This document shows positions 1 to 64,000 of a stretch of 64,000 bases of DNA, in pieces. Below the pieces are notes generated by a model. That model did no database searches, was not told where the DNA came from, and saw only the letters and a program-made list of their open reading frames with translations. Positions within the stretch are counted from its first letter, which is position 1, and each line of letters starts with the position of its first letter. A program made the position numbers and the translations under genes. The DNA comes from Paenibacillus aceti (GTDB taxonomy: Bacteria; Bacillota; Bacilli; Paenibacillales; Paenibacillaceae), in assembly GCF_003614185.1 (NCBI RefSeq), contig NZ_KZ987724.1, positions 711,712 to 775,711 on the forward strand, read 5' to 3'.

Positions 1-1673
1 GTGGTGGTCCCTGGGAGATGTCCCGTCACCTTCCCGCCAGGCTCTATACTGGCAATTTGCGTGTCCAAGCTATTGAACTGCACTTCATCGGTCACATCGA
101 TATTCCCAGGATAATTGCTATATCTCGCCAAAACCTGGACATCATCCGTACGACCTTGCTCGATCTGCTCAGGTCCATAGATCTCAATCGTCTCGAGAGG
201 CGGAGTTTCTTCCGTGACGGAGAGCTCGAATAGAGCCGGCTGTCCACTGCCATATAGCGCTACAATGGTCGTCTGCCCAGCGCGATGGGCCTGAACCCGT
301 CCGTTATCATCGATGGATGCCACTTCAGGATGACTGCTCAGGAAGGTAATGCCGCTATCTACTCGTTCCGGCGCGGTACTACCATTTTTCGTAATATAGA
401 CCTTAGCTTGCTTCGACTCATTCGTTGTCATGGGTGTCAGACCTTTCAGATCTATGCCCAGGATATCTGTATCAGAATAGAAGGCGCTAAGCCGATCAAA
501 ATACAGAACACCGGCATTTTTATTCTCATTTTTCGTCTCTACCAGGTATATGTCGCTGATCTTGAATGGTTCTGTCAGATCATTTGGCAAGATGGCCGTA
601 ACATACTTCCATCCTGCCCAAGTGAAGCTAGAAGTCGAAGTAAAGTCAATCGTCGCCACCAATTTATCGCTAACATCGCGAATTCTGGCCCGGAGCCAAT
701 GCGCACTCTCATCTCCATATACCCACAGGCCAAGCTTGATCGGATAACCTTCCAGTGGTCGATACAGCGTATCCGTTTCCAGGTTATGCAGGCTGACATA
801 GGCGGCAGAGGTTCCCGAGGTGCCCGACATATCGTATGTAAACCTCGCTGCATGCTCACCGTGCATTACCGGATCAGGCCGGGTGGACAATTCGACGCTG
901 GACGGGTTGCTATTAATGACGCCCGTGGACAAACTTGTTACTCCGTTATGGCTCATCGTCTCGAAATCTTCAATGACGACAGCCACTTTGCCGACCAGGA
1001 CGAGGGCTTGAGCGGATAGCTCACCATATTTTGCCGTCACATAGCCGTAGTTCACCTGCCCTAACAGGTTATTTGCGGAAAAGAGACCGTCACCCGTGAT
1101 GTGGCCAATGGCTGGATCAGCGCTCCACTCTAGTCCTTCAGCTACTTGTACTTCCTCACCGTTCTCATCATAGAAGCTTGCTGCAAATTGCTGCTCTGCG
1201 CCAGGCTCCATCATGAGCTGATGCGACGAAATCGCGATGTCGCTTACTTCTGCTAAAATCTCGGCGGGTTCTTTCTGTATGTTCCCATCTCCATCATTGC
1301 TAGTCTCGGTTTCTGGAGGCAGGGGAGCTTCCTCCGGGGCTTGCGCTTCGGGATCAGGACTTTCCGGGTCGGGCTGAGCAGGGGAGGGGGCTGTGATATC
1401 TACGTCGGGATCTTCCTGCTCTGGTGGGGTTCCTGCTTGATCTGTATCTCCCGGGGGTGTTTCGTGATCAACGGGTTCCAGTGCTTCTGGTGTTTCCGGT
1501 GTTTCTGCGACGGCAGAATCGGTTTCAGAGATGTCTTGGGCAGCCGTCACTCGTGGGGCAGAATTCGACCTTATTGGTGAAGCGCTTACAAGAAGACTCG
1601 TAAACATACTCAGCAATAACAATAAGACAATGATCATGGCCAGTTTACTTTTTAATCGCGGGTAATTGAACAA
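1..1673 (-). CDS. Large secreted surface protein with Ig-like domains (3' end beyond window)
   Basis: The reading frame runs on the minus strand off the left edge, so only about 557 N-terminal residues are visible. I chose the TTG at 1673 because AAGGAGGG lies six bases upstream; an in-frame ATG at 1637 lacks such a site. Residues 1-32 form a signal peptide (basic start, long Leu/Ile/Val stretch). Residues about 45-125 are a Pro/Glu/Thr-rich linker, typical of wall-spanning proteins. Three Ig-like (BIG_2-like) segments lie at about 141-230, 425-490 and 492-557, with the usual pattern of a varying 'V..I...G.V/I.A...G...V' ending. Between them, residues about 236-405 look like a beta-sandwich ligand-binding domain starting at IEDFE. 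The protein is exported and probably adhesive or carbohydrate-active. The catalytic part, if any, lies outside the window. Paenibacillus phosphodiester glycosidase-type proteins share this look, but that assignment is a guess. Confidence 0.75.
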   Translation of the reverse strand, partial: MFNYPRLKSKLAMIIVLLLLLSMFTSLLVSASPIRSNSAPRVTAAQDISETDSAVAETPETPEALEPVDHETPPGDTDQAGTPPEQEDPDVDITAPSPAQPDPESPDPEAQAPEEAPLPPETETSNDGDGNIQKEPAEILAEVSDIAISSHQLMMEPGAEQQFAASFYDENGEEVQVAEGLEWSADPAIGHITGDGLFSANNLLGQVNYGYVTAKYGELSAQALVLVGKVAVVIEDFETMSHNGVTSLSTGVINSNPSSVELSTRPDPVMHGEHAARFTYDMSGTSGTSAAYVSLHNLETDTLYRPLEGYPIKLGLWVYGDESAHWLRARIRDVSDKLVATIDFTSTSSFTWAGWKYVTAILPNDLTEPFKISDIYLVETKNENKNAGVLYFDRLSAFYSDTDILGIDLKGLTPMTTNESKQAKVYITKNGSTAPERVDSGITFLSSHPEVASIDDNGRVQAHRAGQTTIVALYGSGQPALFELSVTEETPPLETIEIYGPEQIEQGRTDDVQVLARYSNYPGNIDVTDEVQFNSLDTQIASIEPGGKVTGHLPGTT

Positions 1674-2105
1674 TGAATTCCCTCCTTCATTCTACTGGAT
1701 AACTGAAAGCTAGCCCTGGTAGCCCTGTAAGTAAAAATCACCCCCTTGCTATAATGAAAAAAGCAGTTCAACACAACGAAGAGAGGAACATATGGCGGTC
1801 TAATCCAGCTGTAGAATAGAAGTATAGGTTGTAAATTAATTTCGAATTAAAATATTATATTGAAAATATATTATACAATGAAATTTCATTTCGAATTATA
1901 CCAGAAGCGTTTAATCTCATCAATATCAAATTTAAATTTTACGGGGACTCCAGCGATAAGAACAATCATGACCACCCGTCCAACGGGTGGTTTGCACTTG
2001 GGGTATAACCCCCTGTTGCCAAACTGCGCCTAAAGACGCTAGCCTGACCACAAATCTGTTCAGGCTCAGTGTAATTTGTCACTTTCACTAACCAGTTAAA
2101 CTGGT

Positions 2106-2579
2106 TTATTTCTTTTTGCTCCTGTTACTGCTAAACGGATCTTCGTACTCTTTTACACTCAACTTATCTATTGCTTGGTCATGTGCTTCTTGTTCACGAA
2201 TGTATTTTGCTACGGTTGCTTCATTTAGGCCCACTGTACTTACATAATAGCCTTCTGCCCAAAATTTTCGATTCCCATATTTATACTTTAGTTGCGCGTG
2301 CTTTTCAAAGATCATTAGCGAACTTTTCCCCTTCAGATATCCCATGAATGTGGACACGGCTATCTTTGGGGGGATCGCTACCAGCATGTGTACATGATCT
2401 GGCATCATATGACCTTCCAGGATGTCCACTCCCTTATACTTACATAAACGTTTGAAAATTTCGATTAAGTCTTTCCTCACTTGATTATAGATCTCTTTCC
2501 GTCTATACTTCGGGGTGAACACAATGTGGTATTTGCACATCCACTTCGTGTGAGCTAGACTATAGCTCTTGTTTGCCAT
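2106..2579 (-). CDS. tnpA: IS200-family Y1 (HUH) transposase TnpA
   Basis: This 157-residue protein matches the length of IS200/IS605 TnpA enzymes, which cut and rejoin single-stranded DNA at subterminal hairpins. The HUH metal-binding motif is His62-Val63-His64 (within PDHVHML). The nucleophilic tyrosine is Tyr126, in KYIREQ, with Gln130 one helical turn later as in the family. The context VSTVGLNE before it is also characteristic. No tnpB accompanies it, so the element is IS200-like rather than IS605-like. The gene looks intact: full length, no frameshift, lysine-rich tail. Its ribosome binding site is buried in a stem-loop, which suggests tight translational repression. Confidence 0.93.
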   Translation of the reverse strand: MANKSYSLAHTKWMCKYHIVFTPKYRRKEIYNQVRKDLIEIFKRLCKYKGVDILEGHMMPDHVHMLVAIPPKIAVSTFMGYLKGKSSLMIFEKHAQLKYKYGNRKFWAEGYYVSTVGLNEATVAKYIREQEAHDQAIDKLSVKEYEDPFSSNRSKKK

Positions 2580-2580
2580 C

Positions 2581-2636
2581 TAAGACCATTCCTTTCAATT
2601 GAGCCTGAACATCTCAATTCTATCGGGATGGTCTTA
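2581..2636 (-). promoter_or_regulatory. tnpA 5' leader stem-loop sequestering the ribosome binding site
   Basis: On the minus strand the sequence just before the tnpA ATG folds into a long interrupted hairpin. The outer stem TAAGACCAT pairs with ATGGTCTTA (2628-2636 with 2581-2589), and the inner stem AATTGAG pairs with CTCAATT (2613-2619 with 2597-2603). The only plausible Shine-Dalgarno, AAAGGA (about 2590-2595), lies inside it. IS200 elements are known to use such leader structures to block translation and read-through transcripts; assigning this role here is by analogy. Confidence 0.6.
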
Positions 2637-2722
2637 TTGGTCAAACCCTCGATCCCTCCACCCGCATAGCGGGTGGTTTTTTGTTTCGCGCGTTTCACGC
2701 ACTCAACTGGCTAAAGCCATAA

Positions 2723-2749
2723 TAAAAAAACCTGCATGCCTGCAGGTTT
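2723..2749 (-). terminator. Rho-independent terminator after the J-domain-like gene
   Basis: AAACCTGCA (2728-2736) pairs with TGCAGGTTT (2741-2749). Read on the minus strand it is followed by a run of seven T, so it ends transcription of the gene at 2778-3680. The stem resembles the TGCAGG palindromes found elsewhere in the window. Confidence 0.8.
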
Positions 2750-2777
2750 CCTCTATATTGCTATTCAAATATATTTT

Positions 2778-3680
2778 TTACTCAGTTTTTGACTCTTGCA
2801 GATAGCGCTCGATGAATTGAATCGCCTTGTCGCGATTTTCAGAATCTACCCGCAGTCCCACATACATTTGCTGTTTAGCGAGTGGAAGCGCGTCGGCAAG
2901 CTTGCTGTTTGTCACATCGATCGCATAGATATGATCTTCGGTATCATCCGGGCTACGGCCGAGAATCTTGTTATTCTCCTGCAATAGCGGCTTCAGATCA
3001 CCGTCCGCATCCGCATCGAGTTTGTCCAGAACACCGCTGCCATCGACCCAATCATAAGAGCCCTGATCCATAATATAAATATCCGGCTTCTCGGTCGCCA
3101 GCATAGCCATCGCTTTCTGCTGATAGGCCACCTCGGAACCGCCCATGCTCTGATCGCCTAAAGGCAGATAAGTCATAATCAGCTTGATCCGCTTCCAATC
3201 CGGGAATTGATCCAGCATCGCTTGCTCCAAGGCAGCATCGCCGTCATTGCTCATATCAGTCATGAAATTGCCCAGATACATGATCGACAGGTCGATTGGA
3301 GGAAGGGCAGCCAGACGCTTCTGCTCCTGACGGTGATTAATGAAGGTGATGGAAGCTGCAGTAAGAACAAGGACTGCAATAATGCCAACAATAATATGGG
3401 TACGATAGATTCGGAAGAAATCATCAGCTTTCTCGGCGGTCCCCGCAAACCGACCCCACTTCTGGAACCGTTCGCGGCTCATCTCCTCGATCCTCTTGCG
3501 ATCCTCAGCCTCGGTAATCAGCTTATAAGCTCTCAATTTCATATCGAACTCATTCTCGCCGTCCTCTGAAGATTTGACGCGCGATTTCCTCAGTTCAATA
3601 TCGAATACACGCTCAACTTCCTCCCGTGAGGCATCTTCGGGGAGACCCAGCAATTCATAAGCTTTTTTCAAATCACTCAT
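2778..3680 (-). CDS. Membrane-anchored protein with N-terminal J-like domain, unknown function
   Basis: A 300-residue protein with an ATG start preceded by AGAGGAGA. Residues 1-65 resemble a J domain ('AYELLGLPEDASREEVER...' opening helix and a later AYKLI helix), but the loop lacks the HPD triad needed to stimulate DnaK, so it is probably not a working co-chaperone. One transmembrane helix spans about 95-114. The remaining 185 residues should lie outside the membrane and contain no motif I recognise. There is no operon partner: an IS element sits downstream and the wall hydrolase gene has its own terminator upstream. Proteins of this build are seen in Paenibacillus, but I know of no established function. 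Confidence 0.7.
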   Translation of the reverse strand: MSDLKKAYELLGLPEDASREEVERVFDIELRKSRVKSSEDGENEFDMKLRAYKLITEAEDRKRIEEMSRERFQKWGRFAGTAEKADDFFRIYRTHIIVGIIAVLVLTAASITFINHRQEQKRLAALPPIDLSIMYLGNFMTDMSNDGDAALEQAMLDQFPDWKRIKLIMTYLPLGDQSMGGSEVAYQQKAMAMLATEKPDIYIMDQGSYDWVDGSGVLDKLDADADGDLKPLLQENNKILGRSPDDTEDHIYAIDVTNSKLADALPLAKQQMYVGLRVDSENRDKAIQFIERYLQESKTE

Positions 3681-3842
3681 TATTATCTCCTCTAACTTAA
3701 CTATTATTATGTAGAAACTAGATTAACTCTATTAATTTATTATACTGTGAATCATGGTTGAATGGAATTGTTGGCCCTGATTATCGTAATATGATCTGCT
3801 CTGAATGTTCATCGAAAAGTCGTAATTGGCGCAAAATGTAGG

Positions 3843-3885
3843 CAAAAAATAGCCGGGGATCGATGAAACCTTCGCCGATCCCCGG
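3843..3885 (-). terminator. Rho-independent terminator after the NlpC/P60 gene
   Basis: CCGGGGATCG (3853-3862) pairs with CGATCCCCGG (3876-3885); on the minus strand the stem is followed by TATTTTTTG. Confidence 0.85.
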
Positions 3886-3910
3886 ATAAGAAGTGAATCG
3901 TATGATCTTT

Positions 3911-4834
3911 CTAGGATATTCTGCGCATCGACAATAAATGCTCTTTCCAGTAGCCTTGATCGACCGAGCTGATCTGAACGCCGGGGTCCCCCCAGGTGTG
4001 AATCATCTCGCCATTGCCGATGTATATCCCGACATGGCCCACGATCTTATCACTCTCGAATCGTCCCGGGACGCTGAAGAAGAGCAGATCACCGGGCTGA
4101 AGCTGACTTCGAGATACGGAGCTTCCCCGCTGGGCCTGTTCTCTGGCCAATCTTGGCAAGGATTCACCGAACTGCTTGAATACATGCTGGGTGAAGGAGG
4201 AACAGTCGAAGGTCTTCGATTGCTCGTAGGGCTTGGCCCCAAATTCATAGGGGACACCCATGAATCGCTTGGCATAAGAGATCAGCTCATCCTTATTCTC
4301 CGAAATACTGAGGATATTGACACGGTTGAATCTCTCCGGTTCCGTATTTTCTGCATTCGATGAATGCAGGCGGGAAGCATCGTTGCCCAGCGCACCAAGC
4401 TTGACATAACGTCCATCCTGACCGTCCGTCCGTACATTAGTGCCGAGCAGCTTGGCCAAGGATTTGGCGGTGACATAGATTTTCCCGTCCTGGCGGATCG
4501 GAGCATTCGGCAGGGAGACCGTCTCGCCGTAGGACTGCGCCTGATCATGATCCGCCTCAAGCTCATACATGACATCGGTATAGCCGAGCTTGATCTTGCC
4601 GTCAGTCTCTTGCATGCGCAGGCCGAGATCCTTGGCTACCTGCTGCAGTGGAATCCAGTGGATGCCATTCGTATCTTTGACTAGATCAGCCTGGATCCGA
4701 TGTTCATTTGCGCCATGATCTTGTACTGAGGAAGCCTTTGGCCCGGCAGGTTGTCTCAAACAGCCAATGCTGGCCGTAAGCAAGAGCAATATCGCTGCCG
4801 ATAGCATCATTTTTTGACTTATGGATCTCTTCAT
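3911..4834 (-). CDS. Secreted NlpC/P60 cell-wall endopeptidase with copper-amine-oxidase-like N-terminal domain
   Basis: The start at 4834 (MKRSISQKMM) was chosen over upstream ATGs in the same frame because GGAGTG precedes it and a signal sequence follows immediately; this gives 307 residues. The signal ends near Cys (SIGC), so it may be a lipoprotein, although the lipobox is imperfect. Residues about 50-150 carry the 'stalk' domain also seen in copper amine oxidase N-termini (IHWIPLQQVAKDLG, IYVTAKSLAKLLG), thought to bind wall or carbohydrate. Residues about 190-307 are NlpC/P60 with catalytic Cys211 (FDCSSF), His267 (GHVGIYIG) and His279 (MIHTW). It should cleave D-gamma-glutamyl-diamino acid bonds in peptidoglycan. 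It is monocistronic, followed by a terminator. Confidence 0.9.
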   Translation of the reverse strand: MKRSISQKMMLSAAILLLLTASIGCLRQPAGPKASSVQDHGANEHRIQADLVKDTNGIHWIPLQQVAKDLGLRMQETDGKIKLGYTDVMYELEADHDQAQSYGETVSLPNAPIRQDGKIYVTAKSLAKLLGTNVRTDGQDGRYVKLGALGNDASRLHSSNAENTEPERFNRVNILSISENKDELISYAKRFMGVPYEFGAKPYEQSKTFDCSSFTQHVFKQFGESLPRLAREQAQRGSSVSRSQLQPGDLLFFSVPGRFESDKIVGHVGIYIGNGEMIHTWGDPGVQISSVDQGYWKEHLLSMRRIS

Positions 4835-5023
4835 GATTTGCAACACTCCATTCATTGAATGTTTTATCGAGCAGAACAGTGGTGCTTGGCAGGGGGAAAA
4901 TTCAGTCATTTGAAGTATGTAATTATTGATGACTTTTATGCGCATTGTGGGTGACTTTTAAAGTTTGATTCTGTATAATCCTTACCAGTCAGACTTGTTA
5001 TCAGCGAAGGAGGATGCATTCAA

Positions 5024-6031
5024 GTGACGAAGAATCAGGCCTTTAGAGGAGATTATCAAGGTGAGCCAGCGGTTTGGCTTAGATATGGAAAATATGAAGC
5101 AGCCTTATTGCCGGGAATTGGCGGCAACTTAATCGCTTTTCGAGATATAGAGCATGGTTACCGGTTCTTGCGTGAGCCAGCAGAGGGGGAGATGGAAGAT
5201 TTCAAGAGCAATCCCGGCGCTCACGGGATTCCGATACTTTTTCCGCCGAATCGCTATGAAGATGGTAAATTTCCTTGGAAGGGCAAGGTGTATCAGCTTC
5301 CGATTAATGAACCGGCGACAGGCAATCACCTGCATGGCTACTTACATACTAGCGCTTGGGAAGTAGTTGATCTGGGACAGACGGCGGAGGAGAGCTATGC
5401 GGTTGTGAGAATCACGGTGGATGAGCAGCATTTCATGTATCAATACCTGCCGTTTAAATTCACAGTGAAGCTGAAATATTCGCTGAGTGATGCAGGCTTA
5501 TCACAGCAGCTATTCGTGAGGAATGAGGGGGAGGCCGAAATGCCTTGCTTATTCGCCTTCCATACGGCGGTGAATGCACCGTTCGCGCCGAACAGCGCAG
5601 AGAGCGATTGTTCTATGAAGCTGACGATCGGGGAACGCTGGGAATTGAATGAGCGCCAGCTGCCAACCGGGAGATACCAGGTGTTGACCGAGGGAGAGCA
5701 GTTGATGAGAACGAGCGGAGTATTCCCTTATTTCACCTCGTTGGACAATCATTATACGGCAGTGCCGCAGAACGGCAGAAATCGCATGGAGCTGAGCGAT
5801 GCGAGGCAGGGAGTTACCTTGGTATATGATGTAGGAACCTCCTATAAGCAATGGATGATCTGGAATAATGGGGCCGGCGGGGGCTTCTTCTGCCCGGAAC
5901 CGCAGATCAACCTGGTCAATGCGCCTAATATGAATTTACCTGCCGATGAAATCGGCCTGTTCAGTCTTGCTCCGGGGGAGATTTGGGAGGAGACAGCGAG
6001 ATTCTATTTGAAGTCAAATACAGCTCACTAG
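5024..6031 (+). CDS. Aldose 1-epimerase (galactose mutarotase-like) family protein
   Basis: A 335-residue protein that starts with GTG after GAAGGAGG. It has the family's beta-sandwich pattern: GGNLIAFRD near the N-terminus, HGIPILFPPNRYEDGKF at about 67-83, GNHLHGYLH with the candidate catalytic His pair at about 104-110, and a late PEPQINLVNAPN segment where the catalytic Glu would lie. These enzymes interconvert sugar anomers; the substrate cannot be read from sequence. It is a single gene with a shared terminator downstream. The closest informal match is the YihR/GalM-like group common in Bacillota rather than classical GalM. Confidence 0.85.
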   Translation: MTKNQAFRGDYQGEPAVWLRYGKYEAALLPGIGGNLIAFRDIEHGYRFLREPAEGEMEDFKSNPGAHGIPILFPPNRYEDGKFPWKGKVYQLPINEPATGNHLHGYLHTSAWEVVDLGQTAEESYAVVRITVDEQHFMYQYLPFKFTVKLKYSLSDAGLSQQLFVRNEGEAEMPCLFAFHTAVNAPFAPNSAESDCSMKLTIGERWELNERQLPTGRYQVLTEGEQLMRTSGVFPYFTSLDNHYTAVPQNGRNRMELSDARQGVTLVYDVGTSYKQWMIWNNGAGGGFFCPEPQINLVNAPNMNLPADEIGLFSLAPGEIWEETARFYLKSNTAH

Positions 6032-6045
6032 AGCTGTGAAACGTG

Positions 6046-6094
6046 AAAACAGCCGGATCACGTCTAAGCTGACGCTTTCCGGCTGTTTTGCTGT
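6046..6094. terminator. Bidirectional terminator between convergent genes
   Basis: AAAACAGCCGGA (6046-6057) pairs with TCCGGCTGTTTT (6078-6089). A/T runs on both sides suit both the epimerase-like gene (plus) and the LytTR gene (minus). Confidence 0.8.
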
Positions 6095-6119
6095 CCGTTC
6101 CGCTAAGACGGGAACACAT

Positions 6120-6491
6120 TCATCCGACCTGATGGACCGGATCAGTCTCTACGTCTTTGCTGTGGTTACGAGGGATTAGCCGCCTGATCTGTTCCAGATT
6201 TCTGCGGGGAACATTAATCGTCTTGATCCCGTGAATTTCATCGCGGAATAACAAGGTGTTATCCCGGATTTCAGAAATCTTGAACAGGTTGACGTAGCAG
6301 TTCGTGCTAATCCGATAAAACGAAGAGTCCGAGATCATCGTTGAGGTTTGTTCGGCAGTAAGTCTCTTTTTTATACTGTAGTTTCTGCCATGAAAGCAAA
6401 CTAAGCCATGACCTCCAATTTTGAAGAAATATGTATCATGGGGATCCAGATCCTCATATACATTCCTTTCTTCCAGTCCGACAGTCATCAT
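6120..6491 (-). CDS. LytTR-type DNA-binding regulator
   Basis: The start at 6491 follows AAGGGGG by seven bases; a longer open frame upstream has no ribosome binding site. The 123-residue product is essentially one LytTR domain: a strand with DTYFFKIGGHGLVCFHG, then the basic KKRLTAEQTSTM helix, FYRISTNCYVNLFKISEI and a C-terminal VPRRNLEQIRRLI, which matches the family's 'F.r.h.s..vn...I' signature. It has no receiver domain, so it is a free-standing LytTR regulator whose signal is unknown. A cre-like sequence over its promoter suggests carbon catabolite control. It diverges from the lactonase gene. Confidence 0.82.
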   Translation of the reverse strand: MMTVGLEERNVYEDLDPHDTYFFKIGGHGLVCFHGRNYSIKKRLTAEQTSTMISDSSFYRISTNCYVNLFKISEIRDNTLLFRDEIHGIKTINVPRRNLEQIRRLIPRNHSKDVETDPVHQVG

Positions 6492-6517
6492 TCTAAAACC
6501 CCCTTCAGAAGATGTTG

Positions 6518-6536
6518 TGGAAGCGCTTACAGTATA
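6518..6536 (-). promoter_or_regulatory. cre-like site overlapping the LytTR gene promoter
   Basis: 6518-6531 reads TGGAAGCGCTTACA, 13 of 14 positions of the CcpA consensus TGWAANCGNTNWCA. It abuts a minus-strand -10 hexamer TATACT (6536-6531). CcpA binding there would repress transcription. The -35 is weak. Confidence 0.55.
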
Positions 6537-6649
6537 CCATATTTTCAAGCTTTTGAACAGGAAATTTTTTCGGGCAGGACTGGACTTTTTGACCAAAGTG
6601 AGAAAAAATAAGAAGATATGTAGGATGATTAAAAGGAGGCGTGTTCTTG

Positions 6650-7729
6650 ATGTCAGAGAAATTATCGTTATTCATAGGTTCATATGCCGAGGCAGCGGAC
6701 CCCGGAATATATATGTATGAGCTGGACTTGGCTACTGGGGAGATGAAGTACCTCGATAGTGCGTCGGGGTTGAAGAATCCGACTTTTGTCAGTGTGGACA
6801 AGCCAGGTAAGAAGCTCTATGCCATTTCGGAGACGAAGAATGAGCATGGAGAGAGAATCGGGGAAGTAGCTGCTTACTCCATTGATCCAGAGCAGGGCAA
6901 GCTGACCGAGCTTAATCGGGCTCTTACTATTCAGCCTTCGAGCTCCCATATTCAGATCGATCATCATCATAAGTACTTGGCCGTATCCGGCTATCATGGC
7001 GGCAATATCGGCCTGGTTCAGATCGCTGAAGATGGTACAGTCGCCGGGCTGGTCGATGTGCAGCAGCATACAGGCCATGGCGCTGATCCGGTTCGTCAGG
7101 ATCGCCCGCATCCGCATTCCGTCCAATTTAGTCCGCATAACCGGTTTGCTCTCGTTGCCGATTTGGGTCTGGATTTGATTCGTATCTATGAACTGGACCA
7201 GGAGCAGGGCAAGCTGATATACCGCAGTGAGGCAGTCATGAAGCCAGCAAGCGGACCGCGTCATCTGGCTTTTCACCCTAACGGGAAATGGCTGTATTCC
7301 ATTAATGAGGTAGGTTCTACGATTACCGCCTTTGCCTTTGATGCTGAGCAAGGCAGTTTGACGGAGCTGGAGACCCTCTCATCGCTGCCCGCCGATTTTG
7401 CAGGCGAGAATACGACGGCGGAGGTGGCGGTTTCCCAGGATGGTCGATTCCTCTACGGCTCCAACCGTGGACATGACAGCATCGTGCAATTTGCCATTGA
7501 TCCGGCGAGCGGAAGATTATCCCTCGTGCAATTTGTCTCGTCCGAGGGAGGGCATCCGCGTCATTTCACCATCACACCGGACGGTGAGCATTTGCTTGCC
7601 GCTAACCGTGATTCTAACAATCTGGCATTGTTCCGAATTGATCGGGACAGCGGCAAGCTGACGTTCACCGGGCATACAACTGAAGTATCTAAGCCCGTCT
7701 ACGTAAAAGCGGAATTATTCCGTAAATAA
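6650..7729 (+). CDS. Lactonase family beta-propeller protein (6-phosphogluconolactonase-like)
   Basis: The ATG at 6650 sits ten bases after AAAGGAGG; a GTG at 6641 is too close to that site. The 359-residue product has seven-bladed propeller repeats such as [54 protein letters not shown] and [25 protein letters not shown]. These are hallmarks of the YbhE/Pgl lactonase family, which hydrolyses 6-phosphogluconolactone in the pentose phosphate pathway. Several propellers in this family act on other lactones, so the substrate is inferred. The 3' end overlaps the convergent aroA stop by 15 bp, leaving no room for a terminator between them. Confidence 0.85.
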
Positions 7730-8788
7730 ACCGGATTTCCGGATTCCATCCCAGAGCTGTTGGAATTGCGGAATGTCAAGCTGCTGGGCGGCATCGGACA
7801 AGGCGGTCTGTGGATCGGGGTGAACCTCGACCATCACACCGTCGGCACCGGCCGCCAGAGCTGCTTTGGCGCATGGGAGCAGTATATCCTTGCGTCCAGT
7901 GGAGTGGCTGACATCGACGAGAACCGGCAGATGAGTCTCCTGCTTAAGCAGCGGAACAGCAGAAATGTCCAATGTGTTGCGGGTCCATTTCTCGTAAGTC
8001 CGGATGCCGCGTTCGATCAGCATAAGCTGGCTATTGCCTTTAACGGCGATGTATTCAGCGGCATGGACGAATTCCTCCAGCGTCGCGGCGATACCTCTTT
8101 TCAGCAGCACCGGGATTTTAGCTTCGCCAGCCGCTTTCAGCAGCTCGAAGTTCTGCATATTGCGTGCGCCGATCTGGATAACATCGATGTATTGCTCAGC
8201 AAGCTCGATATGAGCCGGATGCACAATTTCGCTGATCGTCACGAGACCGAATTCATCGGCGACTTCCTTGAGCATCTTCAATCCTTCGACACCAAGCCCT
8301 TGGAAATCATAAGGCGAGGTTCTCGGCTTGAAGGCGCCGCCTCTCATGATTTTAATGCCCGCTTCTTTTAGCGCTGCAGCTACGGTTCTCAGTTGCTCGT
8401 AAGATTCCACGGAACATGGTCCGGCGATCATGACCTGCGCAGAGCCACCGATCAGCGTCCCTTTGATATCGATTACAGTATTCTCAGGCTGCTTCTTGCG
8501 GCTGACCAGCAATTGACGCTTATGCTCCTCCTCTTGCAGATTCAGGGACGCTTTGAATATTTCCTTGAAAATATGCTTGATAGAAGCATCTCTGAATGGT
8601 CCAGGATTGAGTTCAGCCAGTTCATCCAGCATTTTTCTTTCCCGTACCGGATCGAATTTAGGCACGCCTTGCTTCTCTTTGATTTCTCCAATCGCCTGAA
8701 CGACCTCAGCCCGCTCATTAAGCAGTCTTAACAGCTCCTTATTCACAGTATCCAGCTTGGTGCGCAGTTCCTCCAAATTTGTGTTCAT
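7715..8788 (-). CDS. aroA: Bifunctional chorismate mutase / DAHP synthase (3-deoxy-7-phosphoheptulonate synthase)
   Basis: A 357-residue protein built like B. subtilis AroA. Residues 1-85 are an AroQ-type chorismate mutase helix bundle ([20 protein letters not shown], then [14 protein letters not shown]). Residues about 110-350 are a type I-beta DAHP synthase barrel with [31 protein letters not shown] and [10 protein letters not shown]. It condenses PEP and erythrose-4-phosphate at the entry to the shikimate pathway, and the mutase domain usually serves as a sensor for chorismate or prephenate feedback. It is preceded by a T-box leader, so expression should follow aminoacylation of an aromatic tRNA as well. 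It is a single gene here with no other aro genes nearby. The symbol follows B. subtilis usage. Confidence 0.95.
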
Positions 8789-8873
8789 GCCTCAACACTC
8801 CTTAAATTTTTGTATTTTTACACAGCGTATTTCTAAGAATGATAGGATGCAAGTTGTTCGACAGGCCTCTCTA

Positions 8874-9120
8874 AAACAAAAAAAGGCAGTCCATCAAGGG
8901 ACGGATTTCTCCGCGGTACCACCCTTGTTAGACAACCTTATTGTTTCTCAGCTTAGGACACAGATAACGGTGTGCGGCCGGAATTCCCTACTGTCCGAGC
9001 ATGTCGGTGTTCAGGAACCAACTCCAGAGTGAACTTCAGCAGCGCGGCTCCCGCGGGGTGCTCTCAATCTTCGGCACCACCGTCCCTGTCAGGACGCATC
9101 CACTTACTTTTCTCCATCAT
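8874..9120 (-). promoter_or_regulatory. T-box riboswitch leader of aroA, probable Phe (TTC) specifier
   Basis: On the minus strand upstream of aroA the canonical T-box AAGGGTGGTACCGCGG is present (revcomp of about 8911-8926). Stem I carries an AGTA motif near its 5' side and GAAG-TTC-ACTCTGGAG on its 3' side, where TTC occupies the specifier position. The bulge TGGT predicts A at the tRNA discriminator base, which fits tRNA-Phe and excludes Trp and His. A long competing hairpin (AAGGTTGTC..CAAGGG with CCCTTG..GGACTGCCTT) ends in seven T and forms the terminator. Uncharged tRNA should favour the antiterminator and turn aroA on. Confidence 0.9.
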
Positions 9121-9345
9121 TGTCAATTAACAGTATATTCTAAAAAGTTATTGTACGAAATTATATGCCTCGGACTATAAAATGGCAAGTACCTACGGTG
9201 TCGCGTTATAACTTTATAGTTTTACTTCAATAAATTAAAGGAATGTAAAATTTGCAGCTAAGTTCTTGCTTTGTCGCAGTCGCTGGCTTAAGATTAGTCA
9301 TATATATTCGCTTTAGTTTACTGGTGAAGGAGCAGGTTGCTTATA

Positions 9346-10413
9346 ATGACGTTCTTTAGAGAATTATTTCAACTCCCCGGATTTCGCAGAGTGATGGCCT
9401 TGCTTGTGGCCGTGTTCATCCTCTATTCAGCTCGCAGTATGTTAAATATGATTCTGATTACTTTTATCCTAACATATTTAATTAACCGCCTGCACCGATT
9501 CATAACGAGACATGTTGACAAACTGTTCAGAATTAATCGGAAAATTACCGTATTACTTATATATGTACTCATGGTGGGCGGTCTAGCAACCGCAATCTAC
9601 TATTACTTGCCTGTCTTCATCGAAGAGTTGACGGATTTAGTCAATCAGGTGATCTCTTTCTACAGTAACCCGCCGACCAATCTGCCGGATAATATTATTC
9701 TTAATTTGCTGGTGGAATCGATCAGGGACATCGATATTACGAAATATATCGGGCAAGGCTTTGATTTTCTATTAAAGACGGCTACAGATATCGGGCAGTG
9801 GAGCCTCAATTTATTCATTGCGATCATATTAAGCTTGTTCTTCCTGCTTGAAAAAGAGAAGGTCACGAAATTTACGTCCAAATTCAAGGAAAGCCGCTTA
9901 GCCGGACTGTTCATTGAGCTTGAGTTCTTCGGCAAAAAATTCGTACATTCCTTCGGCAAGGTGATCGAGGTTCAATTTCTGATCGCGCTGGTTAATGCCT
10001 CGATCTCTACGGTATTCCTGTGGATCTTCGGGTTTCCGAACTTGTTCGCCCTCGGTATCATGATCTTCCTGCTCGGTCTGATTCCGGTCATGGGGGTCAT
10101 TATATCGCTGATTCCACTATGTGCGATCGCTTTTAAGATCGGCGGATTGATCAAGATTGTCTACGTGCTGATTATGATCGCTATCGTTCATGCGGCCGAG
10201 ACGTATGTATTGAATCCGAAATTCATGTCTAACAAGACGCATCTGCCTATCTTCTATACCTTCCTTATCCTGCTCATTTCTGAGCATTTCTTCGGAGTAT
10301 GGGGGCTCATTGTCGGAGTTCCAATCTTCATGTTCCTGCTTGATGTACTAGAAGTCCCGGTGGAGGGGATATCACCGAAGCGGCTAAGACGCAAGGTCGC
10401 AAAGGCGGATTAA
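9346..10413 (+). CDS. AI-2E family transporter / PerM-like permease
   Basis: A 355-residue polytopic membrane protein with hydrophobic segments near residues 15-60, 70-95, 150-170, 205-260, 265-290 and 305-340, and the conserved C-terminal region SEHFFGVWGLIVGVPIFMF typical of the AI-2E/UPF0118 family (B. subtilis YdbI/YueF-type). Members export or exchange small solutes; some act as Na+/H+ antiporters, so AI-2 transport should not be assumed. The ATG at 9346 is 13 bases from GAAGGAG; a TTG at 9337 is only four bases away and is the alternative start. It is a single gene, with a terminator shared with the convergent neighbour. Confidence 0.85.
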   Translation: MTFFRELFQLPGFRRVMALLVAVFILYSARSMLNMILITFILTYLINRLHRFITRHVDKLFRINRKITVLLIYVLMVGGLATAIYYYLPVFIEELTDLVNQVISFYSNPPTNLPDNIILNLLVESIRDIDITKYIGQGFDFLLKTATDIGQWSLNLFIAIILSLFFLLEKEKVTKFTSKFKESRLAGLFIELEFFGKKFVHSFGKVIEVQFLIALVNASISTVFLWIFGFPNLFALGIMIFLLGLIPVMGVIISLIPLCAIAFKIGGLIKIVYVLIMIAIVHAAETYVLNPKFMSNKTHLPIFYTFLILLISEHFFGVWGLIVGVPIFMFLLDVLEVPVEGISPKRLRRKVAKAD

Positions 10414-10426
10414 AATATAAAATTTG

Positions 10427-10462
10427 AACAGGGTGCCGATGCTAAATGTCGGCACCCTGTTT
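10427..10462. terminator. Bidirectional terminator between convergent genes
   Basis: AACAGGGTGCCGA (10427-10439) pairs perfectly with TCGGCACCCTGTT (10449-10461), flanked by A- and T-rich sequence. Confidence 0.88.
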
Positions 10463-10469
10463 TCATGAC

Positions 10470-10979
10470 TCAAGCCTGTGGCGGAATCCAGTTAATTTTG
10501 TTATTCTGATAATCTGTGGTCGGCTTGCTGCGAAGCTTGTCCTTCCAGTTGCGATGGACGGCCCTCTTCAACTTGTCAGGCAGCTCCGCCTTAATCCTGT
10601 TGGCCTTCTCCTGATTTATTCTGCCTTCGGCCAGAGCTTGATCGATACGAAGCGTTGCCGATTCCGTCAGCCTCTTGACGAGTTCTGCTTCACTCCAGCC
10701 TTTGCTGGAATGGGCGATCTGCAATAAGGTCTTGCCCTGCTTAAGCTGTTGAACAAGAGCCTTAGGCTCTAAACCAAGCAGCTTGGCGGCATCCCTCATG
10801 ATAGAACCGCTATGGCAGCGGCCATGCCGATGAGCATGCGGGCCATGATCCACTCCGGTCAGCGTCTTGCTCTGCCCAACGGCTCCTTCTGGAGCAGCGG
10901 CGGATACAGACGGCAGGGAGATGCTCAGCAGTAATAAGCAGACCAACCCGCTCAGCAGCATTGTATGCAGTTGTTTCAT
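10470..10979 (-). CDS. Exported small helical protein, unknown function
   Basis: A 169-residue protein starting ATG after AAGGGGTG. Residues 1-27 are a clear signal peptide ending SVSA-AAP. A His-rich stretch follows (GPHAHRHGRCH, about 46-56). Then comes a helical module, LGLEPKALVQQLKQGKTLLQIAHSSKGWSEAELVKRL divided over two helices, of the 'L.L....L...L..G.(S/T)L..IA...G' type also seen in exported Bacillota proteins of the YckD/DUF2680 kind. It has no catalytic motif. The His cluster could bind metal, but that is conjecture. It is monocistronic, convergent with the permease gene. Confidence 0.7.
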   Translation of the reverse strand: MKQLHTMLLSGLVCLLLLSISLPSVSAAAPEGAVGQSKTLTGVDHGPHAHRHGRCHSGSIMRDAAKLLGLEPKALVQQLKQGKTLLQIAHSSKGWSEAELVKRLTESATLRIDQALAEGRINQEKANRIKAELPDKLKRAVHRNWKDKLRSKPTTDYQNNKINWIPPQA

Positions 10980-11133
10980 AGACTTTTTTCACCCCTTCGT
11001 TTAGAATATTTTGGGCCTTACCATTGTTCAGTCTTGACCAAATTGATGAATGATATCTGAAAATTAGCTTAATATCAGCTAAAAATTTGCAGCACACTAT
11101 ATTGGGGTTATGCGTTCGTTAGGAGGAATGTAG

Positions 11134-12168
11134 ATGACATTTGGCGCAAGGATGCTGAAGACAGGACTCGCGGTTACATTGGCGCTATATGTGGTCATGT
11201 GGCTTGATTTATCTCCGCCACTAATGGCAGGGATCGCCGCTATTTTCGCTATGCAGCCCTCCATATACCGCTCCTGGAGATATTTAATCGATCAACTGCA
11301 GACGAATGTTCTCGGTGCCGTCTTGGCTATGCTCGGGGGGATGCTATTCTCGAATGCACCGATTGCAGTGGGACTAGTCTGTATTATCGTCATTATGATC
11401 TGTCTTAAGCTGAAAATGGGAGAGACAATCGGCGTTACCCTGGTAACCGTAATTTCTGTGATGGAAGCTTCAGGACAATGGGCGTTTGCTCTCAACCGCC
11501 TGTCGCTCAGCTTGATCGGGATTTTATCCGCATTTATTATCAATATCATCATTTTCCCGCCGAAACCACAGGTTCAGTATGAGGATCAGGTCAAGAAGAC
11601 CTTCGGGCAATTATCCTTGCTGCTGCGGACTGCGGTCTCGGATGAGATGAAGGAGACGGTCTCCCATCAGGAGAAACGTTCGCTTGAGGATGCGATTAAT
11701 TCACTCAGTGAGAAGTACAAGCTAATGGAAGAGGATCAGAAGCGACTAAGGACGCCGAAGTTTAGCGAGAGCCGCCAGTTGGTCATTTATAAGCAAATGC
11801 TGAAGACCTTGCATAAAGGGTATGAAGCATTGGATGCTATTGAGCAGCATTATTTCCAGGCGGTTCGTTCTCCAGAGCTGAATCAGGAATTCGATACCCA
11901 TCTGGAGCGCATGATAAAATTTCATGAACATATTATGTTGAAGTTTGAGAATAAATTGAAACCGAATGTGCTGGAGGCGCAGAGATTTGAAGAGCAGAAT
12001 GACCGCTTCCTCGCCACCATGCTGGAGCATTATGCTGACCATACGGATGGAACACTACGGTTGTCGATCGTATCGGCGGAAATTTATGAATATGGCTATC
12101 AATTGCAGAGGCTAAACCGCCTTGCGGAGCATTCTCCGTCTCTGGAGAGTAAAGAGGAAGACAAATAG
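11134..12168 (+). CDS. Aromatic acid exporter (FUSC/ArAE-like) family membrane protein
   Basis: A 344-residue protein with ATG after GGAGGAATG. Residues 1-145 contain five or six closely packed transmembrane helices with the family pattern GARMLKTGLAVTLALYV, SPPLMAGIAAIFAMQPSIYRSW and GETIGVTLVTVISVM. The C-terminal 190 residues are cytoplasmic and helical with heptads, as in B. subtilis YgaE/YqjA-type (ArAE_1) proteins. The likely role is efflux of aromatic or other organic acids, inferred from the family. helD starts only 26 bp after its stop and the two may be co-transcribed. Confidence 0.82.
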   Translation: MTFGARMLKTGLAVTLALYVVMWLDLSPPLMAGIAAIFAMQPSIYRSWRYLIDQLQTNVLGAVLAMLGGMLFSNAPIAVGLVCIIVIMICLKLKMGETIGVTLVTVISVMEASGQWAFALNRLSLSLIGILSAFIINIIIFPPKPQVQYEDQVKKTFGQLSLLLRTAVSDEMKETVSHQEKRSLEDAINSLSEKYKLMEEDQKRLRTPKFSESRQLVIYKQMLKTLHKGYEALDAIEQHYFQAVRSPELNQEFDTHLERMIKFHEHIMLKFENKLKPNVLEAQRFEEQNDRFLATMLEHYADHTDGTLRLSIVSAEIYEYGYQLQRLNRLAEHSPSLESKEEDK

Positions 12169-12193
12169 ATATTTCACAAAAGGGGCGACTATT

Positions 12194-14533
12194 TTGAATA
12201 ATGATAAGGAATGGCAGGAGGAGCAGCGCCGGGTAGATTATGTTGAAGATCTGATCGAATCTAGAATTTCCCGACTAGAGGCGGAGGTCGGCGCGATCCG
12301 TGGCGATGTGGTCTCGATGCGGAAGGACTTCTGGGATGAGGTTACGGTCAATTTCAGTGAAGCGGATGATGTAGGAGAGACCTCGACCAGCTTAAGGCAG
12401 CAATCCGAAGTGCTGTCCGAGCGTGAGAAGCGTCACCAGCATGCGTATAATTCGCTGGTTAAGCTAAAGCGGCTGCAGCAGTCGCCCTACTTCGGCCGTA
12501 TCGACTTTGCCGAGCATGGGGAGAAGAGCGAAGCGATCTATTTAGGAATTGCTTCATTGCTGGACAAGGGGGAGGACGCCTTCCTGATTTATGACTGGCG
12601 GGCTCCGATTTCCAATCTGTATTATGACAGCGTTCCCGGCCCCGCCTCTTATGAGACGCCTTCCGGCACGATTGAAGGGGATATGACGCTCAAACGGCAA
12701 TTTGTCATCCGGGGCCGCAAGCTGAAGGTGATGTTCGATACCGGTGTGACCATCGGTGATGAATTGCTGCAGCAGGTGCTGGGGCGCAGCTCTGACGCGC
12801 AAATGAAGAGCATTGTCGCGACGATCCAGAAGGAACAGAATCGCATTATCCGTAACGATACCTCACGCATGCTGATCGTTCAGGGGGCGGCTGGCAGTGG
12901 CAAGACATCTGCGGCGCTGCAGCGAGTAGCCTATCTGCTCTATAAGCATCGTGATACACTGCGCGCGGATCAAATGATCCTGTTCTCGCCGAATCCGATG
13001 TTCAACAGCTATGTCTCGACCGTATTGCCTGAGCTGGGCGAAGAGAATATGCTGCAGACGACATTCCAGGAATACCTGGAGCGGCGTCTTGGCCGGGAGT
13101 TCCAGCTGGAGGACCCTTTTGTACAGATCGAATATGTATTGACGGCGGAAGAGGATGCGTCCTATCAAGGGCGCATGAATGGGATTCGCTATAAGTCTTC
13201 TCTGTTGTTCTTTGAGGCCATAGGCCGATATAAGCTGCTCCTCGAGCAGAAGGGAATGAAGTTCAAGCCGCTGCGTTTTATGGGCCGGGAGATCATCAGC
13301 GCCGAGGCTATATCCGAGCGGTTCTATCAATATGATTCAGCGATTACCCTCGCTAACCGCTGTGATTTGCTCAAGGAATGGCTACTGAAGCAAATTGCCG
13401 TCTTTAGCAAGGAAGAGCTTCAGCAGCCTTGGGTAGATGAGCAAATTCAACTGCTGGATACCGAGGATTATCAGCGTGCCTATCAGCGGATGCGGCGTCA
13501 GCAGCAGCGGGGCGACAGCCAGTTCAGTGAATATGAAGAAGAGCGGACCATCCTGGGACGAATGGTGGTCAGCGATCGTCTGAAGCCGCTAAGGAAATGG
13601 ATCAAGTCTTTGCGCTTTGTCGATGTGACCCAGCTCTACCGTCAATTATTCGAGCAGACCGACATCGCTTCGGAGGTACATATGGATGATTTGCCAGCGG
13701 ACTGGGCGCTCGTATGCGAGCAGACGCTCGCCAAGATCAAGGCGGGTGAGCTGTTCTATGAGGACATTACACCTTATCTGTATCTAAAAGAAATGATCCT
13801 TGGCTTCCACTCCAACCATGCGATCCGCCATGTCATCATTGACGAGGCTCAGGATTATTCACCATTTCAGCTGTTCTTCCTGAAACGGCTTTTCCCGCGT
13901 GCCAGAATGACGGCGCTTGGTGATCTGAATCAGGCGATATATGCTCATTCCTCGGTATTGCAGCAATCGGCTGTATTGACCGAGCTGTATGGGCCGGACA
14001 ATAATGAGCAGATCATCCTGCAGCAGAGCTACCGTTCGACCCGGGAAATCGTCCTGTTCACACGCGGTATGCTGCCAGGCGGAGAAGCGATCATTCCGTT
14101 CAACCGGGCTGGGGAGAAGCCTGAAGTTATTGAGGCATCGGATCAGGCGCAGCTCTACGCGCAGATCCGTCATGATATCGCTGCCCTCCAGCATGAAGGG
14201 TACGAATCGATCGCGGTGATCTGCAAGACGCAGGAGGAGAGCAGGCTGGTCCATGAACAGCTGTCATCCGACTTGGCTGCCAGACTGATTAAGAAGACGA
14301 CGCTCTCCTTTGAGAAGGGGGTTCATATTATCCCGGCTTATCTGGCCAAGGGGGTAGAATTCGACGCCGTACTCCTGTTTGACGGCTCCAATCATCAATA
14401 TACCCGAGAATCGGAACGGAAGCTGTTCTATACCGCTTGTACCCGGGCCATGCACTTGCTGCATGTATACTCCTTAGGCGAGCCTAGCCGCTTTATTACA
14501 GAGGCGGATCAGGCTACTTATATCAAGCGATAA
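12194..14533 (+). CDS. helD: RNA polymerase recycling motor ATPase HelD
   Basis: The TTG at 12194 has AAAAGGGG eight bases upstream; the frame is open further but would overlap the previous gene. The 779-residue product is an SF1-like helicase. The N-terminal coiled coil (about 10-110) is the arm that enters the RNA polymerase channel in known HelD structures. Walker A is GAAGSGKT with Lys237, Walker B is VIIDEAQDYSPFQ, and late motifs include LQQSYRSTREIV and FYTACTRAMHLLHV. HelD releases RNA polymerase from stalled complexes using ATP. Length and motifs match B. subtilis YvgS/HelD (774 residues). Confidence 0.93.
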   Translation: MNNDKEWQEEQRRVDYVEDLIESRISRLEAEVGAIRGDVVSMRKDFWDEVTVNFSEADDVGETSTSLRQQSEVLSEREKRHQHAYNSLVKLKRLQQSPYFGRIDFAEHGEKSEAIYLGIASLLDKGEDAFLIYDWRAPISNLYYDSVPGPASYETPSGTIEGDMTLKRQFVIRGRKLKVMFDTGVTIGDELLQQVLGRSSDAQMKSIVATIQKEQNRIIRNDTSRMLIVQGAAGSGKTSAALQRVAYLLYKHRDTLRADQMILFSPNPMFNSYVSTVLPELGEENMLQTTFQEYLERRLGREFQLEDPFVQIEYVLTAEEDASYQGRMNGIRYKSSLLFFEAIGRYKLLLEQKGMKFKPLRFMGREIISAEAISERFYQYDSAITLANRCDLLKEWLLKQIAVFSKEELQQPWVDEQIQLLDTEDYQRAYQRMRRQQQRGDSQFSEYEEERTILGRMVVSDRLKPLRKWIKSLRFVDVTQLYRQLFEQTDIASEVHMDDLPADWALVCEQTLAKIKAGELFYEDITPYLYLKEMILGFHSNHAIRHVIIDEAQDYSPFQLFFLKRLFPRARMTALGDLNQAIYAHSSVLQQSAVLTELYGPDNNEQIILQQSYRSTREIVLFTRGMLPGGEAIIPFNRAGEKPEVIEASDQAQLYAQIRHDIAALQHEGYESIAVICKTQEESRLVHEQLSSDLAARLIKKTTLSFEKGVHIIPAYLAKGVEFDAVLLFDGSNHQYTRESERKLFYTACTRAMHLLHVYSLGEPSRFITEADQATYIKR

Positions 14534-14620
14534 GGAAACAAATGTATTCAGAATATTTTACGAAAATAACTCCACACTAACCATGAATGTTGTTTACATG
14601 AATGGAAAGGGTGGCTAACC

Positions 14621-15859
14621 ATGGGTGACAAGAAGGGGGATCTGGCGGCTCTGGCCTCGATCCCGCTGATTATGACTTTGGGCAATTCCATGCTCATTCC
14701 GATCTTGCCGCTAATTTCACGTGAGCTGAAGATTTCTTCATTTCAAGTCAGTATGCTGATCACGGTCTATGCCGTAGTGGCCATCCTACTCATTCCCATC
14801 GCCGGTTATCTGTCAGATAAAATGGGTCGGAAGTCAGTCATTATCCCGAGTCTGATTATAGCGGGGATCGGTGGGGCGGTTTGCGGTGTAGCCCCCTGGT
14901 TTGCTAGCGGGACGATGCTGTACTGGATCATCATCGGTGGCAGATTCCTACAGGGGATTGGAGCCTCGGGAGCGTTTCCAACCGTACTCCCGCTAGTGGG
15001 GGATATGTTTGATGATGATAAAGAGGTCAGTCGAAGCCTCGGCATTATCGAGACATCCAATACGTTCGGCAAGGTGCTTAGCCCGATTCTGGGCGCATTG
15101 TTAGGCGCTTGGCTATGGTATATGCCTTTTTTGGCTATACCTGTGCTATGTTTATGCTCCTTGCTGCTCGTGATCTTCCTGGTCAAGGAGCCTGAGCGCA
15201 AGCACAAGCCGAAGCCGCTGAAGGAATTCTGGGGCGCAGTCAAGGAGGTGCTTTCCTCCCAGGGACGCTGGCTGTATGCCATATTCGCGATCGGCGGAAT
15301 TTCCATGTTTCTGTTGTTTGGCGTTCTTTTTTACTTATCCGAGCAATTAGAGAAGAAGCATGGCTTGGATGGCGTCCTCAAGGGCTTTGTTCTGGCGATT
15401 CCCCTCGCTTCTTTATGTCTCGCTTCTTATTTCACCGGCAAGAAGATCGGCAAGAATAAATTGCTGATGAAATGGTGTGGCGTTATCGGCTTATTATTGT
15501 CCACGGGGGCACTATTTGGAATCGGCTTCTTCAACAATATTTATTTTGTTGTCGCTTGCCTTATCGTATGCGGAGCGGGCATCGGGATGGTGCTGCCAAG
15601 CTCTGACGCGCTTATTACCGAAGGGATTGAGAAGGAGCTGCGCGGTACGATTACTTCACTCTATAGCAGCATGCGCTTTATCGGCGTGTCTCTGGGGCCG
15701 CCGGTCGTGTCATTGCTTGTGAAAGCGGGTCATATGACGTTATTCTTCGTGATTGCCGGTGTCTCTCTGGTAGCTATGATCCTGCTCTGGGTAATGGTTA
15801 AGCCAGAATCCGACAAGGGGAAGGGCGGTCTGACCGACGCGCTACGACCTCAAGGTTAG
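14621..15859 (+). CDS. MFS efflux transporter (12 TM)
   Basis: A 412-residue major facilitator with 12 predicted hydrophobic segments. The loop 2-3 signature GYLSDKMGRKSVII is MFS motif A. GGRFLQGIGASGAFPTVLPL matches the motif C/antiporter region of drug:H+ antiporters. The start follows GAAAGGGTGGCTAACC. Drug or metabolite efflux by proton antiport is the family's usual activity; the substrate is unknown. No regulator gene adjoins it. It stands alone between helD and bdbD. Confidence 0.85.
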   Translation: MGDKKGDLAALASIPLIMTLGNSMLIPILPLISRELKISSFQVSMLITVYAVVAILLIPIAGYLSDKMGRKSVIIPSLIIAGIGGAVCGVAPWFASGTMLYWIIIGGRFLQGIGASGAFPTVLPLVGDMFDDDKEVSRSLGIIETSNTFGKVLSPILGALLGAWLWYMPFLAIPVLCLCSLLLVIFLVKEPERKHKPKPLKEFWGAVKEVLSSQGRWLYAIFAIGGISMFLLFGVLFYLSEQLEKKHGLDGVLKGFVLAIPLASLCLASYFTGKKIGKNKLLMKWCGVIGLLLSTGALFGIGFFNNIYFVVACLIVCGAGIGMVLPSSDALITEGIEKELRGTITSLYSSMRFIGVSLGPPVVSLLVKAGHMTLFFVIAGVSLVAMILLWVMVKPESDKGKGGLTDALRPQG

Positions 15860-15971
15860 GAAATAATTAGCATAAAAAAGCGGACTAAGTGACATTTCTC
15901 CTAGTTATATTTCTCCGAAACAATTACAATCAGCACAAAATATTACTATTTTGTGTCCTGGGAGGAAGATT

Positions 15972-16649
15972 ATGAGAAATAAGAAGTGGGGATTATGGTT
16001 GCTGGCCGCTGCGGCGGTAATCCTGATCGTCGTGCTAGTGCTTATTCGCATAAATGGGAACAACTCACAAAAAGCTGAATTTCCAGATTTAGAGCAGGTC
16101 GAGGCCGGACAAGTACCAGAGGGGTTCGATGAGGCTAATCAGCCGTATATCGGCAACCCGGATGCCGCGATTAAAATTGTGGAATTCGCCGATTACAAAT
16201 GCCCTGCGTGCAAGCGCTGGGTCGAGGAGGTCTTCTCTAAGATCAAAAGCGAATATCTGGACACGGGCAAAGCCGTCTATTACTATGTGGATTTCCCGTT
16301 CCTGGCGCCTGATTCCACCTTGGCTGCATTGGCTGGCGAGACCTTATATCAACAGGATCAGCAATATTTCTGGACCTACTATGATCTCATGATGGAGAAG
16401 CAGGGCAGCAAAGACTCGGCCTGGGCCAATAAGAAGTTTATAATGAATTTGGTCAAAGAGAATATCCCCGGGGTTGATCTGAAGCAATTCGAGCAGGATC
16501 TGGATGAACGGAAGTACATCGCCAACATCAAGCGCGATCTTCTCATCGGGGAGAATCAGGGTGTGGATGGAACACCTTTCGTATTTGTGAATGGACAGGC
16601 TGTAGACGATATTTCCTGGGAAGGAATCCAGGCGGCAATCGAGCAATAG
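15972..16649 (+). CDS. bdbD: Membrane-anchored DsbA-family thiol-disulfide oxidoreductase (BdbD-like)
   Basis: The ATG at 15972 has GGGAGGAAG upstream; the longer frame from 15951 would swallow that site. The 225-residue product has one N-terminal membrane anchor (about 8-25) and an extracytoplasmic thioredoxin-fold domain with an inserted helical domain. The active site is Cys77-Pro-Ala-Cys80 (DYKCPACKRW). The cis-Pro loop is GTPFVFVNG. It should introduce disulfides into exported proteins; in B. subtilis BdbD works with the quinone-linked BdbC, which is not encoded here. It is a single gene followed by a terminator. Confidence 0.88.
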   Translation: MRNKKWGLWLLAAAAVILIVVLVLIRINGNNSQKAEFPDLEQVEAGQVPEGFDEANQPYIGNPDAAIKIVEFADYKCPACKRWVEEVFSKIKSEYLDTGKAVYYYVDFPFLAPDSTLAALAGETLYQQDQQYFWTYYDLMMEKQGSKDSAWANKKFIMNLVKENIPGVDLKQFEQDLDERKYIANIKRDLLIGENQGVDGTPFVFVNGQAVDDISWEGIQAAIEQ

Positions 16650-16659
16650 CTTGTGGAGA

Positions 16660-16714
16660 AGAACGGTTGGCCTAAGGCTGCGAATAAGCGGAAGCCTGGG
16701 CTGTCCGTTCTTTT
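16660..16714 (+). terminator. Rho-independent terminator after bdbD
   Basis: AAGAACGG (16660-16667) pairs with CCGTTCTT (16704-16711), enclosing a second GCCTAAGGC-type stem, followed by TTTTGTTTTC. Confidence 0.75.
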
Positions 16715-16822
16715 GTTTTCTGCAGGTTTCGCCGGGGTCGAAGTGTTTTTCTGGCCACTTTTTTGATATGATATAAGCTGATTCGGGACGACTCGGACAC
16801 ACCATATAGGAGGGGAAAAGCA

Positions 16823-17497
16823 ATGAATGCCAAGCAAGCAGCAGGATACCGTGCAGCGGATTGGGTAGAAGATGGAATGATCGTCGGACTGGGGACAGGC
16901 TCGACAGCTTATTATGCGATAGAGAAGATCGGGGAGCGCGTAGGCCAGGGCTTGAAGATCAAAGCGATTGCGACTTCGAATGCTTCGGAGGAGCTGGCCA
17001 AGCAATACCATATTCCGTTGATTCATGCCTCGGAAGTGGAGCAGCTTGATCTGGCTATCGATGGGGCGGATGAAGTGGATTCGAATATGGCGCTGACCAA
17101 GGGCGGCGGCGGCGCTTTGCTGCGTGAAAAGCTGGTTGCCATCAACAGCAAGCAGTTCATCGTTATTGCTGATCATAGTAAGATGGTGCCGCACTTGGGG
17201 AGCTTCAAGCTGCCGATTGAACTTGTCCCATTCTGCTATGAGTGGACGCTGGGGCAATTGCGCAGGAACTATAATGTGCCTATCGAGATGCGTACTCGCG
17301 ACGGAGAACTATATGTAACGGATAATGGCAACTATATCGCCGATGCTGCCTTTGGCGTGATTTCCGATCCGGGCAAGCTTAGCCAAGAGCTAAAGGCGAT
17401 GACTGGAGTCGTCGAGCATGGCTTGTTCGTGAATATTGCCGATATGGTCGTTGTCGGTTATGAAGACGGACGGACCGAGGTCATCGAGAAGAAGTAG
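16823..17497 (+). CDS. rpiA: Ribose-5-phosphate isomerase A
   Basis: A 224-residue RpiA starting ATG after AGGAGGGGAAAAGCA. The family motifs are in order: GLGTGSTAYYAI (phosphate loop), ATSNASEELAKQY, DLAIDGADEVD with the catalytic acid region, KGGGGALLREK with the conserved Lys, and GLFVNIADMVVVG near the end. It interconverts ribose-5-phosphate and ribulose-5-phosphate in the pentose phosphate pathway. The GNAT gene starts 22 bp after its stop and likely shares the transcript. Confidence 0.96.
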   Translation: MNAKQAAGYRAADWVEDGMIVGLGTGSTAYYAIEKIGERVGQGLKIKAIATSNASEELAKQYHIPLIHASEVEQLDLAIDGADEVDSNMALTKGGGGALLREKLVAINSKQFIVIADHSKMVPHLGSFKLPIELVPFCYEWTLGQLRRNYNVPIEMRTRDGELYVTDNGNYIADAAFGVISDPGKLSQELKAMTGVVEHGLFVNIADMVVVGYEDGRTEVIEKK

Positions 17498-17519
17498 TAA
17501 TGAAGGGGGCCAGAGAAGA

Positions 17520-17963
17520 ATGCTCGTTCGATTGACAGACAGCCACTGGGAGCAAGAGGTACGCGAGCTGCTGGAGGATGCCGTTTATTATGATGCTGAC
17601 CCGTCCGAGGTGGACGAGGTAATGAAGCAATACCAAAGTCCAGGCTCGCAGGAGATGTATGTATTCGAGGATGAAGAGGAATTCATCGGCATCATCGGCT
17701 TTACGATGGATGAACAGAAGCAGCTGGAGATTATGGATTTAGCGATTCATCCTCAGGAGCGCCTGCAGGGATACGGGCGCGGCATTATTTTAGAGACCAT
17801 TGTATTGAAAAATCCTAGCCGCATTATCGCAGTTACGGATGAGGATGGCGCGGATTTCTTCCGCAATATCGGCTTCCAGGTCATCGGTGAGACCAGCGAC
17901 GAAGAGGGAGTGGAGCAGTTCCGCTGCACCTATGAAGTCGAAATAGAGGCCGAAGAAGACTAG
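17520..17963 (+). CDS. GNAT-family N-acetyltransferase
   Basis: The ATG at 17520 follows AAGGGGG by eleven bases; an earlier in-frame start lies inside rpiA. The 147-residue acidic protein has the GNAT core: EEFIGIIGFTMDEQKQLEIMDLAIHP (strands 2-4, split here by residue), then the acetyl-CoA loop QERLQGYGRGII and DFFRNIGFQVIGE near the end. The acceptor substrate cannot be inferred. It sits downstream of rpiA in the same direction and ahead of a strong terminator. Confidence 0.85.
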   Translation: MLVRLTDSHWEQEVRELLEDAVYYDADPSEVDEVMKQYQSPGSQEMYVFEDEEEFIGIIGFTMDEQKQLEIMDLAIHPQERLQGYGRGIILETIVLKNPSRIIAVTDEDGADFFRNIGFQVIGETSDEEGVEQFRCTYEVEIEAEED

Positions 17964-17988
17964 ATAAGTGAGATGATGGGCGAGAAGG

Positions 17989-18028
17989 AGCATAGGACGA
18001 CAGAGTGATCTGCGGCCTGTGCTTTTTT
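17989..18028 (+). terminator. Rho-independent terminator after rpiA-GNAT
   Basis: AGCATAGG (17989-17996) pairs with CCTGTGCT (18016-18023, one G-U pair), followed by TTTTTT. Confidence 0.78.
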
Positions 18029-18123
18029 GTTATGGTGAAAAATGCAGGCTATCGCGAGGTATGGCGAAGGATAGAAGGTTGGATTTTTCCAAAAAAGTGA
18101 GATATAGTTCTTATATAAAATAG

Positions 18124-18157
18124 TTCTATGATACAACTATTCGATCATAGAATAGTT
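18124..18157 (+). promoter_or_regulatory. Overlapping palindromes upstream of marR, probable MarR operator
   Basis: Two interleaved inverted repeats precede the regulator gene: TTCTATGAT (18124-18132) with ATCATAGAA (18144-18152), and AACTATTC (18135-18142) with GAATAGTT (18150-18157). A -10-like TATGAT (18127-18132) lies inside. MarR proteins commonly repress their own operon through such palindromes over the promoter. Confidence 0.65.
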
Positions 18158-18203
18158 CCAGTGGAGAATCATTGCGACAATACACTTAATAGCGGGGGAT
18201 ATC

Positions 18204-18662
18204 ATGAACGAGTTGGACGATCAGTTACGGCAATTAGTTGAGCGCTACATGACAGCCTATTTCGTACTATTCAAAAATTTGAATACACAGATGGCGGAGG
18301 TGATTCAGGAGGATGCGACAATAGAGCAATATCAAATCATCGCTTATATTGCGACCCATGAGAACGGGACGTCGACGGAGCTTGCTGAAGTGTTCTCGGT
18401 GGGGAAAAGCTCGATTACAGCCATTATTACCAGGCTGGTAGACAAAGGACTGATCGAACGGACGAGGGATGTTCAGGACCGGCGCGTCGTCTATCTATCG
18501 TTAACAGAGCATGGGAGAATGATATATTCCAAAATGCAGGAATCAATCATAGATATGATGTCTTCTTATATGATTCATTTTACGAAAGAGGATATCGATG
18601 GTTTTATCCAGCCTTTTGAGAAAATGGCGAAGCTGGTTGAGGAGGGGAATCGAAGTAAATGA
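18204..18662 (+). CDS. MarR-family transcriptional regulator
   Basis: A 152-residue protein with an ATG after GCGGGGGATATC. It has a dimerisation helix at each end and a central winged helix: STELAEVFSVGKSSITAIITRLVDKGLIERT (recognition helix around SSITAIITRL) followed by the wing RDVQDRRVVYLSLTEHG, whose D-R-R triad is the MarR hallmark. It overlaps the downstream MMPL gene by four bases (ATGA), so the two are translationally coupled and it probably represses that exporter. Palindromes upstream are the likely operator. Confidence 0.92.
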   Translation: MNELDDQLRQLVERYMTAYFVLFKNLNTQMAEVIQEDATIEQYQIIAYIATHENGTSTELAEVFSVGKSSITAIITRLVDKGLIERTRDVQDRRVVYLSLTEHGRMIYSKMQESIIDMMSSYMIHFTKEDIDGFIQPFEKMAKLVEEGNRSK

Positions 18663-21600
18663 AGTATATTCTGAAGGCAAAATGGGGGCTTCTGTTACTG
18701 TGGCTAGCTGCGACAGTATTGCTCGTTATTACAGCGCCATCTATGACAGAGCTCGTGCGGGAGAAAGGTGAAATCACAGTTCCCAAAGGTTATTCGTCGG
18801 AGATTGCCAGCCGGATACTAAATACTGCCGCAGAACAGGAGGGGGACGGGAGATTAAGCCATATGGCACTGGTCTTCCACCGGAATGGCGGCATGACGGC
18901 TGACGATAAGAAGGACATTGAAGGGGCTCTTACCAAGCTGCGAGCTTCGATGGGACGGATCGGGATCAGTTCCATCGTCGATCCGTTTGATACGCCGGAA
19001 GCAGAGGATAAAATGATTGCCTCAGATGGCAAGACGCTTCTCGCTCAACTTAGCGTACAGATGGATAAGCGCCCCTTGAAGGAAATTGAGCAGGATATTC
19101 GTAGTGAACTCTCGTCGCTTAAGGTTGATCATTACTTGACAGGTGATCAGCAGATTAATCAGGATGTAATTCTAAGTGCGGAGCGTGGGCTGAAGAAATC
19201 GGAATATTTCACAGTCATCTTTATTCTAGTGATTCTATTTATCGTCTTCCGCTCCGCAGTAGCACCCTTCATACCTCTACTTACGGTCGGGATCAGCTAT
19301 CTGATCTCCCAGTCGATCGTAGCCTTTCTAATCGATCAATATAACTTCCCAGTCTCAACATACACCCAGATATTTATGGTCGCGGTCATGTTCGGGATCG
19401 GTACAGATTATTGTATTCTCCTGATCAGCCGCTTTAAGGAAGAGCTTCAGTTAACAGATAATATCCCAGAGGCGATCATCCAGACCTATCGCAAAGCAGG
19501 AAAGACAGTGTTCTTCTCTGGTCTTGCTGTATTGGTCGGTTTCACAACGATCGGTCTCTCTCAATTCGTACTCTATCGTTCAGCCGTAGCAGTTGCCGTC
19601 GGTATCGCCGTTATGCTGCTTGCGCTCATTACGATTGTACCGTTCTTTATGGCCGTGCTCGGCAAGCGGCTGTTCTGGCCCATGAAGGGGACGATTGAGC
19701 ATAAGGATAACCGATTCTGGGGAGGAATCGGAACATTTTCGATTAAGAAACCGTGGGCTGCTGCTCTGCTCGTTGCTGTCTTTACAGTTCCATTTATTAT
19801 ATCCTATAGCAACAATGTATCCTTCAATAGTATGGAGGAGATCGGTGAGCAATATGAATCGGTAAAAGCCTACAATCTAATTGCGGATAGCTTCGAGCCT
19901 GGTGAATCATTGCCAGCGACGATTGTCATTAAGAGTGATCAGACGATGGACGATCCGGAGGATATCATGCTGGCGGAGAAGATTAGCCGCGCTGTGATGG
20001 AGGCTGACGGAGTTGCCAGTGTGCGCAGTCTCAGCCGTCCGACGGGAGAGATTCAGAAGGATTTCGAACTAACGAATCAAGTAAAAACCGTTGGTGAGGG
20101 GCTTGGGGAAGGAAATGAAGGACTGTCGCAAATCAAGAATGGTCTCGCTGAAGCGAGTCAGGCGCTGAATGAGAATGAGCCCAAGCTGACCGAAGCGGCG
20201 GAGAGCACGGGCAAGCTGGTTGCGGGAACCGCTGCGTTGAAGGAAGGGATCGCTGCTCTCTCGAACGGCTTGTCGGAGATTCAGAAGGGGATTACGGACA
20301 GTTCCAAAGGAGCTGGCGGGTTGAAGCAGGGAATGAAGCAGCTCAAGCAGAGTGCGGAAGAGCTGACCGGAGCTAACAGCAAGCTGCTGCAATCCTATCG
20401 ATTGATCGCTGCTGGACTCGGCTCGCTTGGTGAAGGATATCAACAAATTCAGCAGCAGCTGGGCGAGATCGCGAAGGGCTTCTCACAGCTGGACGCCTCC
20501 TTCGCCAATCTGGAACAGAAATATCCGGAGCTGGCTAGCGATAAGGATTATTTAACGATACGCGGTACGGTTGCGGCGTCTGGCCAAGGCCTGGAGCAGC
20601 TTGCTGTCGGTCTTGGCACCGCGACTGGCCAGCTTCAGCAAGTGAAGGCCGGCTTGGAGCAAGCGAATTCGGGCTATGCCGAGGCGGCTAAGGGAAGTCT
20701 GCAGCTCGCTGGTGGACTGGATCAGTTCATATCTGGCTTGTCTCAGCTTGAACAGGGGCTGAATAAGGCCGGCAATGGCCAAGGGCAAATCGTGAAGAAG
20801 CTGCCTGAGATCGTGGACGGTCTCTCGCAAATTCAGCAAGGTCAGGAACAGATACAAGACGGCTTCTCTCAATTCTCTGGACAGATTACACAGCTCACCG
20901 ATGGACTCGATCAGAGTGTTGAGGGATTGGGTCAGGTGTCCGGCGGACTGGACACAGCCAAGCAATATTTAAGCGAGGTTGGCGCTAATGATCATGGCCT
21001 CGGCGGTTATTATGTGCCGCGGGAAGCGATGGAGAATGAGGCGATCGATCAGCTCTTCGATACTTATCTGTCGCCAGACCGTAAAGTAATGACTCTGGAC
21101 GTCGTCTTCTCCAGCAATCCATACGGACGCGAAGCGATCGATCAGATCAGCGAGGTGCAGGCAGCGGTAGATAAAGCCGTCGCAGGCACGAAGCTTGGCA
21201 ATGCAGAGATCGCTATCGGCGGCGTATCGAGTACATTTAACGACTTGAAGACGATCTCCGATGCGGACTATACTCGCACTGTTATTTTCATGCTGGCTGG
21301 TATTTTCATCGTGCTGCTTCTGCTGCTGCGTTCCGTAGTAATGCCAATCTATATCATCGCTTCATTAGTGCTGACGTTCTTCGCTTCGGTCGGCTTCACC
21401 GAGATCATCTTCGTTGATCTGCTCGGGTACTCTGGCGTGAGCTGGGCGACTCCGTTCTTCGGCTTTGTGATTCTGGTAGCCCTCGGCGTGGACTACAGCA
21501 TCTTCCTGATGGATCGCTTCAATGAACATGGGGAGCTGGATATCTCAGAGGCGATGGTCCATTCGATGCGGAAGATGGGTACCGTAATCTTATCTGCTGC

Positions 21601-21814
21601 TGTCATTCTTGGCGGTACGATGGCATCGATGTACCCGTCAGGCGTATTGTCGATGCTGCAGATTTCAACCCTCGTTCTGACCGGCTTGTTCTTGTATGCA
21701 GTTATCGTATTGCCCTTCCTGATGCCGGTGTTTGTAAGAATATTCGGCAAGGCGAATTGGTGGCCGTTCCGGCGGGAACACGGGCATGCCGCAGATCAGA
21801 GTGTTGATATGTAA
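18659..21814 (+). CDS. MMPL/RND-family exporter with YhgE-like central repeat region
   Basis: A 1051-residue membrane protein. An N-terminal transmembrane helix, a first extracytoplasmic domain (about 30-170), and a sterol-sensing-like block of about five helices (180-370) with FGIGTDYCILLISRFKEEL are followed by a second extracytoplasmic domain and a second helix block (about 870-1030) with ALGVDYSIFLMDRFNE. The two D-Y pairs are the proton-relay residues typical of MMPL proteins. The second loop is expanded by roughly 270 residues (about 480-760) of imperfect 'GL..L..G...L..G' heptads like those in YhgE/Pip and B. subtilis YdgH. It probably exports lipophilic compounds or lipids. It is coupled to marR. 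Confidence 0.9.
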   Translation: MKYILKAKWGLLLLWLAATVLLVITAPSMTELVREKGEITVPKGYSSEIASRILNTAAEQEGDGRLSHMALVFHRNGGMTADDKKDIEGALTKLRASMGRIGISSIVDPFDTPEAEDKMIASDGKTLLAQLSVQMDKRPLKEIEQDIRSELSSLKVDHYLTGDQQINQDVILSAERGLKKSEYFTVIFILVILFIVFRSAVAPFIPLLTVGISYLISQSIVAFLIDQYNFPVSTYTQIFMVAVMFGIGTDYCILLISRFKEELQLTDNIPEAIIQTYRKAGKTVFFSGLAVLVGFTTIGLSQFVLYRSAVAVAVGIAVMLLALITIVPFFMAVLGKRLFWPMKGTIEHKDNRFWGGIGTFSIKKPWAAALLVAVFTVPFIISYSNNVSFNSMEEIGEQYESVKAYNLIADSFEPGESLPATIVIKSDQTMDDPEDIMLAEKISRAVMEADGVASVRSLSRPTGEIQKDFELTNQVKTVGEGLGEGNEGLSQIKNGLAEASQALNENEPKLTEAAESTGKLVAGTAALKEGIAALSNGLSEIQKGITDSSKGAGGLKQGMKQLKQSAEELTGANSKLLQSYRLIAAGLGSLGEGYQQIQQQLGEIAKGFSQLDASFANLEQKYPELASDKDYLTIRGTVAASGQGLEQLAVGLGTATGQLQQVKAGLEQANSGYAEAAKGSLQLAGGLDQFISGLSQLEQGLNKAGNGQGQIVKKLPEIVDGLSQIQQGQEQIQDGFSQFSGQITQLTDGLDQSVEGLGQVSGGLDTAKQYLSEVGANDHGLGGYYVPREAMENEAIDQLFDTYLSPDRKVMTLDVVFSSNPYGREAIDQISEVQAAVDKAVAGTKLGNAEIAIGGVSSTFNDLKTISDADYTRTVIFMLAGIFIVLLLLLRSVVMPIYIIASLVLTFFASVGFTEIIFVDLLGYSGVSWATPFFGFVILVALGVDYSIFLMDRFNEHGELDISEAMVHSMRKMGTVILSAAVILGGTMASMYPSGVLSMLQISTLVLTGLFLYAVIVLPFLMPVFVRIFGKANWWPFRREHGHAADQSVDM

Positions 21815-21839
21815 TAAAGTTGCTGGGATGTGACGGGAA

Positions 21840-21886
21840 GGGGCTGTCTGGAAAGTCAGTAACAACTGACTACTAGACAGCCCCTT
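21840..21886. terminator. Strong hairpin after the MMPL gene (no clear U-tract)
   Basis: AGGGGCTGTCT pairs with AGACAGCCCCT around an inner AGTCAGT/ACTGACT stem. There is no T run, so termination is plausible rather than certain. A similar GGGGCTGTC hairpin follows rnc. Confidence 0.5.
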
Positions 21887-21934
21887 GCTAATGTACAGAT
21901 TTGTAGAACGCGAAACCGCGCTCACCCAAATGGT

Positions 21935-22068
21935 AACGAACCTAGGTAACGCTATTTACCTCAAAAAAGGCGCTTTAAAAATCTAAGGAAACGTGGTGCC
22001 GCTATTTGGGCATATTGCCGTCTTAAACCTTGGATTTCATCAAAATAGCGATATGGAGTTTCGTTAGA
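21935..22068. repeat. Four-box repeat family, cluster A (three boxes)
   Basis: Two degenerate forward boxes start at 21935 and 21985 (50 bp apart, ending CGCTATTT and CCGCTATTT). A well-conserved inverted box lies at 22043-22068 (AAATAGCGATATGG then AGTTTCGTTAGA), 58 bp after the second. A fourth box would fall inside the TPR gene and is absent. It sits between convergent genes. Confidence 0.8.
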
Positions 22069-22075
22069 GCTCCAC

Positions 22076-22756
22076 CTAGAGAAAATTCCGCTTGATCGTG
22101 CTTCGCAGCGCCCACCCGCGTTCATGCCGCTTCTTATACTTGGGCAGCGAGCGATATACAGAGATGGCCTCTGTTAGCGCCTGTCGGGCCTCATCCTTAC
22201 GACCTAACGATTGATACAGGCTACCGAGTAAATAGTAAGCTTCGCTGGAGGAAGACTGGATATCACCGAATTTGGCGGCGTAATCGAGTGCCTTCTGCGG
22301 ATCTTTGTCCTTGAAGGCCGTGGCCAATTGTAGATAGGGCTGACCGTACTTCACCCGCTCATTCAGGCTAAGCGCCCGCAGCATCTGCTGCTCTCCTTCT
22401 TCCAGACGGTTCAGGCCGAAGGATGTGGCCCCTAGATCACTCCAATATTCGGCTGAGTCCTCGGATGCGTCCTTGACCTGTTCAAGCAACTGGTGAGCTT
22501 CTGCGAATTTCTTCTTCTCGAGCAGGAGCCTGGCCAGCTCACGCTTGGAGGAGACATCAAATGGACTGGCAGCGAGCTGTGCCCGTAACTTACGGATATT
22601 GCTTGAACGGCGAAAAGGCTTGGAAATGCTAGGCATGACACCGATATAACGGCGATCCAGGAAGTAGACAACAGCGAGTATAATAATGATAGCAATCAGA
22701 GGATTTCCGGTAACCCAAGATAATAATAGAAATAATAAAAAAGATAATTTACCCAT
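22076..22756 (-). CDS. Membrane-anchored TPR-repeat protein
   Basis: The start at 22756 (MGKLSFLL) follows GGATGGTGG; a TTG 33 bases earlier is in frame but has no better site. The 226-residue protein has an N-terminal hydrophobic stretch (about 3-35) that should anchor it, then tetratricopeptide repeats over about 60-210 with the usual spacing of W/L-G-Y-A-P positions (for example EYWSDLGATSFGLNRLEEG and AYYLLGSLYQSLGRKDEAR). It probably acts as a protein-interaction scaffold at the membrane. I recognise no specific pathway. It diverges from the HD-domain gene; TATAAT near 22795 may be its -10. Confidence 0.78.
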   Translation of the reverse strand: MGKLSFLLFLLLSWVTGNPLIAIIIILAVVYFLDRRYIGVMPSISKPFRRSSNIRKLRAQLAASPFDVSSKRELARLLLEKKKFAEAHQLLEQVKDASEDSAEYWSDLGATSFGLNRLEEGEQQMLRALSLNERVKYGQPYLQLATAFKDKDPQKALDYAAKFGDIQSSSSEAYYLLGSLYQSLGRKDEARQALTEAISVYRSLPKYKKRHERGWALRSTIKRNFL

Positions 22757-22854
22757 TTTTAAGCCACCATCCGTTATAATGATTACCAATTATATCATAT
22801 TCATGTTATTAATGTAGATAGCAGAAATTTAAGTCGAAGAGAGGCTACAAAACG

Positions 22855-23454
22855 ATGATAGAGCAGAGAGAAAGACTGAAGAAACAGATTGAATTTATCA
22901 AGGAAATTGACAAGCTGAAGCTGATTTTGCGGCAGACGGTGCTGATGGATCAATCGAGACAGGAGAACGATGCGGAGCATACCTGGCATCTGGCCATGAT
23001 GGCTCTGGTGCTGCTGGAGCATACGACGGAACCTCAGCCTGATTTGTTGAAAGTATTCAAAATGCTGCTTGTTCACGATATTGTGGAAATTGATGCTGGC
23101 GATACATTTGCCTATGATGTGGTGGGGTATGAGGATAAGCAGGAACGGGAGATGAAGGCGGCTGAGCGTATCTTCGGCCTGCTGCCTGAGGATCAGAGGC
23201 AGGAGCTGATGTCGCTGTGGCTTGAGTTCGAGGAGTGCGACAGTCTGGATGCCAAGTATGCCGCGGCGATTGATCGCACCCAGCCTTTGTTGCATAATTA
23301 CTATACAGGTGGTGTAGCCTGGAAGAAGCATGGCGTGAGAAGTTCCCAGGTGCTTGCCCGTATTTCTGGAGTAGCTGAAATCTCGCCCGCTCTATATGAG
23401 CTGGTGACAGAGCTGATCCGGGATGCAGTGAAACAAGGTTACTTGCAGGAATAG
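22855..23454 (+). CDS. HD-domain phosphohydrolase (YfbR/HDDC2-like)
   Basis: A 199-residue protein. Metal ligands of the HD superfamily are visible: His in [13 protein letters not shown], the HD pair in [13 protein letters not shown], and a later Asp in [15 protein letters not shown]. This arrangement matches the YfbR/HDDC2 group, whose characterised members are 5'-deoxynucleotidases; activity on deoxynucleoside monophosphates is inferred. It lies about 70 bp upstream of gpmA in the same direction and may share its transcript. Confidence 0.85.
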
Positions 23455-23524
23455 ATGGATCATATGTAGCGGGACGAACCGGCAGCGTATGCTGGACATC
23501 CCTAAATGGAAGGAGTGTCATCTC

Positions 23525-24274
23525 ATGTATCAATTAGTGTTGGTCAGGCACGGAGAGAGCGAATGGAATAAATCTAACCTATTTACAGGCTGGACTGATG
23601 TAGAACTGTCGGAAAAAGGGATTCAGGAAGCGGAAGAGGCGGGAAGGCTGCTGAAGGCAGCGAATTTCAAGTTCGATATGGCCTATACCTCCTATCTGAA
23701 ACGGGCGATCAAGACACTCTATCATATTCTCGATGAGATGGATCAGCTGTGGATTCCGGTTCATAAAACCTGGCAGCTCAATGAACGGCATTACGGAGCG
23801 CTGCAAGGCTTGAGTAAATCGGCTACCGCCGAGAAATACGGCGATGAGCAGGTACTGCTCTGGCGCAGAAGCTATGATGTACTGCCGCCGGCGCTAACGA
23901 AGGAGGATGAGCGTTATCCTCGTCATGATCCTAAATATAATGAGCTCACCGATGATGAGCTTCCGTTGACAGAGAGTCTCAAGGAGACCGTCGTTCGCGT
24001 AGAGGAATATTGGGAGCGGGAGATCAAGTCACAGATCGTTCAAGGCAAGCAGGTCATTATAGCAGCGCATGGCAACAGTCTGCGCGCCCTGATCAAATAT
24101 TTAGAGCAGCTCAGCAGCGAGCAGATTGTGGATGTGAACATCCCGACGGGTACACCACTCGTGTATACGCTGGACGAGCATTTCAAGCCGATCGAGAAAT
24201 ATTATCTGGGCAGTCAAGGGAAGATTGAGCAAAAAATCGAGACCGTTGCTGATCCGGATACGATTATGGAGTAA
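23525..24274 (+). CDS. gpmA: 2,3-bisphosphoglycerate-dependent phosphoglycerate mutase
   Basis: The ATG at 23525 has GGAAGGAG nine bases upstream. The 249-residue product shows the phosphohistidine motif [12 protein letters not shown], then [14 protein letters not shown], the substrate region [15 protein letters not shown], and the second catalytic His in [16 protein letters not shown]. The length fits dPGM enzymes, which interconvert 3- and 2-phosphoglycerate in glycolysis. Many Bacillota rely on the cofactor-independent GpmI, so this may be a second enzyme. A strong terminator follows. Confidence 0.95.
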
Positions 24275-24302
24275 TTAACAAGTCGTCGGGTAAAGAAAAA
24301 AC

Positions 24303-24349
24303 AAAAGGTCGAGTATGGGGACAAATGCCCCCTGCTTTGACCTTTTTTT
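24303..24349 (+). terminator. Rho-independent terminator after gpmA
   Basis: AAAAGGTC (24303-24310) pairs with GACCTTTT (from 24339), with an inner GGGG/CCCC stem and a run of seven T. Confidence 0.88.
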
Positions 24350-24483
24350 ATTTAAAAATTATTATACCTGCTTAATCACCAGCGCAAACAATAGCAATTG
24401 TGAAGTCACTTAATGGGTCAAAATAGTTATCGTACAAGCACAAAATAATACACGTAAGCAAGAGGCAATCATATTACTCTAAA

Positions 24484-24520
24484 TGTAAGCGTTAACAATT
24501 ACCTTGATTAATCATATATC
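24484..24520 (+). promoter_or_regulatory. Perfect cre (CcpA) site over the PL8 lyase promoter
   Basis: 24484-24497 reads TGTAAGCGTTAACA, matching all 14 positions of the CcpA consensus TGWAANCGNTNWCA. The last six bases, TTAACA (24492-24497), are also a good -35, and TATATC (24515-24520) follows at a 17 bp spacer. CcpA bound here would block RNA polymerase, giving glucose repression of the lyase gene. The rest of the 380 bp gap before the gene holds the gpmA terminator and A/T-rich sequence. Confidence 0.75.
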
Positions 24521-24656
24521 CAGTTCATTAAGGATATTAATGTGGAGCAATTTTTTGGTGATTAGCGCCACTTAATGACTACTAAATCATTAAAAAGAGG
24601 TGAAAGCGGAAGATAAGTAATGATGGAGGACATTTTGGAAGAGAGGTAATCATGAA

Positions 24657-27600
24657 ATGGAGGTAAGAGCGGTGAAGAGAGTACTATCCGTGTTACTAGT
24701 CGTAACGTTAGTTGTTACGCTGCTACCCGTTGGAACAAGTGCGGCGATATCATCAGATGAAGGGAATTGGCAGCAAGATATGAAAGGGCTTGCAATTGGA
24801 AAGAACGATGTGGGCATAAGCAATGCAAATGAACTTGAAAGTGATACTATCGATGTTGATGGAAATGAGGACAACTATAGTATTTTCGAGAATAATGGTC
24901 AAGCGGAGGAGAACATGCTAGGCGAAAGCGAGAACGTAAAGGAAAGCATCAAACAGTTGTCACCAGCTGATGTGCCTTTCCAAGTATCCGCCAATGCTAA
25001 TTTAGTGCCGAATGGTGATTTTGAATTAACCGCCGCGCCGAGCGGTACTTGGACTCAATATACCGATACGAACCCTGTACCTGTTAATTGGGACACATGG
25101 ATACCGGTAGGTTCTGGTAAACCAACGGGTAGAACAGTAAGTGTAACGACCGATACTTATAACTACTGTAGTGGTCAACAATCGATGCTGATTGATGCTT
25201 CCAGCACAAGCCGTGTGTCCCTTAATGTGAAGGCTCCGGTCGAAGCCGGAAAATCGTACCGCTTGAAAGTGTGGTATAAGACCGAAAATGTTGCAGGCGG
25301 CAGCGGCGTTTATTTTCGCAGTTCTCTGCCGCATCCCTCGGACTCACAAAAAAATGTAGCTGGTCCTAACTCAACTAAAGTGTATGGTACGAATGATTGG
25401 ACGATGCAGCAAGGTTTCATAACGGTACCAAATGGTTATGATAAATTTCTGATTGAATTGTTTCTAGAAAATTCCACCGGCAAAGTGTGGTTTGATAACG
25501 TTCAACTTGAGGAGTACGACGGCATAACAGGGTTAACGCTTGAACCGACGGCAATGACGATGACAGTTGGAGAGATGAAGCCCCTAACGTTGAACGTAAC
25601 CCCGAGTAACCTGCAATCTCCCGATGTCATATGGAGTACTAGCGATCAGAATGTAGCTACTGTTGATAACAATGGTAATATTACAGCAGTTGCTGCGGGC
25701 GTGGCCACAGTTACTGTTGCTACACAGGACGAGACGATAAAGGCGCAAAGCAAAATTAGCGTGGATTCTGCAGAGACGGCAGCTGCTTACAATCAATTGC
25801 GTGTACGCTGGAAACAGAAGCTGGTTGGCGCCGCAGATGCCGGCCTTGCTGCGGATCCTGTTATTCAGGCGCTGGTAGCTGAGATGGACAAGAGTGTATC
25901 CAATGCCGCGAAGACAGGTTATCTTGATACATTAAGCGCTAATGATAGCAGCCGCCAATACTTATGGTCGGATTTTACCGATAGTGCAGATACGAAAGAG
26001 CAGCATGCCAACAACATCGTTAGTGAGTTTACTCGTATTAAAACAATGGCAACCGCTTACAATACAGAATCTTCTCGTTTTTATCATGATCCACAACTGC
26101 GGGATGCAATTATCGGGGCCTTAGATTGGATGTACGCCAAGCGTTATAATGAACGGTTATCCTACAGCACTGCCAGCAGCTGGTGGGGATTTGAAATCGG
26201 TGCACCGCAGCTGCTGAATGATTGTCTAGTTCTTATGTATGATGAACTGAACGATCAGCAAATAGCCAATTTTATGCGTGCCATTGATAAGTATTGCCCT
26301 GACCCAACAAAGCGGGTACAAAATAGCAACGTGATCGAGACCGGTGGTAATTTGCTGGACAAAGCGCTTGTTGTAACTTTGCGTGGTGTTATTGGCAAAA
26401 ATAGTGCCAAGATTACGCAAGGACGGGATTCGATTGGTTCAGAATTCAACTATGTCACCAGTGGTGACGGTGTATATGAAGATGGATCACTGGTGCAGCA
26501 TGCGAATATCGCCTACACGGCCGGCTATGGAGCGGTCTGGCTCAGCCGCACGGCGGACATCACTTATTTGCTCAACAATTCACCTTGGCCTGTGACTGAC
26601 CCGCGTGTAGCTAACATTTACAAGTGGGTAAGCGATACTTTTGAACCTGTTATTTATAAAGGGCTATACATGGATATGGTTAACGGACGAGGGATTTCCA
26701 GAAGCGATTCCGGAACGGCGCGCAGTACGATTGTAGCCTTGGCAAGTTTAGCAGAAGGGGCACCACCTGAAATCAGCGCTAATATTCGCAGTATGGTTAA
26801 GGAATGGGTAAGCAAGGATACAACCTTTGCTGATTACTATAAAGGCTTGCCGATTTATAGCGTGATGTTATTGAAGAGAGTCATGAATGATGATACCGTT
26901 GTAGCGCGCGGCGAGCTTTCGCAAAGCTATATGTTCAACGGCATGGCCCGGGTTACGCATCACCGTCCGGACTACGCTTTTGGACTAAGCATGTTCTCAG
27001 ACCGCATCTCTGACTTTGAAATGGGCAATAAAGAAAATTTAAAAGGCTGGGATACCGGGCTTGGCATGACCTATATTTACAACAATGACTTATCGCAATA
27101 TCGCGATGGATTCTGGGCGACGGTGAATAGCTTCCGCTTGCCAGGCACGACGACAGACGGCTCTGGAGAAGGAAAGATGCCAGGCGAATGGGCCTATTAT
27201 TATAATACGGAGAGTCATGTTGGTGGTGTAACATTAGATCATTTGTATAGCACAAGCGCAATGAATTTCTCATTAAAGAAAGTAACTGGCAGTGATTTAA
27301 GTGGCAAGAAATCATGGTTCATGTTCGATGATGAAATTGTTGCCCTAGGGACAGATATCAGTAAAACGTCAGCGGCAACAAAAACGGTGGAAACGATTGT
27401 TGATAATCGTAAATTGAATAGCAGCGGTGATAACGAATTTCTAGTTAACGGTGTACCGGTGCCAACAGCATTGGATTATGCAGAGGATATTAACAGTGTA
27501 AATTGGGCGCATTTGGCGGGTAACAGCTCGGATTCCGGTTCAGATGTAGGCTACTACTTCCCAACCGCGCCTACTCTACAGGTTATACGTGAAGCAAGAA

Positions 27601-29303
27601 CAGGATCGTGGTATGACATCAATAACGGGCAGTCGAAGGATAAACTGACACGCAACTATGCTAGCATCGCTTTTGAACATGAGGACAATCCACAATCAGC
27701 CAGTTACGAATATGTACTGCTTCCCGGCAAGACGGCGGCACAAACACAAGCTTATAGTGAACAACCATCAGTAGAAGTACTGAGCAATACATCAACAGTA
27801 CAGGCTGTGAGCAACAAACAGCTTGGCATCACCACTGCGAATTTCTGGAATGCGGGTTCTGTGGAGAGGATCAGTGCCAAATCTGCCGCCGCTGTCATTA
27901 TGCGAGAAGACCATGGTGAAATGAAAATTGCGATATCTGATCCAACGCAAAAGCAAAGCACAGTGACGCTTGAAGTCCATCAACCGGACTTGGCATTGCT
28001 TACTGCAGATATCGGCATGAAGGTTGCACCGATAGAAGGCGGAGTAAGTATTTCGGTCAACACTTCTGGCTCTCTCGGTAAGACGTACACCGCTGTATTT
28101 GATCTCGAAAAGTCCAATAACATAACCATGGAAGGTGCAACAGCAGACAAACAAACTGCGAAGAAAGGTGAAACCGTAACCGTAACGCTGAATACACCGG
28201 TAGGTAAAGAGTTCGACAAGTGGATCGTAGCACCAGCAAACTTGACGTTAAATCAAGATGCAACGAACGCCAATGTTTATACATTCATCATGCCGGATGA
28301 AGCAGTTAAAATAACAGCAACATATAAAGAGGCTGCGATTGTAGACGGAACTGAACCAGCCTGGCCGTCAGGAGCACAATTATCAGCTTCAAGTATTGGC
28401 AGAACTAGTCTAATGCTTTCATGGAGAGAAGCAACGGATAATATAGGAGTAGTAAGCTACAAGATTTATAAGAATGGTCATGAAATAATTCAATTGCCAG
28501 GCAATATTACTAGCTATACAGTCAGTGGTCTTTTACCAGACACAAGTTATATCTTTGTGGTTAAAGCAGGCGATGCAGCAGGAAACTGGAGTGATGGTCT
28601 CCGTGTAGCTGTAAGGACAGAAGCTAACTCTTCGAGTGGGGGATCGACGCAAACACCGAATCCGGCACCAGCTCCAACAGCTCCAACAACACCAACGCCA
28701 ACTGAACCCAAAAATCCAATAGATCCAATAGAGCCAGCGAAACCTGTGGAGCCAGAAACTCCTAAAGTAGATTTGTCTGATATCATGAATCATTGGGCCA
28801 AGGCTTCCATTGAAAAATCAGTTGAACTTGGGTTTGTAAAAGGTTATGGGGATGGAACGTTCAGACCCAATGGGGCTGTAACCCGTGGTGAGGTTTCAAC
28901 AATGCTGGCAAGAGCGCTGAAATTAGAGCAAGCTAATACAGAATTTGACTTCATGGATCAAGACCAAACACCTGCCTGGGCACAACCCTTCATACAGGCA
29001 CTTGTTAAAGCGGGATATATTTCAGGCTATAAGGATGGGACATTCCGTGCGAACAATGAAATCAGCAGAAGTGAATTCGTTGTTATTATTGTTCGTGCAT
29101 TGGGTCTTGAATTAAATTCTGAGCTAACCTCAACATTCGATGATGTAGATCAGATTCCAGTATGGGCTACACCATATGTAGCAGCAGCTGCAGAAGCGGG
29201 TCTGGTAAAGGGAAATGGAAACGGTAAATTTAATCCTAATGCTCCTATAACTAGAGCTGAAGCGGTAACTTTGATACTAAGTATGTTAAATCAATTACAA
29301 TAA
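24657..29303 (+). CDS. SLH-anchored polysaccharide lyase family 8 enzyme
   Basis: A 1548-residue surface enzyme. In order: signal peptide (1-30); acidic linker; carbohydrate-binding-like sandwich (about 115-285, LVPNGDFEL opening); BIG_2 Ig domain (about 290-370); PL8 alpha-barrel and beta-sandwich domains (about 380-1050); an InlB-repeat-like domain (about 1146-1228); FN3 (about 1234-1323); a Pro-rich linker; and three SLH repeats (about 1373-1548) for S-layer or wall anchoring. Candidate catalytic residues are Asn565 (TGGNLLDKA), His615 (GSLVQHANIAY), Tyr624 and Arg678/682; the His-Tyr spacing of nine equals that of xanthan lyase. PL8 enzymes cleave hyaluronan, chondroitin or xanthan; the substrate is unresolved. 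ATG 24657 was used; GTG 24672, eight bases after GGAGG, is an equally good start. Confidence 0.9.
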   Translation: MEVRAVKRVLSVLLVVTLVVTLLPVGTSAAISSDEGNWQQDMKGLAIGKNDVGISNANELESDTIDVDGNEDNYSIFENNGQAEENMLGESENVKESIKQLSPADVPFQVSANANLVPNGDFELTAAPSGTWTQYTDTNPVPVNWDTWIPVGSGKPTGRTVSVTTDTYNYCSGQQSMLIDASSTSRVSLNVKAPVEAGKSYRLKVWYKTENVAGGSGVYFRSSLPHPSDSQKNVAGPNSTKVYGTNDWTMQQGFITVPNGYDKFLIELFLENSTGKVWFDNVQLEEYDGITGLTLEPTAMTMTVGEMKPLTLNVTPSNLQSPDVIWSTSDQNVATVDNNGNITAVAAGVATVTVATQDETIKAQSKISVDSAETAAAYNQLRVRWKQKLVGAADAGLAADPVIQALVAEMDKSVSNAAKTGYLDTLSANDSSRQYLWSDFTDSADTKEQHANNIVSEFTRIKTMATAYNTESSRFYHDPQLRDAIIGALDWMYAKRYNERLSYSTASSWWGFEIGAPQLLNDCLVLMYDELNDQQIANFMRAIDKYCPDPTKRVQNSNVIETGGNLLDKALVVTLRGVIGKNSAKITQGRDSIGSEFNYVTSGDGVYEDGSLVQHANIAYTAGYGAVWLSRTADITYLLNNSPWPVTDPRVANIYKWVSDTFEPVIYKGLYMDMVNGRGISRSDSGTARSTIVALASLAEGAPPEISANIRSMVKEWVSKDTTFADYYKGLPIYSVMLLKRVMNDDTVVARGELSQSYMFNGMARVTHHRPDYAFGLSMFSDRISDFEMGNKENLKGWDTGLGMTYIYNNDLSQYRDGFWATVNSFRLPGTTTDGSGEGKMPGEWAYYYNTESHVGGVTLDHLYSTSAMNFSLKKVTGSDLSGKKSWFMFDDEIVALGTDISKTSAATKTVETIVDNRKLNSSGDNEFLVNGVPVPTALDYAEDINSVNWAHLAGNSSDSGSDVGYYFPTAPTLQVIREARTGSWYDINNGQSKDKLTRNYASIAFEHEDNPQSASYEYVLLPGKTAAQTQAYSEQPSVEVLSNTSTVQAVSNKQLGITTANFWNAGSVERISAKSAAAVIMREDHGEMKIAISDPTQKQSTVTLEVHQPDLALLTADIGMKVAPIEGGVSISVNTSGSLGKTYTAVFDLEKSNNITMEGATADKQTAKKGETVTVTLNTPVGKEFDKWIVAPANLTLNQDATNANVYTFIMPDEAVKITATYKEAAIVDGTEPAWPSGAQLSASSIGRTSLMLSWREATDNIGVVSYKIYKNGHEIIQLPGNITSYTVSGLLPDTSYIFVVKAGDAAGNWSDGLRVAVRTEANSSSGGSTQTPNPAPAPTAPTTPTPTEPKNPIDPIEPAKPVEPETPKVDLSDIMNHWAKASIEKSVELGFVKGYGDGTFRPNGAVTRGEVSTMLARALKLEQANTEFDFMDQDQTPAWAQPFIQALVKAGYISGYKDGTFRANNEISRSEFVVIIVRALGLELNSELTSTFDDVDQIPVWATPYVAAAAEAGLVKGNGNGKFNPNAPITRAEAVTLILSMLNQLQ

Positions 29304-29342
29304 AGAGATGCTGCAGCGATTCATGTGAAAATAATTCAATCG

Positions 29343-29377
29343 AAAGCCAAGGTCTGATGCTTAGGATCTTGGCTTTT
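29343..29377 (+). terminator. Probable terminator after the PL8 gene
   Basis: AAAGCCAAG (29343-29351) pairs with CTTGGCTTT (29368-29376); the U-tract is only four bases. Confidence 0.65.
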
Positions 29378-29461
29378 GATGTTGAAGTTCAAATATTGCA
29401 TATTTCTCGTTAGGCTGACCAACCACCACAAAGGCAACAGTAATGATCTGCATTCGCTTGA

Positions 29462-29529
29462 AAGGTCAAAATTTTACTCGTGGAAGGTCATAATTCGTCC
29501 TTGGTTCTCTCAGGCTTGCTAAGTATGAT
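29462..29529 (+). promoter_or_regulatory. GH112 gene promoter with upstream direct repeats
   Basis: The -35 TTGGTT (29501-29506) and -10 TATGAT (29524-29529) are separated by 17 bp. Just upstream, AAGGTCAAAATT (29462-29473) and AAGGTCATAATT (29484-29495) repeat directly with a 22 bp period, two helical turns. This is the usual layout for an activator that binds one DNA face next to the -35. The protein is unknown and not encoded here. Confidence 0.65.
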
Positions 29530-29567
29530 GGGATCAACGATCAGTTATTTGGAAGGAGCAATTTCAA

Positions 29568-31739
29568 ATGAGCGAGCAGAACCAGAACAAACCAACTAGA
29601 GGGCGCCTGACAATCCCTACCGACCTTGATGTCGTAGGCGAAACACTGAAAACGATGGAGCTGTGGGGAGCTGATGCGGTACGCGATGCAGACGGCACCA
29701 CCTTTCCGCAGGAGTTAGTTGATTGTGGAGCAAAAATATATGCTACTTACTATACGACCCGTAAAGACAATAATTGGGCAAAAGCAAACCCTGATGAAGT
29801 ACAGCAGTGCTATATTTCAACGAGGTTTGTGGCTGCTACAGACGCAACGCTGTCCATTCGACTATTGGAAGGGATTAGCGAAGACTTATTGCAAGTGAAC
29901 AACCGTGATGATATTTACCGTTGGTGGGAGGTTATCGATCGTACTACCGGCGAGGTTGTACCGACGAATAACTGGAGCTATGATGAAGCGAGTGGCTCAG
30001 TAATCATTAATAATACGATACCTTACCATGAGTATAGCGTCAGCTTCTTGACCTATCTTATTTGGGATCCCGTTCATATGTACAATGCTGTGGTCAACGA
30101 TTGGAAGGATTTCGAACGGCAGATTACGTTTGACGTACGTCAGCCTAAAACGCGGGAGTATTCCAAGGGCCGACTCCGTGAATTTTTGCGTGAGAAGTCT
30201 TATGTCAATGTAGTGCGGTTCACAACGTTCTTCCATCAGTTCACCCTTGTATTCGATGAATTGCGCCGGGAGAAATATGTGGACTGGTATGGCTATTCCG
30301 CCAGCGTCAGCCCTTATATTCTCGAACAGTTCGAGCGTGAAGTGGGCTATAAGTTCCGTCCGGAATTTATTATTGACGAAGGCTATTACAACAATCAGTA
30401 CCGGATTCCATCCAAGGAATATTTGGACTTTATGGCTTTCCAACGGCGTGAGGTAGCACAACTTGCTAAGGAACTCGTTGATATTACCCATGAAGAGGGC
30501 CGCGAAGCGATGATGTTCTTAGGTGACCATTTTATCGGTACGGAGCCTTATATGGACGAGTTCAAAACGATCGGGCTAGATGCCGTCGTCGGTAGCGTTG
30601 GCAATGGTTCGACATTGCGATTGATCAGCGATATCCCTGGGGTGAAATATACAGAAGGGCGTTTCTTGCCATACTTCTTCCCGGATACGTTCCATCCTGG
30701 TGGCAATCCAACGGCGGAAGCGCAAGAAAACTGGTTAACGGCAAGACGAGCTATTTTGCGTAAGCCTGTGGATCGTATTGGTTATGGCGGTTACTTGAAG
30801 CTGGCGTTGGACTTCCCGGACTTTGTGGATTATGTCACGCAGGTGGCCGATGAATTCCGCGACTTATATGAAAAAGCACGTACGAAGCCATTATGCTTGG
30901 CCAAAGTTGCTGTTCTGAACTGCTGGGGTAAAATGCGCTCTTGGGGCTGTCACATGGTGCATCATGCGCTGTATCAAAAGCAAAACTACAGCTATGCGGG
31001 AATTATTGAAATTTTGAGCGGCGCTCCATTCGATGTATCCTTCATTAGCTTTGACGATATTCGCGAGCAGCCGCAGCTGCTGGAAGATCTCGATGTCATT
31101 ATTAACATCGGTGATGCGGACACGGCGCATACTGGCGGCGAGAACTGGAAAGATCCATTTATTGTGGAGCAAATCCGGGCATTTATCGCTCGCGGAGGCG
31201 GCTTTATCGGTGTAGGCGAACCTTCTGCGGTTCAACATCAAGGTCGTTTCTTCCAATTAGGCGATGCTCTTGGCGTAGAACTGGAGCGCGGCTTCACCCT
31301 CGGCTATGATAAATATAATTGGGATGTTAAGCCGTCTCACTTTATTACTGCCGATATGGATGGGGAAATTAACTTTGGTGAAGGCAAGAAAAATATATAT
31401 GCGACGAGTGCTGATATTTTAGCTTGCGATGATAAGGAAGTACAGTTTGCAGTCAATAACTACTTCGACGGTCGCTCTGTCTATATCGGTGGACTGCCGT
31501 ATAGTGCGGAGAACGCCCGCTTGCTGCATCGTGCCATCTTATGGTCTTGCGGCAAAGATACTGAATTGCATAATTGGTTCAGTTCGGATGCTCATACGGA
31601 AATCCATGTTTATCCGGAGACAGGCACATATTGCGTCGTTAATAACACCGCAGAGCCGCGTAACACGACCGTGTATGCTAATGGCAAGAGCTTCGAATTG
31701 GAGCTTAAGGGCGGCGAATTACGTTGGTTTAACATGTAA
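29568..31739 (+). CDS. GH112 family 1,3-beta-galactosyl-N-acetylhexosamine phosphorylase (or galactosyl-rhamnose phosphorylase)
   Basis: A 723-residue cytoplasmic protein (no signal peptide) starting ATG after GGAAGGAG. The sequence matches lacto-N-biose/galacto-N-biose phosphorylases from end to end: TRGRLTIPTD, GADAVRDADGTTFP, the barrel segment FRPEFIIDEGYYNNQYRIP, AMMFLGDHFIGTEPY, DAVVGSVGNGSTLRLI, PGVKYTEGRFLPYFFPDTF and IGYGGYLKLAL. Family members phosphorolyse Gal-beta-1,3-GlcNAc/GalNAc, or Gal-beta-1,4-rhamnose, yielding galactose-1-phosphate. Which acceptor applies cannot be decided by eye. It follows the SLH lyase gene but has its own promoter. Neither a sugar transporter nor galactose-1-phosphate genes are nearby. 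Confidence 0.92.
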   Translation: MSEQNQNKPTRGRLTIPTDLDVVGETLKTMELWGADAVRDADGTTFPQELVDCGAKIYATYYTTRKDNNWAKANPDEVQQCYISTRFVAATDATLSIRLLEGISEDLLQVNNRDDIYRWWEVIDRTTGEVVPTNNWSYDEASGSVIINNTIPYHEYSVSFLTYLIWDPVHMYNAVVNDWKDFERQITFDVRQPKTREYSKGRLREFLREKSYVNVVRFTTFFHQFTLVFDELRREKYVDWYGYSASVSPYILEQFEREVGYKFRPEFIIDEGYYNNQYRIPSKEYLDFMAFQRREVAQLAKELVDITHEEGREAMMFLGDHFIGTEPYMDEFKTIGLDAVVGSVGNGSTLRLISDIPGVKYTEGRFLPYFFPDTFHPGGNPTAEAQENWLTARRAILRKPVDRIGYGGYLKLALDFPDFVDYVTQVADEFRDLYEKARTKPLCLAKVAVLNCWGKMRSWGCHMVHHALYQKQNYSYAGIIEILSGAPFDVSFISFDDIREQPQLLEDLDVIINIGDADTAHTGGENWKDPFIVEQIRAFIARGGGFIGVGEPSAVQHQGRFFQLGDALGVELERGFTLGYDKYNWDVKPSHFITADMDGEINFGEGKKNIYATSADILACDDKEVQFAVNNYFDGRSVYIGGLPYSAENARLLHRAILWSCGKDTELHNWFSSDAHTEIHVYPETGTYCVVNNTAEPRNTTVYANGKSFELELKGGELRWFNM

Positions 31740-31780
31740 GTCTAAGTTTATAGCGAGTAGATAATCAATCAATATTCAAT

Positions 31781-31823
31781 ATCCCTCTGAAGTGGCAGTG
31801 ATGTCTTATTTCAGGGGGATTTT
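31781..31823 (+). terminator. Rho-independent terminator after the GH112 gene
   Basis: ATCCCTCTGAA (31781-31791) pairs with TTCAGGGGGAT (31810-31820, one G-U pair), followed by TTTTT. Confidence 0.85.
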
Positions 31824-31887
31824 TGGCGTGCATTTGGTGGATCAGTAAACGACAAAAAGTCAGGGCCCCCTTACGAGGGCCCCAATC

Positions 31888-32013
31888 ATGGGAGAGGAGA
31901 AACCGGACGAAGAGCTTATGGGGAAACGTAAGTCTTCTCCGCGGTTGTCTACGACATTTGGTGATGTCGATAGTTCAAGTTTGCCCGGGGCTGGAGGATT
32001 TATACATGAATAA
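31888..32013 (+). CDS. Possible small protein of 41 (or 31) residues
   Basis: Within the 460 bp between the GH112 gene and rsmD, one frame runs from ATG 31888 to TAA 32011-32013. A second in-frame ATG at 31918 would give a 31-residue product beginning MGKRKSSPRLSTTFGDVD and ending GAGGFIHE. The composition (basic start, Ser/Thr/Gly-rich tail, sensible codon use) looks coding, but no strong ribosome binding site is present. A GGGCCC/GGGCCC hairpin (31863-31882) sits just upstream. I recognise no family. It is worth treating as a candidate only. Confidence 0.3.
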   Translation: MGEEKPDEELMGKRKSSPRLSTTFGDVDSSSLPGAGGFIHE

Positions 32014-32203
32014 CCGCAAAAAGTAATGTGAAATTACATTTTTCATTCTACCCGGGATTATGGTACGATATCGACAGGCTATTTTAGAAGCCTGAAATCT
32101 ATATATTTGCTCTATTTGGATGGTGTTCAAAACGTTCAGTTTTCGGTGGACTTTGGATTACCTCTTACGTAGAGCGGCATTGCGCAAGGGTGTGTGAACT
32201 AGC

Positions 32204-32758
32204 ATGAGAATCATATCGGGCAGTGCCCGGGGCAGGACGTTGAAGGCGGTTCCCGGGATGGGGACAAGACCGACGACAGACAAAGTTAAGGAAGCCGTGT
32301 TTAGCATGATCGGGCCGTATTTCGATGGTGGTGCCGTGCTTGATTTGTTCGCGGGAACAGGCGGATTAGGCATTGAAGCGCTGAGCCGTGGCATGGACAA
32401 GGCGGTATTCGTGGATCTCGATTACAAGAGCATCGAAGTTGTACGTGCCAATTTGAAGACCGCCGGTCTGGCGGAGCGTGCAGAGGTTTATAAGAATGAT
32501 GCGGCAAGAGCGCTGAAGGTGTTGTCCAAGCGCGAGGCGACATTCGAGCTGGTATTTCTTGATCCGCCTTATCGGCTTAAGAACGGAGATAAGCTGATGG
32601 AAGCGATGGACGAGCTGAAGCTGCTTGAAGATCGCGCGACGGTTGTGTTGGAGTATGAATCTTCCTATGTCTATCCGAGCTGCTTCGGCAATTTTACAGA
32701 GCTGCGCAAAGCGGAATATGGGGAAACCTCCGTATCCATTTACAGGTATGAACCATAG
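32204..32758 (+). CDS. rsmD: 16S rRNA (guanine(966)-N2)-methyltransferase RsmD
   Basis: A 184-residue SAM-dependent methyltransferase. It begins with the RsmD signature MRIISGSARGRTLKAVPG and TRPTTDKVKEAVFSMI, then motif I VLDLFAGTGGLGIEALSRG and catalytic motif IV VFLDPPYRL. It methylates G966 of 16S rRNA. The gene corresponds to B. subtilis ylbH and, as there, is followed directly by coaD and ylbJ. The stop of rsmD and start of coaD are 49 bp apart with a good ribosome binding site between. Confidence 0.95.
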   Translation: MRIISGSARGRTLKAVPGMGTRPTTDKVKEAVFSMIGPYFDGGAVLDLFAGTGGLGIEALSRGMDKAVFVDLDYKSIEVVRANLKTAGLAERAEVYKNDAARALKVLSKREATFELVFLDPPYRLKNGDKLMEAMDELKLLEDRATVVLEYESSYVYPSCFGNFTELRKAEYGETSVSIYRYEP

Positions 32759-32807
32759 AAGTTCAGACTAGGGACACCCGTCATAATTAAGGAGGAAAAC
32801 AGAACCT

Positions 32808-33323
32808 ATGGAACAGCACAAAGCACCGCGAATCGCCGTATATCCAGGCAGCTTTGACCCTATTACCAATGGACATCTGGATATTATTCAGCGGGCTTCC
32901 CGTCAGTTTGACAAGCTCATTGTAGCCGTGTTGAACAACCTGAGCAAGAAACCTCTCTTTACGGTGGAGGAGCGCAAGGAGTTGATCTCTTCAGTAACGA
33001 GCCATTTGCCTAATGTGGAGGTGGACAGCTTCCGCGATCTGCTCGTTAACTATGTAGATTACAGAAAGGCAGATGTCATCGTACGAGGGATTCGCTCTGT
33101 GACCGATTTCGAATACGAGCTGCAGATGGCTTCCCTGAATAAGCAGCTTAATCATAATGTAGAGACGATTTTTATGATGACGAATCCCAAGTATTCTTAT
33201 TTAAGCTCGAGTGTCGTGAAGGAAATCGCTTGCTTCAACGGAGCGCTTGGCGATCTGGTTCCGCTTGAGATTGAGCAAGCATTAAGGAAGAAATACGAAG
33301 GCCTGCCGAAGCTGCAACAATAA
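32808..33323 (+). CDS. coaD: Phosphopantetheine adenylyltransferase
   Basis: A 171-residue CoaD with ATG after AAGGAGGAAAAC. The nucleotidyltransferase motif is [18 protein letters not shown] (TxGH-type site, here TNGH), followed by [11 protein letters not shown], the substrate loop [16 protein letters not shown] and the C-terminal [11 protein letters not shown]. It makes dephospho-CoA from 4'-phosphopantetheine and ATP, the penultimate step of CoA synthesis. It is probably co-transcribed with rsmD. It ends 26 bp from the convergent ylbJ stop. Confidence 0.97.
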
Positions 33324-33349
33324 TAAGAGGCCGAAGGCTTCATGTAAAT

Positions 33350-34585
33350 CTATTGCCTGGAGCTTCTTCTCCAGATGAGAGAGATTGTGATCCATAATGC
33401 GATTAGAGCGATTAATAGCCACATAGAGATACGGAGCGAGCCAGCCGCTTGCTGCCAGTTTGGAAGGGCCGCTTCCATTCTTGCGGCTAGCGGGTGGTTC
33501 ATTTCCTTATAGGCGGGAACGGCATCGGGCCAAATTGCCGTCAGTGGCCGCCATAGTATTAAGGTGAGCAAGAAGGCGTATGCCCCATGAATTAAACGCT
33601 GAATGATGAAGCGTACGCCGCTGATCCCTGCGGGTTTCAGCACCGCCTGTACCTGAAGGAAGGAACAGATTCCGCTCCAGCCGAGCGCGGTGCCGAGCAG
33701 AGCGGCAATTATAGGCTGGGAGACAGGCAGTCCTGCAACCGCATAGGTTCCCAGGTGGACCTCCATCAAGGCGGCAATGAAATAAGAAAATACAGAAGCG
33801 GGTAAAAAAGAATTGACGACATGGATCATGACCGCAAAAATTAACATATAGCCGCCGATCGTCATCAGAGTCTGGACACTATTGGCGACGGAGTCACCGA
33901 GCAGCTTCCCGAAGCTGCGGCCGTCCTCCTGCTGGGCTTCCTCCATTCGCCGCAGTGCCGATCTCATCAGACCGGGCTTGGCCGTGCGCGTTGATGTTTG
34001 GACTGCAGCTTGCCGCTGGGCTGGTTGGGAAGAACTGCTATCAGCCGTCTTTTTCCAGAGCAGATGGCTTAGTGTGATCGCCGCCGCGAAGCCGGATAGC
34101 CAGTGAATGACGAGCAGTAGCAGACCCAGATCGGGATTGTTCAGATAACCGGCACCGATCACGATGATGATCAGCATCGGGCTGGCAAAGTGGGCGGTGG
34201 CGGCCATTCTTTCGGCTTCGAGGGCTGTGATTTTTCTCTGCTTATATAGGGTTGCTGCAGCCGCGGCAGAGGCTGGAAATCCGGCTGTCATGCCAAGCGG
34301 AAGTATCCAGCCGAAGGAGCCGGGAAGTCTTAAGATTCTGCGTGTGAAGGGTTCCAGAATAACACCGAGCCCTTGCGGGAATCCGCCGGCGATCAGCATC
34401 TCGGAGAGCACGAGAAAAGGCAGGACCGCCGGAAACACGATCCTCCACCAGAGGGAAAGTCCTTGTCCAGAGGCCTGGAAGGCAGGCCCGGGAGCAGCAA
34501 CGATACAAATAACGAGTAATATTGCAATACTGGCAAACAGTATAGTTGACGACATTTTGCCGTTTGTGGCCTGTTCGCGATGCAT
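33350..34585 (-). CDS. ylbJ: Sporulation integral membrane protein YlbJ
   Basis: A 411-residue protein with about eight to ten hydrophobic helices. It has the nucleoside recognition (Gate) domain pattern of YlbJ/SpoVM-stage proteins: PAVLPFLVLSEMLIAGGFPQGLG, GMTAGFPASAAAAATLYK and QPIIAALLGTALGWSG. B. subtilis ylbJ is expressed in the mother cell under sigma-E and is needed for spore envelope formation and resistance, so its presence implies a spore-former. As in Bacillus it lies between coaD and ylbL, facing coaD. The Pro/Gln/Thr-rich loop near 190-215 is longer than I recall in B. subtilis. Confidence 0.9.
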   Translation of the reverse strand: MHREQATNGKMSSTILFASIAILLVICIVAAPGPAFQASGQGLSLWWRIVFPAVLPFLVLSEMLIAGGFPQGLGVILEPFTRRILRLPGSFGWILPLGMTAGFPASAAAAATLYKQRKITALEAERMAATAHFASPMLIIIVIGAGYLNNPDLGLLLLVIHWLSGFAAAITLSHLLWKKTADSSSSQPAQRQAAVQTSTRTAKPGLMRSALRRMEEAQQEDGRSFGKLLGDSVANSVQTLMTIGGYMLIFAVMIHVVNSFLPASVFSYFIAALMEVHLGTYAVAGLPVSQPIIAALLGTALGWSGICSFLQVQAVLKPAGISGVRFIIQRLIHGAYAFLLTLILWRPLTAIWPDAVPAYKEMNHPLAARMEAALPNWQQAAGSLRISMWLLIALIALWITISLIWRRSSRQ

Positions 34586-34701
34586 AAGCGTTCACCTTCT
34601 TCATATGTATATCGAAATGGACGGCTAGTACAATGCATATGCGGGACAACCAGGACACAGACCATCGATATACCAGCCGTGTCCAGAGGGGGGAATTTCA
34701 G

Positions 34702-35727
34702 ATGCGAATGAAGAAATCACCAGTCATCAAAATAACGCTTTATTTAATTACCTTGGTCGTCCTTGTATATGTCATGGTCTATATGCCGACGCCGTATTTG
34801 ATTAATCGGCCGGGACTCGCTGAGGAGATCAAGCCGATGGTGAGCATACCTGCTGCGGACCCGGAAGAGAAGGGGACATTTATGCTTACGACGGTATCTG
34901 TAAGCTACGCCAATCTGGCCATGCTGGCGACGGCGCAGTTTAATAATCAGGCTGAGGTGGTCCGGAAGGAGCCGGATCGGGATGAAGAGGAATATCAGAC
35001 GCAGCAGCGGTATTATATGAGCAATTCCCAATCAAGCGCAATTATTGCCGCCTATCATTTAGCGGATATTGATTATGACATCGTTCCAGAGTACGTGTTT
35101 ATTGTCGGACTGTTTAAAGCGGTCGAACCTAAGGGGAATTTTCATCCTGGGGATATTATCCGTAAGATCGACGGGCAGCCGATTGGGAAGTTCGAGGATC
35201 TGGCGCTGCTGTTAGCTGATAAGAAGCCGGGGGATCGGGTGACTGTCCAGCTGGAGCGCAATCAGGAGAGCCTGGATGAACTGGTTGAGTTGATCGATAT
35301 TTCGGAGGATTCCAATACGCCAAAAGCGGGGCTCGGGGTGTCTATTGGTGAGGTGCGCAAGGTTGAGCCTGCTATTGAGGATAAAGAGGTCAAGTTCATT
35401 GAGACGGGGATCGGAGGCCCTTCCGCGGGCCTGATGTTTACGCTGGAGATCTATAATCAGCTTACCCCCGGAGATTTGACGAAGGGCTACCGCATTGCCG
35501 GTACAGGGACGATTGATGGAGATGGCAGCGTCGGGGAAATCGGCGGCGTGCAATTCAAGATCGTGGCCGCTGAGCGGCAGCATGCGGATATTTTCTTCGT
35601 CCCGGTGAATAATTATACCGTCGCCAAGGCCAAGGCTGATGAAATCGGCAGCGACATGAAGCTGGTTCAGGTCAAATCGGCGCAGGAGGCGGTAGAATAC
35701 CTGCAGCAGCTTGAGCCTAAAGCCTGA
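34702..35727 (+). CDS. ylbL: YlbL/SepM-type PDZ and Lon-like serine protease
   Basis: The ATG at 34702 follows GAGGGGGGAA by six bases; the frame is open upstream without a site. The 341-residue product has one N-terminal transmembrane helix (about 9-30), a PDZ domain (about 125-205, GLFKAVEPKGNFHPGDIIRKIDG) and a Lon-like protease domain with Ser241 (GIGGPSAGLMF) and Lys286 (GGVQFKIVAAERQ), a Ser-Lys dyad 45 residues apart. Relatives process secreted peptides (streptococcal SepM) or help DNA-damage recovery (B. subtilis YlbL). Its end overlaps the convergent tmcAL stop by 11 bp. Confidence 0.93.
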   Translation: MRMKKSPVIKITLYLITLVVLVYVMVYMPTPYLINRPGLAEEIKPMVSIPAADPEEKGTFMLTTVSVSYANLAMLATAQFNNQAEVVRKEPDRDEEEYQTQQRYYMSNSQSSAIIAAYHLADIDYDIVPEYVFIVGLFKAVEPKGNFHPGDIIRKIDGQPIGKFEDLALLLADKKPGDRVTVQLERNQESLDELVELIDISEDSNTPKAGLGVSIGEVRKVEPAIEDKEVKFIETGIGGPSAGLMFTLEIYNQLTPGDLTKGYRIAGTGTIDGDGSVGEIGGVQFKIVAAERQHADIFFVPVNNYTVAKAKADEIGSDMKLVQVKSAQEAVEYLQQLEPKA

Positions 35728-36964
35728 TCGGCGCCTGGCGATAGTCGCGGAACAGGTCGAAGCCTGTCCGCTTAGGCATAGCATTAGCATAGACGGCTGA
35801 GGCCCGGATATCAGCATCGAGCTGCGGATGAGATAGATCCGCAGCGCGGGTGATAACCGGGAGCTTGGCCGTCTTTTTCATTTGCTTCAGCAGCTGTTGG
35901 CCGCGCTCGTTGAAGCCGAGCACTCGCAAATAATGCGGCCCAGCGGATAGAATCTCGCGGGAGCCCATCTGCTGCGAGTGTCCGAGCAAGGTATGCAGGA
36001 GCGTGCGCTGAAGCTTGGTGTGGGTGTAGCGCTTGGTCTTTAGTAGGCCGACAAGCTCGGTTACGGTCGCTTGCTCCAGCTTGGGCAGGACCTTGCGGAT
36101 ACGGTATTCCAGCCCCTCGTTCATCTCCAGCTGCCCGGCCAGTTCCTCTGGCGCGGCCGCGAGCAGGCGGCTGAACAAGGGCTGGGAGAAGCGGTCCCAA
36201 TGCATCGGACCGCGGCCCGCCGCGAATTCACGCTGGAGAATCTCCAGCGTGAAGGGCGGCAGGTAGGCGGCGGCTGCGTCGAGCGAGCCGCCGCCCGTGA
36301 TGAGCCGGCGCACGGCCGTGGCGCTGGCGATGCTGGCATCGCGCGGCCGCTCGTCGCGATAGCCGGCGCCCTGGCGCTGCAAGGTGAGCGGCGTGATGCC
36401 GCTCTGTAGCCGTCGCAGCGCGATCAGGTAATGCAGCCCAAGCGAGTTGTTGGGCTGCTCGAGCAGCAGGCGGGCGGCGTCCACGTCGCCGCCCAGGCCG
36501 CCTGCGGCGGCGAAGGCGCGCGCGGCAGCTGCCGCGAAGGCGCGCGGGTAGCTCGCCCCGGTGGCGAGCTCCTCCGCGAGCGCCGCCTGGAGCGCGCCGC
36601 TCTCGCTGGCGAGCAGCGCCGCCAGCTCGCTCAGCACCGGCAGCTCGCCCGACTCGCTGCCGAAGCACAGATGCGACACGACGCCTGTCGCATCCAATAG
36701 CGCCGCCGCTCCGTGGGCGAACCACTCCGCCGGCTGCACGGCATAGGACACTGGTAGCTCCAGCACCAGGTCTATGCCGAGCTGCAGCGCCATTTCGGTC
36801 CGCGCCCACTTGTTCACGAGCGCGGGTTCGCCGCGCTGCAGGAAATCCCCGCTCATGACGGCGACGGCCGCATCCGCGCCCGCCCGCCGCTTCGCCTCGC
36901 GGAAGTGATAAGCATGTCCATTATGCAGCGGATTATATTCAACGATCAGTCCAACAATATTCAA
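35717..36964 (-). CDS. tmcAL: tRNA(Met) cytidine acetate ligase TmcAL (YlbM)
   Basis: I chose the TTG at 36964, six bases after AAAGGTGA, because it gives MNIVGLIVEYNPLHNGH, aligning with the start of B. subtilis YlbM. The 415-residue product has the HIGH-type nucleotidyltransferase motif NPLHNGHAYH and VMSGDFLQRGEPALVNKWARTEMAL. It activates acetate with ATP to acetylate the wobble cytidine of elongator tRNA-Met. Residues about 120-250 are extremely Ala/Arg/Gly-rich, encoded by a G+C-rich stretch (about 36220-36860) unlike the rest of the gene. The order ylbL-ylbM-ylbN is preserved, but ylbM is reversed relative to its neighbours. Confidence 0.93.
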   Translation of the reverse strand: MNIVGLIVEYNPLHNGHAYHFREAKRRAGADAAVAVMSGDFLQRGEPALVNKWARTEMALQLGIDLVLELPVSYAVQPAEWFAHGAAALLDATGVVSHLCFGSESGELPVLSELAALLASESGALQAALAEELATGASYPRAFAAAAARAFAAAGGLGGDVDAARLLLEQPNNSLGLHYLIALRRLQSGITPLTLQRQGAGYRDERPRDASIASATAVRRLITGGGSLDAAAAYLPPFTLEILQREFAAGRGPMHWDRFSQPLFSRLLAAAPEELAGQLEMNEGLEYRIRKVLPKLEQATVTELVGLLKTKRYTHTKLQRTLLHTLLGHSQQMGSREILSAGPHYLRVLGFNERGQQLLKQMKKTAKLPVITRAADLSHPQLDADIRASAVYANAMPKRTGFDLFRDYRQAPIRL

Positions 36965-36990
36965 CGTGATCACCTTTTACATCAGAATTC

Positions 36991-37179
36991 AAATCTAACG
37001 AAACACCATATCGCTATTTCCGCAAAATCCACACCATTTCAGCTCTAACGAAACACCATATCGTTATTTGAGTAAAAGCCCGTCTTTTAGCCCCCTTTTC
37101 GCCGCAATAGCGATACCTAGTTTCGTTAAACTTTTAAATCGCTCCTTTTGGAGCAAATAGCGATACGTAGTTTCGTTAC
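36991..37179. repeat. Four-box repeat family, cluster B (complete: two forward, two inverted)
   Basis: Forward boxes start near 36995 and 37046 (TCTAACGAAACACC then ATATCGYTATT). Inverted boxes start near 37105 and 37154 (AATAGCGATAC then TAGTTTCGTTA). Box-start spacings are about 51, 59 and 49 bp. The cluster opens the gene-free stretch 36965-38141, between divergent tmcAL and ylbN, and could fold into a cruciform with box 1 pairing to 4 and 2 to 3. Confidence 0.88.
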
Positions 37180-37230
37180 AACCCAGGGCAGCCTCTGTTT
37201 CGCGTTCTCAAAGCCATGCATTTATCGAAA

Positions 37231-37416
37231 GACTGCAAAAATGCAGGAATTTCCTAAATATTTCGACCCGTAGAGAAAATTCCTGCTAAAATGCAGGCTT
37301 TTACTCCACTTTGGCCCGATTCTAACGAAATATGAAGAAAAGCCTGCATATTTGCAGGAATTTCTTAAGAACAGGTGGTTTGGGGCGTGAAAGCCTGCAT
37401 ATTTGCAGGCTTTTTG
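37231..37416. repeat. Cluster of four TGCAGG palindromes with 50-60-50 spacing
   Basis: Palindromes of the form CCTGCATATTTGCAGG are centred at about 37240, 37289, 37350 and 37401, giving spacings of 49.5, 61 and 51 bp. Flanks alternate AAAGC and AATTTC, giving each box an orientation. The last ends in a T run and could terminate transcription. A related solo box is at 58479-58500. Confidence 0.8.
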
Positions 37417-37481
37417 CTTGCGGCGCTAACTTATAGTCCCCCGCCGCTATCTTAGCGCCACTTAGCATCGGGTAGCGCATA

Positions 37482-37770
37482 CAGTGCGTGAGGAGCCCTG
37501 TGCCCAGTACGCGTGAATTGCCGTAACACCGCCCAGGAACCTTACGCAATACACGTGCGAATTAGTGTACCCTGTTCAGGAACTTGTGCAGTACGTGGAA
37601 ATTTGCCGAATACCCATCCAGTCTCCGTGCCAAGTACATAGGAATTTACCGTAACCTCATCCAGGAGCCCTGTGCCCAGTACGTGTGAATTAGCGTAACC
37701 CCATCCAGAGCCTTGCATCCAAGTTCGTGAGAGTTTGCCACACCGCCACCCAAAGCCCATGCCCAGTACG
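37482..37770. repeat. Degenerate tandem repeat, about seven units of 42-46 bp
   Basis: Units begin at or near 37482 (short), 37505, 37547, 37589, 37631, 37677, 37720 and 37764. Each opens with CAGTACGTGTGAATT or a variant and closes with a CCAGGAGCCCTGTGC-like tail. Copies differ at many positions, so the array is old. There are no unique spacers, so it is not a CRISPR array. The remaining sequence to 38080 shows no gene. Confidence 0.85.
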
Positions 37771-38083
37771 AAAAGAAGGGCTAACTCCTGGCTGTTCGAA
37801 GCATATTTTATTTTTTAGCCCTACTTGAAACGCGCAAATAATGCGCAAAATGCCATAGGCCACTTGGTCGCCTACTGTAATGTCGTATACCGCGATATAG
37901 CCACTTTAATCTTCCATGGTTTAAATGGTACCGATTAATAAAGAATATATCATAAACAGGGTGGTATCAAACGGGGAAGTCCAGTTATAATGGGGAGTAT
38001 GCAGTGCTGGCTGTTTGGAAATGGCCCTCATTCTGAATAGCTTCAGTAGTGCTGGCTTTTAGGCAAGGAATACGGGATTGTAG

Positions 38084-38113
38084 TTGACAAAACTTAGCCT
38101 AGATCGGTATAAT
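38084..38113 (+). promoter_or_regulatory. Sigma-A promoter of ylbN-rpmF
   Basis: TTGACA (38084-38089) and TATAAT (38108-38113), both perfect consensus, are separated by 18 bp. The ylbN start codon lies 29 bp downstream. Confidence 0.9.
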
Positions 38114-38141
38114 TATTTTTGTTTGTTTGGAGTGATTGCTC

Positions 38142-38657
38142 ATGATTATTAATTTTCGTCAGATCTCTGCATCCGAGGCTCCGGTGGAATTCCACCAGAC
38201 ATTGGATGTCGATCATGTGGTTCAGGGACGTAAGGACATTATGGGGATTTCCCCGATGCAAGCCGATCTGCAGGCTGAGCCAGCAGGTGGCGGTGTCATT
38301 CACGTGACCGGACGCTTGTCGGCGGAATTGGACATGTCCTGTTCCCGATGCTTGAAGCCACTGAAGCATCATGTGGACGTCCGATTTGAAGAAGCCTTCA
38401 AACAAAGCGACGAGGAAAGCGTAGAGCTGGATGAAGCGGAAGAGGAACTGGTGCTCGTATCTGACGAACGCCTGAATCTGGTGCCTTATCTGGAGGAAGC
38501 ATTGTTGCTTGAACTGCCTTTTTCCGCCGTTTGCAAGGAGACCTGCAAGGGACTTTGTCCGTCCTGCGGGACCGATCTGAATGAACAGCAATGCGGCTGC
38601 AACACGGAGCGGATTGATCCGCGACTGGCTGCGCTGGGTGACTTTTTCAAGAAGTAA
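38142..38657 (+). CDS. ylbN: DUF177 family protein YlbN (23S rRNA accumulation protein YceD-like)
   Basis: The ATG at 38142 follows GGAGTGA. The 171-residue acidic protein has the DUF177 pattern: FRQISASEAPVEFHQTLD, the cysteine pair in LDMSCSRCLKPL, and the C-terminal zinc-like cluster CKETCKGLCPSCGTDLN with GCNTE. It always precedes rpmF, and in E. coli the homologue YceD supports 23S rRNA accumulation. The upstream consensus promoter drives both genes. Confidence 0.92.
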   Translation: MIINFRQISASEAPVEFHQTLDVDHVVQGRKDIMGISPMQADLQAEPAGGGVIHVTGRLSAELDMSCSRCLKPLKHHVDVRFEEAFKQSDEESVELDEAEEELVLVSDERLNLVPYLEEALLLELPFSAVCKETCKGLCPSCGTDLNEQQCGCNTERIDPRLAALGDFFKK

Positions 38658-38800
38658 GTAGGGTAGAAAGTACGTCGACAGACGTTTTTCTTAATAATTT
38701 CCAGGAGAGATGTTAACTATCTCACAGGTTACCGTTTCTGCTCGAAAATGACATTATGAAACACCGATGCAGGGTTTATTTGATAAGGAGGTGGAGAACC

Positions 38801-38974
38801 ATGGCAGTACCTCAACGGAGAACGTCCAAAACGCGTCGCGACAAACGCCGTACGCATTTCAAATTGGCTGTGCCGGGCATGGTAAAATGTGAACAATGCG
38901 GAGAATTGAAGCTTGCTCACCACGTATGCAAAGTATGCGGAACATACAAATCGAGAGAAATTATTAACCAATAA
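38801..38974 (+). CDS. rpmF: 50S ribosomal protein L32
   Basis: The ATG at 38801 lies seven bases after AAGGAGGTGG, giving a 57-residue product. It has the L32 hallmark start [17 protein letters not shown] and two CxxC pairs (CEQCG and CKVCG), so it is the zinc-binding (C+) form. It is co-transcribed with ylbN; a strong terminator follows. Confidence 0.98.
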
Positions 38975-38995
38975 ACTTGATTTAGGCGCAGTAGA

Positions 38996-39030
38996 GTAGC
39001 ACTTCACTTTGATGAAGTGCTACTTTTTTT
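38996..39030 (+). terminator. Rho-independent terminator after rpmF
   Basis: GTAGCACTTCA (38996-39006) pairs perfectly with TGAAGTGCTAC (39013-39023), followed by seven T. Confidence 0.93.
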
Positions 39031-39138
39031 GTTACTATGGTAATTGAGCGATCTTGGGCTTGAATAAGTATAAGCATCGGTTCAGCGTCTCCGTTTACGA
39101 AGATACTTTCTTTTTGCTCTAAGTTGATTTATACTATT

Positions 39139-39155
39139 TTAGTACCAGGTTCTAA
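39139..39155 (+). promoter_or_regulatory. FapR operator upstream of fapR
   Basis: TTAGTACCAGGTTCTAA matches the FapR site TTAGNACCNNNTNCTAA. It begins a few bases downstream of a -10-like TATACT (39130-39135), so FapR should repress the fapR-plsX-fab operon until malonyl-CoA releases it. Confidence 0.9.
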
Positions 39156-39242
39156 AAATGAGCGGATCTAGGCGTTAGCAGGCCTTACTGAATGGCCTTT
39201 TTAATATAAATTGCAGTTGTTCTATGAGGGGAGGGATCATCC

Positions 39243-39848
39243 ATCGAACGCTTGCCGAAAAAAGCGAGACAGCAGCAGCTTTCTAAAATTATTGAAGAAA
39301 ACCCTTTTGTCACCGACCAGGAGTTGACCCGGAAATTGAAGGTCAGCATACAGACGATCCGTTTGGATCGGATGGAGCTAGGCATCCCTGAGCTAAGAGA
39401 GCGGATGAAGCAGATGGCTGAACGCTCCTATGATCAGGTCCGGTCGCTGCCTCTGCATGAGGTGATCGGGGAGATCGTTGATTTGCAGCTGGACAAGAGT
39501 GGGATCTCTATCTTTGAAATTCGTGAGGAGCATGTATTCTCAAGGACCGGTATCGCGCGGGGGCATCACGTGTTCGCTCAGGCCAATTCCTTGGCGGTCG
39601 CGGTAATCAATGATGAAATCGCCCTGACCTTCTCGGCGGACATCCGCTTTATCAGATCGGTTCATCTGGGAGAGAAATGCATCGCCAAGGCCTATGTTCG
39701 CCCTTCATCGGCGAATAAGGCGAAGGCCAAGGTGGAAGTATTCACTTATGTCGGTGAGGAAATGGTGTTTCAAGGAAACTTCGTTATTTACCGTTCAACA
39801 GGAGATGACAATCATGAAGGGGGAAATACACATGCGGATCGCCATTGA
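39243..39848 (+). CDS. fapR: Fatty acid and phospholipid biosynthesis repressor FapR
   Basis: The product is about 201 residues. An N-terminal helix-turn-helix ([34 protein letters not shown]) is followed by a hot-dog-fold effector domain (about 80-190) with the malonyl-CoA-binding regions [29 protein letters not shown] (split over the pocket). FapR represses lipid synthesis genes and is relieved by malonyl-CoA. The start is unusual: GAGGGGAGGG is ideally placed (7 bases) for an ATC codon at 39243, giving (M)[11 protein letters not shown], while the first conventional start, TTG 39252, is 16 bases away. It overlaps plsX. Confidence 0.93.
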
Positions 39849-40833
39849 TGCGATGGGCGGTGATTTTGCACCGGATAGCACTGTGAAGGGAGCGATGGCC
39901 GCGGCTCAGGAATGGAGCGATACCCAGATCATACTGGTCGGGCACCAGGATCGCCTCAAGCCGCTGATGACGGATGCCCCAGCCAACCTCATTCTGCATC
40001 ATGCAGAAGAAGTGATCGAGGCGGAGGATGAGCCGGTTAGAGCGGTGCGCCGGAAGAAGGATTCATCGATGGTCGTGGCAGGACGTCTTGTGCATGATAA
40101 AGAAGCCGATGCGATGATCTCGGCAGGGAATACCGGGGCGCTGATGACCACCGGTCTGCTTGTCGTCGGCAGAATGGAAGGGATCGAACGGCCGGCGCTC
40201 GCTCCGATCATCCCGACGATGGATGGCCGTGGCGTGCTTGCGCTGGATCTGGGGGCCAATATGGACGCCAAGCCGGAGCATCTGGCCCAGTACGCCCTGA
40301 TGGGCAGCATTTACCGTGAGAAGGTGGCCGGAATTTCCAAGCCTCGTGTCGGCTTGCTGAATGTCGGCACTGAAGCGAAGAAGGGCAATGAGCTGACCAA
40401 GGCGGCATATCCGTTGTTGGCTGAGCTGCCGATCAATTTCATCGGTAATGTAGAAGCGCGGGATGTTCTGACCGGAGCCTGCGACGTGCTGGTCTGCGAC
40501 GGTTTTGCCGGCAATATTCTGTTAAAATCACTGGAGGGTACCGCTGGAGCGTTATTCTCTGTGCTGAAGCAGGAATTCACGAAGTCACTGAAGAATAAGC
40601 TGGCCGCCGCTGTACTTATGCCTTCCTTGCGCGGTATGAAGCAAATGATGGATTATAAGCAGCATGGTGGCGCGCCATTGCTTGGGTTGAGCGGCCTTGT
40701 TGTCAAGAGTCACGGCTCCTCGGATAGCGAAGCGATCAAGAACGGAGTCCGGCAGGCCCGACTGGCGATTGAGAACCGGTTGACGGAGAGCATATCACAA
40801 GAAATTAGCGGGAAGAGAGTGGAGAGTATATGA
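39832..40833 (+). CDS. plsX: Phosphate acyltransferase PlsX
   Basis: The ATG at 39832 ([15 protein letters not shown]) follows AAGGGGG and lies inside the end of fapR. The 333-residue product has the PlsX start motif IAIDAMGGD and segments [25 protein letters not shown] and [15 protein letters not shown]. It converts acyl-ACP to acyl-phosphate, feeding PlsY for phosphatidic acid synthesis. It overlaps fabH by ATGA, so the two are translationally coupled. Confidence 0.97.
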
Positions 40834-41816
40834 AAATGCGTTCCGTAGGCATTATTGGAACCGGTAAATATGTTCCAGAGCGAGTGTTAACCAATGCAGA
40901 TTTGGAAAAAATGGTAGATACCAATGATGAATGGATCGTGAGCCGTACCGGGATCCGCGAGCGTCATATTGCGGCGCCGGAGCAAGCGACCTCTGATCTG
41001 GCTTATGAGGCGGCAGTGCGCGCCTTGAAATCGGCTGGGATGACAGCTGATCAGCTCGAGCTGATCATCGTTGCTACCATTACACCGGATACGTCTTTTC
41101 CATCAACGGCCTGTATTTTGCAGGATAAATTGGGGGCGAAGCGTGCTGCTGCGTTTGACTTGTCTGCGGCTTGCTCTGGGTTCGTCTACAGCATGGCGAC
41201 AGCCAACGGCTTTATTAAGACCGGGATGTACAAGAATGCGCTCGTGATCGGGGTGGATACCCTGTCGCGAATTACGGATTATACCGACCGTAACACCTGT
41301 GTCCTGTTCGGCGATGGAGCCGGCGCAGTTATCGTAGGAGAAGTGCCTGAGGGCCGCGGATTTCTGTCCTTTGATCTAGGTGCAGAAGGAGCCGGAGGCG
41401 AGCTGTTGAAGCTTGCTGCGGGTGGTTCTCGTCTGCCCGCTTCTGAAGAAACCGTGAAGGCCAAGCAGCATTATATCTATATGAACGGTCGCGAAGTCTT
41501 TAAATTTGCGGTCCGCGTGATGGGATCGGCAACGGAGGAAGTGCTGCGCAAGGCAGGCAAGACCAAGGAAGACATCGATCTATTCGTTCCACACCAAGCT
41601 AATATCCGTATCATTCAATCCGCGATGCAGCGGCTTAATCTGCCGGAAGAGAAGTGCGTCATCAATGTAGACAAGTATGCCAATACATCGGCTGCTTCCA
41701 TTCCGCTTGCGCTTGTGGAGGCGGCGGAGGACGGCCGCATCAAGGAAGGCGACACGGTTCTGCTCGTCGGCTTCGGCGGCGGCTTGACTTGGGGTGCTTC
41801 TGTTCTCGTGTGGTAG
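40830..41816 (+). CDS. fabH: Beta-ketoacyl-ACP synthase III
   Basis: A 328-residue FabH. The catalytic Cys is in FDLSAACSGFVYSM, the His in FVPHQANIRII and the Asn in NVDKYANTSAASIPLAL, in the usual order; WIVSRTGIRERHI is the CoA-binding Arg region. It starts fatty acid synthesis by condensing acetyl- or branched acyl-CoA with malonyl-ACP; in Bacillota the branched primers set membrane fluidity. It begins with an ATGA overlap on plsX. Confidence 0.97.
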   Translation: MKMRSVGIIGTGKYVPERVLTNADLEKMVDTNDEWIVSRTGIRERHIAAPEQATSDLAYEAAVRALKSAGMTADQLELIIVATITPDTSFPSTACILQDKLGAKRAAAFDLSAACSGFVYSMATANGFIKTGMYKNALVIGVDTLSRITDYTDRNTCVLFGDGAGAVIVGEVPEGRGFLSFDLGAEGAGGELLKLAAGGSRLPASEETVKAKQHYIYMNGREVFKFAVRVMGSATEEVLRKAGKTKEDIDLFVPHQANIRIIQSAMQRLNLPEEKCVINVDKYANTSAASIPLALVEAAEDGRIKEGDTVLLVGFGGGLTWGASVLVW

Positions 41817-41856
41817 TTGTATCAAGAACGAATAATAAGGAGTGCAGGTTAATAAT

Positions 41857-42801
41857 ATGGGAAAAGTGGCATTTGTTTTTCCGGGACAAGGTTCCCAGAC
41901 CGTCGGCATGGGCAAGGATCTGTTCGATCATGCTCCGGATGCCAGACGATTATTCGAACTGGCGGATACGAAGCTTGGCTTCCCGCTGACTAAGCTGATC
42001 TTTGAAGGGCCGGAGCAGGAGCTGAAGCAGACGGCCAATACGCAGCCAGCCTTGCTTACTACGAGTGTCGTGATGTATGAAGCGCTCGCTGCCAGAGGGA
42101 TCAAGCCGGATTATGTAGCCGGTCATAGCCTGGGAGAATACAGTGCGTTAACAGCTGCTGGAGTGCTATCTTTTGAGGATGCGGTGTCGATTGTCCGTGC
42201 ACGCGGCGAGTTCATGGAACAGGCCGTTCCAGGTGGACAAGGGGCGATGGCTGCGGTTCTCGGCGGAACGCGCGAAGGGTTGGCCGAGCTATGCGCCGAT
42301 ATAAGCCGCGGCGGACAACTCGTAGAGCTTGCGAACGTCAATTGTCCGGGGCAAATCGTCGTCTCCGGCAGCAAAGAAGGCGTTGGCCAGGTTGTCGAAC
42401 GAGTCAAGGAAATCGGTGCAAAACGGGCGATCCCTCTGGAAGTAAGCGGTCCGTTCCATTCTTCACTTATGCAGGCGGCCGCAGAGCGTCTAGGTGATAA
42501 GCTGAATAGCATGACCCTTCAGGATGCGCAGGTTCCAGTCGTGGCCAATGTAACAGCTGGCCCTGTAGGACAGGCCTCTGAGATCAAACGGTTGCTGGTA
42601 GAGCAGGTGTATTCTCCGGTCCTTTGGTTGGACAGTATTACCTGGTTGATCGAGCAAGGCGTCGATACCTTTGTCGAGCTGGGACCTGGCAGTGTACTGG
42701 CAGGCTTGATCAAGAAAATCGATAGAAGTGTAGCTATTTACAACGTCAATGGGCTGGAGAGTCTGGAGACGACGGTAGCGGCTTTGACTAAAGACAACTA
42801 A
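41857..42801 (+). CDS. fabD: Malonyl-CoA:ACP transacylase
   Basis: The ATG at 41857 was chosen; a GTG at 41842 touches the AAGGAG site and is too close. The 314-residue product has FVFPGQGSQTVGMG, the nucleophile motif VAGHSLGEYSAL with the active Ser, QEALxxxR-equivalent ARGEFMEQAV, and the catalytic His in EVSGPFHSSLM. It loads malonyl groups onto ACP. It follows fabH by about 40 bp in the same operon. Confidence 0.97.
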   Translation: MGKVAFVFPGQGSQTVGMGKDLFDHAPDARRLFELADTKLGFPLTKLIFEGPEQELKQTANTQPALLTTSVVMYEALAARGIKPDYVAGHSLGEYSALTAAGVLSFEDAVSIVRARGEFMEQAVPGGQGAMAAVLGGTREGLAELCADISRGGQLVELANVNCPGQIVVSGSKEGVGQVVERVKEIGAKRAIPLEVSGPFHSSLMQAAAERLGDKLNSMTLQDAQVPVVANVTAGPVGQASEIKRLLVEQVYSPVLWLDSITWLIEQGVDTFVELGPGSVLAGLIKKIDRSVAIYNVNGLESLETTVAALTKDN

Positions 42802-42865
42802 ATGTCAAGGATTCAGGAATAATATGCATATATTATAAGATTTTTATCGGTTTGCATTTTTTTAG

Positions 42866-42894
42866 TTGATTTCTGGCGACAAAGATCGTATCAT
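42866..42894 (+). promoter_or_regulatory. Probable internal promoter before fabG
   Basis: TTGATT (42866-42871) and TATCAT (42889-42894) have a 17 bp spacer, in the 158 bp gap between fabD and fabG. No FapR site is visible here. Confidence 0.5.
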
Positions 42895-42959
42895 TGTTTC
42901 TCGTACTACGAGGAAGTATCCCGGAATGACTGTTGCATTCTAGGAAAGGAGATGGATGT

Positions 42960-43709
42960 ATGAGCAAATTACTGGATGGACAGACTGCTCTTGTTACGGG
43001 GGCGTCGCGTGGGATCGGACGTAGCATCGCTCTCGCTCTGGCAGGTGCCGGCGCTAATGTAGCTGTGAATTATGCCGGTAACGAAGCGGCGGCGGCCAAG
43101 ACCGTAGCTGAGATCGAAGCGCTTGGAGTCAAGGCATATGCGGTTAAAGGGCATGTCGGCGATAGCGAGCAGTTCGATGCCATGGTCAAAGGCGTACTCG
43201 AAGCATGGAGCCGAATCGATATTCTGGTGAATAATGCCGGAATTACTAGAGATAATTTGATCATGCGCATGAAGGAAGAAGAATTCGATGAAGTCATAGC
43301 GACGAATCTTAAGGGTGTTTTTAATGGCATCAAATCCGTAACCCGCCCGATGATGAAGCAGCGTTCAGGAAGGATTATCAATATTTCCTCCGTAGTCGGC
43401 GTGTTGGGCAATGCAGGACAAGCGAATTATGTTGCAGCCAAAGCGGGCGTCATCGGATTGACGAAGTCGGCGGCGCGCGAGCTTGCTTCTCGCAATATTA
43501 CCGTGAACTGTATCGCTCCCGGATTCATTGAGACCGATATGACGGAGCAATTGCCGGAGGAAATGCGTCAGAGTATGCTTGGAAGTATTCCGCTGGCTCG
43601 TCTTGGACAGCCGGAGGAAATCGCTAAGGTAGCTTTGTTCCTCGCATCAGATAGCGCGTCCTATATGACAGGGCAGACGCTGCATGTGGATGGCGGAATG
43701 TATATGTAA
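42960..43709 (+). CDS. fabG: 3-oxoacyl-ACP reductase
   Basis: The ATG at 42960 follows GGAAAGGAG. The 249-residue short-chain dehydrogenase has the NADPH-binding [16 protein letters not shown], the NNAG motif ([13 protein letters not shown]), catalytic Ser in [15 protein letters not shown], and Tyr-Lys in [13 protein letters not shown]; the last segment [16 protein letters not shown] is typical. It reduces beta-ketoacyl-ACP in each elongation round. Confidence 0.96.
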
Positions 43710-43776
43710 ATTGCTTCTTCCTTCTATGGCTTTTTAACTTAGATTCTCGTATAATACCAAAGAGGAGGTGAACCGG

Positions 43777-44010
43777 ATGTCCGATGTATTTGATCGCGTA
43801 AAACGCATTGTAGTGGATCGCCTCGGCGCTGATGAAGCCGAAGTAACGCTTGAAGCGTCTTTCAAGGATGACTTGGGTGCTGATTCTCTTGATGTTGTTG
43901 AACTGGTTATGGAATTAGAAGATGAGTTCGATCTGGAAATTTCAGACGAAGATGCAGAGAAGATTACGACTGTAGGTGAAGTTGTTAACTACATACAATC
44001 TCATACCTAA
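43777..44010 (+). CDS. acpP: Acyl carrier protein
   Basis: The ATG at 43777 follows AGAGGAGGTG. This 77-residue acidic four-helix protein has the phosphopantetheine site [18 protein letters not shown], with the modified Ser in DSL. It carries growing acyl chains. TATAAT at 43750-43755 suggests an additional promoter for this highly expressed gene. A GC-rich hairpin follows the stop. Confidence 0.97.
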
Positions 44011-44019
44011 TGTCATGAC

Positions 44020-44053
44020 AAGTCCCGTACCTCCTTACAAGCAGGCGGGACTT
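44020..44053 (+). terminator. Hairpin after acpP, possible attenuator
   Basis: AAGTCCCG (44020-44027) pairs with CGGGACTT (44046-44053). The following sequence is pyrimidine-rich without a clean T run, so partial termination between acpP and fabF is likely at most. Confidence 0.5.
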
Positions 44054-44135
44054 CTCCTCTTCTACCCGCGTTTCGTCAATAAATGAACATGTATAATTGT
44101 AATTACACATGAAGTCTATTATGAGGTGAGTGTGT

Positions 44136-45374
44136 TTGAAACATAGAGTAGTCATAACTGGAATGGGTTCTGTAACGGCCCTAGGCAACGATTTGGATAC
44201 GCTCTGGAATAATCTGATCCAAGGAAAATCTGGCGTGTCGCAGATCGAGGCCTTTGATGTTAGCGAATATACCACTCGGATTGCTTCTTCGGTTAAGGAT
44301 TTCAATCCTGAGGATTATATGGATCGCAAGGATGCACGCAGGATGGATCGTTTCGTCCAGTTTGCCGTCGCTGCTGCCAGCCGGGCGCTGGCTCATAGTG
44401 GTCTGAACATTGCGGAAGACACTGACCCGGAACGGGTGGGTGTCATGATCGGTTCAGGGATCGGTGGCCTGGGCACTTGGGAAGATCAACATTCTATTCT
44501 ACTGGAGAAAGGTCCGAAGCGGGTCAGCCCGTTCTTCATTCCGATGATGATTGCGAACATGGCTTCTGGCCAGGTGTCGATTCTGTTCGGAGCGAAGGGG
44601 CCTAACAGCGCTACGGTGACTGCGTGCGCGACCGGAACTCATTCCATCGGCGATTCGTACAAGCTGATTAAGTACGGGGATGCAGATGTGATGATTTGCG
44701 GCGGCGCGGAAGCAACGATCCGTCCAACTGGACTTGCTGGCTTCTGTTCGATGCGGGCGATGTCAACTCGCAACGATGATCCTACCAGAGCGAGTCGACC
44801 GTTCGATGCTGAGCGCGACGGCTTTGTTATGGGAGAAGGCTCTGGCGTATTGGTTCTGGAATCCCTGGAGCATGCTCAGAAACGCGGGGCCAAGATCTAC
44901 GGTGAGGTAATCGGCTACGGATTGAGCGGGGATGCCTATCATTTGACTGAGCCGGATCCTAAGGGACCGGAGCGTTGCATGAAGATGGCGATTCGCGATG
45001 CCGATATCGATCCGAGTGAAATCGATTATATTAACGCGCATGGTACATCTACTCCTGTTGGAGACAGGTCGGAGACCATCGCTATCAAGCGTGCTCTAGG
45101 CGATCATGCTTATAAGGTAGCGGTCAGCTCGACCAAATCGATGACGGGTCATCTGCTTGGTGCGGCAGGGGGCGTGGAAGCGGTCATCTGCGGATTAACG
45201 CTTCAGCATGGAATAATAGCACCGACTATTAATCTGGAGCATCCAGATCCGGAATGTGACCTGGATTACGTCCCTAATGAAGCAAGACAAGCAGATGTTA
45301 GAATAGCTATGTCTAACTCTTTTGGATTTGGCGGGCATAACGCCACCATAATCCTGAAGAAATTCGAAGCATAA
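44136..45374 (+). CDS. fabF: Beta-ketoacyl-ACP synthase II
   Basis: The TTG at 44136 lies about seven bases after GAGGTGA and gives [19 protein letters not shown], matching known FabF starts; a GTG six bases earlier is less well placed. The 412-residue enzyme has the catalytic Cys in [15 protein letters not shown], the two His in [12 protein letters not shown] and [13 protein letters not shown], and [11 protein letters not shown] near the end. It elongates acyl-ACP and governs temperature adaptation of chain type. Confidence 0.97.
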
Positions 45375-45386
45375 GGGGTCAGTCAG

Positions 45387-46079
45387 TTGAGTGGAGATTT
45401 GAAGCAATTACAGCACAAACTTCAACTGGTATTTCACAATAAGCAGCTATTAAGACAGGCTTTTACCCATGCATCTTATGTGAATGAGCATCGCTTCAAC
45501 CAGCATGAGGACAACGAACGTCTGGAATTTCTCGGCGACGCTGTTCTGGAGCTGACGGTATCGGAGCATTTATATCGCTTGTTTCCGGACCGGCCTGAAG
45601 GCGAGCTTACGAAGCTTCGGGCTGCCATTGTCTGCGAGCCGTCATTGGTACGGTTCGCAGAGCGCCTGGAGTTCGGGAAATATGTACTGCTCGGTAAAGG
45701 GGAGGAAATGACAGGGGGAAGAACCCGGCCTGCCCTACTGGCAGATGTATTTGAATCTTTTGTAGGAGCTCTGTATTTGGATCAGGGCCTGGAGGCGGTC
45801 ACCGCTTTTTTGCATCGCTATATTTTCTCGCAAATTGTGTTTGACGGGAAGCTTCAGACCACCGACTATAAAACGGAGCTTCAGGAGTTAACCCAGCATC
45901 ATAATATGGGAGCCTTGGAGTACCGGATTGTTGAAGAACGAGGCCCGGCGCATGAACGTGAATTCGTCTCGGAAGTATGGATGGACGGACGCAGTTTGGG
46001 GCGCGGGTCCGGTAGGTCAAAGAAGGAAGCCGAGCAGCAGGCAGCGCAGATCGCGCTGGAAAGACTGAAGCAGGCTTAA
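45387..46079 (+). CDS. rnc: Ribonuclease III
   Basis: A 230-residue enzyme starting with TTG after AAGGGGTC. The catalytic signature is [19 protein letters not shown]; a second acidic site is in [18 protein letters not shown]. The C-terminal double-stranded RNA-binding domain (about 155-228) ends [20 protein letters not shown]. It cleaves double-stranded RNA in rRNA precursors and regulatory duplexes. The rnc-smc-ftsY order of Bacillus is kept but interrupted by a minus-strand gene. Confidence 0.97.
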
Positions 46080-46161
46080 GTTTTATAAAAAAGAGTTCAA
46101 AAAGTTGGTTTTCTGCATCGAGAAGTTGGATGAAGCTAGGAAAGCGAGTTTTTTGAACTTT

Positions 46162-46210
46162 AAGGGGCTGTCCTATTACCATTTGTATGGCAAAGGATAG
46201 CCCCTTTTTT
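46162..46210 (+). terminator. Rho-independent terminator after rnc
   Basis: AAGGGGCTGTCCT (46162-46174) pairs with AGGATAGCCCCTT (46194-46206), followed by T. A second long A/T-rich hairpin (AGTTCAAAAA with TTTTTTGAACT) lies just upstream at about 46095-46160. Confidence 0.85.
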
Positions 46211-46271
46211 GCGTCGCATCTGTTGTTGTCCGCTGACACCATGACAGGAGTTGCTATTAGCTACTGTCCGC

Positions 46272-47696
46272 TTAAGGCGTAAGCAATTGGCGAATATCTC
46301 TCATGATCGTTAGCGTATCTACGCCACCGTGATTGCCTAATAGAATGATCGTCAGGCCGTCGCCTTGCTCTCGGGATAGCCCCGTGGCGTAGCCTGTACC
46401 GCTGCCATTGTGGAACACGACTGGCCTATCGCCCGTCTGGTCCATCATCCAGCCGTAGCCATAATTTTTATGGGAGTAGGGAGTAAGCATTTTATCAAGA
46501 GAGTCCTGGCTTAATATGTCAGTCGTATTTAAGGCTCTATCCCACTTTAACAGGTCGTCGACCGTCGAATACAGGCCGCCAGAGCCGGGTTGAGTGTAAT
46601 ACTTGCCAGCCAGCGTCCATTGATCGGATTTCGATACATACCCTTTGATCGTAGGCGTGTGCTCATCGGCAACTCCGGTGTGAGTCATTTGCAGCGGCCC
46701 GGTGAATTGCTGGTGGATGTAATCGGCGTAGCTCATGCCGGACGCCTGTTCGATGATATAGCCTAGCAGCATATAACCGCTGTTGCTGTATTTGAAGTCT
46801 GTGCCGGGTTCGAAGGCTAACGGTTTATTTTTGATCGCCTCCATCGTTTGTTGCAATGACAAGCCCTCGGTACGCGGAAAATTGGATACAAGCCCAGATG
46901 TATGGGACAACAGCATATGCAGCGTAATTTCATTTCCTTGTGGAAATCCGGGAATATAAGTATCCAGCGTGTCGTCCAGATGTAGCTTGCCGCTCTCAAC
47001 CAGCTTCATAATAGCTGCCGCGGTGAAGGATTTGGTCAAGGAGGCGATTCGCGATGGGTCATCAGGTGAATTTAAGCTCTCAGGACCGCTCAGGCCATAG
47101 CCTTTGCGAAGCAGCACTTCGCCATGATCAGCGATGAGCGCGATGCCTGAAAATTGATGCCGGATGAGATAATCATCGGCCTGGGCTGCGGCTTCCGCAG
47201 TAATCGTGCTATGATCCGTCGTCAGCTGCAGCTGGCGAACCGGATTTGCGGAGCTCGAGATTTCTGCTCCGAGCGCTTCGACAAGCGTGCGCAGCGGAAC
47301 CATCGTAGTGCTATCGATGGACAGAGAAGGAGCGGGCGCTTGTATACGGGTATAGCCGTTTACGATGAAATCTCGGGTTTGTGGACGGTGAACGATCGTA
47401 TTTCCATGTAGCTGCAACTCGGTCGCACGTTTGTCCTTATTCCAGCTAACCTTGGCCCCTAGCAGCTCAGCAGCTTCGCGCAGCGGAACATAGGTCGTTC
47501 CCTGATAAATGAAAGGCCGGGAGCTCGTCCAGATGATCTGTCTGCCGTCAAGCAGCATGTCTGGAGCCACAGTCGTCTTTGTAGCCGTCGTGACACTCTT
47601 CGCGTTGGCTTGAGAAGGGGCTCCAGCTAATGTACCGAGGAGCATGGAAGAAATTACAATCGGAAGCAAGATGGCGCGTCGTAGAGATTGGTTCAT
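46272..47696 (-). CDS. Secreted serine hydrolase (class C beta-lactamase / DD-peptidase fold) with stalk domains
   Basis: A 474-residue exported protein. Residues 1-33 are a signal peptide ending near QANA. Residues about 45-165 hold two copper-amine-oxidase-N-like segments (TTYVPLREAAELLGAKVSWN and TTMVPLRTLVEALGAEI), as in the wall hydrolase at 3911-4834. Residues about 180-470 are a penicillin-binding/beta-lactamase fold: Ser219-x-x-Lys222 (SLTK), YSNSGY as motif 2 and HNGSGTG as motif 3. It may be a D-alanyl-D-alanine or D-amino-acid peptidase or an esterase; real beta-lactam hydrolysis is not implied. It lies antiparallel between rnc and smc, so it is an insertion into a conserved operon. 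Confidence 0.88.
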   Translation of the reverse strand: MNQSLRRAILLPIVISSMLLGTLAGAPSQANAKSVTTATKTTVAPDMLLDGRQIIWTSSRPFIYQGTTYVPLREAAELLGAKVSWNKDKRATELQLHGNTIVHRPQTRDFIVNGYTRIQAPAPSLSIDSTTMVPLRTLVEALGAEISSSANPVRQLQLTTDHSTITAEAAAQADDYLIRHQFSGIALIADHGEVLLRKGYGLSGPESLNSPDDPSRIASLTKSFTAAAIMKLVESGKLHLDDTLDTYIPGFPQGNEITLHMLLSHTSGLVSNFPRTEGLSLQQTMEAIKNKPLAFEPGTDFKYSNSGYMLLGYIIEQASGMSYADYIHQQFTGPLQMTHTGVADEHTPTIKGYVSKSDQWTLAGKYYTQPGSGGLYSTVDDLLKWDRALNTTDILSQDSLDKMLTPYSHKNYGYGWMMDQTGDRPVVFHNGSGTGYATGLSREQGDGLTIILLGNHGGVDTLTIMRDIRQLLTP

Positions 47697-47869
47697 GTTG
47701 ATCTCCTTTATCCATAGTTGTCTATCAGACTAGCAAACCTGCTGGAAGATTTCAAGATTCATAGTGCTCTGAAAAAAGCACTGAAAAAAGCCTGTCCCCA
47801 TGCCTTTCGTCCTTCTGTCCCATGGGGTAGGTGTGTGTTACAATAGTCGTTAGAGGTGATCGTGAACGT

Positions 47870-50800
47870 ATGTTTTTGAAAAGGATAGAATTAGCGGGTT
47901 TTAAATCATTTGCCGACAAGACGGAGATGGAATTCGTCCGCGGCATTACCGCTGTTGTAGGACCTAACGGCAGTGGGAAGAGTAATATCTCCGACGGGAT
48001 CCGCTGGGTGCTGGGAGAGCAGAGCGCCAAATCTCTGCGCGGCGGCAAGATGGAGGATATTATCTTTGCCGGCAGCGATGCGCGCAAGGCGGTGAACTAT
48101 GGCGAGGTTTCTCTGACCCTGGACAATGGCGACCAGGCTTTGCCGCTGGATTTCAGCGAAGTTACGGTAACGCGCAGAGTCCACCGCAGTGGAGAGAGCG
48201 AGTATCTTATTAATAAGCAATCCTGCCGACTAAAGGATATTACCGAGCTGTTCATGGATACCGGGATCGGCAAGGAAGCCTATTCAATTATCGGACAAGG
48301 GCGGATCGAGGAAATTCTGAGTACGCGTTCCGAGGATCGCCGCGGTATTTTCGAGGAGGCTTCAGGGATTGTTAAGTATAAGAACCGTAAGCGGGACGCC
48401 AAACGCAAATTAGATGACACGGAGCAGAACCTGCTGAGAATTCACGATCTGGTCAGTGAGCTGGAGGATCAAATCGGACCGCTCCGGGAGCAGTCCGAGA
48501 AGGCACTTAAATATAAACAATTGCGGGAATCGCTTAAAAATATAGAAATTTCCTTGTATGTGCATCAGATTGAGCAGATCCATGAATCATGGAGCGTAAC
48601 GAATCAGCGGCTAAGCGAGCTGAAGGAGGAAGAGCTGGCTCTGTCGACGGTCGTGTCTGCCCATGATGCGAAGCTGGAGAGCGATCGGCTGGCACTCCGT
48701 CAAGTTGAGGACAAGATTGAGATTCTGCAGAATCAGCTGTTGGAGAACAGTGAAAAATATGAGAAAAGCGAAGGCTTCGGTGAAGTTCTAAAGGAGCGAT
48801 CCAAGAACCTGACTCAGAACCGCGAGCAGCTGCAGCAATCTCTGGCGGCGAGCGAGGAACGCTTTGCTCAGCGGGATGCAGAGATGAAGGCGCTGGCTGA
48901 GAAATTCGCCGCTGCCGAGCAGCAACTGCTGGCGCTGCGCGAAGAGCTGCAATCTGAAGAAGTGAAGCTGATCGGGGTTACCGGCGGAATCAGTCAGGAG
49001 CAGGAAGAAGGCTTGAAGGGTCAATTGCTGGAGATTATGAACCAGATGGCCGGGATGCGTAATGAGATCCGCTACAATGAACAGCAGAAGGAAGCTGTGC
49101 AGCGCCGGATGCAGCGTTCCGAGGAAGAAGGAAGCAAATGGCAGGAGCAGCTGGAGCAACTGAAGGATAAGAAGAGCCAATTGGAGCATGTTCTGCAGCA
49201 GCTTGGAGCGGAGATCGCCGAGCTGCGCGGTCAATATATAACGGAGAGCGAGCGCTGTCAGTCCCTGCATCGATTAGTCGAGGAGAGTCAGAACGGCATC
49301 CGCAAATGGGAGCAGAAGCGTGAAGGCCTCGTCTCAAGACGCGATACGATGAAGGAGATGGAGGAGGACTTCGACGGCTTCGCCCTCGGCGTCAAGGAAG
49401 TGCTTAAGGCCGCCCGCAAGTCCGTGCTGCACGGGGTTCATGGCGCGGTAGCCGAGCTCATCCGCGTGCCGGAGAAGCTGGAGATCGCGGTGGAGACAGC
49501 GCTTGGCGCTGCTATGCAGCATATCGTCATGGAGAATGAAGCGGTGTCGCGGCAGGCGATATCGTTCCTCAAGCAGCGGCAGCTAGGCCGAGCGACCTTC
49601 CTGCCGCTCGATGTAATCCGACCAAGGCAAATCTCGGTCGCTGATAAGAGGCTGATGGAGGACGCAGACGGCTTTGTCGGTATCGGTGCGGAGCTGGTAG
49701 GCTATGATCTGCAGTACGGCAATATTGTCGGCAGCTTGCTTGGCAATGTGGTCTTTGCCAGTGACCTGGAGCGGGCCAACAAGATGGCTGCTCGCTGCCA
49801 GTACCGCTTCCGGATCGTGACGCTGGATGGTGATGTCGTTAATGCCGGTGGCTCGATGACCGGGGGCAGTCAGCATCGCAAGAACAGCAATTTGCTCGGA
49901 CGTAAGCGTCAACTGGATCAACTGGCCACAGACATCCGTGAGGCGGATGAAATGCTGGACAAGCTGCGCAAGGGCCTGACCGATGTGCGCGAGCAAGTCA
50001 GTGCTTCTGAGCAGCTGCTCGAGAAGCTGCGCGAGGCAGGTGACCATAAGCGCAGTGAGGAGCAATCCATCGCTGGCGACCTGAAGCAGGTTGATCATGA
50101 ATGGAGGCATGTCTCTGAGCAATTCGAGCTATATGGTCAAGAGAAGAGTCATTATATCAAGGAGATCGAAGAGCTGAAGCAAGCGAAGGAGCAGGCCGAG
50201 AAGAAGCTGGTCGAGCTAGAGAAGCAAGAGCAGCATGTCCAGCAATCGATTCAAGCGGCTGAATATGCTCGCAAAGCGAATGAATCAGCGAAGGAAGAGC
50301 TGCAGGATCGGCTGACCGGACTTAAGGTTCGTGAAGGCAAGTTGGATCAGGAATGCTTCTCGATACGTGAGCAATTGCGGCGCTCGGAGGAAGACTGCAG
50401 TATTCTGAAGCGGGAGCTGGATCAGAATCGCAGTATTTTGCAGTCGATTGTGGCAGACTTAGAGAAGAATGTTCAGCAGAGCGCAACGCAGCGTGAAGAG
50501 CTGAATGAATATAAATTGAAAAAAGAGCAGGCCGGAGAGCAGCTTGAGCTGGAAAGAGCCTCCCGGGTGGTGCTCGTCAAGAAGCTGGCTGACGGTGAGA
50601 ATGAGACGAAGGAGCAGCGCCTTGCGCTTAAGGCGGTAGAGGAGAAGCTGCGGCAGACGGAAATTCAGGCCAATCGGCTCGATGTAGAGCTGGAGAACAT
50701 CTTAAGCAAGCTGAGCGATGACTATGAACTGAGCTATGAAATGGCGAAGCAGCGCTATCAGATTCCTGAGGATGTGCCCGCTGCACAAGCCCAGTCCAAG

Positions 50801-51442
50801 GAGCTGAAAAGGCAGATTACGCTGCTCGGCGAGGTGAACCTCGGCGCGATCGAGGAATATAGCCGGGTCAATGAACGCTATCAGTTCCTGACGGAGCAGA
50901 AGAATGATCTGGTGGAAGCAAAGACGACATTATATCAGGTGATTCAGGAAATGGATGATGAGATGTCGAAGCGGTTCAAACAGACTTTTGATGCGATCAA
51001 ACGGGAGTTCAGCATCGTGTTCACCAAGCTGTTTGGAGGCGGCCGCGCTGATCTGCAGCTGATTGATCCCGATCATCTACTGGAGACCGGGATTGATATC
51101 GTTGCCCAGCCTCCCGGCAAGAAGCTGCAAAATTTACAGCTTCTGTCCGGTGGGGAGAGGGCTTTGACCGCCATGGCGCTGCTATTTGCCATCCTTCAAG
51201 TCAAGCCTGTTCCGTTCTGTGTGCTGGATGAGGTCGAGGCGGCTCTGGATGAAGCTAACGTCATCCGCTTTGCGCAATATTTGCGGGAATTTTCCGAGCA
51301 GACTCAATTTATCGTGGTGACCCACCGCAAGGGAACGATGGAAGAAGCTGATGTCCTCTATGGGGTGACGATGGAGGAAGGCGGCGTATCCAAGCTCGTC
51401 TCCGTGAAGCTGGATGATGATGAGACCGTGGAAATTGCCTAA
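47870..51442 (+). CDS. smc: Chromosome segregation ATPase SMC
   Basis: The ATG at 47870 follows AGAGGTGAT; earlier in-frame starts lack sites. The 1190-residue product has Walker A GPNGSGKSNISDGIRWVLGE, two long coiled coils (about 165-500 and 680-1020), a hinge around 510-670 (HGAVAELIRVPEKLEIAVETALG opening, GSMTGGSQHRKN closing), the ABC signature LLSGGERALTAMALLFAI and Walker B FCVLDEVEAALDEAN. With ScpA and ScpB it organises and segregates the chromosome. It is followed by ftsY as in Bacillus. Confidence 0.98.
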   Translation: MFLKRIELAGFKSFADKTEMEFVRGITAVVGPNGSGKSNISDGIRWVLGEQSAKSLRGGKMEDIIFAGSDARKAVNYGEVSLTLDNGDQALPLDFSEVTVTRRVHRSGESEYLINKQSCRLKDITELFMDTGIGKEAYSIIGQGRIEEILSTRSEDRRGIFEEASGIVKYKNRKRDAKRKLDDTEQNLLRIHDLVSELEDQIGPLREQSEKALKYKQLRESLKNIEISLYVHQIEQIHESWSVTNQRLSELKEEELALSTVVSAHDAKLESDRLALRQVEDKIEILQNQLLENSEKYEKSEGFGEVLKERSKNLTQNREQLQQSLAASEERFAQRDAEMKALAEKFAAAEQQLLALREELQSEEVKLIGVTGGISQEQEEGLKGQLLEIMNQMAGMRNEIRYNEQQKEAVQRRMQRSEEEGSKWQEQLEQLKDKKSQLEHVLQQLGAEIAELRGQYITESERCQSLHRLVEESQNGIRKWEQKREGLVSRRDTMKEMEEDFDGFALGVKEVLKAARKSVLHGVHGAVAELIRVPEKLEIAVETALGAAMQHIVMENEAVSRQAISFLKQRQLGRATFLPLDVIRPRQISVADKRLMEDADGFVGIGAELVGYDLQYGNIVGSLLGNVVFASDLERANKMAARCQYRFRIVTLDGDVVNAGGSMTGGSQHRKNSNLLGRKRQLDQLATDIREADEMLDKLRKGLTDVREQVSASEQLLEKLREAGDHKRSEEQSIAGDLKQVDHEWRHVSEQFELYGQEKSHYIKEIEELKQAKEQAEKKLVELEKQEQHVQQSIQAAEYARKANESAKEELQDRLTGLKVREGKLDQECFSIREQLRRSEEDCSILKRELDQNRSILQSIVADLEKNVQQSATQREELNEYKLKKEQAGEQLELERASRVVLVKKLADGENETKEQRLALKAVEEKLRQTEIQANRLDVELENILSKLSDDYELSYEMAKQRYQIPEDVPAAQAQSKELKRQITLLGEVNLGAIEEYSRVNERYQFLTEQKNDLVEAKTTLYQVIQEMDDEMSKRFKQTFDAIKREFSIVFTKLFGGGRADLQLIDPDHLLETGIDIVAQPPGKKLQNLQLLSGGERALTAMALLFAILQVKPVPFCVLDEVEAALDEANVIRFAQYLREFSEQTQFIVVTHRKGTMEEADVLYGVTMEEGGVSKLVSVKLDDDETVEIA

Positions 51443-51501
51443 TTTGCACATTTATTTTTCTTAGTTAAGAATATTGTTGAAGAAGATTGAGGAGGCAGCA
51501 T

Positions 51502-52512
51502 ATGAGTTTCTTTAAAAAACTGAAAGAGAGCATTTCTTCAAAAACGGAGTCCGTTACCAAACAGTTCAAGGACGGCTTGGAGAAGACGCGGAAAGGCTTC
51601 GTGGAGAAGGTCGCTGACCTGATCACTCGCCGCAAGAAGATAGACGAGGAGTTCTTCGAAGAATTGGAAGAGATCCTGATCGGTGCCGATGTAGGCGTGA
51701 ATACAGTGATGCAACTGATTGACGATCTGCGTGATGAAGTGAGGAAGCGTAAAATCGAGGACGCAGCCGATCTGCAGCCGATTCTATCGGAGAAGCTTGT
51801 CGAGCTTCTGCGTGGAGACGAGAATAATGATCTGCGGCTGAACCCGGACGGCATTACCGTTATCTTGTTCGTCGGGGTGAACGGGGTCGGCAAGACGACG
51901 ACCATCGGCAAGCTGGCCCATCATTACAAGCAGCAGGGGAAAAAAGTGATCATGGCTGCCGGAGATACGTTCCGGGCGGGCGCGATCGAGCAGCTTGAAG
52001 TATGGGGGGAACGTGCCGGCGTCGAAGTTATCAAGCAGCATGCTGGCTCAGACCCGGCGGCAGTGATGTTCGATGCGGTACAGGCTGCGAAGCAGCGCGG
52101 AGCAGATATTCTGCTCTGCGATACGGCAGGACGGCTGCAGAATAAATCGAATCTGATGGAGGAATTGAATAAAATATTCCGAGTCATCCAGCGCGAAATC
52201 CCGGGTGCTCCGCATGAAGTGCTGATGGTGCTTGATGCGACAACGGGGCAAAATGCGCTTTCTCAGGCGAAGCTTTTCGGCGAGAAGAGCGGTGTTACAG
52301 GACTTGTATTGACCAAGCTTGACGGCACGGCCAAGGGCGGCATCGTCATAGCGATCCGCCAGGAGCTTAGTCTGCCGGTGAAGCTGGTCGGTCTTGGGGA
52401 GAAAATGGAGGATCTGCAGAAGTTCGATTCCGAGCTGTTCGTGCACGGTTTGTTCTCTGGCTTGATCCAAGAGAATGAAGAAGAGGAAGCTGGCTACAAT
52501 AGTATAGAATAA
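51502..52512 (+). CDS. ftsY: Signal recognition particle receptor FtsY
   Basis: The ATG at 51502 lies after GAGGAGGCAGC. The 336-residue product has a short charged N-terminal helix, then the NG domain: GTPase motifs GVNGVGKTTTIGKLA, DTFRAGAIEQL, DTAGRLQNKSNLMEEL and TKLDGTAKGG. It docks ribosome-SRP complexes at the membrane with Ffh, encoded 1.4 kb downstream. The acidic A domain is minimal, as usual in Bacillota. Confidence 0.97.
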   Translation: MSFFKKLKESISSKTESVTKQFKDGLEKTRKGFVEKVADLITRRKKIDEEFFEELEEILIGADVGVNTVMQLIDDLRDEVRKRKIEDAADLQPILSEKLVELLRGDENNDLRLNPDGITVILFVGVNGVGKTTTIGKLAHHYKQQGKKVIMAAGDTFRAGAIEQLEVWGERAGVEVIKQHAGSDPAAVMFDAVQAAKQRGADILLCDTAGRLQNKSNLMEELNKIFRVIQREIPGAPHEVLMVLDATTGQNALSQAKLFGEKSGVTGLVLTKLDGTAKGGIVIAIRQELSLPVKLVGLGEKMEDLQKFDSELFVHGLFSGLIQENEEEEAGYNSIE

Positions 52513-52592
52513 GGTTAGATAGGAACGATTTTGGGCTCATGCCCATATTCTGACCATAGAAGTCAAGATGAACGGATAAGGAGGCGACAAAG

Positions 52593-53240
52593 ATGGCTAA
52601 TACACATACTTACCCGCGCCGTGAAGAGGTTGCTAATGCAATCACGCATGGTATCGGCGCGATGCTGAGCCTGGCCGGGCTGGTGCTGCTCATCGTCTTT
52701 TCAAGCATGAAGGGCAATGCCTGGCATATCGTCAGCTTTACGATTTACGGAGTCAGCATGCTGCTGCTCTACGTTTGTTCCACTCTGGTGCATAGCTTCA
52801 AGGAGGGCAAGCTCAAGGATCTGTTCGAATTTTTCGATCATTCTTCGATCTATGTCTATATCGCCGGAACCTATACGCCGCTAATGCTCGTAGCGGTCCG
52901 CGGCCCGCTCGGCTGGAGCCTGTTCGGCATCGTGTGGGGCATCGCTCTGTTGGGCGTGCTGTTCAAGGCCTTCTTCGTGAAAAGATTCCTGTTCATGTCA
53001 ACTATCTTCTATCTGCTTATGGGTTGGTTGATCATCGTAGCCTGGGGTCCGCTTACAGCAGCGGTTCCGCAGCCGGGGATTGTCCTTTTGGCGGCCGGCG
53101 GAATCCTGTATACGCTGGGCACGATCTTTTATGTATGGCGTATATTCCCGTATCACCATGCGATTTGGCATCTGTTTGTACTAGCGGGAAGCATTACTCA
53201 CTTCTTTGTGATTCTGCTGTATCTTTTGCCGCATCATTGA
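52593..53240 (+). CDS. trhA: Hemolysin III family / PAQR membrane protein (TrhA)
   Basis: A 215-residue, seven-helix membrane protein with ATG after AAGGAGGCGACAAAG. Conserved family motifs are EVANAITHGIGAMLS, LYVCSTLVHSF, DHSSIYVYIAGTYTP and the C-terminal HAIWHLFVLAGSITHFF, whose His residues form a probable zinc site. In E. coli TrhA (YqfA) affects membrane energetics and fatty acid balance; haemolysis is historical naming. It is inserted between ftsY and ylxM, where Bacillus has no such gene, and has its own downstream terminator. Confidence 0.9.
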   Translation: MANTHTYPRREEVANAITHGIGAMLSLAGLVLLIVFSSMKGNAWHIVSFTIYGVSMLLLYVCSTLVHSFKEGKLKDLFEFFDHSSIYVYIAGTYTPLMLVAVRGPLGWSLFGIVWGIALLGVLFKAFFVKRFLFMSTIFYLLMGWLIIVAWGPLTAAVPQPGIVLLAAGGILYTLGTIFYVWRIFPYHHAIWHLFVLAGSITHFFVILLYLLPHH

Positions 53241-53262
53241 TTTATGTGTTGAAGATGACTCT

Positions 53263-53296
53263 GGCCGCCGTTGGCTCGCTGACGGACGGCCTTTTT
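53263..53296 (+). terminator. Rho-independent terminator after trhA
   Basis: GGCCGCCGT pairs with ACGGACGGCC (53282-53291, one bulge), followed by TTTTT. Confidence 0.82.
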
Positions 53297-53329
53297 CTTG
53301 TCTGAAACCGGCGCTGATCTTAGTGAATT

Positions 53330-53377
53330 ACATGTTAAGGATTTTCGCTTGACAACATGTTAAGGATTCGCTATTAT
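53330..53377 (+). promoter_or_regulatory. ylxM-ffh promoter with a perfect 14-bp direct repeat
   Basis: TTGACA (53349-53354) and TATTAT (53372-53377) have a 17 bp spacer. ACATGTTAAGGATT occurs twice, at 53330-53343 and 53355-53368 (25 bp period), one copy upstream of the -35 and one filling the spacer. It could be a regulator-binding site. Confidence 0.8.
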
Positions 53378-53430
53378 TAGGAATGTTGATACGCTGTAAA
53401 GTGTTTTTCCTTGACGGAGGGGGTGCCCAA

Positions 53431-53784
53431 ATGAGTCAAGAGAATAAGCTTGAGAAGACGAATCGGATCAACCTGCTATTCGATTTCTATGAGACCCTGC
53501 TGACAGAGAAGCAGCAGACGTTTCTCAAATATTATTTTTTGGATGACTTCTCCCTCGGGGAGATTGCAAATGAAAGTGGCATTAGCCGTCAGGCGGTATA
53601 TGAGCATATCAAGCGCGCTGAGGAAGTGCTCGAAGCATATGAAGAGAAGCTTGGGCTGCTGAGCAAGGACGAAGAGCGTTCGAGAATGATCACTGAGATC
53701 AAACATTTGATAGAACAGAATGACTTGTCTTCGGTACATAAGGAGACGATCCTGGATTTGCTTCACCAGGTGGAGCGATTGTAG
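53431..53784 (+). CDS. ylxM: YlxM family putative DNA-binding helix-turn-helix protein
   Basis: The ATG at 53431 follows GGAGGGGG. The 117-residue protein resembles sigma-factor region 4: LLTEKQQTFLKYYFLDDFSLGEIANESGISRQAVYEHIKRAEEVL (helix-turn-helix residues about 18-60) followed by a coiled C-terminus. YlxM always precedes ffh in Bacillota and in streptococci modulates SRP pathway GTPase activity, so an SRP-related role is more likely than general transcription control. The promoter upstream drives ylxM and ffh. Confidence 0.93.
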   Translation: MSQENKLEKTNRINLLFDFYETLLTEKQQTFLKYYFLDDFSLGEIANESGISRQAVYEHIKRAEEVLEAYEEKLGLLSKDEERSRMITEIKHLIEQNDLSSVHKETILDLLHQVERL

Positions 53785-53870
53785 AATTGAAGATAAGCCT
53801 AGAGATAGAGTTGAATTTAACTTTTTGAGCAAGTTTTAATGTGTGGACTATGAATGGAGGTGACGGTGCA

Positions 53871-55247
53871 ATGGCTTTTGAAGGATTGACGAGCCGATTA
53901 CAGAACGTGTTCAGCAAGCTTCGCGGCAAAGGCAAGGTATCCGAGGACGATGTGAATGAAGCGATGCGTGAGGTTCGCCTCGCCATGCTGGAAGCGGATG
54001 TTAACTTTAAAGTCGTCAAGGAATTCGTCGCCAAGGTGAAGGAGAAAGCGATCGGCAAGGAAGTGATGGAGAGCTTCACTCCGGGGATGGTAATCATCGA
54101 TATCGTCAATAAGGAATTGACGGAATTGATGGGTGGCACTCAGGCCAAGCTGGCCAAGAGTAACCGTCCGCCAACCGTTGTGATGATGGCGGGCTTGCAG
54201 GGGGCAGGTAAGACGACGACCTCGGCCAAGCTGGCCAAGCTGCTGCTCAAGGGGAATCATCGTCCGCTGCTCGTAGCAGGCGATATTTACCGTCCGGCGG
54301 CGATCAAGCAATTGCAGGTGCTCGGCGAGCAGATCAATGTTCCGGTATTTACACTGCCAGCTGGCAACAGCCCGGTGGAAATTGCCCGTCAGGCGCTGCA
54401 GCATGCCAAGGATAACGGCAATGATTATTTACTGATTGATACCGCGGGTCGATTGCATATCGATGAGGAATTGATGGAGGAGCTCCGTCAGATTCATGAA
54501 GTGACCCAGCCGGATGAAGTATTGCTAGTGGTCGATGCGATGACAGGGCAGGACGCTGTCAATGTAGCGGAGAACTTCAATAAGCAATTGGAGCTGACTG
54601 GTGTCGTACTGACGAAGCTGGACGGCGATACTCGCGGCGGTGCGGCATTATCGGTCAAGGCCGTTACGGGCTGCCCGATCAAGTTCGCAGCGCTCGGCGA
54701 GAAGATCGATGCGCTTGAGCCGTTTCATCCAGAACGGATGGCGTCGAGAATTCTCGGGATGGGGGATATGCTCTCTCTGATCGAGAAAGCACAATCCAAC
54801 ATCGATACCGAGAAAGCGAAGGAAATGGAACGGAAAATGCGCAATGCGGAATTCACGTTCGATGATTTCCTGGAACAGATGGATCAAGTGAAGAAGCTCG
54901 GCCCGATTGACCAGCTCCTGGATATGATTCCGGGGATGGGCAAGATGAAGCAAATGAAGGACATCAAGGTCGATGAGAAGCAGATGGGCCGCGTCGAGGC
55001 GATCGTGCATTCCATGACCAAGGATGAGAAGCAGAATCCTGATCTGATCAATCATAGCCGCCGCAAGCGGATTGCCGCTGGCAGCGGGACTAGCCTTGCT
55101 GACGTGAACCGTCTGATCAAGCAATTCGATGAGATGCGCAGAGTCATGAAGCAATTCTCTGACATGATGGGTCCTAAAGGCAAAGGCAATAAAATGATGA
55201 AGCAGCTCAGTAAAGCGGGCAAAGGAATGAAATTTCCGTTCCGGTGA
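53871..55247 (+). CDS. ffh: Signal recognition particle protein Ffh
   Basis: The ATG at 53871 follows GGAGGTGA. The 458-residue SRP54 has the N domain (1-85), G domain with GLQGAGKTTTSAKLAK, DIYRPAAIKQL, DTAGRLHIDEELMEEL and TKLDGDTRGGAALS, and a Met-rich M domain (about 300-440: GMGKMKQMKDIKVDEKQM, SRRKRIAAGSG, QFDEMRRVMKQ) that binds signal peptides and SRP RNA. It targets nascent membrane and secretory proteins to FtsY. Confidence 0.98.
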   Translation: MAFEGLTSRLQNVFSKLRGKGKVSEDDVNEAMREVRLAMLEADVNFKVVKEFVAKVKEKAIGKEVMESFTPGMVIIDIVNKELTELMGGTQAKLAKSNRPPTVVMMAGLQGAGKTTTSAKLAKLLLKGNHRPLLVAGDIYRPAAIKQLQVLGEQINVPVFTLPAGNSPVEIARQALQHAKDNGNDYLLIDTAGRLHIDEELMEELRQIHEVTQPDEVLLVVDAMTGQDAVNVAENFNKQLELTGVVLTKLDGDTRGGAALSVKAVTGCPIKFAALGEKIDALEPFHPERMASRILGMGDMLSLIEKAQSNIDTEKAKEMERKMRNAEFTFDDFLEQMDQVKKLGPIDQLLDMIPGMGKMKQMKDIKVDEKQMGRVEAIVHSMTKDEKQNPDLINHSRRKRIAAGSGTSLADVNRLIKQFDEMRRVMKQFSDMMGPKGKGNKMMKQLSKAGKGMKFPFR

Positions 55248-55270
55248 GGGTTCATATACGGCAGTTTTCG

Positions 55271-55296
55271 TCTAACGAAACTCCATATCGTTTGGG
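55271..55296 (+). repeat. Solo box of the four-box repeat family, between ffh and rpsP
   Basis: A single forward box (TCTAACGAAACTCC then ATATCGTTTGGG), 24 bp after the ffh stop. No partner boxes lie at the 50 or 60 bp spacings. It falls in the 5' region of the rpsP ribosome binding site. Confidence 0.75.
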
Positions 55297-55320
55297 TATT
55301 CTTTAAAGGAGGTGAAATTG

Positions 55321-55593
55321 GTGGCAGTTCGTATTCGTTTGAAACGCATGGGTGCTCATAAAGCTCCTTTCTATCGTATCGTGGTATCGGATTCCCGTTC
55401 CCCACGTGATGGTCGCTTTATCGAAGAGATCGGTTTCTACAACCCGGTTGCTGAACCGGCAGTTGTAAAGATCGACGAAGAAAAAGCGTTGCAATGGTTG
55501 CAAAATGGTGCTCAAGCATCTGATACAGTTCGCAATTTGCTTAGCAATGCAGGCGTTATGAAGAAATTTCATGAGTCTAAAATGCAAAAATAG
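55321..55593 (+). CDS. rpsP: 30S ribosomal protein S16
   Basis: The GTG at 55321, seven bases after AAAGGAGGTG, gives the standard S16 start (M)[20 protein letters not shown]. The 90-residue length and the segment [13 protein letters not shown] are diagnostic. It follows ffh as in Bacillus and precedes khpA by 21 bp. Confidence 0.98.
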
Positions 55594-55614
55594 TTGCTGA
55601 TTCGGAGGGTCCAT

Positions 55615-55845
55615 ATGGAACAATTAGTCGGCGTTATTGCGAAGGCTCTTGTTGATCATCCGGACGATGTCCGTGTGGAGGTCGTTGAGAAGGAACACCT
55701 GATTGTATATGAATTATCCGTACATCCTGATGATGTGGGTAAAGTGATTGGCAAACAGGGGAGAATCGCCAAGGCGCTCCGCACGGTTGTGGCATCGGCA
55801 GCCGTTAAGATGGATAAGCGGGTAACCGTAGATATCATGTCTTAA
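55615..55845 (+). CDS. khpA: KH-domain RNA-binding protein KhpA (YlqC)
   Basis: The ATG at 55615 follows CGGAGGGTCC. The 76-residue protein is a single KH domain with the GKVIGKQGRIAKALRTV loop (GxxG as GKQG) and flanking beta strands. KhpA forms a dimer or pairs with KhpB to bind RNAs affecting cell division and wall growth in streptococci. The position between rpsP and rimM is conserved. Confidence 0.95.
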   Translation: MEQLVGVIAKALVDHPDDVRVEVVEKEHLIVYELSVHPDDVGKVIGKQGRIAKALRTVVASAAVKMDKRVTVDIMS

Positions 55846-55850
55846 ACATA

Positions 55851-55891
55851 TACGAAAGCGGGTTAGGAGCTTATCCTAGCCCGCTTTCGTA
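55851..55891 (+). terminator. Long hairpin after khpA without U-tract
   Basis: TACGAAAGCGGGTTAGGA (55851-55868) pairs almost perfectly with the complementary arm ending TTTCGTA (55874-55891). There is no T run, so it may protect RNA or partly terminate between khpA and rimM. Confidence 0.5.
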
Positions 55892-55991
55892 CATGCAGAA
55901 AGTATGAATGAAACGGTTGGCCTTTGATGAAATATAAGAATGGATCAGTTACATGATCGTGGATAAGCAGACGTATTCTCGGGAGGTAATT

Positions 55992-56510
55992 ATGTCGGAT
56001 TCATTGTTAATGGTAGGGAAAATCGTGAATACTCATGGAATTCGCGGGGAGTTAAAAATTTTGCCGCATACTGATTTTCCAGAGGTCAGATTTGCCCCGA
56101 AGAACAAACTTAAGATCGTAAACCCGGACAGCGGCGAGCAGATCGATGTTACGGTAGCTTCCGCCCGGCTGGTGAAGCAAATGTATATTATAAAGCTCAA
56201 TGAGTACGATAATATCAATCAGGTTGAAAAATATAAAGGCTGTGAGCTTAAAGTCTCCAAAGCGGATGCTGTTGATCTGCCGGATAATGAGTATTATTAC
56301 TATGAAATTATCGGCTGCCGAGTCGTGAGCGATGAAGGCGAGGATTTGGGAGTCATTGAGGAAATACTCCGTCCAGGGGCGAATGACGTGTGGGTTGTCA
56401 AAATGCCATCTCGCAAGCAACTGCTGCTTCCGGTCATCGATGATGTTGTGCTCGATGTGGATGTAGAGGCCAAACTGGTAAAAGTTCATCTACTGGAAGG
56501 GCTGTTGTAA
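55992..56510 (+). CDS. rimM: 16S rRNA processing protein RimM
   Basis: The ATG at 55992 follows GGGAGGTAATT. The 172-residue protein has the RimM N-terminal barrel ([24 protein letters not shown]) and the C-terminal PRC-barrel ([39 protein letters not shown]). It binds S19 and aids 30S maturation. Its stop overlaps the trmD start by one base. Confidence 0.97.
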
Positions 56511-57349
56511 TGATGAGGATGGACGTGCTGACCCTGTTTCCGGAAATGTTCGACGGGGTATTCCAGAGCAGCATTCTCGGCAAAGCCAGGGAGAAGGGAC
56601 TAGTCTCCTTGAACGCTATTAATTTCCGTGATTATGCTGGTAATAAGCATGGTACCGTGGACGATACTCCATACGGGGGCGGAGGCGGGATGGTGTTGAA
56701 GCCTGACCCGATCTTTCGCGCGGTGGAGGATTTGCTCGGGAAGGAAGTCGAGGAAGACGCCGCTTGGCAATGCCCGGATTCAGACGAGAGAGTTGAACAT
56801 GGGCAGGCTGTACCTGTTGAAGGGATGCAGGCGACCCTACAAGGGAAGGCACCACGCATCATCCTCATGTGCCCTCAGGGTGAGACCTTCACTCAGCGCA
56901 AAGCAGAGGAATTGGCTCAGGAGGAGCATTTGATCTTCATTTGCGGTCATTATGAAGGCTATGATGAACGCATCCGCGAGCATCTGGTCACCGACGAATT
57001 ATCGATCGGGGACTATGTGCTGACAGGCGGAGAAATTCCGGCAATGACGGTGATCGATAGTGTTACCCGCTTATTGCCGGGAGTGCTCGGCAATGAGACC
57101 AGTGCGGTAACGGATTCCTTCAGCACCGGACTGCTTGAATATCCGCACTATACTCGGCCGGTGGAATTCAGGGGCTGGAAGGTGCCGGATATTCTGCTGA
57201 GCGGCCATCACGCCAATATCGAGCTTTGGCGCCGCAGAGAGGCATTGCGTCGCACTTGGCTGCGCAGACCTGATCTGTTGGAAGGCTTGGAGCTATCTCG
57301 GGATGATATCGCCTGGCTCAAGCAATTGAAAGAAGAGATGGATCAATAA
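56510..57349 (+). CDS. trmD: tRNA (guanine(37)-N1)-methyltransferase TrmD
   Basis: A 279-residue SPOUT methyltransferase: start [30 protein letters not shown], the trefoil-knot segments [18 protein letters not shown] and [13 protein letters not shown], then [18 protein letters not shown]. It methylates G37 next to the anticodon and prevents frameshifting. It is about 35 residues longer than B. subtilis TrmD because of an acidic insertion at about 77-115 ([20 protein letters not shown] onward), between two conserved knot segments. The start codon overlaps the rimM stop. Confidence 0.97.
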
Positions 57350-57394
57350 AAAAGAACCCTCAAATTCCACTTCGGTGAGTTCGAGGGTTCTTTT
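57350..57394. terminator. Bidirectional terminator between trmD and the deacetylase gene
   Basis: AAAAGAACCCTC (57350-57361) pairs perfectly with GAGGGTTCTTTT (57383-57394), with an ACTTCGGT tip. Confidence 0.9.
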
Positions 57395-57419
57395 GCATAA
57401 GGATAACCTGATTTAATCT

Positions 57420-58367
57420 CTAATATTGCGATAATGCCTCTCGCGGCGTGATCTTCTTCTGCAGCAGCTCCGGCAGATTCGTCTTCGAGGTGACCGTCAG
57501 ACGATTTAATTTTATCAGCGGATCTCCTGGTTGTACGAAGCCTTGACGGACTGTGAACGCCATGCGGTAACCGTTCTCCTTCAAATAGTAGATCATCTGC
57601 CGCGACTTTTCACCGAATGGATAAGCAAAGTAAGGGGTATCGATCCCTTCCGCTTTAATTGCGCTAATATCTTTTTGCAGTAGATTAGTATCGAGTGCTA
57701 GTGACTTGTCCTCACCGCATTTTGGAAATCCTTTGCGATGCAGGTCATATGTATGGCTGTGATACTCGAATACATCCTTGGAAGCTTCGATCTCTGCGCG
57801 GGACAGGAAACTCTTCTTATTCGGATCGAACGCTACCGTTTTCTCTTCCATCTTGCTGCCGATCATGAAGATCGTGGCATGGAAGCCGTATTTCTTCAAG
57901 AGTGGGTAAGCGTAAATATAATTGTTCTGGTACCCGTCATCAAAAGTGAGGACAATCGATTTCTCCGGCAGAGAAATTTCGCCGAGCACGTATTGCTCCA
58001 ACTCCTCCAGCGTTGCAGTGTAGTAACCCTCATCATGCAGATATTCCATATTCTCCTCAAAAGCCTCGAGATTGATGACCGATTTATTTCCCGGTTCGCG
58101 GTTATTGGCCTCCGGGGTAATATAATGATACATCAGAACAGGAACTTCCTTGGCCGTGCCAGGCTTCACCTCAAATCCGGCAGGGAGCTTATTCACATCA
58201 TTCCCCTTGAATCCGTAGTGGGTGATCATGAACGATTTGTCCCTGACCATTTGCCAGGAGGTACAGGCCTTGTGGGATAACGCATTAGTCGGGTGGGTAA
58301 CTGCGAAAGAATAAACAATGATCAGTATTGCTAAAACAAGTGAACTTACTTTTACGAATCGTGACAT
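57420..58367 (-). CDS. Secreted polysaccharide deacetylase (CE4) family protein
   Basis: A 315-residue exported protein with a signal or anchor segment (about 7-25). The NodB domain (about 75-290) shows VPVLMYHYITPE, motif 1 LTFDDGYQNNY (catalytic Asp plus metal Asp), motif 2 SHTYDLH (two metal His), motif 3 FAYPFGEKS and a late LNRLTV. It should de-N-acetylate peptidoglycan or another surface glycan. The ATG lies close behind AGGAGAG. It interrupts the conserved trmD-rplS spacing on the opposite strand. Confidence 0.9.
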   Translation of the reverse strand: MSRFVKVSSLVLAILIIVYSFAVTHPTNALSHKACTSWQMVRDKSFMITHYGFKGNDVNKLPAGFEVKPGTAKEVPVLMYHYITPEANNREPGNKSVINLEAFEENMEYLHDEGYYTATLEELEQYVLGEISLPEKSIVLTFDDGYQNNYIYAYPLLKKYGFHATIFMIGSKMEEKTVAFDPNKKSFLSRAEIEASKDVFEYHSHTYDLHRKGFPKCGEDKSLALDTNLLQKDISAIKAEGIDTPYFAYPFGEKSRQMIYYLKENGYRMAFTVRQGFVQPGDPLIKLNRLTVTSKTNLPELLQKKITPREALSQY

Positions 58368-58478
58368 ATTTCTCTCCTATATCTCTATTTTACCTATTTC
58401 ATTATAATCGAGCGCCACTATAATAAAGTTACAAAATTGGAATGAGAATTTGCTCATGTATCCGCCTTTTCCGGAGAA

Positions 58479-58500
58479 GCCTGCAATTATGCAGGAATTC
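58479..58500. repeat. Solo TGCAGG palindrome
   Basis: GCCTGCAATTATGCAGG followed by AATTC matches the boxes clustered at 37231-37416. Confidence 0.6.
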
Positions 58501-58599
58501 CCCGAGATTATCGCCCTGAGACAGTGATTTCCTCCACATTTCAGATGGTTGAGCAATACATGGCCATGTCGAAACAGTGACTGTCCTGCGGCCCTGAAT

Positions 58600-58845
58600 T
58601 GTAACGGAACAGGGGCGTTATTTGCTGCATCTTGCGTCAAAAAGAGCCGCCGCCAATTCTAACGAAACAGGGTATCGTTATTTGCCTCAAAAGGGGGCGT
58701 TTCAAAATCTAACGAAACAGGGTATCGCTATTGGGACGAATTAGGGGCTAAAAGGCCGATTTTTGCTCAAATAGCGAGATGGTGTATCGTTAGATTTGAG
58801 AGATGGCTAATATTGTGGAAATAGCGATATGGAGTTTCGTTAGAA
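58600..58845. repeat. Four-box repeat family, cluster D (two forward, two inverted, plus a diverged outer box)
   Basis: Forward boxes start at about 58658 and 58708 (TCTAACGAAACAGGG then TATCGYTATT); inverted boxes start at about 58768 and 58818 (AAATAGCGAGATGG then TGTATCGTTAGA, and AAATAGCGATATGG then AGTTTCGTTAGA). Spacings are 50, 60 and 50 bp. A diverged forward box (GTAACGGAACAGGGG) precedes at 58601. The 670 bp between the deacetylase gene and the small gene at 59038 hold nothing else recognisable. Confidence 0.88.
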
Positions 58846-58969
58846 CCCCGGGAGACTTGCCGAGTTCATCAAGAACAGAGGTTGTCGGTGGAAAAACCTG
58901 CATATATGGCAAATTTACAGCTTCGATAGCTCTCGAGTTGCTGATCTAGCGGGCTTCTACAAAAAAGAA

Positions 58970-59007
58970 GCGCAGATTCACGGAATAAAAAACCGTGGGG
59001 TCTGCGC
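58970..59007 (-). terminator. Terminator of the small membrane-protein gene
   Basis: GCGCAGATTCACGG pairs with CCGTGGGGTCTGCGC (G-U pairs in the middle). On the minus strand it runs into TTCTTTTTTG. Confidence 0.8.
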
Positions 59008-59037
59008 CATTTTACAATATTAATAGAAGAAACTAAT

Positions 59038-59163
59038 CTACCGTCCGCTATGTGCGTGACTGTCTCGTCTTATACTCCGGACGTTCGCTACATCCGCCAA
59101 CCAGACACTAACGACAAATACCACGATGGGGATTGCAAGAATAAAGGAAGCGGTTACAAGCAT
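59038..59163 (-). CDS. Small single-span membrane protein (41 residues)
   Basis: On the minus strand an ATG (59163-59161) eight bases after AAAGGA opens a 41-codon frame. The product begins MLVTASFILAIPIVVFVVS, a single hydrophobic span of about 20 residues, then a basic, His/Ser-containing tail (ANVRSIRRDSHAHSGR). A promoter-like TGCACA, 17 bp, TATGAT precedes it and a strong terminator follows, so the gene is a complete unit despite its size. I recognise no family. It lies in the gap between the deacetylase gene and tRNA-Pro. Confidence 0.65.
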   Translation of the reverse strand: MLVTASFILAIPIVVFVVSVWLADVANVRSIRRDSHAHSGR

Positions 59164-59364
59164 GCATAGCATCCTTTCCTTTTTCCATATCATACCATAG
59201 GGTGAGAAAACTGTGCAGACTTTTTAAGGAAATTATATGGGTTTATTGCATGGGCGCGCGCCTATCGCATATAATTAAGTAAGCAGCTAGCTGGCCTTCA
59301 ACCTAATATTGGTTTGAAATTGGGATAATCGTTGATTAGTTCGGAAAGTTTGCGTACCACATAT

Positions 59365-59438
59365 CGGGGTATGGCGCAGTCAGGTAGCGCGCGCCCTTGG
59401 GGTGGGCGAGGCCGTGGGTTCGAATCCCGCTACTCCGA
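59365..59438 (+). tRNA. tRNA-Pro (anticodon GGG)
   Basis: A 74-nt cloverleaf. The acceptor CGGGGTA pairs with TACTCCG (one G-U), followed by discriminator A73; CCA is not encoded. The D arm reads GCGCAGTCAGGTAGCGC, the anticodon stem GCCC/GGGC encloses TTGGGGT, so the anticodon is GGG with G37, and the T arm reads GTGGGTTCGAATCCCGC. It stands alone with a terminator 60 bp later. Confidence 0.95.
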
Positions 59439-59497
59439 TTCAGATCTTCATGAACTTACATAGCTATGTCGCTGGAACCAGACACCGTTGAGCCAAT

Positions 59498-59524
59498 GGC
59501 CGCTTTTGGAGCGGTCTTTTTTTA
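59498..59524 (+). terminator. Rho-independent terminator after tRNA-Pro
   Basis: GGCCGCT (59498-59504) pairs with AGCGGTC (59510-59516, one G-U), loop TTTGG, followed by eight T. Confidence 0.85.
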
Positions 59525-59624
59525 CTTTTAACTCAAAACAACAAATCCGTTTCGATCAAATTACCGATACAGCACGTAATAATTTCTTGCTATGCCTATA
59601 TTTCTGTGCTATTATTAATCTTGT

Positions 59625-59712
59625 TGTGAAATCGGTGGTCCGCTGCGGATGATGAAGGAAAACAGAGGTTTTCCAGAAGAGGCATGAACACCTGAGTGGA
59701 AGGAGGGAGTCC
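59625..59712 (+). promoter_or_regulatory. Candidate L19 ribosomal protein leader
   Basis: The rplS 5' region contains small hairpins (GTCCGC with GCGGAT, and GGAAAAC-AGAG-GTTTTCC) just before the ribosome binding site GGAAGGAGG. L19 autoregulatory leaders are known in Bacillota; I cannot confirm the match without a covariance model. Confidence 0.4.
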
Positions 59713-59715
59713 TAG

Positions 59716-60060
59716 ATGAATATCGTACAAGCGATTACGCAAGAACAACTTCGCAAAGATATTCCGAGCTTTCGTCCTGGTGACACTTTAAAAGTGTTCG
59801 TTAAGGTTATCGAGGGATCTCGTGAACGTATCCAGTTGTTTGAAGGTGTTGTAATTAAGCGTCGTGGTGGAGGAATCAGCGAAACTTTTACAGTTCGTAA
59901 AATTTCGAACGGTGTAGGTGTGGAAAGAACTTTCCCGCTTCATTCCCCTAAACTCGATAGAATCGAAGTGGCTCGCCGTGGTAAAGTGCGTCGTGCGAAG
60001 CTGTACTATCTTCGTGAACTTCGCGGTAAAGCAGCGAGAATTAAAGAAATGCGTCGTTAA
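59716..60060 (+). CDS. rplS: 50S ribosomal protein L19
   Basis: A 114-residue protein with ATG after GGAAGGAGGG. It has the L19 segments [50 protein letters not shown] and [25 protein letters not shown] (given here in parts of one conserved run). It sits at the interface of the two ribosomal subunits. As in Bacillus it follows trmD, though with about 2.4 kb of other genes between. A strong terminator follows. Confidence 0.98.
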
Positions 60061-60074
60061 TTGGGTTAACGATA

Positions 60075-60108
60075 AGGGGGAGCTTGTGTGTTTACTCAAG
60101 CTCCCCTT
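60075..60108 (+). terminator. Rho-independent terminator after rplS
   Basis: GGGGAGCTTG pairs with CAAGCTCCCC (60097-60106), followed by TTCTATTTTTA. Confidence 0.85.
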
Positions 60109-60171
60109 CTATTTTTATAAAAGATCGTATAGTGCTGCATACTATATATGACAAGGAGAGATCGCGATCCT

Positions 60172-60795
60172 ATGGAAGAGCATACTCATCCGGGTCAGCC
60201 CGGTAATGCGGTGGACTCACAAGAGCCGCCCCAAGAACAAAAAAGCGAAGCAATGGAGTGGTTAAAGGCCATCGTGATCGCTGTCGTAATAGTATTATTG
60301 ATTAGATGGCTGTTATTCGCTCCATTCATCGTTGATGGACCTTCGATGCACCCGAATTTCTATACTGGCGAGAGAATTATTGTGAACAAAATTCTTTATG
60401 ATTTTCGCGAGCCTAAACGCAGTGAGGTCATCGTGTTCCACGTTCCGTCGGAAGGACGCGATTTCATTAAACGTGTGATCGGGGTGCCGGGCGATACAGT
60501 GAAAGTCGAGGGCGACACGATTACGATTAATGGTGAGGCTATTGAGGAGCCTTACATCCAATCGGAATTAGATGAGAAGCATAATAATAATCAACTATAT
60601 AATACAGAAAGAAACTTCCCTAATGAGCAGTTCCCGGACGGCAAAGTTCCGGAGGGCTATGTATTCGTGCTAGGTGATAATCGGCCGAATAGTACCGATA
60701 GCCGTGCGATCGGGTTCGTACCTTTCAAGGATATCATTGGACGGGCAGATCTTGTGTTCTGGCCTATAGGAGATATCAAGGTGATCGGTCACTAA
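60172..60795 (+). CDS. lepB: Type I signal peptidase
   Basis: The ATG at 60172 was preferred because GGAGAG lies upstream; an ATG at 60148 has no site. The 207-residue product has a Pro/Gln-rich cytoplasmic tail, one membrane span (about 25-45) and the catalytic dyad Ser58 ([10 protein letters not shown]) and Lys100 ([12 protein letters not shown]), with box [12 protein letters not shown]. It removes signal peptides of secreted proteins such as the SLH lyase and wall hydrolases in this window. Its place between rplS and ylqF is common in Paenibacillus-like genomes. Confidence 0.96.
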
Positions 60796-60833
60796 GCTCG
60801 AAAGTGTATGCTCGGGAAATTGAGGTGATACGT

Positions 60834-61697
60834 ATGGCAATTCAATGGTTTCCCGGACATATGACCAAGGCGCGCCGGCAGATTCAAGATAAACTTAAGC
60901 TGATTGACGTTGTGATCGAGCTGTTGGATGCGAGATTGCCGATGTCCAGCAGAAATCCGATGATCGATGAAATTTTGCAGGAAAAGCCGCGTTTGATCGT
61001 GCTTAATAAAGCTGATTTGGCTGATCCGGCTGTTACGAAGCAGTGGCTGGAGGTTTTTAAGCAAGAGGGTCATCTGGCTGTAGCTGTGGACGCATATAGT
61101 GGTCAAGGAATTAAGGAAATTCCAATCCTGGCTAAGGAACTGTTAAAAGAGAAGCTTGAGAAGCAAAGAGCTAAAGGAATGAATCCACGTGCGGTTCGTG
61201 CCTTGATCGTAGGGATTCCGAACGTTGGCAAATCAACGCTGATTAATCGCCTGGCGGGCCGCAACATCGCGGCAACAGGTGATCGTCCTGGCGTGACCAA
61301 AGGCCAGCAATGGATCAAGGTAGGGACGGATATGGAGCTGCTGGATACTCCAGGGATACTGTGGCCTAAATTTGAGGATCAGAATGTAGGCTATCGTCTT
61401 GCTGTGACTGGGGCGATCCGTGAGGAAATATTGAATGTGGAAGATGTCGCTTTTTTTGGCGTAAAATATTTAGTGAAGTATTACTGGGAGCCCTTCTCGA
61501 ACCGGTTTGAGCTGAAGGAGCCGCCACAGGACCCGGAGAACCCGGACGATATCGTAGCGGTCATGGAGGCGGTAGGCCGCAAACGCGGCTGTATCATGAG
61601 CGGTGGGCGTGTTGATTTAGAGAAGGCCTCGGGAATTCTGCTGCGTGAGCTGCGGGCCGGCAAGCTGGGCAGATATTCGATGGAAGCCCCTTACTAG
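60834..61697 (+). CDS. rbgA: Ribosome biogenesis GTPase YlqF (RbgA)
   Basis: The ATG at 60834 follows GAGGTGA. The 287-residue product is a circularly permuted GTPase: G4 LNKADLAD precedes G1 [18 protein letters not shown] and G3 [11 protein letters not shown]. The start [16 protein letters not shown] is typical of RbgA, which drives a late step of 50S assembly. The C-terminal ANTAR-like domain (about 215-285) is present. The gap to rnhB holds a terminator and repeat cluster F. Confidence 0.97.
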
Positions 61698-61739
61698 GGC
61701 CGGGGATCATAGATCATAGAATCGAATAGCTTATTTAAC

Positions 61740-61783
61740 AATCCTTCCAGACAGCCTTGATGGGCTTGTAGGGGAGGATTTTT
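61740..61783 (+). terminator. Rho-independent terminator after rbgA
   Basis: AATCCTTCC pairs with GGGGAGGATT (about 61771-61780), with an inner AGCC/GGGCT stem and TTTTTG after it. Confidence 0.8.
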
Positions 61784-61815
61784 GTGTGGCTTTTGTTTAG
61801 ACTAAGCCCGCACGG

Positions 61816-61955
61816 CTCTAACGGAAATGAGGGGCCTTAATGGGGGATTTTCTAGGCAATTGGGGCGATTAATTCTTCAATAGAGGATCTGATTTCCGTT
61901 GCAATATTGAATTCGGCAAAATCATCAAAATAGAGGCTGTGAGTTCCGTTAGAAC
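61816..61955. repeat. Diverged four-box repeat, cluster F (one forward, two inverted)
   Basis: A forward box (TCTAACGGAAATGAGG, from 61817), an inverted box (AATAGAGGATCTG then ATTTCCGTTGC, from 61878) and another (AATAGAGGCTGTG then AGTTCCGTTAGAA, from 61929). Box length (25) and spacings (about 61 and 50) equal those of clusters B and D although the inner sequence differs. Confidence 0.75.
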
Positions 61956-62091
61956 TGTTGCGATCAATCAGGAAAAAAATTCAACCTTGCAGGCTGCTCA
62001 AATTAGCGGCCGTACAACCGATAAATAGTATATAGTGTACTATAGGAATATTTTAAACTAAGCAGTCGTAGGGTCAGAATGAGGAGAAATG

Positions 62092-62712
62092 ATGAGTGAT
62101 TTACTGAAATATGAACAGGAATATTGGGAACAGTCCTATCAGAATATTGCGGGTGTAGATGAGGTAGGGCGCGGTTGTTTGTTTGGTGACGTGGTTGCGG
62201 CTGCGGTTATTTTGCCGCGTGGGCTCGTGCTGGAGGATGTCGATGATTCTAAAAAGCTGAGCGCCAAGAAACGCGATTATTTATACGATGTTATTATGGA
62301 ACAGGCGCTTTCCGTAGGTGTAGGGTACGTGGATGCTCCAACGATAGATCGGATTAATATTAAGCAGGCGGCGCGGCTGGCGATGAAACAGGCAGTGGGA
62401 CAATTGACGATTAAGCCGGATCTGCTGCTGATCGATGCGGAGAAGATCGATAGCCAAATACCGCAGCTGGCGATTATTAAAGGGGATGCCACCAGTCAAT
62501 CGATCGCGGCTGCATCGATCATAGCCAAAGTAACGCGGGATCGACTATGCCAGGGAGAATGGGATGTGAAGTACCCCGAATACGGCATTGCAGTACATAA
62601 GGGTTATGCCACCAAGCTGCATCGGGAGCAAATTTTGGCTCTGGGTCCGACGCCGATGCATCGCAGAAGCTTTTTACGGAATTTGCTGATTGAAGAGCAG
62701 ACATTGTTCTGA
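62092..62712 (+). CDS. rnhB: Ribonuclease HII
   Basis: Two adjacent ATGs (62089, 62092) are possible; the second has better spacing from GAGGAG. The 206-residue product has the catalytic acids in AGVDEVGRGCLFGDVVAAAVI (Asp-Glu, given in one conserved run) and LLLIDAEKI, plus SIIAKVTRDRL and the HKGYATKLH loop. It removes ribonucleotides from DNA and RNA primers. It ends the conserved block ylqF-rnhB. Confidence 0.96.
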   Translation: MSDLLKYEQEYWEQSYQNIAGVDEVGRGCLFGDVVAAAVILPRGLVLEDVDDSKKLSAKKRDYLYDVIMEQALSVGVGYVDAPTIDRINIKQAARLAMKQAVGQLTIKPDLLLIDAEKIDSQIPQLAIIKGDATSQSIAAASIIAKVTRDRLCQGEWDVKYPEYGIAVHKGYATKLHREQILALGPTPMHRRSFLRNLLIEEQTLF

Positions 62713-62717
62713 ATCTG

Positions 62718-62741
62718 ACCCGCCTTGCTTGGCGGGTTTTC
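62718..62741 (+). terminator. Rho-independent terminator after rnhB
   Basis: ACCCGCC (62718-62724) pairs with GGCGGGT (62731-62737), followed by TTT. Confidence 0.82.
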
Positions 62742-62770
62742 CTTACACCATTTGCATTCTCCGTTCTTCG

Positions 62771-62906
62771 TCTAACGAAACTCCATATCGCTATTTCTGC
62801 AAAAACAGCGGCAATAAATTTTTAACGAAACACCATATCGTTATTCTGAGCAAATCCCGCCTTTAGACCCCAAATTCGCTCAAATAACGATCCCCAGTTT
62901 CGTTGC
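62771..62906. repeat. Four-box repeat family, cluster E (two forward, one inverted)
   Basis: Forward boxes start at 62771 (TCTAACGAAACTCC then ATATCGCTATT) and 62821 (TTTAACGAAACACC then ATATCGTTATT); an inverted box lies at 62881-62906 (AAATAACGATCCCC then AGTTTCGTTGC). Spacings are 50 and 60 bp. The fourth box expected near 62931 is missing; group II intron sequence begins about there. Confidence 0.85.
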
Positions 62907-64000
62907 GCGCCTAGCCAAGCTAGGCATAACTAACTGATGAAAGTTCAGTCGGGGTAAAGACCAAGCTGCCCCGTAGCTAGCAGGCAGTCTACGACGAAAT
63001 TCGTGGACTGAAGCCCTGTAAAAAGCATGTAAAAAAAAAACATGTGAAGCAAATCCACAGGCCGTAATGAAAATGAACCCTACCGCATCGTCAAGGTTAA
63101 CCTACCTCAAAGGGAGGAAAAGAGAGTGCCGAGCCCCGAGCGAAAGGGTGAAGGCCATGGAACGCATGAAGAACTTGGATCGCAGTGCGGAAGAACTCTC
63201 CGGTGTATAGGGGTCGGCATGTGGAGAAAGTTATGTCTGGAACTAGGGAGACCCTCACCCACACGAAAAAAATACGTAAATGGTGAACCTATAAGCCTAA
63301 ATAGGTGAAATGGGAATCCGTGGGAAGGGAGTCGGAGGGGGCCATAGTACTGATGAGGCAAAGGACAACATAACCTTGCGGAGGGAAGGGCGTCAAAAGA
63401 CAATACCCCACTTCATTCATGGGAACTGAGGAGGTAAGAGCGAGTGAATGCCCGAAAGGCTAACTACGCCAAAGAAAAAGCTCGACAACTACAAAGAACT
63501 CTATACCTTGCGGCTAAGGAAAAACCGACACGTCGATTTCATGCCCTCTATGACAAGATCTACCGGGAAGATATCATGACCTACGCGTGGAAACAGATCA
63601 AAGCAAACAAAGGTAGCGCGGGGATAGATCGAGTAACGATCCAGCAGATTACCGAAGAATATGGAGAGAAACGCTTTATCCAGGAAACCTGTGGTCAACT
63701 CAGAAATGGAACGTACCGCCCCTCTCCCGTTCGGAGAGTCGAAATCCCTAAAGGGGATGGTCGAACAAGACCCTTGGGGATTCCAACCCTGCGAGATCGA
63801 CTGGTACAGATGGCCACAAAAATCGTGCTAGAAGGGATCTTCGAGGCAGATTTCAAGGACTTCTCCTATGGATTCCGCCCGAAACGAGGTGCCCACGATG
63901 CGATCCAGAAAATCATGACGACGGTCAATGAAGGGAAAATATACTGGGTCGTCGATGTGGATATCAAAGGATACTTCGATCATATATCGCATGAGAAACT
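62905..64000 (+). mobile_element. Group II intron, 5' part (3' end beyond window)
   Basis: Downstream of rnhB, about 540 bases of GC-mixed, highly structured sequence without a gene precede a maturase frame, as domains I-III of a group II intron do before a domain IV-encoded protein. Short hairpins are visible, for example CCTAGC-CAA-GCTAGG at about 62911-62925 and a run around GGGGTAAAGACC. I could not place a GUGYG 5' boundary with confidence; it probably lies between 62902 and 62950. The insertion is intergenic. Confidence 0.75.
63444..64000 (+). CDS. ltrA: Group II intron reverse transcriptase/maturase (3' truncated by window end)
   Basis: The GTG at 63444 follows GAGGAGGTAAGAGCGA. About 185 residues are visible. 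They match intron-encoded reverse transcriptases: RT0/1 region KANKGSAGIDRVTIQQI, RRVEIPKGDGRTRPLGIPTL, DRLVQMATKIVLEGIFEADF, RT2 SYGFRPKRGAHDAIQKI and RT3 VDVDIKGYFDHI, whose Asp begins the catalytic triad; the YADD box lies beyond the window. No stops or frameshifts occur in the visible part. It should copy the intron RNA into DNA and aid its splicing. Confidence 0.93.
   Translation, partial: MNARKANYAKEKARQLQRTLYLAAKEKPTRRFHALYDKIYREDIMTYAWKQIKANKGSAGIDRVTIQQITEEYGEKRFIQETCGQLRNGTYRPSPVRRVEIPKGDGRTRPLGIPTLRDRLVQMATKIVLEGIFEADFKDFSYGFRPKRGAHDAIQKIMTTVNEGKIYWVVDVDIKGYFDHISHEK

Follow-up and report, generated by a model that had tools for sequence, protein, structure and literature searches.

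A four-box intergenic repeat, widespread in Paenibacillus and its relatives, with an address that differs between species and is usually shared by its boxes

Four-box units in the window and the elements inserted into them

The window (the whole stretch of 64,000 nucleotides of Paenibacillus aceti DNA analysed here) contains two complete four-box units, two three-box units and relics. The box pattern TAACGAAACNNNNTATCGYTATT, allowing up to three mismatches, matched 15 times in the window, whereas 100 shuffles gave 0.01 matches on average. One complete unit lies at 36994–37180 on the plus strand, with two forward (F) and two inverted (I) boxes starting, as 23-mers, at F36996, F37046, I37106 and I37156 and with box centres that are C-rich on the plus strand. 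The other lies at 58658–58844 on the minus strand (F58660, F58710, I58770 and I58820; centres C-rich on the minus strand). Start spacings are 50/60/50 bp in both. A sequence-only reading had proposed a forward-forward-inverted-inverted repeat at four places, and all four units are real and lie where it had put them. Its fixed geometry holds, but the 51/59/49 spacing it gave for the first unit does not, the exact values being 50/60/50.

A three-box unit at 21932–22068 (F21934, F21984 and I22044; spacing 50/60) is without a fourth box. At the orthologous spot in Paenibacillus sp. GM2 (G003, C10:1148549), both F boxes and the outermost I box are over threshold (spacings 50 and 109), and G008 and G031 have one box each. 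A truncated single box at 55271–55295 (plus strand) was classed as a relic by comparison of orthologous loci, which hold four boxes in GM2 and none over threshold in G008 and G031. The degenerate box at 61922–61956 (minus strand; repeat family D3, a weak matrix match at C1:773640) apparently carries another address (see below), TAACGGAAC..., as read by eye. Two further repeats were observed in the window. A second palindromic family, of AAAGCCTGCATATTTGCAGGAATTT type, adjoins the two four-box units at 37228–37414 and 58476–58505, and half of this palindrome is also seen by eye in the centre of some four-box units. A 46-bp direct repeat, AGGAGCCCTGTGCCCAGTACG..., occurs at 37491–37536 and 37663–37708, 172 bp apart.

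The three boxes at 62771–62907 (F62773, F62823 and I62883; spacing 50/60) are the first three of a unit that is complete but interrupted by a group II intron. A match to RF02003 at 62931–63072 (plus strand) marks the intron's 5' part, with a reverse-transcriptase ORF (RVT_1) downstream, outside the window. Beyond the intron lies the fourth box (C1:777836, about window position 66125), also outside the window. The insertion point, judged by eye, is the outer edge of the third box.

The repeat likewise harbours an IS3-family element (NF033516, E 3.3e-102). The P. aceti genome has three copies of it, one interrupted by an IS66 element, and each copy lies directly against the centre of the second box (junctions by eye). 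The two copies with both sides intact show 3-bp duplications, ATC and ACC, at the dyad; in the third, one side no longer has its box. We also read by eye the flanks of five homologous insertions in G092, G011 and G021: three are consistent with a site at the centre of a box-like palindrome, and two are ambiguous. Insertion sequences that target REP sequences, including IS3-family members, are known (PMC1525189, as far as the accessible part of that source goes). The groups of the form FFI + I, F + II or F + I that were opened were considered as autonomous copies and rejected, being due to the group II intron or the IS3 element (once with the nested IS66). An autonomous copy, with a gene between two pairs of boxes, was found in none of the four long-gap or one-sided cases opened.

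Geometry, anatomy and genomic setting of the unit

In the 5.6-Mb P. aceti genome (G000) we counted 642 boxes at up to two mismatches (319 + 323 by strand); the reversed pattern gave 0 + 2. We trained a weight matrix on 400 kb of this genome (61 matches at the score used, 0 in the reversed control) and applied it to 600 kb and 200 kb of G000 as well as to 400 kb of GM2. Across 600 contiguous kb that include the window, the FF spacing was 50 in 18/19 cases, FI 60 in 18/23 and II 50 in 17/18. Pooled counts, which cover the 25 commonest classes and include material chosen around known boxes, gave FF spacings of 50 (87), of 48, 49 or 51 (9) and of 102 (1); FI spacings of 60 (84), of 59 (7) and of 30, 43, 44, 109 or 110 (6); and II spacings of 50 (87), of 49 (3) and of 41, 52, 73 or 85 (4). 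With order and spacing nearly invariant in contiguous stretches of the genome and recurring in other species and genera, the earlier view that the entity is the whole unit of about 185–187 bp, not the single box, is borne out. An apparent depletion of boxes at the terminus was rejected, as exact matches lie inside the apparent gaps (14 spots, 10 in G000 and 4 in G008; for example, C1:2097147). In GM2, whole units with their flanks are tandemly duplicated at C10:1048837–1050106 and from 1344301 onward, with periods of about 273 and 418 bp in five and three copies.

G000 and three relatives yielded 69 distinct 50/60/50 units, of which 60 remained after removal of those at least 90% alike. The module consensus from these 60 is TC-TAACGAAAC-nnnnn-ATCGYTATTT-n5-AAAA. 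The box is imperfectly palindromic. Its outer half consists of TAACG and a four-letter address and is separated by a loose centre, about 5 bp long, from the inner half, CGYTATT, after which comes an A-tract. We make no claim from arm covariation within the box (A/T to G/C at letter 6), where the search pattern itself fixed both letters. Two boxes point inward from each end of the unit. The A-tracts are mirror-symmetric in the unit and stand at fixed places in alignments of 27 and of 60 units, in keeping with the earlier remark that the inter-box spacers are related; median pairwise identity of the spacers in the 60 units is 49% and length change is rare. Borders are sharp, with a flank information of about 0.06 bits per site (60 units). 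The four box centres are C-rich on one common strand in 59/69 units (near-duplicates included), compared with an expectation of 29.8 and a maximum of 42 over 500 shuffles, and the unit therefore has a left and a right end.

By crude ORF-based gene calls, 48/59 box groups touch no called ORF, and the two groups that lie wholly inside ORFs are both single boxes at threshold score. Convergent genes flank 18/40 units that have three or more boxes, compared with 130/644 intergenic gaps of at least 60 bp (same crude calls).

We compared stretches of G000, GM2, G008 and D2_2 (G031) by synteny, in 35 comparisons of canonical units. Classed by length alone, 8 orthologous intervals were retained, 15 were shorter and 12 were longer. 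Of the shorter ones, 9 had no box over threshold and 6 still had two to four. The retained set, 8 comparisons over 5 distinct locus pairs, is small, overlapping and conditioned on retention; in it, identity was 96% in arms, 80% in centres plus spacers and 73% in flanks (171 aligned flank letters), with gap openings per 100 nt of 0 in arms, 0.6 in centres, 1.1 in spacers and 12.9 in flanks. At C1:3953007 of G008, box number is altered by one 50-bp module. For the empty sites in relatives that the sequence-only reading had suggested looking for, candidates exist as intervals with no box over threshold (9/35 comparisons; for example, G000 858109 against G003, G008 and G031), but none of the aligned junctions of such intervals shows a clean insertion. 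In the target-site duplication test, the best frame was k = 3 with a permutation p = 0.04, this being the best of many frames.

Recent amplification in G143 and G135 was tried as a guide to the unit ends and set aside: the four-box unit there is embedded in longer repeats, and those ends are therefore uninformative on the unit. At the G135 loci L161–L167, the unit lies within a larger repeat that has inverted ends of its own. L165 and L167 show, by eye, an apparent end of coding sequence that is shortened in the other copies.

Breadth of the repeat and its shared address

The AAAC-type pattern, at up to one mismatch, was present in 36/147 genomes, G000 included. A GG/CC variant matched in 121/147, many of them at control level (0–7 per strand), with counts of 366 in G006, 324 in G037, 271 in G016, 263 in G011 and 262 in G073. 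Within one genus, box number ranges from 0 to 589 per genome, and G018 and G019 have no match to either pattern. A GTDB scan for tandem box pairs, in which the gap could take any value from 12 to 42, returned at least 115 stretches, with 80 loci among the matches listed: 68 from Paenibacillus, Cohnella, Gordonibacillus or Paenibacillaceae, 9 from Alicyclobacillus, 2 from alkaliphilic bacilli with short tandem repeats and 1 from a Bacillus sp. with a full unit. The same architecture was seen in other Paenibacillus and in Cohnella. Among the matches listed, this free-gap scan gave FF spacings mostly of 50 or 51 (30 and 17) and II spacings of 50 (48), with outliers of 40 from Alicyclobacillus, 38 at L262 and 52 at L271. 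No plasmid or phage matched the repeat at E 1e-5.

Two observations lie at the edge of this range. Alicyclobacillus mengziensis (L257, L273, L281, L302 and others) has TAACGC...GCGTTATT boxes in arrays, spaced about 40 and 52 apart; these may be distantly related to the unit, with a different architecture. The Bacillus unit (Bacillus sp. Marseille-Q3570, L275, positions 200–390) has four boxes, a GACA address and 51/60/51 spacing, and may reflect transfer, contamination or mislabelling.

The four letters that follow the constant TAACG vary between species and usually agree within a unit. We quantified this in 44 units from 60 of the 80 loci listed, seeded on FF = 50, with one unit per locus and several per species; the 20 loci left out were 9 from Alicyclobacillus, 3 other arrays and 8 GM2 or D2_2 loci already used. 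Address agreement was 0.82 within units and 0.43 between units (maximum of 500 shuffles, 0.48), and agreement of the box centres was 0.41 within and 0.37 between units. By box pair, agreement was 0.82 for FF, 0.84 for II and 0.82 for FI; because it is alike for all three, it reflects shared site identity, not base pairing. The exceptions are three P. ginsengihumi units (L279, L306 and L307) in which the second box has a different address from the other three. We found at least ten addresses (AAAC, AATC, AACT, GACA, GACT, GTTG, GCGG, GAAC, CTAG and ATCA). In G000, 88/96 boxes have AAAC, partly by construction of the matrix.

The length of the unit's centre takes one of two values. With starts from 108 to 122 searched, the first inverted box began at 109–110 in 38/44 units, at 120–121 in 6/44 and at 111–119 in none. 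The longer centres thus add 10–11 bp, about one helical turn, and four of the six come from P. sp. Root52, P. xylanexedens (two strains) and P. polysaccharolyticus.

Readings of the unit and comparison with known repeats

The four-site array is a real element, widespread in the order, and the array is the unit under selection. As judged from sequence comparison, we give a probability of about 0.5 to the reading that it is a non-autonomous, dispersed intergenic DNA element acting as a double-stranded array of four protein-binding sites. That the four sites differ together between species suggests a candidate DNA-binding protein evolving with the unit. Such a sequence-specific protein would read the address in the boxes and assemble on the phased array, thereby spreading the unit and keeping address and protein co-evolving; a transposase or a recombinase-like protein, working in trans, is the likeliest candidate. 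We infer double-stranded DNA binding by a protein, a single dedicated factor and mobilisation by that factor, and we infer mobility of the unit from its dispersal and its presence or absence between relatives, not from clean insertion. Our analysis identified no cognate protein. Protein recognition of double-stranded DNA accounts better than RNA structure for the fixed lengths, the 10-bp step and the shared addresses.

The most specific version of this explanation is a classical MITE: the unit would be the remnant of a DDE transposon with two transposase sites at each end, moved by the transposase of that transposon. The terminal inverted repeats with sharp ends that we found fit it, as do the polarity of the unit and its presence or absence between relatives; however, no parent element turned up in the cases opened, and the duplication signal (p = 0.04) is the best of many frames, so that we regard this version as possible but doubtful.

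Conservation of arms and lengths at fixed loci exceeds what a merely mobile element would need and leaves room for a host role. Escherichia coli BIMEs, for example, are bound by gyrase and IHF. If the array were an architectural or regulatory site of the host, bound by a nucleoid or topology protein and kept for its benefit at gene ends, its spread would be a by-product. The arms and lengths conserved in place, the enrichment between convergent genes and the avoidance of called ORFs all point this way. However, box number varies from 0 to 589 among genomes of one genus, 9/35 orthologous intervals hold no box over threshold, and the address varies by species, whereas slow change would be expected of a host protein that has many targets. 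We consider a purely host-serving site unlikely.

Structured RNA or a cruciform, based on pairing between the two forward and the two inverted boxes at the level of transcript or extruded DNA, is improbable. Single units do fold far below their shuffles (z −6.8 and −9.4), but this is inevitable for an inverted repeat, which by itself accounts for the low energies. With spacers taken alone, the real sequences were lower than shuffled ones in 29, 36 and 39 of 60 units, at best a weak effect. Across the 60 units, however, each half paired no better with its own partner than with swapped ones (53.3 vs 54.3 of 91 register pairs), 240 chimaeras folded slightly better than the real units, and box centres paired at chance level. 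No clear strand preference was seen (the C-rich strand was lower in 23/60), and none of the 70 strongest column couplings was in pairing register, most of them resembling subfamily structure. Across species, the address is shared to an equal degree by F1 and F2, which have the same orientation, and by F and I boxes (0.82 in both cases), and box identity therefore explains the arm changes. On the pairing, chimaera and coupling tests we reject RNA structure as the selected feature. The two-stem RNA suggested at first thus lacks support, with own-half pairing no better than swapped and covariation in register absent; a cruciform is improbable, and nothing that we found selects for it.

A REP/REPIN-type element mobilised by a Y1 (RAYT) transposase is very improbable: the unit looks REP-like in its palindromic, intergenic, many-copy and lineage-specific boxes and as a target of an IS3-family element (compare PMC1525189, in its accessible part), but PF01797 (Y1_Tnp) has no match in the box-rich G003, G008, G031, G011 and G073, which rules out a PF01797-detectable RAYT as mobiliser, matches box-poor G018, G029, G034 and G039 as well as G006, G016, G037 and G000, and in G000 gives 14 matches that share one score, as for an ordinary IS200/IS605 element.

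Returning to the array of protein-binding sites, we tentatively extend this reading to a helically phased four-site array whose swappable shared four-letter address has been re-written repeatedly in different lineages of the order, and which would be the visible half of a new class of address-reading, trans-acting proteins that spread the unit, partly domesticated by the host. If so, one four-site scaffold carries, within the order, a natural series of switches in DNA recognition, co-evolution of such elements and their proteins becomes testable, and an address matched to a fast-evolving DNA-binding domain is a handle for finding the protein. The repeat is also a large source of genome variation and of insertion-sequence and intron targets in Paenibacillus, and we found it under no name.

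The suspicion that the repeat belongs to no described family stands, with no gathering-level Rfam match at the units and no publication on the repeat found. The window units gave one weak match, inside the unit at 36994 (15.3 bits, E 1.1), and eight G143 and G135 loci likewise had no gathering-level match. Our literature search, which covered mostly sources open without subscription, found no published description of this repeat, and the accessible part of one review of short repeats (PMC10969869) has no mention of Paenibacillus or Bacillus that we found.

As described in the accessible parts of the respective sources, three groups of known elements come closest. REP, BIME and REPIN elements with their RAYTs (PMC3116915, PMC2817692) share with the unit short palindromic intergenic boxes dispersed in more than 100 copies, composite arrays and lineage-specific sequence. 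Their replicating unit is an inverted doublet, whereas here four sites stand in F-F-I-I order at a fixed 50/60 (or 70)/50, with no open-ended alternating array and no Y1/RAYT in five box-rich genomes. MITEs, ERIC and Correia elements (PMC10969869) are likewise short and intergenic, with inverted ends and variable copy number; the unit differs in having two tandem direct sites per end at fixed spacing, with no convincing target-site duplication and no parent among the cases opened. IS1397, ISKpn1 and ISPsy8, which insert into REP palindromes (PMC1525189), resemble the element described here as IS3-family members inserting specifically into a dispersed palindromic repeat; in contrast, the present element does so in Paenibacillus, at the dyad centre of a four-box repeat, and a 3-bp duplication accompanies the two copies that have both sides intact.
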